From Isoetes taiwanensis (Eukaryota; Streptophyta; Lycopodiopsida; Isoetales; Isoetaceae): a DNA stretch of 64,000 bases. Below the pieces are notes generated by a model. That model was given only the letters and a program-made list of their open reading frames with translations. It had not been told where the DNA came from and ran no database searches. Below, piece after piece: positions 1 to 64,000 of this stretch (position 1 is its first letter; every line of letters begins with the position of its first letter). The DNA lies in NCBI GenBank assembly GCA_021234155.1, contig JAJEKV010000049.1, positions 1,207,487 through 1,271,486 on the forward strand, written 5' to 3'. The translations under genes were made by a program, and so were the position numbers.

Positions 1-694
1 AAATGATAATCTGCAACCACAATTTATCGAACATAGTACATAATCTTATTAGGAATCAAACAAAATATTAATTACCTGGGAGTTGCCAAAGATATGGCTT
101 TTTCTTCAAAAAACAATTCCTCTATGGAACTTACCTTTCACTAGCTCCATGTGCATCATAAATTATGTCAAACATCTAATTGCAATTCTCAATTAACTTG
201 TCCCAGCCTAGACCAACTTTGTAGCAAAAAAAATATTTAGCTACATGAAGCTTAACACTAGAGTGGTCCCGGGGACTATTCCTGATCCATGGACCAGAAT
301 TGGTCCAATTGACCCACTTCCACTTAAACCAATATATCTGAGAATAGGAGTTTCAATTTCGCGATATATCGCCATCATATCAATCTTTACTTGATTCTTA
401 ATGATCTTCGAGAATTTCAAGGCCAATGAACTCACCTATATGATGTAGTGATTGTTCAAATATTAGAGAATTTGACAGTTTCTGCAACAGTTCAAAATTG
501 CATTCTTGGGTTTTCCTAGTATAAACAGGCCTAAACCTTGCTAAAATTGGAAGTATTTGTCTATTTATAATAGAACACATTGATTTGTATGTTTTCAGCT
601 TTGGTTGCTATCATATAACATCCGTGGAAGCCGGCAAATCCTATTTTGTTCAAAAATGCTGCGTGCGGTCTAGGAATTATTTCTCTCTTATATC

Positions 695-1276
695 ATGGCA
701 ATGGGGCCGCAGTGCCTCAAGGCCTGCTGGAGGGAAAAGAGAGCTCAATGGTTGGCTAGATGGAATGTGCAGGAGCACAGGTGTATACATGTGCAAACAG
801 AGGCAGATCGCCATAGCTTGAGGCAATATCTTGACGCTTGCTTCCTCAGCAAGCTTTGGGATGCCAATGATGTCAAGACAGCACACTACCAGCGCCACAT
901 AAATCCTGCATTGGAACGAGGCCCGCAATGCTACCTGCGTACCCACTTGCCCATGAAAAGGCGCAGACTCATTGCCTCCATTCGCACAGGGGCACATCAT
1001 CTTCGAATTGAGACGGGCAGATGGATTGGTGAGCCACGCCAGGACAGGCTTTGTCAATGCTGCCAAATGGGACTCATTGAGGATGAATCTCATACCCTTC
1101 AAAGTTGCCCAGCATATGATCAAATTTGGACGCACTATGCTGAGTTGGTCAGGCCTGGCCAGCCGTTACATGTGACATTGAGCACAGCATCCGTATGGGT
1201 GCTGGGATCATACCTTCAGGAGGTTATGGACATGCGAGATCAGCTATTCCCCCGGGCACACACTTGTACAGTTTGA
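695..1276 (+). pseudogene. LINE ORF2 C-terminus with zf-RVT zinc-binding domain
   Basis: The 193-residue frame is the C-terminal tail of a LINE reverse-transcriptase polyprotein, not a free-standing protein. The zinc-binding (zf-RVT) signature is visible as C-Q-C-C, then I-E-D-E-S-H, then H-x4-C (HTLQSC), followed by an IW motif. The preceding HHLRIETGRW stretch is the usual lead-in to this domain. The endonuclease and polymerase domains are absent, so the copy is 5'-truncated and inactive. The ATG is only the first in the open frame. The homologous frame at 11280-11612 on minus shares the same blocks, which supports family membership. In intact elements this region is thought to help bind RNA or DNA during target-primed reverse transcription. 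Confidence 0.75.
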
Positions 1277-1283
1277 CAGCATT

Positions 1284-1353
1284 CTTATTACTGCCACGGT
1301 TTTTCCCTCAAAAACCCTTCGGGGCGGGGGTTTTTAACCCGGACAGTAATAAG
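1284..1353 (+). ncRNA. Structured LINE 3'-UTR RNA, ENE-like candidate (copy 1)
   Basis: CTTATTACTG at 1284-1293 pairs perfectly with CAGTAATAAG at 1344-1353. Inside lie two facing U runs (UUUUU on each side), a GC-rich inner helix, an A-rich segment, and a CCC-UUCG-GGG cap. The core is shared with 11156-11222 and 39438-39516, while the outer stem sequence differs in all three. Function is inferred. A U-rich internal loop between GC helices is the hallmark of ENE elements that clamp a poly(A) or A-rich strand. Confidence 0.5.
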
Positions 1354-1379
1354 TTTGCTGCGCTCCTTATGGGTCCCAT

Positions 1380-1438
1380 AGGCCGATTGGCCTCAGTGGA
1401 CGATAAAAAATCATTCTCATTCTCATTCTTATTATTAC
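1380..1438 (+). repeat. LINE 3'-terminal stem-loop and microsatellite tail
   Basis: AGGCC-GATT-GGCCT at 1380-1393 forms a five-pair stem with a four-base loop. It is followed by GTGGACGATAAAAA and a TCATTC-rich tail. The equivalent position in three other copies is at 6775-6827, 11069-11125 and 47476-47520. The stem pairs differ but are preserved in three of the four copies. Confidence 0.6.
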
Positions 1439-1439
1439 A

Positions 1440-4400
1440 AGTTTTGGGTTAATTCTTGCGGGCATGGATTTTTAACTATATGAAGTACAATCTTATGTTT
1501 TTTTGGAGTGTTCATAAGTTATATCAACTTCAAAATCTAATAGAGAATTTTCTATACAGAATTTAGGACAAAATTATATGTTAAAATGCTCCAAAATCAC
1601 CACCTGTAAGTATCACGAGGGTAATGAATGATGCATTCTTCTTATATCTACATAGAAAATTACTCTATCAACTTGCATATAGTGTAATTAGGGTTTAACA
1701 ATACAATTAACTAGATTTAAAGATGATGTAGAACCATAGGATTAACACATTAGAGATTAAAATTTTGAGTTAATTCCAAAATTATAGGCTGAAAACTCAT
1801 CATTTACTAGCTAGTGATGTTTATTGATGAATGAAAGTGAAGATCACAAAGTTTAAGTATAAGAATAAAAAATTAAACCATTTGACCTTTGGTGCGTCTT
1901 TCTCAGCTTTATAGAGAACACACTACATTTCTCCAAATAGGCCTTTCAAATAGTTCAAAATATGACAAGGGTCATATATATAGGTCCCCTATGTAGGTTG
2001 TGTGGCTTTCTTGCAAAAAAAATACGGAGAAGCATGGTTATTTTTTACTAGTATAAAACTAGTATATCCATTGCTGCTACAAAGCATTAGAGTTTTAGTA
2101 GAATAATGTTACAAGTAGGTCATCTTTTATGTACACTATATTTTCATGAATGCGAGCCTTCCTTTGCAATATAACTCTCTATTTTCATATTGAAATAACA
2201 TATTATTTGAAAGATAGGAATATAATTAAGCATGAACCATTTATGGTCCATAACTAGACCAATTGTATAGAGCATATATCTCTCACTAGCCCTATCCATT
2301 TTGTCCCCATAATGATACCATGGTTTCTTACCTTTAATAATATAATTTTTAAAAGGTGTAAGTGGAAATCCATGTAGATTCAATTGGCGAATAAATACCC
2401 TATAAATCCACAGTTGTTTGTGCTTAAACATTGCCCTCAAATTATCCAAGCTCGTCTAACCAAGAACTGTACGCATAAACTACATTCTAAAGTTGAGATT
2501 AAAACTGATCAAGATGTTGCCTCTATTAATTTTTAAACTTCCAGCCCTGTGGACCAATAATGATCTGCAAGTGGAGCTGCACGTAGCAGTCTAACTTGAC
2601 TTTTTATAGTCATAAACTTCCATATTTTTCTTTGAACTTTTTTGCATTGTTTTTATGATATGGGACATTTTGAGAATATGTTTTTTCAAAGTCACGTCTC
2701 GAGGCATAAATCTAGAATAAACATAGAAGACATATTTGAATTTGATGCTATAAAATTTAATCCAAATCTCAAGGTTATGATCAACAAACATTTTCATTAC
2801 CAAAGTAAATCAGAAGCTATTTATATCCCAAAATTCAACTTCAGATCAATTAACATAAGGAAGTTATTGATTTTTAATGGACCTATGGATCACTAATGGG
2901 CTCAGGTACAGAAACCTTTCTTGATTTCTACCATGTCTTTTGCTTTTTTAATGAGCTTGTTTTTGCATTGGTTTCATATCATTTTGAACTTTCATATTAT
3001 GATTTTTTGGAGGACATCATAGAGTAAGTTTTGCTCTATATGGGAAAATATTAATTATTATTACAAGTTACCTAAAATTGAGATCAAAAGTGAAAGTCCA
3101 AACATCAAATTCAAGGCCACCCAACATTTTTATGGAATAAAGAAACTTGTCAATTGCTTATATATCAAATACTAGCTCAAAATGCATTTCCTTGTAAAAG
3201 TTGTTGTATTTAAAGTACAACTGCCTTCTGGGAACCATAATTGGTTCTGAGGAGGCAGAAAGCAGTTTTGACCCTGTCATGTTTGAATGGCCCTATCTTT
3301 CTTCACAGACTTCGGATTGACATGTGGTGTTTTGTGTCGTTTTCCCTATCTCGTATTGAAAAATATCATGGTAATCAAAAAATTTGAAAAAATCGTTTTG
3401 TCGAGATAGTTTTACTTTATGTAAACATGAAGCTTTTGGTACTTGACCCCCTCCCCCCTGAGTTTGCTAGAGCATAACTTACAAGAATGGAAGTGTATAT
3501 ATTTTTAGGTATTTTTATAGTGGACCATGACTGCCAAGGGTTCGAATAGATTTTGTACCATTGATTTTATATGAATTTTAAAGTGAACACTGCAGATGGA
3601 CCATTTCTGGTCCATCACCTGACCACTCTAGCGTTAACTTCTTCCTAAGTTAAGCTTTCAAGTTTTGTTAAACCCTCCTCCCCCCCTCCTTTCCAATATT
3701 CTAAGCTAAGTTCTATAGGATTTTTATTCGGCCAATTACTGACAGATTTAACTAGATCATTCGAGAGGACTTTCTAGATATACACGAGCATCTATCTATT
3801 TCTAGTTCTGCTTAGAAAACTTCAATCTGACAAAGATCTAAAAACCCTCTCAAACTATTACACTCAAGGCTCCTAGGGAAATCAACCCACAAAGCTCCAC
3901 AGAAACTTGAAATTGCGCTCCGATACCAATTTTGATACAAACTGCAAACTCAATCCAGCATCTGCAACAACATTCGTTAGGAAATAAGGCAAATAGACGC
4001 AAATCCACCTCTTAAGGGCAAAGCTCACCACCCAATCGGGCTATCCTGGGCAAGAGAACCTTTAAGAAAGACTGGATCTTGGAAGAAGGGAAGGTTTAGG
4101 GAAAACAATTTAACCTCTAGAGAATCCTCAATCTAGAGAAAACACAAATTCAAGGAAAGGCTGGGCTTGGGAATGGCTTTGGCAGGAAATTGGAAAATCA
4201 TAAACGATTGAAGGCTTCTCCAAGCAATCAATCCACATCACTGAATGTATGCTAAGATTCATCAAGATATAAAATCAAAATTGGGAGGTTTATCTGGATT
4301 GAAGGCTCTAATAGTTAATCTCAAGAAGCTGTGGTTGCCAAGCTACTGTGTCGGTCGAGATGCTGGTGCAATGATTCTGTCCGCATCCACCCTTTTATAC

Positions 4401-5039
4401 ATGCCAACCTTTTCCTAAAGGTTTGATGCCTTATTTTTAGATAAAAGGCTTTTGCCCTTTATTAGGCGGCCCATAATAGTCAATTTAGTTACCCTAGATG
4501 TTTGGTTACAAGGCATGGATAAATAATTCCGACCTTTTTCTCTTTCTCTTGCTCCTATAGCCACTCCCCCGCACACTACCATATCAGAGTTGCTACCATT
4601 TTTTAAGGGCCTAAGCCAGAAAAAGACAAGCTCAAAAGATAATATACAAGTAAGCACCCTTTTCACAAAAGAAGCAACAACAATAACTATAGTGAAAGAA
4701 CTTAATAGCTGATTTGTCCATTCTCTCCAACACCACCTATCCACAATGTCTTGCATTAATAATACATATGTATTTTGTTGTTAGTTAATAGAAATCTGCT
4801 TTCATTTTTTTCAATACTTACTGTCTACGAACAAATGAAGACAAATGGTATTGGTTTTTTCTCTATGGTAGACAAACACTACAAATACTTTACAAAACTC
4901 TTGTGTTTCTATTTTTGTTTCAAGGCCTCAAAGACATCTTAACCATTGATTCAAGGTTCACAAGATAAATTCCTTCATAGACATTGCCTCCTCCACCTTC
5001 TTTTGCTTGCATCCATGCTCTCTAGGCGTTCTGAAATCC
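1440..5039. other. A+T-rich stretch without a recognised gene
   Basis: No credible coding frame is seen; the frames near 2144-2896 and 4415-4756 lack any recognisable motif. GCTCCGATACCA at 3917-3928 reads on minus as TGGTATCGGAGC, close to the initiator-tRNA primer-binding site of plant LTR elements, so an LTR-retrotransposon relic oriented to minus may start near here. Copies of a GGACCA-containing motif near 270-310, 2230 and 3600 are the only other repeated signal. Confidence 0.4.
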
Positions 5040-6830
5040 TAGGCACCATGTAGCGCAGTTTTTCGCTGGCAAAACAGTTTCTAGCATAACTTTTGATCTA
5101 GGACTTTGTTTTAGGTGAGGCTTATTGCTTTGTAAAGCGCTCTCCGGGATCTTTTCGATGGTATATGATACGCCCATGTTTGATTAATTTTTCTGTGTCA
5201 AAACAGTCATGTTCCGGCCAGCTTTGGTAGGGTTTGCAGTATTGGATATTGCGTTACAGATCTTTTAGAATAAGACTTCACAAATTGATTTGGTTTGCTC
5301 TAGATTCTGTCCGCTTTTATTTAACTTTTGTATATATCCGCTTTGATTTCATTTAGAGAGCTTCACCATGACAGAAAGGCCAGTAATAAGGAGAGATTTG
5401 GTGTAAGGATGGCCAGGAAAAAGAAAAAGCCTCCTACTCATAAATCATTGTTCACACAGGACCCTCGTCCCACAAGTGCTCGGTCTAGCATACAGCTCCA
5501 TGGTCAGGGGCAAGCTAATTCCAGTGTGATAATGGATTTGCCATCTTCTCTTTTTGGTCCCCAGCTGCCTCTTCGTATCGGCACAAGCAGGTCTGGTACA
5601 TTTACCTTCCAAGATCGGGAGGATCTCCAAAGTGCTCTAGACCCATGGTTCGAAAATAGGGGAGTTCCTCCCCTAAAAATCCGCCCACTTGTGTTAAATT
5701 CCGGTCATCTTGAAAAATTTCCGGCAATTTTCCGGCAGGAAAATAAGAAATTTCCGGCATATTACACTAGAAAATGTACTAACATATATTTTTTCCGGAA
5801 GCCTCGAATACCTAGCGACATTTTTACTGGCTAGATGCATTGCTATTTTCGAGCCCTGTGACTAGACCTGCAAGTTCAGTATTTGCCGCCTACACTTCGT
5901 GACTAGGTACGACTCATTCATTCTGAGGAAGGAATGACGGCCACATCTATGATCGTGTCTATTGAGAGCTGGACACACTTATTACAGTTAATATATGCCT
6001 TCTTTCCAGACCCTAAAGCCCAGTATATGGGCACACGTGATGCCTCAGTACAGACACTAGATACAGAATTATAGCCACAAAAGAGATACTGTGTTGAAGC
6101 GGGAGTGCAGATATTGGAAAGGGAACATGTTGAGGTGGGAGTATAGACATCTCCACAATCCCAAGTGGACCAGGAGTCGCAGTGTCGAGCTAGTAGACAG
6201 GAGCAGGCTGCCTCAGTATCTTCTATTACCAGGAGCCTGAACTTGCGTATTATAGGGGTTGCAGAGGCAGAAGATGATGCCCATTCTGTGGATGCGGCTT
6301 TGCATTTTTTCACTGATGTCATGCATGTGAAGGTTGGTGGAGCTGTCTCCGCTACTAGGGTGGGAGCGGCAAGACCTGATCGTCCTCGCCATCTTTTGGT
6401 TTAGTTTCAAGACACTCTTAGTCGCTTACATGTTCTTCAGCATGGAAACCATCTCAGAGGGACTAGGTTCTCAGTACAGGAGGACCTCTCCCCTCTTCAA
6501 TTGTGTAACCGTAAGAGGAGCTCTGCAAGGTGAGGGCAGCCTGCCTGCAAAAGAAATGGGTGGTGTATATGGGAGGTGCAACAATTATTCTAGACCAATG
6601 GCCTTTCAATCCTTGGACTGGCTATGTCTAGATAATTTTAGAAGCACAAAATTACCACTAGCATTAGCATTATCTTCTTCATGGTAGTCTTTTAATATTT
6701 GGTTATTGTGTTTGGTGATGGGGCCTAGTCCCCAGGTTTTATATGGGATGTTGCCCTTGCATGTACCGTCCCATAACCCAGTTGGGTTCCCGTTGACGTA
6801 AAAATTCATCTATCTATCTATCTCTTATAT
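5040..6830 (+). mobile_element. ORF1-only LINE derivative
   Basis: A 5' leader of about 370 bases leads into an ORF1-type reading frame starting at 5409. After the ORF1 C-terminal domain the sequence passes directly to the LINE 3' end, with no reverse-transcriptase gene. The terminal stem-loop is at 6775-6788 (AACCC-AGTT-GGGTT) and the tail is an ATCT repeat (about 6807-6827). A related copy with the same architecture lies at about 46500-47520. The 5' boundary is a guess. A segment at about 5660-5825 rich in CCGGAAA looks foreign to the ORF. Confidence 0.5.
5409..6680 (+). pseudogene. L1 ORF1p-like RNA-binding protein remnant
   Basis: The frame opens with a lysine-rich start (MARKKKKPP) and continues in one frame to about 5650. 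It then suffers stops and frame changes. The best-preserved block, at 6213-6402, contains LRIIGVAEAEDD and then RVGAARPDRPRHLLV, after which the frame is broken by a stop in the phrase equivalent to LLVxF. This R-x-G-x-R-P-R-x-x-L-V-x-F pattern is the conserved centre of L1 ORF1p-type RRM/C-terminal domains, which coat LINE RNA. A homologous block is found at 47110-47200 in another copy (IGAARPYRPHHLLVHF). The copy is non-functional. The assignment rests on this motif and on the association with a LINE-type 3' end. Confidence 0.45.
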
Positions 6831-7289
6831 TTCCTTTCCTTCCTCAAGCCTGCACTACCGCTAGTCTTATTTTTTTTATTAAGTATGAAATTATTCTAAG
6901 TACAAATCACATCTGAAGGAATAATAATTTACCCCCCCCCCCCCCCTTTTCTTTTAAATTTTGAACATGTTTATATCTTTTCTCTTTTTTTATTAAGAAA
7001 GTTCTAGCAATTCTGATATTTATGCTACGTAATCCACACCAGACCTTGATTATTGTCATTTTTCTCTAAAATGACAAATTGTAATCCTTCCTCTACCATA
7101 CATTTATCACAGTAACAAATTATAAATTACACTTCCATTAACAGAACAAAGTGTAACAATTCTAGAAACAAGAGTTTCATTACAGAAATAAGAATTTAAC
7201 AAGATCTTAAACCATGATTACAGAAATAAGAAGCTCCACTACAGAAACATTACAGAAACATAACATCATTACCATCACCATACTTTCAG
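6831..7289. other. Intergenic stretch, no gene seen
   Basis: A+T-rich sequence with a run of about 15 C residues at 6932-6946. No coding or repeat signal was recognised. Confidence 0.5.
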
Positions 7290-8522
7290 AAAAAATAAGA
7301 TCTTAAAAAGATTATTAACAAAGTTTGACAGATCATCATGATCAACGTTTTAACAGAAAATCTAAAACACAAGCAATCAAGAGTTTGAATCTTTCCCCAT
7401 TGCAAAACCTTTTTCCATTGCTGAAATAACGCAGCATCATCAAGACCAAAATTGAAAGTGCAACCATTAAAGGTCCTCTGATTGCTGATTGCAGGTGCTA
7501 CATATTTTCCAATGGCTCTAGCACTATCTGAAAAATTCTTACTTAGCTCGCAATAGTAGGCATCATCGTAGTCATCTTCGTCGCTTGCTCCTTCACCAAG
7601 TGACCATAATCAAATTTTTTGCAACGTGACCATTGTGAGAGAAATGACAACAGGGGAAATGTTTTCTTTCAGACTTATCCTGCTACTACTTATTTTACCG
7701 TCTGCTAAATCTGAAACCCGCAATGCTAACGATAGAATGTTGGTGAGAATCTCTTTAAGGCATTTCCTAGAGTCTTCAACTCTAGCAATGTGATTCATAG
7801 AAATAAAAATGTTAAAAAATAACAACAGTAATACGACAATGAGAAAGAAGACGACAAAAACTAACCACATAAAACTTTTGCAGATGTTTGAGACTTAGGC
7901 CAAGTGACAATATCCGTACAACAAGTCGGGTCATATCTATAATAAATTTGAACATTAATAAAGCAACAATCACAATTAAAAAACAACTAGACAACTTACT
8001 TTTTATAAGATGCCGCAGACCTGTGGTGCATAACTCTCATTCCATCGATAGCTGTAGTGTCAATAGTAGCAAGTTGAGAATTTCTGTTCTTTCTAATCCT
8101 TTCACCATACTTTACAAGCTCACCTCCATCATCATGCTCTAATATCATATCACAGTCCTTAACTGCATGAAGTTCAGTTCCTTAACGGCTCAAATCCCAA
8201 ACCTCGCCAATATATAATACAACAACCTCTTCATATAGCCCATTGGATGAGTTATCTGGTGATCAATATTAGCCAAAATTTCGCTCTCAATAGCAAAACT
8301 AATAGTAGGTGCCTTCTTTTTTGGCATGTCATAGTTTCCACTCTCCCTCATCTTTTTTATCATGCCAATAAAGGCCTCCCTACTTTGACTAAACAAATGA
8401 TCAGTTAAAATGTTGAAAGGAGACTCATGCATTCCAGTTTTCAATATCCTTTTCTCTTGCTCCCTTCTCACAATTCTATGTATAGTTCTATAAAGAAAGC
8501 CTAACCTAGAAATAGAAACCAT
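7290..8522 (-). pseudogene. Crypton-like (DUF3504-type) tyrosine recombinase remnant
   Basis: Several minus-strand frames read in order as one decayed protein. Residues translated from 8522 to 8190 end in KRLLYYILARFGI. After a stop or frameshift the sequence resumes as GTELHAVKDCDMIL, then GGELVKYGERIRKNR (about 8165-8060), and stays open to a possible splice donor near 8000. A further open stretch, about 7613-7298, contains NQRTFNGCTFNFGLDD. The order FG(L/I)RG..E(L/H), then an acidic stretch, then Y.ER..K.R, and later a TFxxCTFN phrase, matches the DUF3504/KIAA1958-type domain related to Crypton tyrosine recombinases. I did not locate the catalytic tyrosine with certainty. Exon structure is uncertain and at least one stop breaks the gene. 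It could also be a host-domesticated relative; the breaks argue against a working gene. Confidence 0.38.
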
Positions 8523-8529
8523 AGTTAAA

Positions 8530-11060
8530 AATTAAACATTAACAAATATTGAACTCATAAAAACAAGTTCCATACTTACTTTGATGGCGAATACAACTTC
8601 TTATCCCTCTTCTTCTTCACCTGATAGAAACTCAAATTAATCTGTACTACAGGCCTGCAATTAATGCAACTATAGACCTAAATTAATGCATTAACAAAAT
8701 GTTACCAAGCATGAACATAACATTAATATGAATTTACAAATTAAGATGCATTAACGGACCTAACTTAATGCAAACATGCAAACATCCATCCTTTGCAAAC
8801 CTAACTTAATTAGAACATACAAACAGATTACTTGGATAATGAACTTTGCAAGCATATCAACTCTCTAAGAGGTAACTTTTCAATAGGGATACTTGCATCA
8901 CAATGCAAAAAAATCAAATGGTGAACTCATCTGTTTGTGTCTTGAAGCGCATGCAAGCAACAAACATCAGATTTCACAACCGTTCTATTTCGCAAAAGAC
9001 TCACAAATGATATCTCTTCAAAAACGAGATATATAAATCCAAGACAAGATATGATATTCTGATGTGCATGAGGGAGACAGCCAAGGATAGCAAGCTTTTA
9101 TTATGACGGCTATGAAGAACCACCAGCGAAAATTTTAGTGGCCCCGGCGTGCCATTTGGCCACAAATTACCGGTTCAGGCAAATTACGACGGCCGGCTTG
9201 AGTAGGATGCCTTACCTATAGACTGCCTACAGATTCGCCATTCCGTGGCACTTTATTGCATATTACGACATTAGAATGGCCAATTAGATTTTTGCTAATT
9301 GGAATGGTATCGACCTTGGGGCCAATTTAGTCCCAAGTGAGAACTACATATGCTTATAGAATGGCCATTTAGGCCACTTGGCCAAATCCTGTAACGCCTT
9401 ACTTTCGCCAAATCTTAACTCATTAAGAAAGAAAGAAAGAAAGAAAGCCTTTTTAACATCACACCACTAGGCAGCATCCAAATGGACATGTGACCACACA
9501 CCACACCACATTGCTTGGTTGGGCCCTGCCCCCAACCACTTTACATTGCATCTATTGGGTTTGATCCCCAACAGTTCGGAGTGCGACTTTGGGTGGCCTC
9601 TAACTCAGGACCTCCCATTGTTAGGACTAGTGTCCCACCCCCATAAATTCGCCACTTATGGGGGGCCAACATTATTAGAAATTTTTATTCCTAAATATAT
9701 CTACCAACTAAGAATAATTCCGCTCTTTTGGAATATTAAATGTCAAGGCAATTTTGAATACTCTTTACCAAGACTTCGGCATCCGATTTTCGATTCTCTC
9801 TACCAGCAGTCTGTGCATTATTGAAATACATGGGGTATGAATTCAAATACATAAAACATGTAACTTAAACACGTTTATATAGGGTAGCGACTTCTATGTT
9901 TGGCCAACTAGCTCTATATTTAATAAGGTTCTAGCTGAAAATCGCAACTTGAGCTACACATTGTTAGATATTCGGTTCACAAATCGCCAATTGGGTTGCA
10001 ACCACATTAGAAAAAAATAGGAAAAATGGCCAGTTCAGGCTACACTTTTGTGGGCATATTTTACAAGGAATGGCCAATTCATTATACTTATACAAAATTA
10101 TAGGTCCCTTAAAATTTTCCCTGAGAACCACTATTGATGCTCATGCAGAAAAGAGGAGTTGATGCAGGAATGATCATTAAGATGTGTAATACTAAGTTTA
10201 TTACAACTCATGTCAAGTCCCTTTAAAATCTCTAATCAAGTCTTCATCGTGAAACTTTCAACTTAATGTTGAAGGCTGAGGATTATGGTTTTGTACAACA
10301 CAGATATTAAGAATTGAAAGACCAGTAAGATGCTGAGTTCAATGTTTTTAAATGAATAATATGCTGAATTCAATGTTTTGAAATCAATAATACCCGCCAC
10401 TTTATCATAGCTAAAGCTGACATGGGCAATCTTTAGATGCAGGCTTTACAAATCCTAAAAATAAGCATTTCTGCCCTTCAGGGAGAAAAAGGGCCAGCCT
10501 GTCTTTAATGCTACCATGACTGAGCATTTGCTTGGATGTAATGGTGCAAGTGACCCACATATAGCATTGCAGAGGATAAGTGAAGCTATTGATAGTGGCA
10601 AGGGCTTACATATGTTATTTAGATATGTAGATCTTAGCGAGATTATTCATGCCAGTTAAAAGCGTTACTTGCACAAGTTGAGCTCATGAACTAGGAGATA
10701 GATGAGAAGCCTACACTAGACGTAGAAAAAAAGGAGCTGTTTGTGATAAGAAGCAGGAAGAATAGATTTTTCAGAGATGGTGGCACGGTAATATACTGGT
10801 AATGATGCAGGAATCTAGGCTATTTCTTGCATGTATGCTGAAATGGCTAGCTTTAATAAGTTATTTTATTTCAAAGCATGATCTATTGATGACTTCTATA
10901 GAAATCTGAACAGTAATTGAATCTATAGATTATGAGAGAACTGGCATTGCTAGATAGATTGCAAGTTGAAACAAGACGAGACTTAATGGGTGTCTATTGG
11001 AGACCTTGATCTATAACTTTTGTCATTATACGCATTCACAAGCTAGGTCTACGATTTCAC
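8530..11060. other. Intergenic repeats; one short unassigned frame
   Basis: No recognised gene. A GAAA microsatellite lies at about 9424-9447. On + at about 10494-10660 a short frame reads LLGCNGASDPHIALQRI and then LHMLFRYVDLSEIIH before a stop. It looks like real protein-coding ancestry, but I cannot place it in a family, and the stops downstream show it is dead. Confidence 0.35.
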
Positions 11061-11155
11061 TACAATTTAAAGGAAGGAAGGAAGGAAAGAAGGTATTTTT
11101 ATCGTCCACAGAGACCAATCGGTCTATGGGATCCAATACAAAAGCGCAGCAAGCA

Positions 11156-11222
11156 GATTACTACACGGATTAAAAAACCCCTGCCCCGAAGGGTTTTCGA
11201 GGGAAAAACCGTGATAGCAATC
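11156..11222 (-). ncRNA. Structured LINE 3'-UTR RNA, ENE-like candidate (copy 2)
   Basis: On the minus strand GAUUGCUA-U-CACGG (11222-11209) pairs with CCGUG-UAGUAAUC (11168-11156): eight pairs including one G-U, a bulged U, then five pairs. Within are UUUUU and UUUUUUAAU facing each other, CCC/GGG inner pairs, GAAAA, and a CCC-UUCG-GGG cap. The outer stem is unrelated in sequence to the other two copies, although its pairing is kept. Confidence 0.5.
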
Positions 11223-11279
11223 AGCCTGCTGACAAACTGTTCTAATATATGAAATGCAAAAACACATAAATATATACAC

Positions 11280-11612
11280 TCATGTACCGTACCCATAGTG
11301 CCTACTCAGCGAGCAGCCAGGCGGGGGCAAAGGTGGATGGCAAAGGTGGGCTCGCAGATCCAGTACCTCCTGAATGTACGACCCCAGAGCACGTACTGGC
11401 GGTGTGTTCATCAGCAAATGTAGGGGCAAGTCCGGCCGTACTAAGGGAACGTATCTGGCCCAGATCTGACTGAATGCTGGGCAACTCTGGAAAGTGTGAG
11501 ACTCATCCTCAATGGCACCCGTTTGACAGCACTGACAGAGCCTGTCCTGGCGGGGCTCCCCAATCCACCTGCCCGTCTCGATGCGGAGATGATGGGCACC
11601 TGTGCAACCCAT
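11280..11612 (-). pseudogene. LINE ORF2 C-terminus with zf-RVT domain (second copy)
   Basis: The frame contains HHLRIETGRWIGEPRQDR, CQCC, EDESH and FQSC in the order seen at 695-1276, so it is the same LINE family's zinc-binding C-terminus. The upstream polymerase and endonuclease domains are missing. Amino-acid conservation with the first copy is high in the zinc motif and lower after it, where this copy becomes proline-rich and ends in a poorly matching tail. It is a dead, 5'-truncated insertion. Confidence 0.75.
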
Positions 11613-11659
11613 ATATGCACCTCCCCAGCTAAGTCGCCTCCTTTATTTGCCATATTGCT

Positions 11660-12620
11660 TTAGCCATGCATTACCATATTGAAATTACAGGGATAATATG
11701 AATTCATAGCATTCAAAAATACCTACAAGGTCTTTCAAGCCACCGTTTTCTCGCATCCTTTCTCTCATCATGAATTCTGTTCATGCAAGCTGCCAGTTCC
11801 GTCGCATATTCCTTCGAGCCTGATTAGACAACAAACATTGAATTCAACATCTTTTTTTTCCTCTACTATTTGTCGCTTTCAATTTGGCATATACTTCTCT
11901 CATTCCTTTCAACTATTCCATCTAAGCCATTAATTCCATATATTCACAAAATATACACAGAGCCGCCTAAGGTATGCCCTTCGGGCAACCCAAAAACGAA
12001 ATATTGTAAATCTAGGGCATCTTAAATAATTATCAAAACTTTTAGAAGGTGTCATAAAATTCGTCAAAACATAAAGACATTTCGTAATTTTTCCCTTTGA
12101 ATATGTAGAATCCTCCTTGCCGCTTTTACTCAATCCTCCATATAAATGGTATAAGAGCACTCATGGCATAGTATGTGTATCATTTATATGAAAAAACATT
12201 ATATCATTCATATGATATGAAAGGCATTAAAAAGGTCACCTTGGGATGCTTCTATCGGAAAGAATGTATTGAATATTCATATCACATGATATTGAATACT
12301 CATGCTATTAAGAATGCGCGGCAACACCATCAATAGAACCCATTGCCCCTGTTTAATCCTGTCCATGTTAGAGCACTATTCAATCATTGCTCCTGTTTAA
12401 TCCTGTCCATGTTAGAGCATGCTCTTCGTAAACAAACCTGTTAAGCCCAACCAAACTATTTCCTTTTTTTTTCAAAGGACCAATTACATTAGAGGATGTT
12501 AACCTAATTCTTGCATGCAAAAGATTACATCCTGATTGCACAAAGGCAAAAGCTAAATTAAAGCAATTTCCTGGCATAAAAACAGGTCAAAAGTTTAGTA
12601 AATGTCCACAAAGAGTGAAC
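11660..12620. other. Intergenic stretch downstream of the SNF2 gene
   Basis: No gene seen. A 35-base sequence (core CCTGTTTAATCCTGTCC) is directly repeated at about 12343-12377 and 12387-12421, 44 bases apart. Confidence 0.5.
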
Positions 12621-12639
12621 CTAAGGAAAAAAATCAATT

Positions 12640-13011
12640 GTATGAATCGAGCTCTTTACAACCCAATTTACAAATGTACATAATCAATGCCAAGCCGTTC
12701 CCTTGATGTGGCAATCTTAGTAACTCTTATGCTTTTGAATTGGCTATAACAAATTGGTAAATATTTTGCCGTTGCCAAACAAAATACATATGCAAAACCT
12801 TGGACAACAGACTGGATATATCTATATTCATGTCCATTCAATACCTTTTCCGCCATCCACAATTGGTGAACTGAGGGCAAGGAAAAATTGAAGCCTCCAG
12901 ATGACCCAAAGGTGGTCCCACCTGAGCTCAACAGAATCTACTATACAAGACCATGCCATGGTATCAACAAAATTGGAATACCAACGCCAGTGATAGACAT
13001 TGATGATGCTT
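12640..13011 (-). other. Probable 3' UTR of the SNF2 gene
   Basis: Sequence downstream of the TGA at 13014-13012 has no in-frame continuation and carries T-rich and TGTA-type motifs typical of plant 3' ends. The overlapping 87-residue frame (12931-12668) has no recognisable domain and is treated as non-coding. Confidence 0.5.
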
Positions 13012-16000
13012 TCAAACAGAGAAGAGAAAACGAAGATCCTCAGTTGTCAGACGACTTCTTTGGCTATCCCCTCCATTTTCTCCAAATGCAGAGGCAACCA
13101 TTTGCCTTTTTTTTTCCTGCTCGCATAGCACACAATGTATGTTCCCTGCTTATAATCTGTGTAAAAATGTGCTCAAGAAAATATCCAGCATACCTGCAAT
13201 GCTAAAATTCGATCTTCGATTGTGTTCTTTACTGTGAAACGGGATACATGGACTGTCCGTGTTTGTCCAATCCTATGAGCTCGATCAATAGCTTGATCTT
13301 CTGTTGTCGGGTTCCACCACACATCAAGCAGAAGCACATGGCAGGCAGCTACCATGTTTAGACCCAAGCTTGCTGCTTTAAGAGACATGATCATCACAGT
13401 CACCTGCAAGTCACTTCAAACATAACTACTCCAGTAACAAAAAACATATAGACTGCTGAGACTTTCCCATTGAGGAGAATTTTGAAGACCAAACCAATTT
13501 ATTGATAGGTAAATACCTTGGGGTTAGTATTGAATTCTGATACAGCATTGTCCCTGTCTGAAACAGTCATTGTGCCATCCAGCCTTCTAAAACTTAAGCC
13601 AGCACATTTTAACGGAGTTTCAAGGAGATCAAGCATGCTTGTCCACTGTGAAAATACAATCGCCTTCTCAGTTCGCACCTCATTAGTAATGTTACCCTCT
13701 CCCATGCCGTCTGAACCATTTGGATCAGGACTTATCTTTGGTAAGGAAAGTATTATTCTCATTACTGCCTCAATTTTAGATGAAGTTTTCCAACTTTGGC
13801 CTCTTAAAGCTAATGCTAACTTCTTTTTGCCTGCAGGCTTTGAATTACCAGTAGCAGTGCCCTTGAGAGCAGCCAACGAGTAGAGAGAGGACTGGTTCAA
13901 ATGGACACGACATTTCGGGAACGGGCAGGTCGAATCATCACCAATAGCGAGTTTTTCCGATATGCACTGTCGGCAAAACACGTGACCACAAGCACTAACA
14001 ACTGCTTCCTCAGGTGCATCCTGACAAAAAACCGGGTTAAAAAGTTGGATCCTGTATATATAAATTATGTACATATAAAGTACAAACAACTAGCAAAAGA
14101 AAGAATGAGCAGGAGAGAGAAACACAAAGTGTTATGCAAAAATAAGGCTTTACATCACAATTTAGGTAGCAGAAAAAGTGTAAACTTACAAAAAGAAATA
14201 CTACTTATCAAATGCAGTTAGAAAACCTTACAGAGCAAATTGTACATGGTGCTTGATTACTTTCCAATATATGCTGAAGGTGAATTTGTTGTGATGCTGG
14301 AAGCTTCTTCATGAATTCCACTGCATGAGTTTCCATAACTTCTGACTTATCTTCCGCCACAAGAAGTGGATGATCACATGCTTGCCGTAAACGCAAAAGC
14401 ATCCATAAAATGTTCACATAATTGCTTTGGAGAGTACCCTCTTCTGCATATGCCTGAAAAAGTTGATTAAGACTTAATATCTGCTCAGATTTCAATCAAC
14501 ATGTACAGAAACCTCCAGTTACCTCAAACTTCCTCCGTGATTCAGCTTCCAGCTTAGAGTAAAACTCACGCTCATCATCAGTAAAATCTGCCTGTTGAAG
14601 CTTCACTATCCTTGCAGGCAAGTTCACTATAGGCTTCCCATCAATTAGACAATCTGTAATACAATGAGCAGGCAAAACCTTTTAAACATTTGCTTCAGAA
14701 ATTTAAGGAATACTAGGACATAGTAAATGGTAAACAAAAAAGAGATATACTCTTGGTGCGACGAAGCATGATTGCTTGCAGCACGCCTTGAAGCTTTTTG
14801 TAACCCACAGCAGGATTCCGGACTATTGGCTCTTTTATTTCTGCCCTAAAAGACTTGTATGCGTCTAAAGGATCAAACCGTAGAAAGCGAAAATAGCTGT
14901 ACAAATCATCAATTGCATTCTGAATAGGTGTCCCAGACAAGCACCATCTTCTTTTTGCTCTTAGACCCCAGCATGCACGAGCCACTTGTGTTCTACAGTT
15001 TTTAATGCTTTGGGCTTCATCTAGAACTACTCTGAACCACGAGACTCTTGATAAAGGTGCAGCATCAGACAATAAATTTTTATCATCTGCAATTTTGTTT
15101 CGTCCCTTCATCTTTCCCTTCTTAGAATCTTCTGTTTTCTTACCAATAGTCAATCCATAATGATCCAGACTTCTCCTGTCCTCATCTTTTTCATCCGGCA
15201 AAGGTTGTTTCGGGACTTCCATGGTAACAATTGAATAAGTTGTCAACACAACATCATGCCTTGCAAGCTCATCTGGATCCTTGGTCCTGTTGCTGCCATG
15301 GTAAATAAGAATGGAGAGATCAGCTGCAGGTGTGACCTTCTGCCTCAGTTCATGTGCCCATTGCCTCAGCACACTTGTCGGGCATACAACAAGTGTGCCT
15401 GCCATAGGTCTACGTTTGCTTGATAACTTCAGATCCTCATCTTTTACTTCATCCATCTCAGGTTCAATACTTTCAATCATCTTCCTTGTTGGAGTATTTG
15501 AAAGATAGTCATCGTCTTCTTCATCAAGATCAATAGCAGAAACCTTTGATTCTGGTGATGCGTAATTCCCCTCACTGAATTTGTTAATTGGTGCCCGTAC
15601 CTTAAGGATAAGTGCAATTGTAGACACAGTCTTCCCAAGCCCCTGTTAAGACAAGACAACATTCAGCGGGACCAAGGGGCAACTAGCTTTCCGCAAACAA
15701 TATAGAACTACCTGATCATCGGCAAGGATGCCTCCTGCACATTCTATTCTTTTTTCACACTTCTCCATCCATGCAAGTGCAATTTTCTGCAAAGCAGCAC
15801 ATAATGTTACAAAACTCAAACATGTTACAGCCATTGTCAAAAAAGAAACTAACTTGGTGCTTAAGAAGTGGAACAGCCATTAGGCCTTCCTCCAGACATG
15901 CTTCCTCTTTTTCGTCTCCTGAGAGCATCCTCTGTTATTTCAACAATTTAATCAAAAAACATATCAATGTCTGGACAAAGGCCACTCAACATAAATCATT

Positions 16001-17554
16001 GGCATGCAATAATACCTGCACAATGGTACGAAGGCTTTTATCCTCTCCAACCATCCCATTAGGCGGGTTACCACCAAAAGGGGGTGGTGGCCCATGTTTT
16101 ATATCTAGTATGGACCCTGGAAGGGTTCTTTTCTCATGCTTTATCGCTTCATAATTGTATCCTCCTCCCGTTCCATAACCTACCCCCAATAGCCGGTGTG
16201 CAGATATGGTTTGTGTTGGAGTTAAAAATGTCTTTTCCATTGCCCTTAGGTGCATAACAGCAGGTGTTGTTGGTCGTTCCAGTCTTTTAGATGATTCAAG
16301 TTGCCAGTCTGTCATTTTCCGCTTGCCATGTAGAGACGGACCCAGGGACACTTTGCAATCCTCATCGTCCTCAAAATCTTCATCACTATCACTATCTATC
16401 TCTATAATTGTACCCTTCAAGCTATTGCTGGTAGTGCCATTTCGTATACTACTCTTTGCCAGCTTGCTCTTAGAATTCAGGGATGATGATGATGTCTTGC
16501 AGTCAGATGCTAAAACTGACCCATCGCTTCGCCTGGGTCTCTCATAGTCAATCGTATTGTTCACGGTCTCTGCATCTGAATCATCATCTAAACAAGCCAC
16601 CTTTTGTGCAGAGGTGGTTGAACAGGATAGTTCGCTTCCATAATCTGCTATATAAATAGCAAAGTTAAGAAACAGTTCATTGTTGCTCGGCAAGGAAGAT
16701 GGGCAAATATATACCAACCTTGATCGTGCAAAGACTCGTGTTCCTCTTCATAATATGAACCTGGTTGCATTCCTGATGCTTCCAGGGTCCAGGCTGAACT
16801 CCCAAGATCCAAGGTAGTGCCTCCAGCTTCCTGATAATCATTGTATACCATGCGCCCATTGGTGTCCTGATAGAAGTCTTCTGTAGCTCGTGGTTGTAAA
16901 AAGTTATGCTCATATATGTGACCTGCCAAATCTCCTGTTTCAGCTACATCTTGTGGCGCATTACTGCCCTCAAATCCATTGTACTCATAACCAGCTATAT
17001 CCAGCTCCTCTGGAATGGTATGGTGAGCATGATCCTCCAACTCCCTAACTTGAAAACCACCCATGGTCATCTCTTGTGGCATAGTATCTTCAACTTGCTG
17101 TTGTGGCACTTGACTTGTCTGCAGTAGAAAATACGATGTTAACCGCGTTATATTATGCATGCTTTGCATGTTAGGTCTAAATATAAACTATTATCAAAAG
17201 TTTTCAATCTAATACAATGTAAACTGATTCCAATTTCTTCCAATTTACAAGGAAATACCGAGCATAAATGACCTGCAAGGAAGGGCCTGGTTCACTGAGA
17301 ATCCTCCAAAGCGCATCCCATTCCATGTCTGGTTCATCGTTATCTCGCAATTGATCAATTCCCCCATTTGAAGATATGCCCAAAGATTTATCATCACCCT
17401 TGCCATAGCCACCACTGCTATCACCAACTGCATTAGACAATACGGCGCCATCGAATTGCATGATCGAACCTTCAATCTTATAATCCAAACCACTACAATG
17501 TTCCGAAACCTCCTTTCTGTCTTGCTGCAAGTTCTGGCAAAGTATAGTTCCCAT
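13012..17554 (-). CDS. CHR28-like: SNF2 ATPase with embedded RING finger, Rad5/16 subfamily (CHR27/28-like)
   Basis: Eleven coding exons join in frame to 1175 residues: 17554-17273, 17118-16719, 16644-16016, 15931-15854, 15786-15712, 15642-14751, 14653-14523, 14453-14232, 14020-13517, 13403-13194, 13116-13012. All introns are GT-AG. The ATG is preceded directly by an in-frame TAG. Residues 1-440 are acidic and low in complexity. Walker A (DDQGLGKT, about 486-493) spans the exon 5/6 junction; DEAQ is at 696-699, followed by SGTPIQN. A C3HC4 RING (C899, C902, C914, H916, C919, C922, C935, C940) separates the ATPase lobes. The helicase C lobe (AIVFSQW to RAHRIGQ) follows, and the protein ends in LRFLFSV. 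RING insertion marks the Rad5/16 branch. The Arabidopsis relatives FRG1/FRG2 act in nuclear RNA-directed gene silencing. That role here is inferred; the RING suggests E3 ligase activity. The gene looks intact. Confidence 0.93.
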
Positions 17555-17830
17555 CTAATCTACAAATCTCATTTAAAATCCTACATATAAAAACCCAAGA
17601 GCCCAGAAGGTCAGATGGGGTCGGCAACCCAAAAAGCAACCCAGAGAACCCTAAATTGTACCGACGGAATTGTAGAGGAAAAAAAGGCGAAGGGAAGTGG
17701 AAGAGGGAAGTAAAGTAAAGGAAGGGATTCTGGGATAGTTCTACGATCGCGGGCCGACTAGTCTAGACTGGGCAGCGGCCTCTTCTCCTACGGCGAATCA
17801 TCTAGGCTAAAGCTTTACGGGGTCCAAAAC
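17555..17830 (-). promoter_or_regulatory. 5' leader and promoter region of the SNF2 gene
   Basis: The base composition becomes GC-richer toward 17830 and the repeats stop here, as expected at a plant promoter. The TTTGTAG just upstream of the start codon could be a 3' splice site of a 5'-UTR intron. No TATA box can be assigned with confidence. Confidence 0.3.
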
Positions 17831-18204
17831 TCTTCTTTACTGTGCTTTCTATGCAATTTCTTTACCTAAAGCTTAGTCAGCCACGCGTCATCCACCCAAT
17901 GGCCACCTATTTGCCAAATCAAACACCTTAGATCTTTACACGGTCTAAAATAATATATGGCGTGTTGCACTCCATAATTAATTTTGATAAAGCATTAATC
18001 TTGGTTGACTATTTATATTCCGTGCTAACTCATATATTCTCCTTGTTAATTACTTATTTATAATTACTTATTTAACAATACGGAGAATTACTTGATTACT
18101 TGTTCACCATCTAAGTAGTCTAGTAATGTGGAGCGCTTTAAATATAGGATGCGGTCATGTTTTAAACCACATCATGTCCGGACTTTGTCATGTTAAAGCC
18201 ACAT

Positions 18205-18206
<2 letters not shown>

Positions 18207-18247
<41 letters not shown>
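18207..18247. repeat. AG dinucleotide microsatellite
   Basis: An uninterrupted run of about 20 AG units. Confidence 0.95.
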
Positions 18248-18249
<2 letters not shown>

Positions 18250-20480
18250 TCACTTTTGTGGACAGTGCAATTCTTGTAATGTAAGGCTGGTTTAAACATG
18301 ACCACGTCCTGATATTTATATGAATTATAATGACTTTAGTCACTTCTTTAACTGGGAATAGGTCTCAAGTCCTTGTAGAGGGGGGCTAACGTGAGGATAG
18401 CAAATGGAATAAGATTCTACTTTTTCCATATTAAATCTAGGTTTATTCATTCCATATATAAAGCAGTATCATTTTTGTTCTTAAAAAAAAATAGGAGGTA
18501 ATTTTTCTGGGCTGAGCACAGCCCTGGCCCTGACACGTATGTGTCCATTGCATTTTCCAATTCTAACAAAAAGAAAAATCTTCAGCCCGCCACATGCCAC
18601 AGCCAAACTGGTATATTCTCTTTCTTGCTCCTCAAGCAATCTCTCCGGTGGCTATTTACATTCCTTGCCCTGCAAGCCCTTTCCCCGCCTTTCTCAAATC
18701 TTTGGTGGGGTGGAGTTGTGGTTGAGGGGGGATGCAAAGCGCAGACCATGGCGACTGCCGAATGGCCTTGGCGGAACTCGGCCTTGAGGAGTGGCAAAGA
18801 AGAAGCGAGGTTCGGCAATAAAGAAGCGCGATTCGGCGGCAACAATGGCTATGCCATGCCTATCATAGGCCTTGGCGTATGATGGGCAGATCTGGGCGCT
18901 CCATGAGCTCATCTTCCATGCTCTTCGACCGGGCTACCGCCATTTCAATTGTGCGGGTTTGTCTCCATCCCTTTCCTCAAACACTTTCAAATCTGCGACC
19001 TTGCTAGGCGGATAACTTAATGCTTTTATGTGAGATAAACCCATTCGCGGCCGCTTATCCGTACTCTGAATCGTGCAGAGGCCATATCCGTACTCTGAAC
19101 TGTGCGGGCAAACCGCCTCCGAGTCGGATTTATCAATCCATGGCTGCCCGGAGTCCATGCTACACCGAGAGACCCCTTTGCGTAATAACTATGTCTACAG
19201 CCGCAAGAGACATAGAAAAATGTAAGAAGGAAATGACCACGAAGAATTCAAGCCTTGCAGCCCCTTTCAACGAGAACCCTTTTATAACCCATGAGCAAAT
19301 GGTTCTGTTTACTTTTGCTACAAGCGGACTCCAAATCGCCATCCTCCATAGCCAACCAACGTTATCCTTGCTCCTGCAAATCCCTAGCTTTAGTGGGTAA
19401 AATAGTTTAGATTTCCCAAAATTTCGGTTTAGTTTTTGCAATTTCCGGCCCGGGACCTCTGCTCATTATTCGATTGATGATTTTCATGCTTAATCTTGCA
19501 TCATACTGGTGGCCAGACTTCGCCCAACAAATGAATTTGGCCTCAAAATTCTTCTTAACCCTTGTCCCCACGGTATCCCCAAGTTCGCAAATTCAAGCAA
19601 AGCAAAGACTAAATTGGAAATTGGACAGATTCCAAAGATGCGATTGAATTAGAATTAGAAGCAAGAGCGAAGGAAGAAGCACAAGAAGAATAAGAAGCGG
19701 ATTGAAGAGATATGAATATCTGCAATGGCACGGGGCATGCAAGCACTCATTTGGGGGACCCAAATGACCATGGCCAACAAAACAAAGCACCCATCACAGG
19801 ATTTTGGCCTACTGTGTTCTTATCCGGTAGCTAAAATTTGTTTGTGAGAGTCACAAAACCCCACCACGAAATTGATTAAAAAAAAAGGGAAGTCGCGAAG
19901 TCCCAAGCGATCCGTGATCCCGTGATCCGGCCCATAGCCATGGCGAGAGCCATAGCCATAGCCTTCTTGAGCCTTCTTATTCGCCAGATCCCGGGCCCAC
20001 ATCGGGGCCGTCAAGGCCGTCTCTGTTGGTCGCTCCCGTTCGCGTTTTACCTATATCAAATTTATTTCTCTTTTTTATGGGAGAATGTTTTAAAGGACGC
20101 GGTTCAGATAAAGGATAACGATTAAAAGAAGCCAAATGGATAACATATTGTTTGTGAAATAGTAAAAGCCAACACGAACTGCTCTCTAACTAGAATAAAA
20201 ACCTCAACACGCCTCCATGTAGTTACAAGAAACAAAAGATCCAATAATAAGAGGAATCCAAAATATAAGATTTGTCAAAGAAAACCAAAATGGGGAGGAA
20301 TTCTAGAATGCTGAGATAAAGGTAACGTATTTTGTGGCAAGGCCCTTGAAACGATTTTGTCGCCCACTAGATCTACTGCCATAGCCAGCCAGCGATGTTT
20401 TGTAGCGGTGTCGATTAAAGAAAATTGGTTAGCTAGTTGCTCTGCACATATATATCTGATCTATATATGTTCTTATGTTT
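18248..20480. other. Intergenic stretch, no gene recognised
   Basis: Moderately GC-rich islands (about 18540-19140) carry open frames on several strands at once without domains. A direct repeat of TATCCGTACTCTGAA lies at about 19055 and 19084. No transposon was recognised. Confidence 0.4.
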
Positions 20481-20507
20481 GTCGCGCTTATCCGACCGTC
20501 CGTTCGA

Positions 20508-20770
20508 GATCCGACGGCTCACGTGGATTTGGGACGTATCCTACGGCCCAGATGGCCTGGGAGTTTACATATAATATGTGTACCGCGGTCCTACGGTCCA
20601 GATTGATCTGATCTTGGCCGTCGGTCCGAGATCCGACGGCTCACATGGCTTGGGGACACATCCTACGGTCCACGTGGCTTTGGGAATTATATGTAATAGA
20701 TCCTACGGCTCATATTGATTTTATATGATGAGATCTTGATCGTTGATCGAGTTTAAGATCCTAAGGCTCA
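20508..20770. repeat. Degenerate array of a GATCCTACGGCTCA motif
   Basis: Seven versions of GATCC(T/G)ACGG(C/T)(C/T)CA occur at about 20508, 20538, 20588, 20630, 20660, 20699 and 20757. Several are followed by (C/T)GTGG. The spacing is 30-58 bases, so it is a dispersed-type motif cluster rather than a clean satellite. Confidence 0.75.
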
Positions 20771-20820
20771 TATTGAATGCTCGTTCCTTAAGGAAAGGCT
20801 TTTAAAATTTTTTATGTTAT

Positions 20821-20883
20821 TGGGGTGATTCGAACCCTGGTCCTCAACCCCCCAAACCCCCCACTCTAACCACTAGACCAAGC
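20821..20883 (-). repeat. tRNA-like SINE head
   Basis: On minus the sequence reads TGGTCTAGTGGT (A-box-like), then GGGTTCGAATCACCCC (B-box and T-arm-like), with a G-rich spacer of about 30 bases between. The acceptor stem and anticodon arm do not fold as a tRNA. It is best read as the 5' promoter end of a tRNA-derived SINE or a tRNA relic; no 3' tail or target duplication was found. Confidence 0.5.
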
Positions 20884-20929
20884 ATTAATTCTATGAAAAA
20901 TTTATGTTTCAAATATACTTAAGGGTAAT

Positions 20930-21680
20930 GTTTTAATTAAGATAAAATAGACTATAATATTCTAGGATGTTTTGAAACTTTCAAAATGTTCCAGAAAGTT
21001 CTAAAATGTTCTAGAAATTTCTAGAATGTAAGGGAATCCAGAAGAATTAAAGGGAATATAAAGAAAATCTCATAAGTTGTAAGAGAATCTAGGAAAATAT
21101 ACAAGTCTAACGGAATCTCTTAAAATCTAATTGAATCTAAGGGAATCTTCATAATATCTAAGAGAATGTAAAAAAATCTTGATGAAATCTTAGAGTTTTT
21201 TTAAGATTTTGCAAAACGCGACAATAGAATGTTCTAAAATGTTTCATAATAAAGGTGTACAATATAAATCTTGAAAAAAAAAAAATATTCTAGATGCTCA
21301 AGGCAAGCGCTTTAGTCTAAAAATAGAAAATGTTTTAAAAATGTTGCACAAATCCAAAATAGATTATTTTAGAAGGTTTTAAATGCTCATGGGTTTTTAA
21401 GATTTTGCAAAGATCGACAATAGAATGTTCTAAAATATTTCATAATAAAGGTGTACAATATAAATCTTGAAAAAAAAATATTCTAGATGCCCAAGGTAAG
21501 CGCCTTAGTCTAAAAATAGAAAATGTTTTAAAAATATTGCATAGATCCAAAATAGATAATTTTAGAAGGTTTTAAATGCTCATGGGTAAGCACCTCAATC
21601 AAAATAGAAAATTCTAAGAGAATCTAGGAGAATCCAAGAGAATCTCAGTAGAATCGTTGGTTATCTAGAGCACTATAGGG
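20930..21680. repeat. Low-complexity TCTAGAA/GAATCTAAG region with a 196 bp tandem duplication
   Basis: The block begins with phased TTC/GAA units (20989-21026), passes through variants of GAATCTAAGGGAATC, and contains two copies of a 196 bp unit (21203-21398 and 21399-21586). Each starts AAGATTTTGCAAA and ends GCTCATGGG. Confidence 0.8.
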
Positions 21681-22039
21681 CCTTACATCGTAAGAACATG
21701 CTAAAACTGGAACAATGCGCCGTAGGACGTATTAATTTTCTTGTATATATATATCTTGAATAGTTGTCCAACAACCTGAACTCAAAGCAACTCATAACTC
21801 AAAGCAATTCAGGAAATGTTTTGGATCATTGATCCTCTTGATGACTTATAGGTACCTATTAGATCAGCCCCATTCAAAATTGATAGCTCTGGAGCAATGG
21901 AGCTACTTAAAGATCAGCTACTAAACATCTAGATAGCCACTTTATGTTTTTTCATCTCCATTAATAATGGCATCATTTACCATATTTTTTACACCTAGAT
22001 AAAAATTAAATAAATTCCAAAGACTCAGATCATTACTAA

Positions 22040-22340
22040 AGGATGGGACCAAGGATGCAGGTTCAACTCCTGCAGGTTCTAGCACGTGGATACGGGATGA
22101 TGATGAGACACTCCTTTTTTTTGATATCTCAGTGAAGAGAAATGCTCTTTTGATTTAATGCAAAACATCTTCAGTAACAAGTCGTTATGATCAATATTCT
22201 TCTATCGTGCAGGTACTGAAAACAAGGCAACAAAATGCAGGTTCAAATCCTACATCTTCTAGCATGCATAGACGAGTTGGGGAAGAGAAACGTTCGCGGC
22301 GGCCGTAAGGCCGCCGCGATAAGTTTCTTGTAATAATAAC
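22040..22340 (+). mobile_element. SINE-like element with tRNA T-arm motifs and 3' hairpin
   Basis: A T-arm-like phrase, ATGCAGGTTCAA(C/A)TCCT, occurs at about 22056 and again at about 22229, both followed by TTCTAGCA. Downstream is a perfect hairpin, CGCGGCGGCC-GTAA-GGCCGCCGCG (22295-22318), and a TAATAATAA tail (about 22331). This order suggests a retroelement 3' end. Boundaries and target duplication are not established. Confidence 0.35.
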
Positions 22341-22427
22341 AAGGTATCGAGACACTAAGTCATTGCCCCAACTATATAGGTGTAACACTCCTCGTGTTGC
22401 ATGTACAACCTGGGACTGTTATGTATA

Positions 22428-22532
22428 CAAGAATCACCTCATGTTGCAAATTCCGGGGTGGAAACAGTGCCGACGCGCGAAACGCGGAGGCACTGCTGAC
22501 ATCCCAGAATTTGCAGCTGGAGGTGATTCTTG
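22428..22532. other. 105-base near-symmetric hairpin
   Basis: CAAGAATCACCTC at 22428-22440 pairs with GAGGTGATTCTTG at 22520-22532. Going inward, GTTGCAAATTC, GGGGTG, CAGTGCC and CGCG pair with their partners. The interruptions are small, including tandem G-A pairs near the tip, and the internal loops are symmetric. The loop is centred at 22480. It could be a MITE, a small-RNA precursor or another structured RNA. Confidence 0.6.
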
Positions 22533-22832
22533 CAATGTGAATGTAAGGTAAAAGCAATTTTGTGGGGCTAAATCCAGCAGAATGCTGGGTAGAATAGGAA
22601 GAATTGAGGGTAGAACAGCAGAATCGCCGGGGAAGAAGGAAAAACGGCGTGGTAAAAATTGTTGCTGCAAACGACAAAATGTTGTTTAACATTCTTTAAA
22701 AGAATGGTTGCCACATGGCAACACATTGTTGGCTTTCACAGCAGAATTGCTATTACCTTACATTTACGTCACCTTGCACATGTCACGTGTTCATGCGGAC
22801 ACCCTCCACGTTACAGATATCCCATATGTGAT

Positions 22833-23106
22833 GGGCCTGATGGGTTAGCCCTCTAGGTAAACCCGAGATCCCATCGGGACTTGCATGAACACTAATAAGT
22901 TGCTATACGTGAGTTAAATGATGCAATGCTATAGATTCTTAAGTTCAAAACTCAAGGTAAAGAATTAAATCTGACGGCCCTGCCGGGTTAGCCCTCTAGG
23001 TAACCTGAGATCTCGTCGGGACTTGCATGAATACTGATATACGTGAGTTGAATGATGCAATGCTATAGCATTCTTAAGCTCAAAACTCAAGGTAAAGAAT
23101 TAAATC
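22833..23106. repeat. Tandem pair of about 140 bp units
   Basis: Units at 22833-22975 and 22976-23106 share GGGTTAGCCCTCTAGGTAA, CGGGACTTGCATGAA, and an end AAGGTAAAGAATTAAATCT. They differ by substitutions and an approximately 10-base deletion. Origin unknown; possibly LTR-derived. Confidence 0.8.
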
Positions 23107-23108
23107 TT

Positions 23109-24879
23109 TATTCCCAAACACTGAGCTCAATTCTCAAAAATATAATATCATGCTATATACAATGACAATGCGTTACCCTCTAAGGATCCATATATTAAGT
23201 TTATAAAACAATAACAAGGCCTTGCTAAAGGCGCACAAGATCTCTCAGGTTTTTAACTCAGTTGAGGCTTTAAAATGCATGATGATTCTTCAAGCCTTAT
23301 GTTTATCTGCTTACACTATGAACACGTGGGGTTAGTTATAAAGACTAAGTGAGGATTTAAGGGCGCTAATAAATACCCAAGATATCATACACAAGCATCA
23401 TACATTGAACGATACATCCATGAAGACCATCCTCATATAGAACAACTTATTGCAAGAGAGTCACATTGTGCAAAACCCACATGTTGTCAATATTTTGGCA
23501 GAGATCTTAAACTAGTTGGATTATACCCAAATACCTTGTTGAAAGTCCACACAATCTTTTTACTGTGCAGCAAAAGGGCTCTCTCAGAGCATACAATCTG
23601 CCCCATATTAATCATTTTTTCTTTTAAGTTTGTTTTTGAATTCTTTTTCATTGAAGTTGTGTTGAAGCGGCAAAAGCTTTGAAGAATGAGACTGCTCATG
23701 CAAAAGACAAGAAGCACTATGCTATGTTTGTTTTAAGAGGTTCCAATCGCGGATAAACAACTCTCAGAATATAAAGACACAGAAAATGGAAGTAGTATTC
23801 ATTTGCATCTCGAAGTAAAGAATAGACAAATCCTCCCTGACGGTACATATCTAGTTTGATAGTTCATAAGGAATCGATAGAAATACTTGCATTCCCCCCA
23901 TAAGGAAAGCTTATCATAGAATTCTATGACGGCCAATGTGCTATTTAAACAGATTACATGGTAAATCATCGTCTAAAATGTCTTTATAGAACTAAAACCA
24001 TCATTACGTACCATGCCCTTACAGAACCATCCCTCCCATGAGGGATGATAAACCAATGGTCAGCATCGCACTCCAATGAATGAGATCATGCCAAGTATTG
24101 CACATGCACCTAAGTTCTGGAAAGCTCTAGAACCTCCTAGAAATGCCTGGTGTAAAGAACAAGAAACAACCGCGAGTCCAAGCCACTGCAAATGGACTCC
24201 GGCTCCTGAGAATATGCACGCATGCACCATTAATACATGTCTACATGTGAGAATTATCATCAGTATATCCAGAACTAGTATATCCATGTGCATAACCATG
24301 CAATTACATAATGTGTTTATCAAATCTTAACAATACTAGCTCATAACATCATCATACAAGCACGCGCATCATGAATATATACTTTAAATGCAGGCACAAC
24401 TTTCATGAAACATTCAAGTACAAAACTTAAGAGACCGCATATATTAGCATATCCATACCGTATTCATTCTAGTACTAGAACTATAAATATTCCATCAATT
24501 GTCATTATAGCTATATCATTCAACATACAAGAAAACACTACAAGTATCTGGATGTGTCATCTAAACATTTACATGCCTAGTTTGATAGTTCACAAGGAGT
24601 CTATAGATTATCATAGGATTGTATGATAGCCAATACACTAGTTAAACAGATTACATGGTAAATCATCGCTTAAAATATCCCTATTGAACCAAAACCATCA
24701 TCATATCTTACAAAAATATCCCCTCTATAAGGATGCAACATCATGTACTAGTGTGTCAATTGAATCTACTAGCTATATCATTATTCGTTAAGCAACCCAA
24801 TTCTGTCATGAACCTATGTGAAAACAAGAGGAAATACGTAAGAAATACACAAAAAATACAATAAAGTTATGAAAGTACT
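23109..24879. repeat. Unassigned repeat-derived stretch with an internal direct repeat
   Basis: No gene seen. A segment of about 165 bp at 23847-24010 recurs at 24573-24730 (shared TAGTTTGATAGTTCA and AACAGATTACATGGTAAATC), consistent with degenerate LTR material. Confidence 0.5.
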
Positions 24880-25765
24880 TGTGACATCCCCTAACGTCCC
24901 CTACTTCCTCTACGATGCACACATCGTATCAGAAGGCGGAGCATTCCCCCTGTCAGCCAAACTAGCAGGGGCCATCCACCTGACACCACTCCCAGTGGAA
25001 TGAGGATGTGTCATTCACCCGTCTCCCTTCGGGTCGACCTAGCTGCGGAAGCGTGATTAAACATGAGCACATAATAACAATACATCAATACAATCACTTC
25101 GAAGGGTGAACACATCATAATCATCACATATACAACAACATCAATATGAACAATAACAACAAAGGGGAATCCTACCCAGGGCTCAGACTCAAGGGGGTTT
25201 GACTGACGGCTTGGGCCTCCAGAAGTCATTGCAGACATAATTCATGGCAAATGGATTTGGCTGGCATAAGAACATGGATGAGGGTAGTCCACTCCATCCA
25301 CCCCTCGCGTGCACACTTTGCAGAGTAGGTTGAAAAGTATTGGGGCCTGACCGTAGCCTGCCGGGTGCATAGCCAAAGGGGCTACTGCTGGGTTGCATCT
25401 CCCCAGTCCCGATGAGGAAGGAGGAGAGTCACCTCCCCTCCAGAGGCATCCATGCCCATCACAGGCGGCTAGAGGGCCACTGCTCGTATTCGACTTGAAC
25501 CTCATTGAAGGTGACGCATCACCCAAGAGGTGTCGAGCTCATGCCTTGCCCACACTCAGTGGCAAGCCATTAAGCCTAGCCCGCTTAGACCCCCGGTAGG
25601 CTTTACACACCAGAGGGGTCAATCTGTGATGGGACAAGTTCCCCCTTGTCAACCGGTCTAGCCCCGCCACCCACAACCAGGCGGGCTCCTGTGCACGAGC
25701 CGCATGTAATTGGGAACTAGTAGGCTATCTAGGATCATATGCTACACAGGCTTTAGGCCTCTACA
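24880..25765 (-). mobile_element. Ty3/gypsy 3' LTR
   Basis: The 886 bp interval begins TGTGACATCC and ends CTCTACA on +, giving TG...CA termini. It lies immediately downstream (on minus) of a polypurine tract, GGGAAGGGG at 25774-25766, which in turn follows an integrase C-terminus on the same strand. No matching 5' LTR was found in the window, so age cannot be estimated here. Confidence 0.6.
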
Positions 25766-25864
25766 CCCCTTCCCAATACATGGAGGTCACAGAGTGAAAT
25801 ACCAACATCATCACAGAATTGAAATGAAGAATAACATCTAATCTATCTATCTAAACATCCAGAG

Positions 25865-26170
25865 TTAGGTTCCTTTGTTAGAGCTTATGATCTCGGGATC
25901 TGTAAGGCCTCTAAGGGAGAATTGAAATCTTCTTGTCTTCTTATAGGATCTGACAAGAAGAACCTCTGGAACAATCTCAAGGTGATCGTCCATCATTTCC
26001 AGTAACTTTGGTGTCTCCAATACTTCCTCTGGATTAGGAGTGTGTTTGTTTAGGAGACTTACATGGAAAACTCTATGGATCTTCAAGTGTGCTGGCAGGT
26101 CCAACTTATAGGATTGGTTACCTACTCTTTTGGTTATCCTGAATGGTCCAGCCCACCTTGAAGCAAGCTT
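25865..26170 (-). pseudogene. Ty3/gypsy integrase C-terminal fragment
   Basis: The frame reads KLASRWAGPFRI, YKLDLPAHLKIHRVFHVSLL and then VPEVLLVRS. This is the conserved G-P-F and HPVFHVS-type block at the end of plant Ty3/gypsy integrases. Everything upstream (protease, reverse transcriptase, RNase H, integrase core) is gone and is replaced by a short tandem repeat at 26171-26330. Downstream, the expected chromodomain-like KWxGL is degraded to SLRGLTDPEI before the stop at 25865. A polypurine tract and LTR follow. The fragment is dead. Confidence 0.8.
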
Positions 26171-26330
26171 CTTGCAATTGTCGATGCAGAGCTTCGGCCA
26201 ACTTTGTCCCCTAATCGTTGATGCTGTAATCGCCGATGCAGAACTTCATCCTAATCGTCGATGCTGTAATCCTCGATGCAGAGCTCCATCTATGCAATTG
26301 TTGATGCAGAGCTTCATCTATGCACTTTTG
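26171..26330. repeat. Short tandem repeat of GATGCAGAGCTTCAT units
   Basis: About six degenerate units alternate GTCGATGCAGAGCTTC with GTTGATGCTGTAATC. The array starts exactly where the integrase reading frame ends on its 5' side. Confidence 0.75.
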
Positions 26331-26879
26331 CCGGCTTCTTGCTGCTAGAAGATATCTTCGTACTTCCTCCACCAACTGTTGCATGTCGGCTAGCATCCGT
26401 TAACGTCTTAAATAAGCATTACAGTCTTGGACCCCTGCACGATCCCTGCTGGACTTCCTTTCATGCATGCAATTATATTAATTACCTTACGATAATATTT
26501 TTATACTAACATTATAGTAGTATTGGATATATTGCTTCCAATAGTATTATATTTAACTAACTGTTATATGATAACTTTACGACCTTTAAGATATGTCATC
26601 ATACAATTATCGATGCAATACTTATTTTGAAAAGTATTTTATTTATTTATCATAGGCTACTAGCTCATTCCTAGGTGTGAATGCTTTTCCCATCATGCAT
26701 TCTATCTATTATGCAAAACCTCTCCCCACCTTAGTTTTCGCACCCGCCGGTGTCGACTAATTTGGAGACGACTTGGCCGTTATTGTTTCCATTAATTCGC
26801 TCCCCCGCAATTGCTTTGGCTACTTGCGGAAGGAACTATATTCTAAGGGTCGACTAATTTGATGACGATTCAACCCCTA
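26331..26879. other. A+T-rich stretch, no gene
   Basis: Nothing recognised apart from two copies of GTCGACTAATTTG at about 26753 and 26849. Confidence 0.5.
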
Positions 26880-27252
26880 AGATATAGGTAGGTTCAGTCC
26901 TAAGAATGAGCCCCCACTTTCTTCATAAGAAAATGGTCCTACATCTCAATGTATCCTATCCCCTCGATTGATGTTGTCATAACATCTCATCTATTCTATT
27001 TAGCTTAAGAGGTTATATGATTCTATCTAACGCATTAATTTACTAGCCTTAGCTAACATATTTAACCGTTTATGATGGATGCAGCCATCATGTTTAACAT
27101 ATCTATCCCTAAGCGATAAGCTACTGAATTATTTAGAACAATTCTAAATTGCAAGGTTTTATCATCATGACAATTCCTTTTTTTCCTCAAAAGACTATGT
27201 GATTAATGTACTTCTTATTTTTAGATATACCTTTCATGTATTATTCCATTTT
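26880..27252. repeat. 2.8 kb repeat family, copy 0, left part
   Basis: The sequence from about 26990 to 27252 aligns with 34190-34440 (shared CATCATGTTTAACATATC and AAAAGACTATGTGATTAAT). The copy is interrupted at 27252 by a LINE and resumes at 31819. Confidence 0.7.
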
Positions 27253-27359
27253 TTTTTTATTGAAGGTCGATATGTATATTTATATGTATAATTTATAATA
27301 CAAAAGTTACTTTTTACAGGGAAGTATAACCCATTAGTTGATATAAGTTAAAAGAGTAG

Positions 27360-27600
27360 ACGTTAAAATCGTGTAATAGGTTCTGTTCATGATATTAGAC
27401 AAGTACTGCTGCGGAGTCAGACTAGAAGGGAGATCTAAGGTTGAAATTTGTGATCAAAAGCCTTGGCGAAGATCTTATATACGAATGACAATAAGGTGAT
27501 GGGCCGCCAGTCTGAAATAGTCCGAGGATCCTTGACAATAAGGTGATGGGCCGCCAGTCTAAATCTTTCTCATGGCACATATCACTATGATGGTGTTGCA
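27360..27600 (-). pseudogene. Stray LINE reverse-transcriptase palm fragment
   Basis: On minus the sequence encodes DWRPITLLSFVYKIFAKAF followed by stops, the RT motif that normally precedes the catalytic palm. It lies in the 3' UTR of the LINE, far from its own polymerase. The 27-base sequence encoding the motif (starting GACAATAAGGTGATGGGCC on +) occurs twice, at 27488-27514 and 27533-27559. Confidence 0.55.
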
Positions 27601-27883
27601 TAGTATAGATGTATATCATGAACATTATTACAAGTTACATTTTGGTATTGCACCTTAAAAACTCCAAATTATTATCATTTTCAATAGGCTTGGAGGGCCC
27701 ATTAAAACCCCCATTTTTTAGATTTGGTGGGACCCGTAAAACCCCCAGTTAGCTCTTATTATGCCAAAGAAGACTAATTTATTGTACTTAGGGTCTATTC
27801 GCACCCATGGTTAAGTTTAGTTAAGTTAACTATTACCGTTAAGTTAAGTTAATACTAATCGGGTGATTGCCTTTGCACCAAAG

Positions 27884-28966
27884 CTACACAGAATGCACAT
27901 AAACAAGATTCAGCCTTGGCCATATTGAATCTTTCTCTGTTGTCTTTGGCCTCACATAATAACGCTCTTCCAACATCAGGATTTTGATCACAGCAGCAGT
28001 TGCAGAAGCAGGGTTCTTCATGCCCGTACATATTTGGGGGTCCAAATACTTTGAGCCACTCCAAGTTGACATTGGGATCGATCTTCCTCCATTTGATCTT
28101 TCGCACCAGTATAAATATGATCCCTGAAAATAAAAATAAGGAAAGATCCATGAGTATAGTTTAGATGACAGCATTAATCCAATTAATATCATAAGTAATC
28201 TGTTTGATGACAGCTTCAGGGTGCGTGATTTCATGATTGAAAATGAAAGTGTTACGCCCTTTCCAGATAGAATATAAATCCTCCAATCATTCGAGCTGTG
28301 AGACATAAAGAAATCCAGGGAGCTCATAGAGGATAGATTATAACCAAAGAGGTTAGAGGCTAGATCCAGCACCCATTCCGACCAAATACACTTCCTGAAG
28401 AGATGATCCTTACCCTCTTTTTGCCCCAAACATCTGGGACAGACATCAGAGTCGGTCATCTGCATTCTGTATCTCTTATGGTTTGTAGCCAACACTTTAT
28501 GCCACAGTTGGCATATGAAGGACTTGATCTTAGAAAAAAATGGACTGGACCACATAAACTTTAAATTCCTCGAGCATCTGTCAGCCTCTGTTTGCCATTT
28601 GTCATGAATAGTCATTGTGTACTCCCTCATAAGGAACCTATATGCCATTCTGACAGTCAGAATGGTTTTGCCATGGTAATTCCAGTTACCCCCTCCATCA
28701 GACCATTCTCCATGAATCAATGTGGTACAAATATTATTGTATAGATTCTCGCAAGTATCTCCTTCTTCAGCCAGGATTGAGTCTCTGAAGGGGATGATCC
28801 CATCTTCATTGTACATATCCCTGATAAGGGTAATTCCCTTGGTCCTCCAGAGCTTGGCCTGATCTGGAAAATGGCAAGCTAAACATAAAGATGGATCATT
28901 AGTAAGAATAGCAGGGTTCCAAAAAATGGATTGGTCCATAGAAAGCCCCTCTTTGCAGTTGAACAC
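27884..28966 (-). pseudogene. LINE ORF2 C-terminal region with zf-RVT
   Basis: This is the continuation of the same ORF2 after the interruption at about 29100-29350. The LINE frame is still legible upstream to about 29105. The zinc-binding motif is C-P-R-C, eight residues, H, then L-F-R-K-C, followed by W. Upstream lies the tryptophan-rich FICQLWHKVLATN phrase. The 360-residue open frame ends at 27884 and is followed by a 3' UTR. It is structurally good but cut off from the polymerase domain, so it is non-functional. Confidence 0.82.
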
Positions 28967-29354
28967 TCCCCTGACCGAGTTCTAGGCCTTAATCCATTTC
29001 TTGATCAAAGCTGGAATGGATCTAGGGACAGTGAATGGAAAGTAAATAGAGTGAGGAAACCTTGACCTGCCTCCCATTGAGCGACAAACTTTATACAGAA
29101 AAAGGTAAATTTCCTACATAATTTAAGCTAGCAGGAAGCATTAAGCAAAAAAAACTAGTTTCCAGCCGGAAAATGTGAAGAATTCCATGGTTTTTTACCG
29201 GAAAACTTCCTGAGGATTTTTTTTTATATCGGAAATTCTTGATTTCAACAGGTAGGCTGCAAGGGTTCCCCGGAATTTGTCGTTCACTGCCTCCATCCAA
29301 AAGACCAACGTTTACTCAAGTAATGCCTAATGATGATGGAGATTGGATGCTTAC

Positions 29355-31796
29355 TCAGATTGTGGGCTGCTTAAAAAAATTCTTGGCAGCAAGTGCTAGG
29401 CCCTGCTTCTCGATGTTCATGACCCCCAGACCTCCTTCTTTCTTCTTTTTACAGCATTCCGTCATAGCTACTGGCGTCCAGCATCTTCTGTTCTGGCCAC
29501 ATGAGATATACCTGCCAATAATACTCTGCAGCTTATTAGATACTTTTTTGGGAGCCAGTATTACAGATGATTGATAGACATGAGAAGAGTAAATAACCGA
29601 GCTGGCAATGATTGCACGGCCCTGCTTAGAGATATACTTTGAATTAAGGCTATCTACCTTTCTTTGAAATTTCTCAGTGATATTTGTCCAAATGTCAGAA
29701 GGGCTGCCTTTTAAAGCAAAAGGGATGCCAAGAATTTTGGAAGAGTTGGTAGGGGTAATATACTTACAGCCCAGGAGATCAGTCGTATGCTCTCCCTTTA
29801 CCCGATCTTTGGCCAAAACTTTCGATTTAATAGGGTTGATCTTGCAGCCCGATACAGTTCCAAAGACCTCCAGAATGATTTGAGTATTGATGATCGACTG
29901 GTGGTCCATAGAAACTAGAATGAAGGTGTCATCTGCAAAATGACCATTCAAAATCTGATCCACTCCCTCATTATTATCCGGAAGATTTAAACCTTGCTTA
30001 GAGTTCTTAGCATCCTCCAATTTACAATGAAGGGCCTCCATGATAATAAGGAAAAGAAAGGGGGCCAGAGGGCACCCTTGCTTTACCCCTCTTTTCAGAG
30101 GAAAAAATGGGCTACATTCCCCGTTAATGAGGACTGAGGATCTTGAGTTGGTGAGGATAGCTCTAAATATGTGAATCACCTCGTTGGAGAAGCCCATAGC
30201 CCTGCATCACTTAAAGAGGAAATTCTAGCTCACTGTATCAAAAGCCTTAGTTATATCTAGCTTGATTAGGGCAATGTCCTGATTGGAGTCCTTGGCCCAG
30301 TTGAGGCCTAGAATAGCTGTAACTACATTATCCAAAACAAACCTGTCTTTAAGATAGGCAGCCTGAGAGGAGCTAATAATCTTATCCAGAACAGGTTTGA
30401 GTCTCCTGGCAATCGTCCCTGAGATGAGCTTGTAAACCACATTAGAGAGAGATATTGGCCTGTAATCTGAGAAGGAAGCCGGCATATCCACCTTAGGAAT
30501 AAGTGTTATCAAATTGGTATTTATTCTGGCATCCATACATTTCTTGTCCCTGAACTCATTAGCTAAGCTCGTAACACAGTCCCCGATAATTGGCCATGCT
30601 TTTAGAAAGAATTCAACTGGGAGGCCACCTGGCCCTAGAGTTTTACCCTTGTCCACTCCCCTGGCTGTATGGAAGATCTCAATATTGGTGAAGGGCCTGT
30701 CTAGAGAAAGGTTGTCTTCATCTGTGACTTTATGCTGGATGTTTATGAATTCATCCATATTGTTATACATGCAGTCGTAATTGGTTCCCATAATGTTGGT
30801 AAAGTGCTCTGTGGCTGCTTTTTTAATTTGATCTTCCTCCACAATGACATCATCCCCAACCTTGATGTCAAAGATGTGATTTCTCTTAATTCTCCCTTTT
30901 GCTTTAGCAAAGAAAAACTTCGAGCTGCATCTTTCGTCATCCTTTATCTCTCTTATCTTGGCTTTGAGCCTCCACCCTTGGGCAATTATAATTTCTTCTC
31001 TTTCAATGTCTGCCCTAATATTGTCCTCCATTGCCTCTGGAGCATGAGGAAGAGATTTCCTAAGATTGTGGAGTAAAGCCATTTTCTGCTCATGGATGCT
31101 TTTGCCCCATTCCTTTAGCCAGTTCTTAATGGCCTTGGACACTGTTATCCACCAGAACATCCAGCCAGATGGTCCTCCAGGCTTGGGAAACTTAGAGATA
31201 ACCTGTTGTAACCTGTCCAGGAAGTCATCTTGATCCAACAGATTAGTATTCAGCTTAAAATAAGTTCTTTTCTTTTTAACCACATTCCTATCAGAAATAA
31301 TCAACTGCTGGGGATAGTGGTCTGAGAGAGTATACCCTTCCATGTTATCCATCCTATTACAATAATTCCAAAGATTTTCAGATAGGTAGAACCTGTCATG
31401 GAGGCAAAGGGTAGGATCACTTCTCTTATCCGTCCAGCTGTAAGAATTAGGCTTCGTCCAATATGAGATTGTGACCATTGATGAGATTCCTCCATGCATT
31501 TTTCTCTTGAGCCCCCAAAGGCCTGAAGTTCGTTCATAAAATTGTTAGTAACCATGTTAAGGTCACCCCCTAAAATACATTCATCAAATTCTAAATTATC
31601 TAGACTATTTTTAACTCTGTTCCAAATTCCTACCCTGTCACCTGGATTATTAAAGGCATAGATATTAACTAAAGCCATCCTTATTCCAAGCAGTGTACAC
31701 AATAAAATCTGCCACCTACCATCCCTGCCATTAACCATATACATATCAGACATATTGAGATTATTCCTCCAAGCCACAGCAATTCCTGCAGAGATC
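29355..31796 (-). pseudogene. LINE ORF2: endonuclease and reverse transcriptase, broken
   Basis: Reading on minus, the AP-endonuclease-like part shows VNIYAFNNP and ECILGGDLNMV, then a frameshift near 31495, then the LSDHYP motif of the endonuclease C-terminus. The reverse transcriptase follows with SDYRPISLSNVVYKL, KLDITKAFDTVS, KRGVKQGCPLAPFLF and the catalytic FADD in HFADDTFILVSMD. Two nonsense codons, at about 30225 and 30207, interrupt the palm region between KAFDTVS and MGFSNEV. The endonuclease N-terminus is missing because of 5' truncation. The frame closes at 29355 in an interruption of the thumb region. In an active element this protein nicks the target and copies the RNA from the nick; this copy cannot. 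Confidence 0.88.
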
Positions 31797-31818
31797 CCAT
31801 TTTATATTCTAGAGATCC

Positions 31819-32300
31819 CATGTATTATTCCATTTTATATTCTAGAGATCCCCCTTTCTTAGTTATTTACTCTCTTGGAATATTCCTATCAATTCAATTG
31901 ATGTCATCATAACAAGTTGGCCGGACTTGTTAGATTACTTCTTTTCATTCGATTGGATTATTCCTTGGAGGTATAGCTTTATACATGGTCAACAATTATC
32001 CTAGTAATGATTCCTTCTTAGCGAGGTGATCAATCTCACCAAGTGGTTTCAATATGTTGGATGTCTGTTAACAATCATGTATAATTTTAGTTACTCCTAT
32101 GCATTTCCTTCCCAATCGTTGAGGCTTAGCTCAACTTGGGGCAATCCTTTCACGAGAAAATCTAAAAATGCCTTCCAATCTTATTATGGATGTCATCATC
32201 CATAAGCCTATCATACTCGACTATATGATCGTAGCTCCTCAATCTTGCTCGCATCTCATCCACATGTTGCCTTCTTGAAGCAGCAAGGTAACGTTATTTC
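31819..32300. repeat. 2.8 kb repeat family, copy 0, right part
   Basis: It continues the copy interrupted at 27252 and aligns with 34430-34800 and 43330-43720 (shared CAAGTTGGCCGGACTTGTTA and TGGTTTCAATATGTTGGATG). Confidence 0.8.
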
Positions 32301-32518
32301 GCGTTGCTCGAGACTCTGAGCTCCTCCTCGATGTAGAGGTTGACTTTCTTCTTGAGAGGCTTCCCCCATTGCTGGTGTCTATGTTACTTCCCAAAAGGCT
32401 GAAGGTTCTCTTTATTGAATAAGAGTTGTCAGAATAAGAGTTGTCAAACTCAATACTTTAGGATTCTCTTTATCGCATTGCCTTCACTCTTTCTTCCAGA
32501 CAAGAACCATACTGTAAT

Positions 32519-32821
32519 TGGCAGGACCTTAAACCGTCACGCCTGAGGTCACAGGTTTAAGTATGGCCAATATTGGTCTAGTAATGGGGACCTTAAAATT
32601 CCATTGCCCCGTGGTCACGGGTTCAAATACGACCAACCGGTCCTATGGTAGAGACCTTAAACCTGCCATATGTACTAGATAATCACATGCAAAGCAGCTC
32701 CTATCATAAGGTATCGCGGCTAGGTAGTGGATTAAATTCCATGTGATATGTAGAATGTGATGTAGCTACTGTACTCATGATGTGATGGTGAATAGATTAA
32801 CGTCCTTCAATAAAAAAAAAA
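32519..32821 (+). mobile_element. Dimeric tRNA-type SINE with 17 bp target-site duplication
   Basis: AAGAACCATACTGTAAT occurs at 32502-32518 and 32822-32838. The body starts with two tandem, diverged tRNA-like units of about 64 bp, each beginning GACCTTAAA. The second holds GGTCACGGGTTCAAATACG (B-box-like), with TGGTCTAGTAATGG (A-box-like) upstream. A 180 bp tRNA-unrelated body follows, ending CGTCCTTCAATAAAAAAA. The last part resembles the 3' termini of the two LINEs in the window. Confidence 0.8.
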
Positions 32822-33099
32822 AAGAACCATACTGTAATGCCTAAGAAAAATCCTTATTTTGCTTAAAACTGTTCAAATGCATCATGAACAGTAATAATAA
32901 TGTGCACTTACTTGACACCATAAAACACATAATAACAAACCCTGTCCATAGGCTCGATTAGATGGTTAGCACGTATCAATCTTCAAGTATCTTTGTGAAG
33001 CCAAAACTTAAAGTAAGAACTTAAAGCCAGAACTATAAGTATCCAGTGCTTACAAAAGCTTACAAAAGGGTTAGAGGATTGATCCAGTCGGATTTGCTG

Positions 33100-33780
33100 T
33101 GCCGATATACACAAACTTAAAAATAAGCACCAGAATGTGCCTTATGTTTGCAGCTTCGATATGCCGTAGATTCATCAAATGCTTCAAGAAGTTATGCTGC
33201 ATTCCAAACCAAGAACCTCAAGCCTGAAAAACCTCTTGGAACCTCTCACCAACAACTCTGCATATTTTGCCTCAGCTGTCCGAATGTTACAGCATCGCCC
33301 GAAAAACTTCCAGTAAAGGCAAACCCTGGCGCAAAACCAAGCATAAAGCAAACGCATATGAGAAAGTTCAAAAATATCCCAAGTAAAGAGCTTACAAAAA
33401 CGACCTTGAACCACCTTGCCCTGAATCGATTTACAGATTGCAAGAGCTGGGTTAACCTGTATCAAAGAAAATGGTCCTGCTCCAATGATTCCTCTGGAAA
33501 TAAAAATGCTGACGAATTTTGGCGACGACTCCCAGCCGACTCTCCTCCGACTTCCACCTGCTGCCCCAGATTTAACAGGAAAAAAAATGATGGAAAGTGG
33601 AGGACAATCCCCCGCTATCCTTAGTTGTAACGATGGCCCTCTGTGCGTTACCCAAATAACCCAATGCACTGCCCATTGCCGAGCCGAGGAGAGAATTAAT
33701 GCCACCGGAAGCTTTTTTCTGATTCCAAAACTCACGCTATTTACGCCGAAAAAATGCGGACACCGGCATGAGTAATGATG
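33100..33780 (-). other. Unassigned GC-richer segment, open on both strands
   Basis: A 183-residue frame (33735-33184, minus) and a 158-residue frame (33148-33624, plus) overlap completely. I recognise neither. The minus strand also has GT-AG-like sites (for instance GATACAG at about 33460 and GTAAGC at about 33390), so a small spliced or non-coding gene is possible. The segment is not obviously part of a repeat and stands out from its A+T-rich flanks. No function is proposed. Confidence 0.2.
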
Positions 33781-33799
33781 GCAAAAACATTTTAAGTAA

Positions 33800-34200
33800 G
33801 TAGATTCACATGTTGCATAGCATGTGCAATATAATGGGTTCTAATGGTTGTGCCCCATGGTACAACCCTTTACGTCGTCGTGTACATATCGTCATAGTCG
33901 ACATTGTACTAATGATGCGGCAGTATAATATATATATTTATATTGTATATTATGCTGGAACATCACATTCTCCCCACCGTGCATTGATGATGTCCGCAGC
34001 ATCATGAGTCTTGTCACCTTGAAATCTTGCATTAACTTTACAATATATATAATTACATACTTACTAGCTTACACAAGATTTAAGCGATTAGTCCGATAGT
34101 AAAATTATATTTACTCTAGGCTTTAACAATATTTACGACATTTACATTGATGTTGGACCCAACATCATAAATATTCTCCCCCCTTAAGAGGTTAGACACT
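33800..34200 (-). mobile_element. LTR-retrotransposon 3' junction relic
   Basis: On minus, AAGGGGGGAGAATA (about 34197-34184) looks like a polypurine tract and is followed by TGTTGGGTCCAACA, a typical LTR start. A second GGGGAGAATGTGATG lies at about 33975. These suggest that the adjacent 2.8 kb repeat is the internal region of a minus-oriented LTR element. Confidence 0.35.
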
Positions 34201-37165
34201 TCTTACTTAAAATGTTTAATTTATTAGCCTTAGCTAAACATATATAAACTCCTCACATGATGGATGGAACCATCATGTTTAACATATCTATCCCTAAAGC
34301 AATGGGTTACCAAATTATTATAGTAATTATAACCTGGGAGATTTTGTCATCACGACAATTCCTTTTGTCTCAAAAGACTATGTGATTAATATACTTCTTA
34401 TTTTAGATGTATCTTACACGTATTATTGAAGTTCGCATCCTAGAGATTCCCCCTTTCTTACTCTCTTAGAATATTACTACCAATTGAATTGATGCCATCA
34501 TAACAAGTTGGCCGGACTTGTTAGATTACTTCTTTTCTTTATGTTGGATTATTCCTTTGAGGTACTAGCTTTATACATGGTCAACAATTATCCTAGTAAC
34601 GATTCCTTCTTAGCGAGGTGATCAATCTCACTAAGTGGTTTCAATATGTTGGATGTCCCTTCACAACTGTGTATAACTTTAGATACCCCTATACATTTCC
34701 TTCCCAATTTTTGACGCTTTGCTCAATCTTGAGGCAATCCTTTTAACGAGAATATCTGAAAATGCCTTCTAATTCCATTATGGATGTTATCATCCATATA
34801 TCCATCCTACTAGACCCTATGGCATTAGATGTTACAAGCATCACTATATATCACAATGCAAGGCAGAATTATGGTCGTCGAGATGTTGCCTTCTCAGTTG
34901 GCTCGTTGATGTCAGGTCGTCCCGGAGAATTTCGTGACATCTGTCAGCTTGAGGTTGTGGCTGTGGTTTCTGAAGATGTCTGGCCATTCCTCCTCCTATT
35001 GTTGAGGACACTCGTGTCATAAGCTCGTCAAGTGTTGTCACTGCCACAAGAGGTAGAGTTAGGTCCCGAAGATCTCCTGGTGCAAAACCTAGATGGTACA
35101 GCACTAATGATCTTGACATGACCGGTGTTATCTCTCATCCTAACATTGTGTTGGGCGAGCAATGTTCTACCTGAGGGCATTTCCTGAAGTGTTTGGAGTC
35201 AAAGCTTTGCTTGGGCTCTATTGGTCTCTGTCTCTTACTTGCTCTTCCTTCAAAAATTTGATCTTGGGCGATAGTTGTACTTCTTTGCTTCATCCTTTGG
35301 CAGCCGAAATGATAGAGTTTCTTGATCTAGACGCTAAATCCCTAGAATATGGCTCTAAACTCATGTTTCTACACTATATGCATGAGCACCCGATATATGC
35401 AATAGATGGATTTCACATCCGTTTTTCCAAATTACATAAGAAGATATACTTAAATGTTTATACTCCTTTAGGGTTTCCCTTCCTCCTATCATGTTTGATT
35501 CTTCTTACTCGATGCATATTCCTCGTTATTGTTGACTCCGGGATTCTTTGAGATGATGCTACTATACTTGACCTTCATGTACGATCTGAGCTCTTCATCC
35601 CAAGTTGCGAAGAATGTTCTTTGATGTGAACCATTGAGTAGAAATTGCTCCTCAATGTGTTTACCCATTGTGTGGAATGCGATGACCGCTCAACATCCTT
35701 ACATATGTATGCAATTGCAAGGTTGAAGATATGCAGTGCCATTGATCGCTTGAATAGGATCACCTGGTTGATGTAGTCGTCCAATCTTGCATGCATTCGA
35801 AGCTATGAGATGGCAATCAACAGATAAACAGTGTCATTTCTTCGCAAGTTGAATTTCTAAGCGCGACTCTTCTTGCTTGGACTTTGCTTTGTTGTGAGAT
35901 GCTTCCCCTGTGCTTAGAATTGTGGTCATCCCCATTGCACCTACCATAACTCCTTCGGGTCGCCTTTGAGTGATCTGTACCTACTGGCTGGGTCATCTCC
36001 TCTGTCCTTTGGGTTCGGTCCACTTGAGTCTTGCACTACTTGGCTGAAGCAGTAAAGTCGTCCTTCCTTTGCTTTCCAGGTGGTTCTGAATCTGGAACTC
36101 TTCTTCGAACAGGCTATCCTCCTTTTTGATCTCACCTCTGATGCTAATATAGGCCTTCAAGTCGGAGATGTTCCTCCCCTGATATGTGTCTTCTCTCCAT
36201 TATGATCTCCTATGTCTGGAACTGATGAAGTTATAAAAGTTTTCCTACTAGTGTAAGGGAGTTGAAAGCTCGTCCTGGTCAGCCTTGGGTGCTTTGTAGT
36301 TGTCTAGCTTAGTTGCTCCTTTTGTTGACATTGCGTGACATCCCCTTGAGCTGCTAGGCTGCAAGATCGTGGTGGTCATACCTCCCGCTTTTATATGCTC
36401 CAGTGTCGTTATGAATTCTCCTCCTCTCTGCTGAAGATTATGTTCTTGGACTCTAGGTCATGATATTAATGCAGGCTTCCCTGTCTGAAATACCCCTGCA
36501 CTTGTATGTTTCCCCGCCTTGTGTTCCATGTGCTTTGAGTCGGCGAAGGGGTCAAGATCCTCTTTTTGATGTGAGCTCGTTGGTGTGGTAGCCGAGAGCT
36601 TGACAGTCCAGAAAATTCTTGGTGCCATTGATTAACCAATATTCTTTCCATTAGATGAAGATTGATGATAGGTGGTGGTGTCCTGCGCTACTCGTTTTGT
36701 TGGTAGAGGTGTTTGCCATTGTGCTTCCCTCTCTTGGGTATGCCTTTTCAGTCTCCTCTCTTTGTCTGTCAGTACGTCGCCTGGGTCTTCAATATCTTCA
36801 AGAAGTTGTCCTCTTTCTCTTATGTGGGTCTGGCCTCGTACTCTAAAAACAAACAACTCATATATCCTAGAGTTTAAGGGCTCAAGTCAACGACTAGTTG
36901 AAAGGCTCACCTACAACATTCTGGGCTCTCTAAGCAACGGTTATGGCTCAGGTAGTGTCAATAGAGATATATCTATAGCCCTCAAGTTTATGAACATCAG
37001 AACAAGGGGTCTGGCATGAACTGCGCTTTGTTTTACCAAGCCTTCATGATGTTTGGGATATACTCTAAGATCGTAGCAAATGTTGGTTTGGTGGGGTCCA
37101 ACACTCTATACGTGGAATGACTTGGGCAGCTCTAGACTCTAGCTTCTTTCTAGGTATCCTGATAT
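34200..37165. repeat. 2.8 kb repeat family, copy A
   Basis: It is the longest copy. The stretch 34420-34860 matches 31840-32280 and 43310-43790; 35570-37160 matches 44310-45900 and, from 35884, 41852-43090. Coding potential is poor: short minus-strand frames such as MHARLDDYINQVILFKRSM and GRLYCFSQVVQDSSGPN recur in the copies but have no family I know. Class unresolved; an LTR-element internal region on minus is likely. Confidence 0.75.
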
Positions 37166-39240
37166 TGAGAAGGTGAGATCTCTACCTCATTAAATTAATT
37201 TGATGCTACAGATAATACTCATACATGCCTGCTGAGGTGATTCTTATTATTGCATTTCTTGCACATAGACGATTCCTAGGAGACTGCTTTCCATGGTACC
37301 TGTAACACATCATATTATACTTAAAAGGTGAAGCAAGAACAATGTATTTTTACTATGTGATGTTCCGATTGGTCTATTGGCCAGACAAAATTAGCTTTCC
37401 TTTGGTGCTTCTGGTTAATCTTCTCAGCTCCATATGGTTTTATCACTCGAACTTCAGATGTCAATTCACATAATGGTTTTATTTTGCTTCATCATCTCAC
37501 CACCAAACAAGAGGTTCAATATCTTTTTCTCTATAAGATGCACTGGAAAAAATACAAGATGTGCTGTGAATTTCTTCCCAACTTAAAATAGGTTATCTAG
37601 GGCTATGAATGTAGCAATACGTCTTTGGTCAAGCTGTCGTCTTATACACAAGACCTTGAACATAAAAAATTTGGAAAACTAGGGCTATGATGTTTTAATT
37701 TGCCAAGCCCTGATATTGCCAAGCCAGGATTATCTCTTTCTTAAATTTCTTTTTATGCCACTATTGCTTTGGATAGTTTTTCTCTTGCTGCATCTAGAAG
37801 CAAGTAAATTGAAGAGGGATGTGGTTGCATTTTATTTGATGCGATGGTTGGATGGATCCAGGACGCGGCCAGTAAATTCCAATATTCCAAAGAGTGGATC
37901 CCTTTTGCTCTAACTCATATGCAGATCTAAGTTCCCCTTGATGCACATGGTAATTAACAACTGCATATTTGCTTCTTTTCTAGATATTTAGCTTTCTGTT
38001 GCCCATCCTTTGTTTTGAGCTTCTGTAACAGATGGGGAAAATAGTTTTGAGACTAATCGTAGATGCCCATCTCAGATGCAAACTTCATGTTCCAGATTTC
38101 GGAGCTACATTTCGGTTGCTATGTGGACGTCTTTAAGATGCTAATACCCTGGAGGTATCATGTTTTTCTGAGCCACTCTTCAAACTCCATGGACCAAGAG
38201 CAGTTCTTAGATCATATTAATTAGATTTGATGAATGTGGTACAGACCTGTCTAATAGAGCATTGGAAATTCCACAGATGATCCACGCTTCTAAAGTTTTT
38301 ATAAATCTTCTTCAGCTAGCATAAACATATCTGGTTTGCAAGCTTTGTCAAAGATGCTATATTTGGATTGGCTCCAGCTCACATAATCCAACATCTTTGT
38401 CCATCTCCTTTTTTGTTCCCCTTTGTCCATCTGCCTTTTCGTTGTTAGAATCATCACAAGTAAGAATGGAGATCAGTGCAATGCCTGAGGTGGTTAAAAC
38501 TCCTTAGGCTCGCATTCTTAAATCTAGCATTTGCAAGTTTCCAAGTAGTTGATTGGCTTTTTCTTTCTAGGTACTTGATTTTGTGCCATTGTGTAATATA
38601 GATCATCTTATTAATAGAATAGAATATGATTTTATGTAGCACTTTCAAATAATATATATGACTTCATTATGCATGGAAAAACCACTACTGTTAATGTATT
38701 GATCAATGTAATCTTAAAATTCTGCAGGATTTTTTTGGACTTTTACATGGTGGCCCTAAGGCACAAAGCATTTTCTTCAGTTTTAGGAGTATGCAGGTCT
38801 AAAAGGGGTCAGGTCGGGCTTTCATCATACAAGCATTCATTACGCATATGTGGCATGCACCTATTATGAAGGAAGTCATTACTAAGCTATAAAGGCGCAG
38901 CTTAGATAGGTTGTCTGTTCAATTTAATGAGTTCACTTTCATGCTCTGCGCTCTTCATTTATCCAGAGGTTATCTTTTCTTTTTAGCATCACTTATTAAA
39001 ACACTTACTATTGCATAACTAAGGGATTGTTCTAAATACGTTTCAATTACAGAATATTGTTTTCGACATGGTCTCACTTACAGAATACGTGCCCATTCAC
39101 AACAATATACAGTTAATGTGTAATAAAATATGATATTTGTTGCAGCAAGCATGTTACTCAGAACTTGCGGAAGCTAGGATGATCAAATACTCCCTGCATT
39201 TTATGACGCAATTCATGTAAGAGCATTTATTCTCTATTTC
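37166..39240. other. A+T-rich stretch, no gene recognised
   Basis: No coding motif, repeat or RNA gene could be supported here. Confidence 0.5.
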
Positions 39241-40610
39241 ATTCTAGAATGGGACTCGCATGAAACCAACAAACCGCCCGATAGATAGGCTTCTCATTCA
39301 TCTCAGCAGATTTTCTACAATGGTGGATAGTGGGTAGCCGCACACATGCAAACTACCCACGAAAATAAAGGGAAAATCCAATTATATCATTTGGACCCCA
39401 AAAATACAATGCTAACAGATGTTCGGCTGGTGTACCTGCCGAAAGCTTATCACCGGGATTAAAAAACCCCGCCCTTTCGGGTTTTCGAGGAAAAACCCTA
39501 GTGATAAACCTTCGGCAAGAGGCTTAGACAAACGCAAGGCAGAGAAATCGCTCCCAAAACCCACGAATGGAGAAGTCGAAACAAATGCCGCTCGCCAACC
39601 TGTACCTGCACATCACCAACACCACAAAAACAAAACAAAACAAACCTCCCAGAGTGGAGGGGCTGATTATGCGCGTGCCACGCGACAAATATAATAAACA
39701 AAGAAGGGGAGGGTGGGTTCAAAGAGAAAGAGGCTTCACTGAGAGAAGAAGAGGCGCCCGATGAGGAGTCGATGCGTAAACGCCCCTAAAATAGCAAACT
39801 CCCAACGGAATGGGCATGCGCACCGCGCATGCATGCAAAACATGCATGCTCGTCCCATTCTAGAATGGCGATCCAATGTCTCGGATCGATGGGATTCTAG
39901 AATGGGACTCGCATGAAACCAACAAACCGCCCGAATACCAAAGGACTTCCTTACAAACTAGGATCGAGGACGAAGGTCACAGGACAAAGGCTAAAGGCCG
40001 AAAAAGGACAGCATAAAAGAAACGCCAAATTGGCCAAACCAGGCAGGGAGAAGCCCCTCCCCTGCCTGGAAACAATTCAAAGAGAAAGAGGTACTGCTGA
40101 GAGAGAAGAGGAAGCGCCGATGAAGAGTCGATGCAGAACTAAAAAAGCGAACTCCCAACCAGAATGGGCATGCGCCGCCCGCATGCATGCAAAACATGCA
40201 TGCTCGTCCCATTCTAGAATGGCGATCCGATGTCTCGGATCGATGGGATTCTAGAATGGGACTCGCATGAAACTCAACAAACCGCCCGAATACCAAAGGA
40301 CTTCCTTACAAACTAGGATCGAGGATGAAGGTCACAGGACGAAGGCTAAAGGCCGAAAAAGGACAGCATAAAAGAAACGCCAAATTGGCCAAACCAGGCA
40401 GGGAGAAGCCCCTCCCCTGCCTGGAAACAATTCAAAGAGAAAGAGGTACTGCTGAGAGAGAAGAGGAAGCGTCGATGAGGAGTCGATGCAGAAACGCGCC
40501 TAAAATAGCGAACTCCCAACCAGAATGGGCATGCGCCGCCCGCATGCATGCAAAACATGCATGCTCGTCCCATTCTAGAATGGCGATCCAATGTCTCGGA
40601 TCGATGGGAT
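39241..40610. repeat. Tandem array of palindrome-rich units
   Basis: Three units start at ATTCTAGAATGGGACTCGC: 39241-39893 (653 bp, with a different middle), 39894-40247 (354 bp) and 40248-40610 (363 bp). The two short units each carry CCAGGCAGGG with its inverse, CATGCATG-CAAAA-CATGCATG, the 14-base palindrome CCATTCTAGAATGG, and CGATC-CGA around TGTC. The long unit lacks the first of these. Open frames of about 110 residues in the two short units are parallel by-products of the repeat. Confidence 0.85.
39438..39516 (-). ncRNA. Structured RNA, ENE-like candidate (copy 3)
   Basis: On minus, a 16-pair outer stem joins GCCGAAGGUUUAUCAC and GUGAUAAGCUUUCGGC. Inside are UUUUU and UUUUUU runs, an A-rich segment, and a CCC-GAAA-GGG cap in place of the UUCG cap of the other two copies. 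No LINE coding sequence or LINE terminal stem-loop flanks it; it sits in the long unit of the 39241-40610 array. Confidence 0.5.
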
Positions 40611-41726
40611 TGGAAAGTATTACATCTTTGTTTGATAAGGATGCACATCATTAACAAAGTATTAGACTATATCAAATCTCTAGGTCATTATATACTGCAG
40701 TATTTTTTTCTTTAGATTAATAGAATCCATTTATTGACCCTACAGCAATCATATGTTTCTTCTTTAGAGTAATTTTCTTCCAGAATGTATGTTTGAGATA
40801 AGTTGATAAACCAAGTCTGTCATCAGATGCGTAGTTATCATGTGCGAGAATGAAATGTTTTGGCTTTCCAGTTAAGATTGTCCCCGGACTTTGTTAGATC
40901 ACCAGTGGTGAATAGCAACAATTATGAGGTATAACTTAGCCTTTTAGTGACATGATGGCTTTGCAATGAACATATATGATTAAGGCTTTATAGTTTGCAA
41001 ATACTTATTTGCTTAAATGGATTTACAAATTTTTATATGTGCAACCTATAGAGGCAAGATTTCTAGGTATTGTTACAAGTCTTATCACAGATGCAGAAGG
41101 AAGGAGATGTGCACATATCTCAGGTCACAGGTCAGGGTGATGTTGGGCAAAATGGGTGGCATATAGAGTCACTCCTTTTCCTTGCATTGGAGTAACCATA
41201 GTCATGTTCAGCTACCTTGATGCAATCTTAGAGATTCCATTGAGCTAACTAATATATGAGAACCATTCATTTTTCTTTTTTCACACAATAATTAAAGCCG
41301 TATGATTATTCACGTCTATACCAGTTGAGCAATATGGGAGATATATTTGCTTCTAGATTCTTTTTGTTTTTATTGCATATCCAGAGTGTTCTCTGAAATA
41401 ATTATTTATGGTTATAATTGTGCGGATCTAAATGTCATTTATTGTATAATATTTGATTCATTTAAAACCCTGAAGGCACATGCTACGATGTTTTCTTTCT
41501 ATTATCCAAGATCTTGACAGTCATAATAAATATCCTTTATTATAATTTGATTTTATTGCTTTAAGCATTGGTTTTAGACCATCTAATAATTCTATTAACA
41601 CTACTATGTCCATTATAACCATATAAGACATTTTGACCGTTTACATTTTCCCTCAAGGCCCATAAATACAACTTATATTTTATGGTATGCCATTGCACTT
41701 AACTTCTGTTGCTAAAAGTGTTACTA
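40611..41726. other. A+T-rich stretch, no gene recognised
   Basis: Nothing supported. Confidence 0.5.
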
Positions 41727-43305
41727 AGGATGTTGAGCGGTCACCGCATTCCACACAATGGGTAAACACATTGAGGAGCAATTTCTACTCAATGGTCACA
41801 TCAAAAAATATTCTTCGCAACTTGGGATGAAGAGCTCAGATTGGACATGAAGGTGCTTCGTTGTGAGATGCTTCCCCTGTGCTTAGAATTATGGTCCTCC
41901 CATTGCACCTACCATAGCTCCTTATGGTCGCCTTTGAGTGATCTGTACCTACTGGCTGGGTCATCTCCTCTGTCCTTTCGGTTCGGTCCACTTGAGTCTC
42001 GCACTACTTGGCTGAAGCAGTAAAGTTGTCCTTCCTTTGCTTTCCAGGTGTTTCTGGATCTGGAACTCTTCCTCGAACAGACTATCCTCCTTCTTGATCT
42101 CACCTCTGATGCTGATATAGGCCTTCAAGTTGGAGATGTTCCTCCCCTGATATGTGTCTTCTCTCCATTATGGTCTCCTATTTTTGGAACCGATGAAGTC
42201 ATAAAAGTTTTCCTACTAGTGTAAGGGAGCCGAAAGCTCGCCCTGGTCAGCCTTAGGTGCTTTGTAGTTGTCTAGCTTAGTGGCTCCTTTTGTTGACATT
42301 GCGTGACATCCCCTTGAGCTGCTAGGCTGCAAGATCGTGGTGATCCTCCCTCTCGCTTCTATGTGCTCCTATGACGTTATGAATTCTCCTCTCTGCTGAA
42401 GATTATGCTCTCGGACTCTAGGTCATGATATTAATGCAGGCTTCCCCGTCTGATATACCCCTGCACCTGTATGTTTCTGCCTTGCGTTCTTCCTTTTGAA
42501 ACTCATGTGCATTGAGTCGGTGAAGGGGTCGAGATCCTCTTTTTGATGTGAGCTCGTAGGTGTGGTAGCTGAGAGCTTGACAGTTCAAAAGATTCTTGGT
42601 GCCGTTGATTACCCAATATTCTTTCCATTAGATGAAGATTGATGATAGGCTGGTGGTGTCCTGCGCTACTCGTTTTGTTGGTAGAGGTGTTTGCCGTTGT
42701 GCTTCCCTCTCTTGGGTATGCCTTTTCAGTACGTCGGCTGGGTCTTCAATATCTTCAAGAAGTTGTCCTCTTTCTCTTATGTGGGTCTGGCCTCGTACTC
42801 TAAAAACAGACACTCATATATCCTAGAGTTTAAGGGCTCAGGTCAACGACTGGTTGAAAGGCTCACCTACAACATTTGGCTCTCTAAGCAAGGGATATGG
42901 CTCGGGTAGTATCAATAGAGATATATCTATAGCCCTCAAGTCTATGGACATCAGAATAAGGGGTCTGGCATGAATTGAGCTTTGTTTTACCAACTCTAAG
43001 ATCGTAGCAAAGGTTGGTTTGGTGGGGTCCAACACTCTATACATGGAATGACTTGGGCAGCTCTAGACTCTAGCTCCTTTCTAGGTATCCTGATAATAGG
43101 GAGCGTCAATGTGGAAGCTAAGTCAAACTCTATTGTAAAAACAACAGAATTAGGTCAAGGTTTACGCTTTTAGCATGAGCAGAGGTGATGTACCAACACT
43201 TGAGCTTGGGTTGCTATGCTGAGGGTCTAGATGATTATAACAAAGGGATGTTCTTGAGCACTTCTATCTAGGAGTAAGGCATTAGATTTGACTGAGAGCA
43301 AGACT
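41727..43305. repeat. 2.8 kb repeat family, copy B, with an inverted 5' segment
   Basis: The part from 41852 is collinear with copy A from 35884. The segment 41727-41848 instead matches copy A about 35575-35697 in inverted orientation. About 35 bases, including a GTCTGTCAG-containing piece, are deleted relative to copy A near 42730. Copy C follows directly. Confidence 0.8.
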
Positions 43306-46075
43306 TGTATTTTAGATGTATCTTATACGTATTATTGAATTTCGCATCCTAGAGATTCCCCCTTTCTTAGTTACTTACTCTTAGAATATTCCTATCAATT
43401 GAATTGATGCCATCATAACAAGTTGGCTGAACTTGTTAGATTACTTCTTTTCTTTAAGTTGGACTATTCCTTTGAGGTACTAGCTTTATGCATGGTCAAC
43501 AATTACCTAGTAACGATTCCTTCTTAGCGAAGTGACCAATCTCACTAAGTGGTTTCAATATGTTGGATGTTCGTTCACAACTGTGTATAATTTTAGTTAC
43601 TCCTATGCATTTCCTTCCCAATCTTTGACGCTTTGCTCAATCTTGAGGCAATCCTTTTAACGAGAATATCTGGAAATGCCTTCTAATTCCATTATGGATG
43701 TTATCATCCATATATCCATCCTACTAGACCCTATGACATTAGATATTACAAGCATCACCATATATCACCATGCAAAGCAGAATTATGGTCATCGAGATGT
43801 TGCCTTCTCAGTTGGCTCATTGATGTCGGGTCGTCCTGAAGAATTTCTTGACATCTGTCGGCTTGAGGTCGTGATCCTAACATTGTGCTGGGCGAGCAAT
43901 GTTCTACTTGAGGGCATTTCCCCAAGCGTTTAGAGTCGAAGCTTTGCTTGGGCTCTGTTGGTTTCTCTCTCTTACTTGCTCTTCCATTCAAAAACTTGAT
44001 CTTGGGCTATAGCTGTGCTTCTTTGCTTCATCCTTTGGCAGCTGAAATGATGGAGTTTCTTGATAGACACTAAATCCCTAGAATATGGCTCTAAACTCCT
44101 GTTTCTACACTATATGTGTGAGCACCCAAGATATGCAATAGACATATACATACATTGGGATTTCACATCCGTTTTTCCAAATTACATAAGAAGATATACT
44201 TAAATGTTTATATTCCTTTAGGGTTTCCCTTCCTCCTATCACGTTTGATTCTTCTTACTTCTTGTATATTCCTCATTCTTGTTGACTCGCGGATTCTTTG
44301 AGATGCTGCTACTATACTTGACCTTCATGTCCGATCCCCAAGTTGCGAAGAATGTTCTTCGATGTGAGCCATTGAGTAGAAATTGCTCCTCAATGTGTTT
44401 ACCCGTTGTGTGGAAATGCGCTGACTACTCAACATGCTTACATGTGTTATGCCGTTTCAAGGTTGAAGAGTGTCATTGATCTCTTGAATAGGATCACCTG
44501 ATTGATGTAGTCGTTCAATCTTGCATGCATTCAAAGCTCTGAGATGGCGATCAACAGGTAGACAGTGTCATTTCTCTGTAGGTTGAATTTCTGAGCGCGA
44601 TTCTTGTTGCTTGGACTTTGCTTCGTTGCAAGGTGCTTCCCCTATGCCTAAAATTGTGGTCGCCCCCATTGCACCTACCATAACTCCTTCTGGCCGTCTT
44701 TGAGTGATCTGCACCTACTGGTTGGGTCATTTCCTCTGTCCTTTGGGTCTAGTCCACTTGAGTCTTGCACTACTTGGCTGAAGCAGTAAAGTCGTCCTTC
44801 CTTTGCTTTCCAGGTGTTTCTGGATCTGGAACTCTTCTTCAAACAGACTATCCTCCTTCTTGATCTCACCTCTTATGCTAATATGGGCCTTCAAGTTGGA
44901 GATGTTCCTCCCCTGGTACGTGTCTTCTCTCCATCATGATCTCCTGTTTTTGTAACCGATGAAGTCATAAAAGTTTTTCTACTAGTGTAAGGGAGCTGAA
45001 AGCTCGTCCTGGTCAGCCTTGGGTGCTTTGTAGTTGTCTAGCTTAGTTGCTCCTTTTGTTGACATTGCGTGACATCCCCTTGAGCTGCTAGGCTGCAAAA
45101 TCATGGTGGTCCTCCCTCCCGCTTCTATGTGCTCCTGTGTCGCTATGAATTCTCCTCTATGCTGAAGATTATGCTCTCGGACTCTAGGTCATGATATTAA
45201 TGCAGGCTTCCCCGTCTGATATACCCCTGCACCTGTATGTTTATGCCTTGCATTGTTCCTTTTGAAACTCATGTGCGTTGAGTCGGTGAAGGGGTCGAGA
45301 TACTCTTTTTGATGTGAGCTCGTGGGTGTGATAGCCGAGAGCTTGACAATCCAAAAGATTCTTGGTGCCGTTGATTACCCAATATTCTTTCCATAAGATG
45401 AAGATTGATGATAGGCTAGTGGTGTCCTGTGCTACTCGTTTTGTCGATAGAGGCATTTGCCATTGTGCTTCCCTCTCTTGGGTATGCCTTTTCAGTCTCC
45501 TCTCTTTGTCTGTCAGCACGTCGCTTGGGTCTTCAATATCTTCAAGAAGTTGTCCTCTTTCTCATATGTGGGTCTGGCCTCGTACTCCAAAAACAGACAC
45601 TCATATATCCTAGAATTTAAGGGCTCAGATCAATGGCTGGTTGAAAGGCTTGCCTACAACATTTTGGAATTTCCAAGCGAGGGATATGGCTTAAGTAGTG
45701 TCAATACAGATATATCTATAGCCCTCAAGTCTATGGACATCAGAACAAGGGGTCTGGCATGAACTGAGATTTGTTTTACCAAGCCTTCATGATGTTTGGG
45801 ACATACTCTAAGTTCGTAGCAAAGGTTGGTTTGGTGGGGTCCAATACTCTATACGTGGAGTGATTTGGGCAGCTCTAGACTCTAGCTCCTTTCTAGGTAT
45901 CCTGATAATAAGGAGCATCAACGTGGAAGCTAAGTCAAACTCTATTGTAAAAACAACAGAATTAGGTCAAGGTTTACGCCTTTGGCATGAGCAGAGGTGA
46001 TGTACCAACACTTGAGCTTGGGTTGCTATGCTGAGGGTCTAGATGACTATAGCAAAGGGATGTTCATCTATCTCA
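43306..46075. repeat. 2.8 kb repeat family, copy C
   Basis: It begins at TTTTAGATGTATCTTATACG and is in direct tandem with copy B. It shares with B an extra 3' end (AAGTCAAACTCTATTGTAAA and onward) that copy A lacks. Relative to A it has a deletion near 43870. Confidence 0.8.
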
Positions 46076-46499
46076 TGCTTTGCCTCTTCTTGCTCTTCCC
46101 TTTCCTCTTTAGGATTCCTAGATAGATCTTCTTTATCTTTCTGTTCTTCTTCCTTACTTGCCACTTCTTATATCCATACTCCGGAGGAGCTTGCAATACT
46201 CTTGTGCTCAATATTCTTGTAAATGTGATGTGATTTATATTGTACCTTTAGGATATTTCTATAAGTTCTTTATCTAGTTAAATAAGAGGGAAGAAATGAC
46301 ATGGCAAATTGGAGCTAAAGGGAAGCTAGAATTAAGGAGCTAAAACTGAGTGGGGGAAGAAGTGGGATTCATGAGATGCATAAAGAGGAAGGAGGATTAG
46401 AAGATGCAATCAAGGTAGAAATCATTTTAGTAACGATGAAATAGTCCGAAGCTAGATGTGTTTTCAGATAAATCAAGCACTTTTTCTAGGCAATCAGAT

Positions 46500-47520
46500 T
46501 GATATTTTCTTGTAATGAAATAATTGATGAAGTTTTATGTTAATCCGGCTTTTATTATCCTGATTATGCTCACATCATTTCCTACCATTGAACCATACCC
46601 TCTTGCTGCACCTCTTTTTGGATCCCAACAACCTATTTTGATACAAACAGATGCATTCACAACTTCAGATACAGTTTTGGATATGGCTTTAGTTAAGCTA
46701 GATGCTCATATTCAATGCCTGCTGCCAACAGTCCTTGCCAGGATTCAAATGATGCAGTCTAATACCATTATCACGGGGACATCTATTCAATTGTCTTTGG
46801 AAAGAGGATACAACTCTTGGAGCTAGTGCTGGAGGTAGCAAGTAACATTAGTGTGCCACCACCAGTGTCTATCATAGTGCATACGCATGTGGACATGGTA
46901 GACATGTCCACACAGGCTTTGACTTAGGAATTGCTGCGTACTGGACATGCAAACATTCCCACTTTTGAGACAGGTAGGCCGCTAGAGGATGATTAACACA
47001 CACCGGTCCTGAGCTTGCGTATCATTGATATTGAGGAGACGAGTTGATTATCTTGCTACAAATGAGGCAGAGCATTTTTTTACCAAGGTGATGCACATAC
47101 AAGCAGATGGCATCATCTCAGCACATCGGATAGGAGCAGCACGACCTTACCGTCCTCATCATCTTCTAGTCCATTTTAGAGATGCTATTTCTAGGTTGCA
47201 TATACTCCAGAACATCTTTGCAGACGGAAAGAGGAGGTCAGGGTATCATTAGGGATCAGTGGCCTTCTGATCCATGGACAGTTTTTGTATAGGCATATTC
47301 TTCTTTATATTGTTATTTATATTTGTTCTTGTGTTTTGTGATGGTACGTAAAGCCTGATTTGATTATCCGACCTAAGGACCAAGTCATAGTTCCATCTGC
47401 ATTTTTCCCAAGCTTTGTAATGTTTCTATTATGTTTGGTGATGTTTTGAGTTGTTCTAGCCTGTTGTATGGGTCCCATGGCAAATTGGTTTCCATAAAAA
47501 TCCATTCCATTCTATTCTAG
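46500..47520 (+). mobile_element. ORF1-only LINE derivative, second copy
   Basis: An ORF1-type remnant is followed directly by a LINE 3' end: GGGTCCCATGG, AAATTGGTTT, CCATAAAAATCC and a CCATTC/CTATTC tail (47501-47520). No reverse transcriptase lies between them, as in 5040-6830. Confidence 0.45.
46524..47252 (+). pseudogene. L1 ORF1p-like remnant (second copy)
   Basis: The first frame (46524-46826) contains LDMALVKLDAHIQCLLPTV and is open but has no motif I can name. After several stops the conserved block appears in another frame at 47025-47252: EAEHFFTKVMHIQADG, then IGAARPYRPHHLLVHF, then DAISRLHILQNIF. The same order is seen at 6255-6440. The IGAARPxRPxxLLVxF phrase is the L1 ORF1p-like signature, so both frames are pieces of one dead gene. 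No single open frame links them. Confidence 0.45.
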
Positions 47521-47594
47521 ATAGTACAAATACTGGCAAATTCTGATAGCAATTCCTATAAAAATATGGAAATTTGCCAAACTAGAATAAAAAC

Positions 47595-47790
47595 ACCATA
47601 AAACACATGATGATGAAGTTAATGAAGATGTTACATTACCCCACAATTTGTTTGCTGTCAACTGGAGCGTCCAAAGAAGAGACGCATTCGTACTAAGGGA
47701 TGGTGGTTCATAAAGAGTCATTACGATGTAAAAAATGTCAAGAGATTGGACATAACCGTCGTAGTTGTCGTGCACCACCAACATGAGACA
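47595..47790 (+). pseudogene. Mutator-like transposase C-terminal remnant
   Basis: One frame reads ERPKKRRIRTKGWW. After a one-base shift it reads LRCKKCQEIGHNRRSCRAPPT and then a stop. A basic RPKKxR stretch followed by a C-x2-C-x4-H-x4-C zinc knuckle is the usual end of plant MULE transposases (and of related FAR1-type proteins). The DDE catalytic core and SWIM domain are not visible upstream. The frameshift shows that this is a relic. The knuckle (CKKCQEIGHNRRSC) is complete. Confidence 0.5.
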
Positions 47791-48284
47791 TCACATGGAA
47801 TATTTCAAAAGGATTTTTTTTTTTTTTTAGCACGCCAGCCTAACCAAGCGTGCAACCCTCCTTGCAATTCTAGGCTATCCACATAGTATGTCCACCTCAT
47901 CAAAAATTGAAGTGGCATTAATTTTTGCCGTAAGATCAATTTTTTCCAAGATCTACGACTAAGAAAATTAGAAAATGGGCAGAAATACAGCACGACGATA
48001 GAGAAGGTCACGACCCACGACCTACTCGTCGGACCTAAAAAAACAAATAGAGATCGATAAAGAAAAGCCTCCCCTTCCTTTAGTTTTATCTTTGTTGCAA
48101 ATTGCGCTGGCTATGGCTATGGCCGATGCCCTCATCCTCCTTATCTATCCTCCTTATCCTCCACGATGCCCTCATCTGAATGTGTTTACAGATAACAGAC
48201 CCATTGATGTAAACCAGATGCTTTATTATTGTTTCTATGATGATATTTGTGTTGCATGGAAGATTGTTTAGGCGGGGGATTTCA

Positions 48285-50410
48285 TACGCTGTTTGAAAAG
48301 TGCAATCCATATGCTCAATCAAGAGTTTTTGTTCTAAATCAGTCTGCTCAGTCTGCCTCCCTGTCCATATAGAACTCAAGTTATGCTCGGCCTTTGACAT
48401 ATGGTAGCATTTTTTTGAGTGTTTGCTTCCTTGTGTTTGTATCCCTTTTTATGCCGATGATCTCTGATGGAGAAGTGAGTCACTACATCAATTATAAAGG
48501 TATGTATCTATTTCGCATTTTGATTTTATTCTCAATTATGACAAAGAAAACTCCATCTGTTCAAAGTCTCAGGCATAACATCCTCTCTCCAGTGGCGGGC
48601 AAAATTCTGTTAAGAGTGCTGCACACATGGGCTATGGTAGAAGAAGTTTGATGTGCAGAAGACCTATTCATGCTTGCAAAATGGAGCTTCAGGATCCTTT
48701 TCCATCTACAGACAAACCATCTTCCTTTGAAGAATTTAGGTTTTCTAGACCAGGTATTCTCCTAAATCTTTATGCTTTTCTTTGTTCGCCTTCCTCTTTT
48801 ATTACTCTTCATAAATATGATAGCATCCTCACATTGCATATTAGTCACGGATTATTTTCCTAATATTGATTTGCTTTTGCCTTTTGGTAACGTGGAAACT
48901 CTAGCAAGTTCTTTGTCTTTTAATTGCATTCCTGCGAAACATCTCCAGTGCTTTTGTACCAAGTCTATTTCAGGATGCCCTCCAATGCACTCTCCATGGG
49001 ACCACATCTGATGCCATAAGCTGGACAAAAATACTGCATGCCTCTATAAATGAATCATATGTATTATATGAACACAAATATTACACTTTTCATACATGTG
49101 ATCTCATTATGAATTCTCCGGAGTATATCTTCGCTACTGCATAATAATTATTCTCGCATTTTCTGGTCGTAGACGGTTGTGATTTGGTCCATATTTTCAA
49201 CATATCCAATTTAGTTTCTTCTCTTCAAACAATTTGAAAAGTGCAAACCATATGCTCAATCAAGAGTTGTTCTAAATCGGTCTGCGCCCCCCGTCCATAT
49301 AGAACTCAAGTTATGCTCACCTTTACCTATGGTCGCTTATATCAAATAATGCTATTAGATCCCCACGATCTTTGGTGCCTACGTGCTTATGTGAAGAACT
49401 TTGGCGGTGTCTTTGCCGGTTCATGGAAACAACCCGCCAAGGCTTGGATTGAGGTTAACAAACCCGCTCCAAATGCAGGAGCGGGTGTTCTCTTGTTCCG
49501 GACACAAACTAGTCATCCATTAGATCCCCTCAGCCTTGAAGAGGTTACATGAAGATACCGCGGTCGGGGCAGTTTGGAGCAACTCGAGGTAAACTAGCTA
49601 CGTTTTAAATATGCGTGTCTTGTCACTTCTTGATTGAAATATCTAATTTCGGATAATGAGATGTCATGAGGCGTGCCATTAGAATGTGCCATTCAAGAAG
49701 TTCAAGAAGTTCAATATGAATAGTGCGATATACACATCTCCACCATGTGACCGAATTGGAGGTTCTTGTGCGTGGTTTTGGCTCGCCATGGCCGATTGTT
49801 TGATCGGCCTCGGTCCTTGGAAGGTCAACCTCACCTTGCCATATTTTTGCTTGCATGCATGCAGCTTGTTGTTCATAAGGGTCCGCTCGCCACATGCCAT
49901 GATCATACTTTAACACTCAAGGAGACATATTTTGCACATTCCATGACATGTATAGTGCGTGTGCAAATTGATTGACTTGCTTCAATTACATGAATTTGTA
50001 GTCAACTGTGAGACTGCATCATATGATAAGTATAAAGCTGCCTATTTCAGCTGTGATCATTTCTGTGTGTATTACAGATGTAGAATCGGTTTATTCACTT
50101 GCTGGCAATCAATCTGGTCAACTTCTGGAATCAAGATGAACTTGAACTTATAGGGAATCAAGATGAGGAAAGTGCCTATACTACACAAATGTGTCTACTG
50201 ATTGGAGGCTTAGATTCTGGCATCCAATGCAACATTTGCTAGCTTGTTCAGTGTCCCTTTGTAATCAACTTAATAATATTGTCCTTTCGGGCTATGCTTT
50301 ACACAAGTATGAATCCAATGGTTTTCAAGCAGTTGTAGTTCATAAGGTCTATGATAATACTTTTAACACTCAAGGAGACATATTTTGCACATTCCATGAC
50401 ATGCATCCAA
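48285..50410. repeat. Two sets of direct repeats inside the possible transduction
   Basis: A segment of about 115 bp at 48285-48400 recurs at 49228-49345 (CCATATGCTCAATCAAGAGT, then GAACTCAAGTTATGCTC). Another of about 70 bp at 49870-49950 recurs at 50335-50403 (TTTAACACTCAAGGAGACAT and onward). No gene was recognised in the intervening sequence. Confidence 0.7.
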
Positions 50411-51104
50411 ACTCTTGTGTATTTGCAGCAAATATTGGAAGATTTTAAGGAAGAAATCAGCATTGAATTATAGGCGATATATATTTAAAACACATAACAT
50501 GGTATAATGATACACGCTACAACACGTTATTTTTACTCGACAAGCTATAACCATATACGTTCACAAGAAGAGAAAAACTTAAGTACCATGTTTGGCTCTT
50601 CTAATAGTTTCTAGCTTGATCTTTGCTTGGCCACAACCTCTGGCGTGCCTTTTTGCTAGTTTTTTTTTTTTGAAGGACGAAAGATAAAAAGTTTATTAAT
50701 TAGATCTAAAAAGTACAAAATTTACATGTCGCATTTGACTTGTAAGCACAAAAAAATGCCACAGGAGCACGAGCCTAAAGCACATGTACTTACTTCAGAA
50801 TCCAGAATAGGAGACCAACGATAAGAATCAATTTGAAGATACTGAATCCAAATATATTTCGTCATTTCTGACTCAAGGGAACACTGTAAGTTGTTAGTAT
50901 CTTTTTCTGGGCCACCGTAACAACACCACGTGCAGATGAATAAATGCCCTGAAAGATGTGTCTGCGACGCTCCCGTATCGACAGGAGCCAATCAGAACTA
51001 AGATGGAATGCCCTCTGTTTAGCTCGAGGCCATGCATTGGGATAGAACACCAAGGGGATGCGTCGGCAGGCCAATGCACTGTTAAACAAACCTTGTAGCC
51101 AAAA

Positions 51105-52363
51105 CTACACCGGCTGAACCTCTGTACAATGGAAGAGGCAATGCTCAAGAGTCTCAATGTCTGAAATGCAGAGCAGGCATATTGCAGATATGTGAGGATC
51201 ATAACGATGTCGAAACATGCAGGCACCTGTGGATAACCTGCCAACATAGTACAAAGAGTTTAGAGTGGAGCAACTTGTCCCAAAGCCATCGCCATGTACG
51301 ATGCAAAGTAGGCTGTGGAATCTGTAGGTGCCACCCATCTGGCAACTAGAGGGGCTGTGGTGCTAAAAGGAGGCGATATATTAATTTGACAAAGTGCTTG
51401 CCTTCGTGAATATTTTCATGACATTCCCAAGGCACCCTTTCGATAACACCAACCTACACCATAAAGGGCAAATTTTTTGTGACCTTCTCCCATACAGACA
51501 CATCCCAATGAGAGAGCAGGAACTTTGCCTGAAATTTAGGCCAAGACAGTAGGCGACCGGCTTCATACCATGCTTGAATAGAGACAACACCTGCAAGAAC
51601 CCATCGTCTCTGTGTAAGGGGATGAACTGATGCTGCCAATGGAGGTGTTGAGGGGTTTGGAGGCAGTGGTGCCCACCACCGTGGAGTCTCCAATAGGGTG
51701 TGGATGGAAGGGCATGGCCAAAAGAGGTGTTTGACTGCCTCCCATGCTGTCTAACAATCCACGCAAAAATGGAGACGCACTTGGAAAAGGCTGTGGAGGC
51801 TGAAATAATGCACAAGGTAGGACTGGTGTGACTACCTTCTTGCCTAGAGGGATATAGTGACCAAGAGCTTGTCTAAGAAGGCATGAACCAAGAGAGTCAT
51901 CTTCACCATTCAGGAGTCTCCAAATGAACATTGAAATAAAGACTTTGCTCTGCAGTAAGAAGTCCATCATACCCAAACCACCTACCTATTTTGGAAGGAT
52001 GCACTTCGATCAAGCCACCTTAATCACCGCACCTTCCTCAATACCCGCCTATATAAAGTTCCGAACTATTGCAATGAACTCACGTACTTTGATCTGTGGG
52101 GCTAGTAGTAAGGATGCCATATAGACATGGGTACTGCTAAGGACTGACTTGGCCACTGTAATGTGACCCGCAAGAGACAACTTTGTCATGGACCACCAGA
52201 ACAAGTGCTTCTCTAAACCCTTAATGATCTCCTCCCATGCAGCTTCAACAGTAACATGGATGCCAACTAGAATCCCCAACAACTTGATGGCCTGTCCATG
52301 AGCAAGTAATTTCCATGGATAATCATGAACACACGCCAGAGTCGGAGTATCCAATGGCCACAA
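51105..52363 (-). pseudogene. LINE ORF2 C-terminal half, broken
   Basis: Reading on minus: IKLLGILVG, a tryptophan-glutamate pair, then LSLAGHITVAKSVLSSTHVY (52363-52049), which is the post-palm thumb region of plant LINE reverse transcriptases. Next, in other frames, GMMDFLLQSKVFISMFIWRL (51976-51860), then a degraded tryptophan-rich stretch. The zinc-binding domain follows as C-L-L-C, then H-C-L-F-H-C (about 51170-51110). At least three frame changes separate these pieces. The palm and endonuclease domains are lost by 5' truncation exactly at the 52369 target duplication. The family differs from that of 671-1438 but resembles 27253-31818 in its 3' terminus. Confidence 0.7.
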
Positions 52364-52737
52364 AGCTGTTCAAAAGGATTTACTTCTCAAAATGCATGTT
52401 CTGGTAATTAATTATCTTAAAAGGACATCCTGTATCAAAGTTGTTTGCTAATGTATCTATTTTTACGAAGCAGTGGCATTTTAGAAAATCCTAATGTATA
52501 TGAGGGGCATTTTAGTGATTTCATAGTAAATTAAAGGCATTTAGGTAAATACGCTATAATACTGTGGTATTTTGTTGACCAAGGATATTTAGAGAAATAA
52601 TTGAAATACACGGGCTATTTTGGTAAAATATGTAAAAGTCGTATTTAATTAAAGTGGGACAAATCTCGAATTTTGGGACTCAGACTGAAAATGGGACTCA
52701 TACAGACAAATTTTTTTTCATTGAATCGTTGTTAGAT

Positions 52738-53096
52738 TAGGGGAGGGGAAGGGAAGGGGAGAAGTTGGGGAGAAGTTGAGAGAAATAAGGAAGGGGTTAA
52801 GTTAGAAGAAGGGGGAGGGAGGAAGTTCGAAAAGGGGGGTGAGAAGAGGGGGCAAGGGGAGGTGAGAGGAGGGTGCAAGGGAGGTGAGTTGAAAAGGGGG
52901 AGGGGGGGAGAAGAGGGGCAAGGGGAGGTGAGAGGAGGGTGCAAGGGGAGGTGAGTTCTGGAAGGGGGGTGAGAATAGGGGGCAAGGGGAGGGGTGAGAA
53001 GAGGGGGCAAGGGGCAAGGGGAAGGGGCAAGGGAGGGAGAGCAAGGGGAGGGGAGGGAAGTGGCAAGGGGAGGGAGTCTCCCCCCTCCAAAATAAA
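52738..53096. repeat. Purine-rich (GGGGA/GGGAAG) array
   Basis: About 360 bases are almost purely G and A, with recurring GGGGAGGTGAG and GAGGGGGCAAGGGG. Overlapping proline/leucine-rich frames on minus are an artefact of composition. Runs of three or more G are frequent enough for quadruplex or triplex formation. Confidence 0.9.
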
Positions 53097-55212
53097 AATA
53101 ATAATACAATATTCATAATATAAATAAATAAATAAATTACAAATTAATTAATTAGAGTTGTCAATGTAATTAAATATATAAATTAGAGAGACATTTACGA
53201 GTCAATATATACAATTAATTAATTTAGCCTAGACATTAACTTAGCCTTAGACCATTTCTCGCCTCGCAACGTGAGAATGTGCATGGACTGAATATTACTT
53301 TTTAGAGACGTCCCTGGCAAACATCCTGGCTTGAACTTGAAAAAGAAATAAAAAGCTCCCTGAACAGATATGAAACTTTTCCGACTACTTGAACGTTGTT
53401 GGCTCATATTAAGAACAGAGAAGCTATAAAAAAGGCACTAAAAAGATAGTCTCCAGTTTGATTTTGTGATGCAATCTTGCCTTAGCAATGCCTCTGCCGG
53501 ATCCTTTACGGAAAGAAGTCGTATTTCTGGGTGCCAAAAATCCCGCACGACCCCTGCCGCCTCTTCGCGAACTCTGCTTTGGAACTCTGCTTGCTCTTAA
53601 CTATAAGGTCGTCCAACGACATATCCAGAGCGCTTGACATGATTCTTCATCTGCTACCATGCAAGAAAGGCAATAAAGGCGATTTGCTGGCCGAAATCTG
53701 CATCAAATATTCATATTCAAAGCCACATCTTCCACATCAAACACAAAGAGAAATCCAAATCCAAAACCGGAAGCACATTTAAGCTCCATACCGAGCTCAA
53801 AACTGGAGGCCGCTGCTTATCTCTAAATCCTTTCATTCCATAGCTTATCTCGGCCAGAATTACCCTTGCGCCCATCTTAGCCAATTACCCTTGTGCTCTG
53901 GTTTGGGCAGCACCAGGGTTGAATCGAATTCAAAGTCGGCTTTTCTCCAGTGATAAGGAGTAAGAAGAGGAAGATGCAGAGGAGCATGTAAATCTGTGCT
54001 TCTTTATTTATTTTTTTCCATTCTTTTCTTTGCCTCTCCCGGCAGCGGCAACAAGGCGTAGGGCTCCGCCTCCATACAAGCACATTTGAGCGCCATATCC
54101 AAGCTCCGTTCCTTGGCTTTGATCCAAACAGGAAGAGCAGGTTTTTGCCTCTATCGCCTTTCATAGTCTCCTTTCTCTAAATCCTTCCATTCCGGTGCCT
54201 CTCTAAATTCTGCTATTTTTTTTTCCATTCTTTTCTTTGCCTTTCCCGGCAGCGGCAACAAGGCACAGGCGCAAGAAACAACGGAAGAAACAGCATGAAT
54301 GACGACTAGCAAAAGAAATGACGGCCATACCTTATAAAAAGATCTGCCATAGCCTTCTTGCTCCCGATCTTTCCTATTCTTTTTCTGCATGTATGCCCGT
54401 TTCTTGCTCCAACTCTTTCCGATTCTTTTTTGCATAGCCACGATTTTCGGCGTAAGTGTTGATTTTGCATAGCCACGATTTTCGGCGTAAGTGTTGGTTA
54501 ATCTGCCAAGCCGAAATTGATTAGCAAGCCGGTGGGAGCTATGGCGTTGGGGAGCTTCTTCCAAGTGGTACAAAAGAACTTCTGTCTCAAAGGTATGTAC
54601 CAAAGTTTAAAATTCAACCATGGGCGGGAAAAAAAGGCGGGGTATTTAAAATTCAACCATGGGCGGGAAAAAGGTGGGGTAAAATAATACGTTGAAAAAG
54701 AAAGTGTAAAATAAATGCTAATAATATAGGATTATATTTTGACGTGTCCCCAATTTCCTCTTTTCATGTGTGTGCTACTATGTTCACACGTTAAACATTA
54801 CGTTGCCATGGTGCACGTTTTCTAGGCATATATTCTTATTCTAAGGTAAAAATTTAACTTTGCGAAGATCATGATATAATTTACACCTTGTTTAACCCAT
54901 TTTGAAGGTTCAAGACACAAAATGGGGACAATGCATAGGTCTAATAGGCTCTCGTAGGTTATAATGTGCATTATAGGTGCATATGTTGCTATTTACGTGT
55001 GCATTAGGCATTACTCTTTACATAGCTAAATATGAGCCCAATGGTCCACTCTTCATATAGCTATATGGTATGGTCCATTAGAAAGGGGGAGGGTCCATTG
55101 GATATGTGTCCATTAGATAATACATGGGGAGGGTCTATTTTTCATGGAAAATACGTAGGAAATTATGGGGAGGGTATTTTTTCATAGAAAATACATAGGA
55201 TGTTTGAAGGTT
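53097..55212. other. Unassigned stretch with small tandem duplications
   Basis: A 150-residue minus frame (54603-54151) has no family I recognise and includes a duplicated 36-base sequence (GCATAGCCACGATTTTCGGC, at about 54434 and 54470). A 50-base piece ending CCCGGCAGCGGCAACAAGG occurs near 54055 and 54260. ATTCAACCATGGGCGGGAAA is duplicated near 54612 and 54651. I see no supported gene. Confidence 0.35.
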
Positions 55213-55770
55213 ATTCATTTTCGACCTTCTCGGACTCTGAGCTTTGAAATTGCCCTTTTTTTTTACTCGAAGTCGCCTTTTTTAGGCCTGTGAGTCAGAA
55301 GACCCCTCAAGCTGCATTTTAAACTTTGTTTGTCTTTCTCCAACTTCGCGGTCGAAGACCTTGACTAAAATCTGCGTTTGGCTTTGAGCGCCGCTTTTCG
55401 ACTTCGTAATTGAGAAAGGACCATTCCAAAACTGCGTTTACGGCTTTGAGCGCCTTTCCGACTGGCAGTGAGAAAGGCCTCAATCCACAAAACTGCGTTT
55501 TTTAGCGCCTTTGAGTCGAGAAAGACGCCTTTCTGCGCTTTGGCTGCTTTCTCGACTTCGTCGAAAGGCCTTCTAAAACTGCGTTTTTGGCTTTGGTGCC
55601 TTTCGACTGAAATTGGCGAGATACTCTTCCCTAAAACCGTTTTTTAAGCTTTTGGCGCCTTTTCGACTCGTAGTCGAAAGAGCCTCAACCCTAAAACTTG
55701 CGTTTTTAAGCTTGAGCCGCCTTTCTCGACTTCTGAAGTCGAGAAAGGCTCTCTCAGCCCCGTATTTTCC
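55213..55770. repeat. Degenerate minisatellite with hairpin-forming units
   Basis: About eight units of 55-75 bp share AAAACTGCGTTTTTGGCTTT, GCGCCTTT and CGACTTCG...GAGAAAGG. Many units contain two half-sites that can pair. The clearest is GCCTTTCTCGACTT at 55719-55732 with AAGTCGAGAAAGGC at 55736-55749, a perfect 14-pair stem with a 3-base loop. Units differ by frequent single-base indels. Confidence 0.8.
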
Positions 55771-56554
55771 AAAAATGGCTCTAAGAACCGTGTTTTATTT
55801 TAATTTTTTTGCACGTAGCATCACTTGACTAACTTGATTTTTCTTTTGCGGTCCTTATCTCGACCATATAGTACATGCTTGGGAGCAATGAAAAGACCAG
55901 TTCATTGAAGAAAGATGCCGAGAAGAGGGTGGTGACATCAGTTGGACATACAAGCACGTGGCCTATGAAGGAACTCCCTCATACAAATTTCTATCGCCTC
56001 GTAAGTTGCTCTCGTGACTTGGACAGAGCTCCACCCCGATTTTGCACTAGGTGGTTCATGTGTGAAGAGGGTGTAATCATTGTGATAATACGACCACTAT
56101 GGTTGCTTCACCCACTGTAATATATATTGTAATGAGCCCATTTATAAATATAAGGTATCTCAAAACTAGTATTTTTTGGTAATTAAGTAAACAATTTGCT
56201 TATTTTTTGTTGGAATTTGTGATCTCTTGTCTACCCACCTAAGAAAATAGAGCCAAAATGTCATGGTAAAGGAATTCACCCTCACGCGAAAAACTCTTAT
56301 TTTGGATGACAAATAAGCCCCAAAACAGGGACTCGACTCGTTATCCGACAAAAACTGGGAGAAAGCTTGGATGCACAGTAACAGTCAAAAATTCGAATTA
56401 AGGACAGTTTTTGGGTCGGGGTGCTCCTTCTTGTGTAAAATAACAGAGTTCCGCAAAAAAGTGGGAATGGAATGAGTCCCACTTTAATTAAATACGACTT
56501 GTAAGATATAAGGACATTTAGGTAATTTTCCCTCCGTTAGATCTATGCAAGCCC

Positions 56555-57001
56555 ATGTGCAAATGTGACTACTTAGGGTTAATCATCTTTGTTTGTCCCG
56601 TCTGTCTAAAAATTTGCTTGATTTGTTTCTCTATAGGTTGTGCTCAAGTAGTATTTGTTAACAGATCTACCGTACAATGGTCCGGATATGGCAGTTCAAG
56701 AATTTGGCTATGGCTTGCTGCAAAACTTTGGCAGGACAAGCCGATGATTGCTACAAGACTTTCGTTCGGCAAAAGCTTCAACTACAAGATGCAGCCGATG
56801 AACAAGCCCTATAGATTTATTGTGAAACAAGGATTCAAGGATCCACCTCTTCAAGCAGATGATGCAAGATTTCAAGTAGAAAAGAGGCGACAATCCACCT
56901 CCTTAGCCCCCCAAAACTACCTGGCCTTGCAAGAGTTTAGGACGCAGAATCGAGCGAGGAATAGCTTTATTTGGCTGGTGGTTCATAGTTTGAGGGACTA
57001 G
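56555..57001 (+). other. Unassigned 148-residue frame
   Basis: The frame starts with a cysteine- and isoleucine-rich hydrophobic stretch (about residues 7-30) and continues as a basic, polar region with KPYRFIVKQGFKDPP. I recognise no domain. The flanks are repeats and no exon partners were found. It may be part of a decayed element. Confidence 0.15.
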
Positions 57002-57240
57002 ATGGGTTTTGAACCTCATTTTCTTCTTGATTTTGAACTAAGTAGAGACTAAGTTTGGTTTTGAGGCTTGCCGTTCTTGTTCTCGCCATGTTAGTCGAGA
57101 AAATGAAAAAAAACAAAAAATGTAACTAATTGTAAATCATTTTTTTTAATTAATTATATTGCATAATAATCATAATTTTTAAGTAATTATATTGCTTGAT
57201 TATATTAATTATTGATTACAAATTTTAGGGGGTTGCCATC

Positions 57241-57955
57241 ACCCCTCCCTCCTTTGCCCCTTTCTCTGCCTGTAACGTTTCTAACAGACATGCCCTTAAC
57301 CAAATAGGCAAAACCCTCTAGACGTTTATGAGTAGTCGCTTTTACCCATTTATGCCGGTGTCTTGGGAACGTGACACCAAGATCTACTCGAGTGGTCTTC
57401 CATGGGTCCGTTACAATCTCTCCCACTAGAACTATGCTCGTCCTCGAGCATCACAAGGCCATAGACCACACCATCCCATGGTGTCCAAGACTAAGTCATG
57501 AACTACCGTCCAACAGTACTCCAGGTCATACATACCCCCATGGAGAGTAGAACTTGAGCTCTGCTTTGATACCAAATGTAACATTCCTAACCGACATAAC
57601 CAACTGGGCAAAACCGTTTAGACGCAGATAACTGTTCAACGACGTCGCAATAATGACGCAGATTATCGACGTCTAGACGTCGTTAAAGGACGTCTAGATG
57701 TCATTGAACAACGATCATCCTTTGTAGTACGTTTATGAGTAGTCGCTTCTACCCATTTATGCCGGTGTCTCGGGAACATGACACCAAGATCTACTTGAGC
57801 GATCTTCCATGGGTCCATTACATTGCCCCTCCCTTTGCCCCATTTGCCCCTTTCTTGCCCCTCCCCTTCTGCACCTTTGCCCCTCCCTCTCTGCCCCTTT
57901 AACCTTTGCCCCTCCTCCTTTGCCCCTCCCCATTTGCGCCTCAACCCAACCCTTT
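57241..57955. repeat. Pyrimidine-rich TGCCCCT array split by a TRIM
   Basis: CT-rich sequence at 57241-57270 continues after the TRIM at 57823-57955, with repeated TTTGCCCCTCC. Its complement resembles the purine array at 52738-53096 in composition. Confidence 0.75.
57271..57822 (-). mobile_element. TRIM (miniature LTR retrotransposon)
   Basis: LTRs at 57271-57415 (145 bp) and 57577-57822 (246 bp) both run TGTAAC to TTACA and are closely similar apart from an extra 100 bp or so in the right one. The internal region is only 161 bp. On minus, the right LTR is followed by TGGTATCAAAGCAGAGC (57574-57558), a near match to the initiator-tRNA primer-binding site. GTGGGAGAGAT (57426-57416) is the polypurine tract before the left LTR. 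The flanking five bases are CTGCC and TTGCC, a likely target duplication with one change. Confidence 0.85.
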
Positions 57956-57999
57956 CCCATTTGTTCTTTATAGATATTATTCTTTTCTCATATTGTTTC

Positions 58000-58760
58000 T
58001 TGTAAATCTTGTTTTTATTGTAGAATGAAAAAATTTAGTGGTGATTCAGTGACAAATTACTCATTTTTGCATGAGTCCCACTTTATTGCATGAGTCCCAA
58101 ACATCACAAGGTCCCATGCTTTAATTAAATGCCACTTCTTTGTCTTTGGTATTTTGGAATCACCAATGGATGGCCGAATACTGATCTATTTACAGTCCAG
58201 AAACAGGTAAACTCATGCATGCCTTTCTTTCTTTTCCATTTGCTTAAGTTCAATTATATTTTAAAATCAGGTATGAACGAGAAGGTAACATCAATGCAGA
58301 TTCTAAAACACGTAAAAGTCATTAAACTTGTTGCACTTTTATATGATTTTTGCTTTTTTTCTAACATGATTGTGTTCTGCAGATCTTGAAGTATTAAGGA
58401 AAGTAATAGAGAAAGTGAAGCAACAAAAATCAAGCTGCAATGTGAGCTACAGACACAGACTTATTTTTTGCTGTACACAAGAGCCTGAGCAAAAAATGGC
58501 ATTTAGAACTAGTGAAGTTTTGTTCTTGTAGCATATAGAAAACATAAGAGAAGTAAAGAAGGGCTTGGTAGAGAGATCATCATAATGCTTTTGACCTCTG
58601 TCTGTAGTTAAAAAATATTTGTGTTTGAATATATGTGTTTCTTGAAGGTTCTGGAGGTAGAGATTATCATTATAATCTTCAGGCTCCTCAGATTCTACAT
58701 TTTAACCCCATATCAATCTAACGGCCAAGAAGGGTTAGATCATAATAAACTTCAAGATCT
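58000..58760. other. A+T-rich stretch, no gene recognised
   Basis: Nothing supported. Confidence 0.5.
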
Positions 58761-58863
58761 CTAATTTAGGAATATTAAAGAAGGGCGAGCGAGGAAGGTG
58801 CAGAGAAAGTAGGGTATGGGAAGGACAAAGAGTTCGTACCAAAAAAGGTTAAAAAGGACGCCC

Positions 58864-58946
58864 AAAGTGTGCATTGTCCTTATCCCCTCAACAACAAGGA
58901 AGATGGGTGTGCATTGTCCTTGTCCCCTCAACAACAAGGAAGATGG
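58864..58946. repeat. 40 bp tandem duplication
   Basis: GTGTGCATTGTCCTTATCCC and the following CTCAACAACAAGGAAGATGG are repeated once with one substitution. The CAACAAGGAAGATGGG end recurs inverted at about 59111-59127. Confidence 0.85.
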
Positions 58947-59125
58947 GTCGCTGTTCCTAGCGGAACATGAATTTGGTGCTATCATGTGGCAGTCCCCTAC
59001 ACTCCGGAATGGAAACAGGGGCAACAATTTCGCTCATCCGGTGGAAATCAACAGTAGTCAGTGAAGATCCACTAAAGATTGGTGGAAATCATCAGCAATC
59101 GATGAAGCTCCCATCTTCCTTGTTG

Positions 59126-59245
59126 TAGGGGAAAGCAAATCGGTCCCCCATTCCGCAGTGGACACGGGACTCGCTCCCAGCTACCGCCGGTCGTGAGGCT
59201 CCCCCTGTCCACTGCGGAAGGTGGTCCCGATTTCCTTCCCCCTAT
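59126..59245. mobile_element. Foldback MITE inserted in a copia fragment
   Basis: Arms of about 43 bases (TAGGGGAAAGCAAATCGG to CAGTGGACACGGG at 59126-59167; inverse at about 59201-59244) are imperfectly complementary around a loop of about 33 bases. It directly abuts the YVDDL fragment. Confidence 0.65.
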
Positions 59246-59287
59246 ACATCTCAGGATAAGATCATCTACATATAGTACCACTATCAA
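59246..59287 (-). pseudogene. Ty1/copia reverse-transcriptase YVDD fragment
   Basis: The short frame MIVVLYVDDLIL contains the catalytic YVDDL motif of Ty1/copia reverse transcriptases. It ends abruptly at 59245, where a foldback element begins. No further copia coding sequence was recognised on either side. Confidence 0.6.
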
Positions 59288-59488
59288 TTACCACTTATTA
59301 CTTGGAGATGGCTATATTTAATGTCAAGTCCAAAAAATGCAACAAATCACAGCAAAAGGTGGACATGATTAAGTTTGACATTCAATTCCATGTTAAATGT
59401 AGCCTTACTAATGTCAATGCATACAAAACTGAAACCAATACAAGCGATCCTATTTGAGGAGGGAATAACCAGACGTACTTACCAATCC

Positions 59489-59668
59489 TTAACACACTGC
59501 CCCTCAAGTTTATAGTGATCCAACGGCTCAGATCAATCTTGATCAGTGTGTTACTGGAGCTATAACACACTGCTACTCCATAACACCCTAGGATGTTATG
59601 AAATGGACGGATCCAGATCGATTTTGATAATGATCGGATGGCCCAAAACTCTCGGGGCAGTGTGTTAA
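59489..59668. mobile_element. TTAA-flanked MITE
   Basis: TTAACACACTGCCCC at 59489-59503 is exactly inverted at 59654-59668. Similarity of the arms extends imperfectly to about 33 bases. The outer TTAA on both sides is consistent with a TTAA target duplication. The element is 180 bp and has no coding capacity. Confidence 0.7.
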
Positions 59669-59815
59669 GGGCGATAACGCCCTGGCCCTCGAGTGTTACT
59701 TCAAAAAAAAATTTCGGGCCATCAAAATGGCTCGGGCGTGCGCGCACACCCTCGCCATTTTGATGGCCCTCAATTTTTTTCAAGAATACCCTCGACCGGC
59801 GTTATCTACTCCTTG
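59669..59815. mobile_element. Hairpin MITE, diverged copy
   Basis: GATAACGCCCTGGCCCTCG at 59673 and its partner ending GGCGTTATC at 59806 bound a hairpin whose arms still pair through CCATCAAAATGG and CCATTTTGATGG. It is related to 60478-60639 and abuts the TTAA-flanked MITE. Confidence 0.7.
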
Positions 59816-60477
59816 GTTCCGGTTCTCGGGTTTTATGAGGTTTGATTTAATCTGAACCGTTGGTTTGTCAGCTGTTACCAGCTAGTAACATGCCTGCGAT
59901 TGGAAATTTATGGAGATCCCTTATAACACCCTAGGATAATCAGTGGAAAACGGCATAACACCCTAGGGATTTTCGTTGGCTTCTTACCTGCTTCAGCAAT
60001 TACGAGCCTGCTTCAGACATTGAGCAATCTGCACCCAGGTTTCAAAGATTTGAGAGGTAATGGGGCTTTGCTGGACTTCATTGTGCTCCACTGGAACTCT
60101 GCCGGAACAGCGTTTCATTGTGCTTCATGCTTCGCTGAGAACAGAGTTTCGCTAAGAACAGAGTTTCGGATGCCAACAGAGTTTTGCTGAAAACAGAGTT
60201 TCGCATGCTTAAAAATAGGCTAAAAGCTTGAGTTCAAAACTAGAGCTCAAGAATCCAAAAAAAACTCTGCTCTAGCTTCGCCTGAACCGCCATAGCCGCC
60301 TCCTGCCAAAAAAAAAACTACCGCCATAGCCAAGCCAAGAAAAACTTCGGCGCCTTGCTTCCATTCCGGCGCTCCTGGCGCCCTGCTTCTCATCTTTGGC
60401 AAACCCTCGAACTTTTGATCTGGCCTTCTGCTTCCGTCGAACCCTGGAGCAAACCCTCGAACCGGGGCGTTAAGGGC

Positions 60478-60639
60478 GATAACGCCCTGGCCCTCGGGCG
60501 TTACCGGAAGAAAAAATTCTCGGGCCATGTGGCCATGGCCAAAATGGCTCGGGCGTGCGCTTACCCGAGCCATTTTGGCCATGGCCACATGGCCCGAGAA
60601 TTTTTTCTTCCGGTAACGCCCTCTGGCCAGGGCGTTATC
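60478..60639. mobile_element. Hairpin MITE with 76 bp arms
   Basis: The arms 60478-60553 and 60564-60639 match at 73 of 76 positions, around a 10-base loop. They start GATAACGCCCTGGCC. The same family is seen at 59669-59815. A transcript through it would give long double-stranded RNA. Confidence 0.85.
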
Positions 60640-60659
60640 TACACCTTCTCCAAGTTAAT

Positions 60660-61267
60660 GTTGAGTGCTAAAAAAACAAGGAAAATATTTTCCAACGACT
60701 CTGCAAAAACGTTTAGCCTAAGGAGATTCTGGTATTTAGTAAACTTCGAGCTCATGTGACACGTGCCCTTCCAGGGTTGCATCCCAGCAAAACAAAGTGT
60801 GAATGTACAAGGTATCTAGCTGCAACAGCATTCCCAACTTGAATTGAACAAAGATAAAGCATGATCTACGAATTGAGTTTCACATTTATAGCCCCGACAA
60901 ATCCTCCAAAACACTGGATACAGACCCTTTAAAGGATCCCAATCCAATAAGTTCCAAAATATCTTGTGCAGCAAAGAGTTTTTGCCAAAGGATAGGCTAC
61001 AAGATCAAACTGGCCATTGGACAAGTAGGCCATAAAACACACAAAAAGGACATACAACTGCCTCTGAATTATGAAAGCAAGGAGACAAGTTGCATCTACA
61101 AACCAGGCCCATAGCTGCATAGCTTGATCATTGGTCCAAAATGCTCAAATCTCATAGGTAAGAGATAAAGCTAATTGTCTGTAGTGCATAACGTTTTTCA
61201 TATGGATATAGACGAAAAGATATTTCAAGGTATCAGATACAATCTACTAACTTTTTATCAAACAACT
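60660..61267 (-). other. Probable 3' UTR and downstream region of the COL gene
   Basis: No coding frame continues beyond the stop. The sequence is A+T-rich without recognised repeats up to the hairpin MITE at 60639. Confidence 0.4.
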
Positions 61268-62710
61268 TCAGTAGTATGAAGGCAAGTTGCTCCTGTCAGG
61301 GACAACAGCATAGTTCTGCTCACCTTCTGGTTCAGACCTCTTGGCAAACCTGCCTTTGACCCTAGGCCTGCTCTCAGCATATGCTTTTCTAGAGGCATAC
61401 CTTATTGTCTTCTCAAAGTTCCTATTCTTCCTTTTTTCTTTGTATCTCATGACTCTGGCCTCTCTGTCCATGCCATCTGGTGCAGCAGCATGCTGGGCAG
61501 TCTCTGATGTTGGGGAAGTGGAGGAAGAATACATGATCTTCTATACAGTAATCAAATGAAAGTCAAAAACCACAATTTTTACAAACCTTAACATGCCTTA
61601 TCAAACAACAGCCAACCAGAACAAGGCACATATAGTTTTTCCTTCCATAAGCTACGGCTTTCTTTTCTGGGGATGTTAAAATACCATCTATCTATCTTCT
61701 TTGAAATACCTCTTCCATCAAGTAGAATCAGGAGGTAAAGTTTAAACATGGAAACTTCTTCCTGCTGTTTTAACAAATTTCAGAGAAATCAAAGAGAACA
61801 AGAATCACTTATCTAAACACATCTATCTTTTTGCCATACCCCTAAAACAATAAAATAGAAATTAAGAACCAGAGCAGACAGATTTGGGCATGGCTCCTCC
61901 GTCTAACACCTCAGGGATAACTCAGTAGAAGACATAGGCGATTTTTATTTTTGCAAAGGAAAGGACCCAAAAATGAATGCATGGAAATTTTCTAACCGTA
62001 TGCTTTGGAGGTGATATTGCAGGGCCTCCAGTGCTACATTGTGTCTGTTGAGGAACCTCCGCTTCATAGACCACCGAAGTTGTAGGTCTCACAGAAGAGG
62101 ATTCGAAAAGGGCTTCAATAGACTGATCAGGAACTAAACTATCTGGAGCACCTCCGCCTTCAGGAGCAATCCTAGAAGCAAATTCTTCAAGATATAAACC
62201 AACATCATACCCAACACCATGATGAGAGTTTGGAAATTTGCACTTTATTCTGCCCTTTGATCTGCTGTCTCTGCCGGGGGACGGAGAAGAGGGAAAATAT
62301 ATTTCATCGTCTATAATCTCTTCTGCATGAGATTGAGTGCCCAAAGTCCAACTAAGACCCTGACCATCAGATTTACTTGTAAATCCCGGATCTATGACGT
62401 GCTTATGAGACTCCGTCTTTTCTTGACAGTCTACAGGGGTAATGGGGGATCTGTCGTGCTTGCTTGCTAAAGGGTTAGCAGAATGTACTTCTATGTCACA
62501 GGCACTACATAAGGCTGCAGAATCTGCCTTGCAAGTTACCACGGCAGGCTTCATTTCACAAACCGCGCATATCCAGACCCTTTCATGCCTGGAGGCCAAC
62601 TTATTCGCCTCGTGAATCTCTGCATCACAATCTGCACATAAAAACCCTGAATCTGCCTTACAGAAAAGCACCGCATCTGCTCCTTGGCACGCATCACAGG
62701 GCCTCGGCAT
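61268..62710 (-). CDS. COL: CONSTANS-like transcription regulator (two B-boxes plus CCT)
   Basis: Two exons, 62710-61997 and 61540-61268, join in phase through a GT-AG intron to 328 residues. B-box 1 has C5, C8, C17, D20, C25, C28, H33, H42; B-box 2 has C48, C51, C60, D63, C68, C71, H76, H85. Both zinc sites are complete. A weakly conserved acidic and serine-rich middle follows. The CCT domain lies at about 264-306 ([15 protein letters not shown] to KGRFAKR), the DNA- and NF-Y-contacting module of this family. A VVP sequence at 317-319 near the C-terminus recalls the VP motif that CO/COL proteins use to bind COP1. The intron between B-boxes and CCT is the usual position. Such nuclear proteins act in light, photoperiod or growth responses; the specific role here is not known. 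Intact; the ATG starts the B-box directly. Confidence 0.95.
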
Positions 62711-64000
62711 AGTTCCAAATCCGATCCTGCCTAATCGACTTAAGCAACTCCTATTCTATTCAAATCAAAATGCCATAATGTGACGTTTGTGACAACTGAT
62801 TCTGCTTCTTTTACTTGAATCTGAACAAATCTTGCTCCATCGGATTCATGCAAGCAAGAACGCCATAGCCCACCATAGTTTATAAAGAATATTACAGAAT
62901 ACGGCAAATTCAAGCCAAATTGTGCTTATGGAGCAGGAAAGTCGAGCTTATGGACACTCGAGGGATTGCCTCTAGGCCATAGCCGGATTTCTATTCATTC
63001 GCCCTCATCCGAGGAGGAAACCAACGGTGAAGATGAGACCAGATGATCATTGCGAAGATCTGCTGCCACGTGTTCTCAAAAGGTCAGATTGCTTACATGT
63101 GCGAAATCTGGACCGTTGGATCGCGCCCCATGAGCTACAGGATGCCGAATTCGCGCCGTCACAGGCCAAAACAGGCCCGCAGCGTCCGTAGTTACAATTT
63201 GGTGCCCTGTTTTGGCCATTCCAAATGATAAAACGTCTAAAGATTATCATCGATATTAGCATTGTTTTTTACTGTCTAATCTTTGTCCTTTTGAAATGCA
63301 TGTTGTGGCCAGATAAGACTGAGTTCACATGCAACCATCCCTGGAGAGGGGCCCTATTTTGCCCTGTGCTATTTTGTGATGGCAGGTGATGGTGCATGTA
63401 AAAGGGTGAGCCTTTTTACATGACGATGATGGCACCTAAGGTCGTCCCAATGTAAACAACAAATAGGCGCCATTCTACCCTCACGTCCAATATTATGCCG
63501 CCACATGGCATTTTTTTGCCACATTTTCTTTTCCAGGATGGGTCACACAATGAAGTTGAAATCGAAATTTGTACAGATACATCTGGAGTAGATGGATCTA
63601 CCCTATAAGTTGATAATTTGGGGAAGAGAAGATCAATCCTATTCATTGCACGTCAAGTTAATGTGGGCCAAATTTGTTAATGTGGACCAAATTCAGGCAT
63701 TCTAGCCAATAATGCCAAGCCTCTTGTCCATCATTCTTTTGATGAATGTATTGCTTTTAATATTCTCGCCACTTCGCCTTTTTCTATTGGAGATTCCGAC
63801 CTCTAACCAATAGCTCCTTACCACGTGGCTTGAAATTTGGCCCACATTCAACTTCATGTTGTATGAATCTGCATGTGGCCCTGATTCTGGCTGTCATCTC
63901 AGCCTCTGTGCCACCATACATCGGCCAAGCTTCCAACCCTGAATCATGCAAGCTTGTGTAATCTCTGAAATGCGAGTCTAAACCACTGGATCTGTGAAAG
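62711..64000 (-). promoter_or_regulatory. Upstream region of the COL gene
   Basis: No other gene was recognised to the window end. A perfect G-box core CACGTG lies at about 63066, some 350 bases upstream of the start codon, a common bZIP/bHLH site in light-regulated plant promoters; its use is inference. A GGACCGTTGGATC motif near 63110 resembles the dispersed motif at 20508-20770. Confidence 0.35.

What the first reader, a model, noticed from the sequence alone, without database searches (positions are those of the whole stretch)
1284..1353. Conserved structured RNA shared by three loci, resembling an ENE element
The loci 1284-1353 (+), 11156-11222 (-) and 39438-39516 (-) share a core of UUUUU facing UUUUU(U)AA, between an outer stem and GC pairs, an A-rich strand, and a capped hairpin. 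The outer stems are unrelated in sequence (CTTATTACTG; GATTGCTA/CACGG; a 16-pair stem) but pair fully. The cap swaps UUCG for GAAA while keeping CCC/GGG. Unrelated paired sequences around a fixed core are the signature of selection on RNA structure. A U-rich internal loop between helices is known from ENE elements, some in plant transposons, that protect RNA by binding poly(A). Here the LINE copies end in microsatellites rather than poly(A), so the A-rich strand may be internal.
Basis: partly seen in the sequence, partly recalled or inferred. Interest (0 to 1): 0.88.

Follow-up and report, generated by a model that had tools for sequence, protein, structure and literature searches.

The report
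ENE-like RNA hairpin shared by transposons
Thousands of jumping-gene copies of at least two unrelated types in a plant genome (probably a quillwort) carry the same U-rich RNA hairpin near their ends, which most likely clasps an A-rich RNA tail to protect the RNA; such tail-clasping hairpins are known from other plant transposons, but these carriers look new.

Summary
The three loci are real and share one RNA architecture: a long outer stem, UUUUU facing UUUUU(U)AA between G-C pairs, a 4-5 bp C/G helix, an A-rich bulge, and a CCC-tetraloop-GGG cap. Loci 1 and 2 are 3' UTRs of LINE copies (5,291 core matches genome-wide, reversed control 0). Locus 3 is not a LINE: it lies in a 1.0-1.4 kb non-autonomous, Helitron-like element (4,060 near matches). 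A third carrier family has another outer stem and GYGA loops. A covariance model built from LINE copies finds both other families at 41-62 bits, against 29-41 for sequence alone: unrelated stems pair in the same frame. LINE subfamilies show compensatory changes. Best reading: an ENE-like poly(A)/A-tract clasp that protects transposon RNA (about 0.57). ENEs in plant transposons are published; my search listings (all capped) showed none in LINEs or Helitron-like elements, but the key 2016 survey was not readable here. The internal A strand seems dispensable: one amplified LINE subfamily has AAACAA there (93 of 100 listed matches), with both U runs kept in the two copies read whole. Energies alone do not exclude a self-paired A strand. 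Nothing was tested biochemically. New variant of a known kind.

The parts
1276..1364 (+). ENE-like hairpin, copy 1, in the 3' end of a LINE (U1 1300-1304, C/G helix 1305-1309 with 1326-1330, A-run 1310-1314, CCC-UUCG-GGG 1315-1324, U2 1331-1335)
   Evidence: 98.9 bits, E 6.4e-21; the model was built from other LINE copies of the same family
674..1276 (+). C-terminal part of the LINE open reading frame (Cys/His-rich motif by eye), ending just before the hairpin
   Evidence: no Pfam match here; RVT_1 matched only weakly in a longer relative, L017 (22.9 bits against a cut-off of 29.6)
1371..1412 (+). conserved LINE 3' tail: GGGTCCCATAGGCC GATT GGCCTCAGTGGAC hairpin plus GATAAAAAATC A-run (1405-1410), followed by the CATTCT microsatellite
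   Evidence: (14,281 tail matches genome-wide at up to 3 mismatches, reversed control 0)
11143..11232 (-). ENE-like hairpin, copy 2, in the 3' end of a second LINE copy (subfamily A4-like)
   Evidence: 94.0 bits, E 9.1e-20
11096..11134 (-). LINE 3' tail of copy 2, followed by a CTTC-type microsatellite
   Evidence: inverted repeat I7
39431..39520 (-). ENE-like hairpin, copy 3, with an unrelated outer stem and a GAAA cap
   Evidence: 59.0 bits, E 1.7e-11; 35.1 bits with sequence alone
39241..40611 (-). family B: non-autonomous Helitron-like element carrying copy 3; 355-bp head-to-tail units, start TCCCATCG, end CTAGAA, no target-site duplication seen by eye

Best explanation
The hairpin is an ENE-like RNA stability element in the 3' region of transposon transcripts. 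Shown: in three element families of this genome (a LINE family and two Helitron-like ones) an outer stem of about 20-23 bp, whose sequence differs between families, holds a nearly fixed core in which UUUUU faces UUUUU(U)AA between G-C pairs. [quoted passage not shown] The A strand is most likely a poly(A) tail added after transcription (lost on reverse transcription, because LINE copies end in microsatellites), or less likely the encoded A4-6 run at the LINE 3' end. The tetraloop cap and the C/G helix lock the top of the loop. The role of the A-rich bulge is not explained.
For: Folding z-scores -3.5 to -7.5. Genome-wide 5,291 core matches in LINE type and 4,060 in the GAAA-loop type (up to 2 mismatches), reversed controls 0. 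The covariance model from 15 LINE loci finds 15 of 15 further plant loci tested (B, C and two divergent LINE loci; 40.9-62.1 bits), while the best of 38 bacterial/archaeal loci that contain the 18-mer by chance scores 30.1 and the next 20.2. Structure adds 22-24 bits for five intact family B copies, 9-14 for three divergent ones (L081, L082, L085), 19-26 for family C hits, and about 8 for the two window LINE copies. In the 15 LINE loci 9 of 30 pairs change on both sides (shuffled mean 4.9, reached in 4 of 500), covariation score 0.165 against 0.126 (0 of 500), and 2-4 such pairs when slid. Among 7 LINE subfamily sequences the core is 90% identical, stems 77-79%, flanks 62-66%. The anatomy equals published ENE descriptions: U-rich internal loop on both strands (PMC8704770, passages read), G-C pairs next to the U tracts essential, 3' UTR location in a plant retrotransposon (PMC12501189, abstract and sections 3, 5, 9 read). 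In copy 1 the second U run ends about 76 nt before the LINE end.
Against: No binding, half-life or expression data. LINE copies end in microsatellites, not poly(A), so the A strand is not seen in DNA. GAAAA is kept across families, which an ENE does not need; in tail-sampled LINE copies it is kept about as well as the first U run (4 or more A in 21 of 28, U1 of 5 or more in 18 of 28). In 3 of 4 sequences the fold with the A-run paired to U2 is cheaper than the nested fold with U1 held open. One covariation measure shows no excess (further pair types 22 against 21.4; 211 of 500 shuffles). For L018 the structure model scores lower than sequence alone at its main hit (52.4 against 62.1), and for L034 barely higher (41.1 against 40.0). 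The opposite strand of copy 1 also scores 29.5 bits, so palindromic stems alone earn some score. Rfam gives no match at gathering score. The one autonomous Helitron 3' region read (L260) has no such core. Most A and all C loci were fetched through core patterns, so core conservation is partly selection by me; the 40 tail-sampled loci are the fair sample: 28 of 40 match a relaxed core, one of these (L104) wrongly by eye.
Confidence: 0.57

Rival explanations
1. In LINEs the hairpin is part of the 3' signal that the LINE reverse transcriptase recognises to start target-primed reverse transcription (stringent-type LINE).
For: It lies in the LINE 3' UTR, some 7-20 nt before the conserved tail, and stringent LINEs need a 3' stem-loop (PMC4176376 and PMC3747384, passages read). 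Core and tail are equally conserved between subfamilies (90% each).
Against: Families B and C carry the same core without the LINE tail; by eye they show no microsatellite or A-rich end and no target-site duplication (not tested further). The LINE tail has a hairpin of its own (AGRCC-N4-GGYCT) that fits the recognition role.
Confidence: 0.2
2. Self-contained triplex or switch: GAAAACCC pairs with GGGGUUUU and the first U run lies in its major groove; the RNA may toggle between this and the open U loop.
For: The A-run is kept in A1-A6, B and C; forced A-run:U2 folds cost 0, 1.3, 1.7 and 3.2 kcal/mol in four sequences and beat the nested fold with U1 open in three of them; in A5 and A6 they predominate (pairing probability 0.62 and 0.68).
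Against: The subfamily A8 pattern (167 matches; of 100 listed 93 AAACAA, 3 AAATAA, 4 AAAAAA) mostly interrupts the A-run, and the two tail-sampled copies (L096, L099) keep both U runs. U-G/U-A/C-G exchange at one pair of the C/G helix, paired in 15 of 15, favours the nested fold; a GAGG strand, as in family C, weakens the alternative.
Confidence: 0.15
3. DNA-level inverted repeat with a role in transposition or an accident of repeat families, no RNA function.
For: Long inverted repeats are common in such elements, and most copies look dead.
Against: The unpaired U runs, A-run and capped loop belong to the best kept part; LINEs and Helitron-like elements move by different routes; GNRA and UUCG loops are RNA-type caps; in B the hairpin lies about 190 nt from the element end, not at it.
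Confidence: 0.06

Closest known systems
ENE of the Arabidopsis Copia93/Evade retrotransposon (PMC12501189)
   Same: U-rich internal loops between G-C pairs in a plant transposon 3' UTR; reported to form a triple helix with poly(A) and block deadenylation
   Different: Evade is an LTR element with four U-rich tracts; here LINE and Helitron-like elements, one U loop, a conserved A-rich bulge, thousands of copies, no encoded poly(A)
Double ENE of the rice hAT transposon TWIFB1 and the roughly 200 transposon ENEs of Tycowski et al. 2016 (papers not held; known from passages of PMC10855403, PMC12501189, PMC10078130 and a recalled abstract)
   Same: Hairpin with U-rich internal loop near transposon RNA 3' ends
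   Different: Only one U-rich loop here; carriers differ as far as the passages I read say
MALAT1/MEN-beta 3' triple helix (named in passages of PMC8704770 and PMC10855403; details recalled)
   Same: Two U runs could take up an encoded A-rich tract downstream; LINE ends have an encoded A4-6 run
   Different: The run is short, about 70 nt away in copy 1, and not shown to be at the RNA 3' end
Stringent-type LINE 3' tail stem-loops (UnaL2, ZfL2, maize/sorghum L1; PMC4176376, PMC3747384, passages)
   Same: Conserved structured LINE 3' UTR; end repeats other than poly(A) occur
   Different: Here a second, larger element precedes the tail hairpin and is shared with non-LINE elements

Membership tests
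ENE | Internal loop with U-rich tracts on both strands | tested here: met
   UUUUU facing UUUUU(U)AA in copies 1-3 and in representatives of families A, B, C
ENE | G-C pairs directly next to the U-rich tracts | tested here: met
   GG/CC below and CC/GG above in copies 1-3 and in the family representatives
ENE | No more than about five U-A-U triples (criterion recalled from the 2016 abstract) | tested here: met
   the first U run is five long in copies 1-3 and invariant in the 15 loci; several of these loci were fetched through it
ENE | Location near the RNA 3' end or poly(A) tail | tested here: inconclusive
   about 76 nt before the LINE end in copy 1, about 190 nt before the end of element B; transcript ends unknown
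ENE | Triple helix with poly(A) or an A-rich tract | not testable with these tools
   No binding data; LINE copies end in microsatellites, with an A4-6 run before them
ENE | Raises RNA level or half-life | not testable with these tools
   none
Double ENE (dENE) | Two U-rich internal loops in one hairpin | tested here: not met
   one U-rich loop; the upper asymmetric loop is A-rich
Stringent LINE recognition stem-loop | Found only with the cognate LINE (or partner SINE) tail | tested here: not met
   same core in families B and C without the LINE tail
Helitron-like element (family B carrier) | Head-to-tail copies and no target-site duplication | tested here: met
   tandem junction CTAGAA-TCCC; no duplication seen by eye in 24 of 30 loci with a readable, non-tandem left flank (2 no match, 3 tandem, 1 unreadable)
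Helitron-like element (family B carrier) | Insertion between A and T | tested here: inconclusive
   A before TCCC in 22 of those 24, and T after CTAGAA in most, but without empty sites these bases may belong to the element
Helitron-like element (family B carrier) | Canonical CTRR 3' end with adjacent short hairpin | tested here: inconclusive
   ends CTAGAA; TTCTAGAA is seen at or just past the 3' end in 10 of 12 family C loci shown and recurs behind an autonomous Helitron frame in L260

The most novel reading that the evidence does not exclude
One modular RNA clasp is shared between retrotransposons and rolling-circle-type DNA elements of the same genome and, in LINEs that end in microsatellites, acts on the element's own encoded 3' A-run (or on its internal A-run), so that it both protects the RNA and sets the 3' end that is offered to the reverse transcriptase: a poly(A)-independent ENE coupled to retrotransposition.
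Probability: 0.15. Interest if true: 0.82.

Novelty: new variant of a known kind. Interest (0 to 1): 0.6.

Why it matters
If true, ENE-like clasps are not confined to hAT and LTR elements but protect LINE and Helitron-like RNAs too, in a lycophyte, at thousands of copies. LINEs without poly(A) then pose a direct test of what the clasp holds. The natural set of unrelated outer stems, several tetraloops and an A-run variant around one core is a ready mutational series for the mechanism.

Tried and rejected
Rfam: no family at gathering score in the window; permissive searches of two short stretches gave hits far below gathering scores, the best mir-9413 at 26.1 bits against 100 (E 0.002), read as a generic hairpin match. 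An exact-pattern scan of viral contigs gave 0. Helitron autonomy: the one autonomous Helitron 3' region that could be fetched has no core. LINE clade left open: RVT_1 below cut-off, no informative PDB match.

A trap: raw copies L109, L121 and L124 read ATCG where their relatives read ACTG, and L109 matches this with CGAT in the other arm, a seeming double compensation. Such copies also carry small indels. I suspect base-calling errors at CTG/CAG sites in a poorly polished repeat, which would hit both arms of an inverted repeat alike (not tested), so I left them out of the 15-locus count. The 15 loci were picked by me to represent subfamilies, from 53 distinct sequences extracted; of the 93 loci given there 30 were skipped by the extraction pattern and the other 10 were duplicates. 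The seven subfamily sequences were typed from the consensuses and from single loci (L019, L096), with A3 and A4 adjusted by eye to single loci. Scores of models R1 and R2 are not strictly on one scale (effective sequence numbers 1.37 and 2.75).

Full report
Observation. The three stretches are in the window and fold as described, below shuffled energies. The 5' core word occurs three times in the window where shuffles give none; the 3' core word alone is not rarer than chance. The hairpins are longer than stated: 1276-1364 (+), 11143-11232 (-), 39431-39520 (-).

Where it comes from. The assembly is 1.658 Gb and fits the published Isoetes taiwanensis assembly by size; this is an inference. The word GGTTTTTCCYYNRAAAACCC occurs 5,291 times, the GAAA-capped form 4,060 times at up to two mismatches; the patterns read backwards give 0.

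Carrier A is a LINE. Copies 1 and 2 follow the C-terminus of a LINE reading frame (YADD motif in L025; weak RVT_1 match in L017), and precede a conserved tail with its own small hairpin, an A4-6 run and a microsatellite. The tail has 14,281 matches at up to 3 mismatches. Forty loci were taken through the tail, not the core: 28 of 40 match a relaxed core pattern, one of which (L104) is by eye a 5'-truncated copy; 12 do not match, three of them (L105, L116, L123) diverged and nine truncated or partial by eye. Truncation from the 5' side is as expected of LINEs. Of the 28, the first U run is pure and 5 or more long in 18, the second in 24, and the A-run 4 or more in 21.

Carrier B holds copy 3. 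It is 1.0-1.4 kb, built of 355-bp head-to-tail units, with the hairpin in a unique segment of the last unit. It starts TCCCATCG and ends CTAGAA; the base before is A in 22 of 24 readable non-tandem left flanks (of 30 loci), and by eye no target-site duplication is seen. TTCTAGAA is seen at or just past the 3' end in 10 of 12 carrier C loci shown and recurs behind an autonomous Helitron frame. I call B and C Helitron-like, not proven; they may be kin.

Carrier C was found by asking for other tetraloops: GCGA/GTGA caps, a different outer stem, fold z -7.5. Between C subfamilies (L129 against four loci) the stem keeps 80-87% identity where nearby flanks keep 67-72% (the core itself was a search condition there).

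Structure is under selection. A covariance model from 15 LINE loci finds copy 3 at 59.0 bits, seven other family B loci at 40.9-58.8, and family C hits at 58.6-62.1; without structure they score 28.8-41.1. The two window LINE copies gain about 8 bits from structure; of two divergent LINE loci, L034 gains 1.1, and L018 loses 9.7 at one hit and gains 4.2 at another. All 15 further plant loci were found; of 38 bacterial or archaeal loci that hold the 18-mer by chance the best scored 30.1 and the next 20.2. The opposite strand of copy 1 scores 29.5, so palindromy alone earns some score. In the LINE alignment 9 of 30 pairs show changes on both sides (shuffled mean 4.9; 4 of 500 reach it; slid structures 2-4), with a covariation score above all 500 shuffles, but no excess in further pair types (22 against 21.4); RNAalifold on its own predicts 27 pairs, 7 with such changes. 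These controls do not remove relatedness entirely. Core identity between seven subfamily sequences is 90% against 62-66% in flanks, equal to the LINE tail.

Which fold, which A strand. The nested fold (CCC-loop-GGG on a C/G helix) is supported by U-G, U-A and C-G exchange at one pair, kept in 15 of 15, and by swaps among stable tetraloops. A rival fold, GAAAACCC with GGGGUUUU, is within 0-3.2 kcal/mol of the best fold in the four sequences tried, and in three of them lower than the nested fold with the first U run held open; it predominates in subfamilies A5 and A6. The A8 pattern has 167 matches; of 100 listed 93 read AAACAA, 3 AAATAA, 4 AAAAAA (the pattern fixes the first U run). Its two tail-sampled members, with AAATAA and AAACAA, keep both U runs. 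So the U runs can outlast the internal A-run, as an ENE with an outside A strand predicts; two whole copies are a small sample.

Known kinds. Passages of PMC8704770 define the ENE as a hairpin with a U-rich internal loop that takes up poly(A). [quoted passage not shown] PMC10855403 names the rice hAT double ENE. The 2016 survey and the double-ENE structure paper are not held, so I cannot say whether LINE or lycophyte ENEs are in them. The listings of three searches showed none, but they are capped (15 of 763, 10 of 15 and 8 of 203 papers).

Verdict. The finding is real and widened: a shared, structure-selected RNA domain in a LINE family and two Helitron-like families. ENE-like function is the best explanation and remains untested.

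Noticed in passing
window 1371-1412 (+) and 11096-11134 (-): LINE 3' tail has its own small hairpin AGRCC-N4-GGYCT with A-U/G-C exchange between copies (AGACC..GGTCT, AGGCC..GGCCT), probably the reverse transcriptase recognition site.
   Followed up: partly
window 39377-39395 (-) and L085: Family B has a small hairpin downstream, UCCAA-AUGAUAUAA-UUGGA in the window and UCCAG-GUGAUAUAA-CUGGA in L085: one compensatory exchange with the loop kept.
   Followed up: no
L109, L121, L124: Copies with ATCG for ACTG in the stem, matched by CGAT in the other arm in L109; may be base-calling error at CTG/CAG sites that mimics compensation.
   Followed up: no
L249: Family C units repeat about every 5.27 kb at this locus, with a 161-aa frame downstream of one hairpin; a further hairpin there has an AAAA loop.
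   Followed up: partly
L260 2104-2810: Repeated TTCTAGAA words behind an autonomous Helitron frame, the same word seen at the ends of families B and C.
   Followed up: no
window 27884-31801 (-): Open frames with a FADD-type reverse transcriptase motif, apparently another, different LINE.
   Followed up: no
L034 1527-1616: A divergent LINE hairpin (GAAAU bulge, UUAU loop) stands just downstream of a broken copy of the usual core.
   Followed up: no
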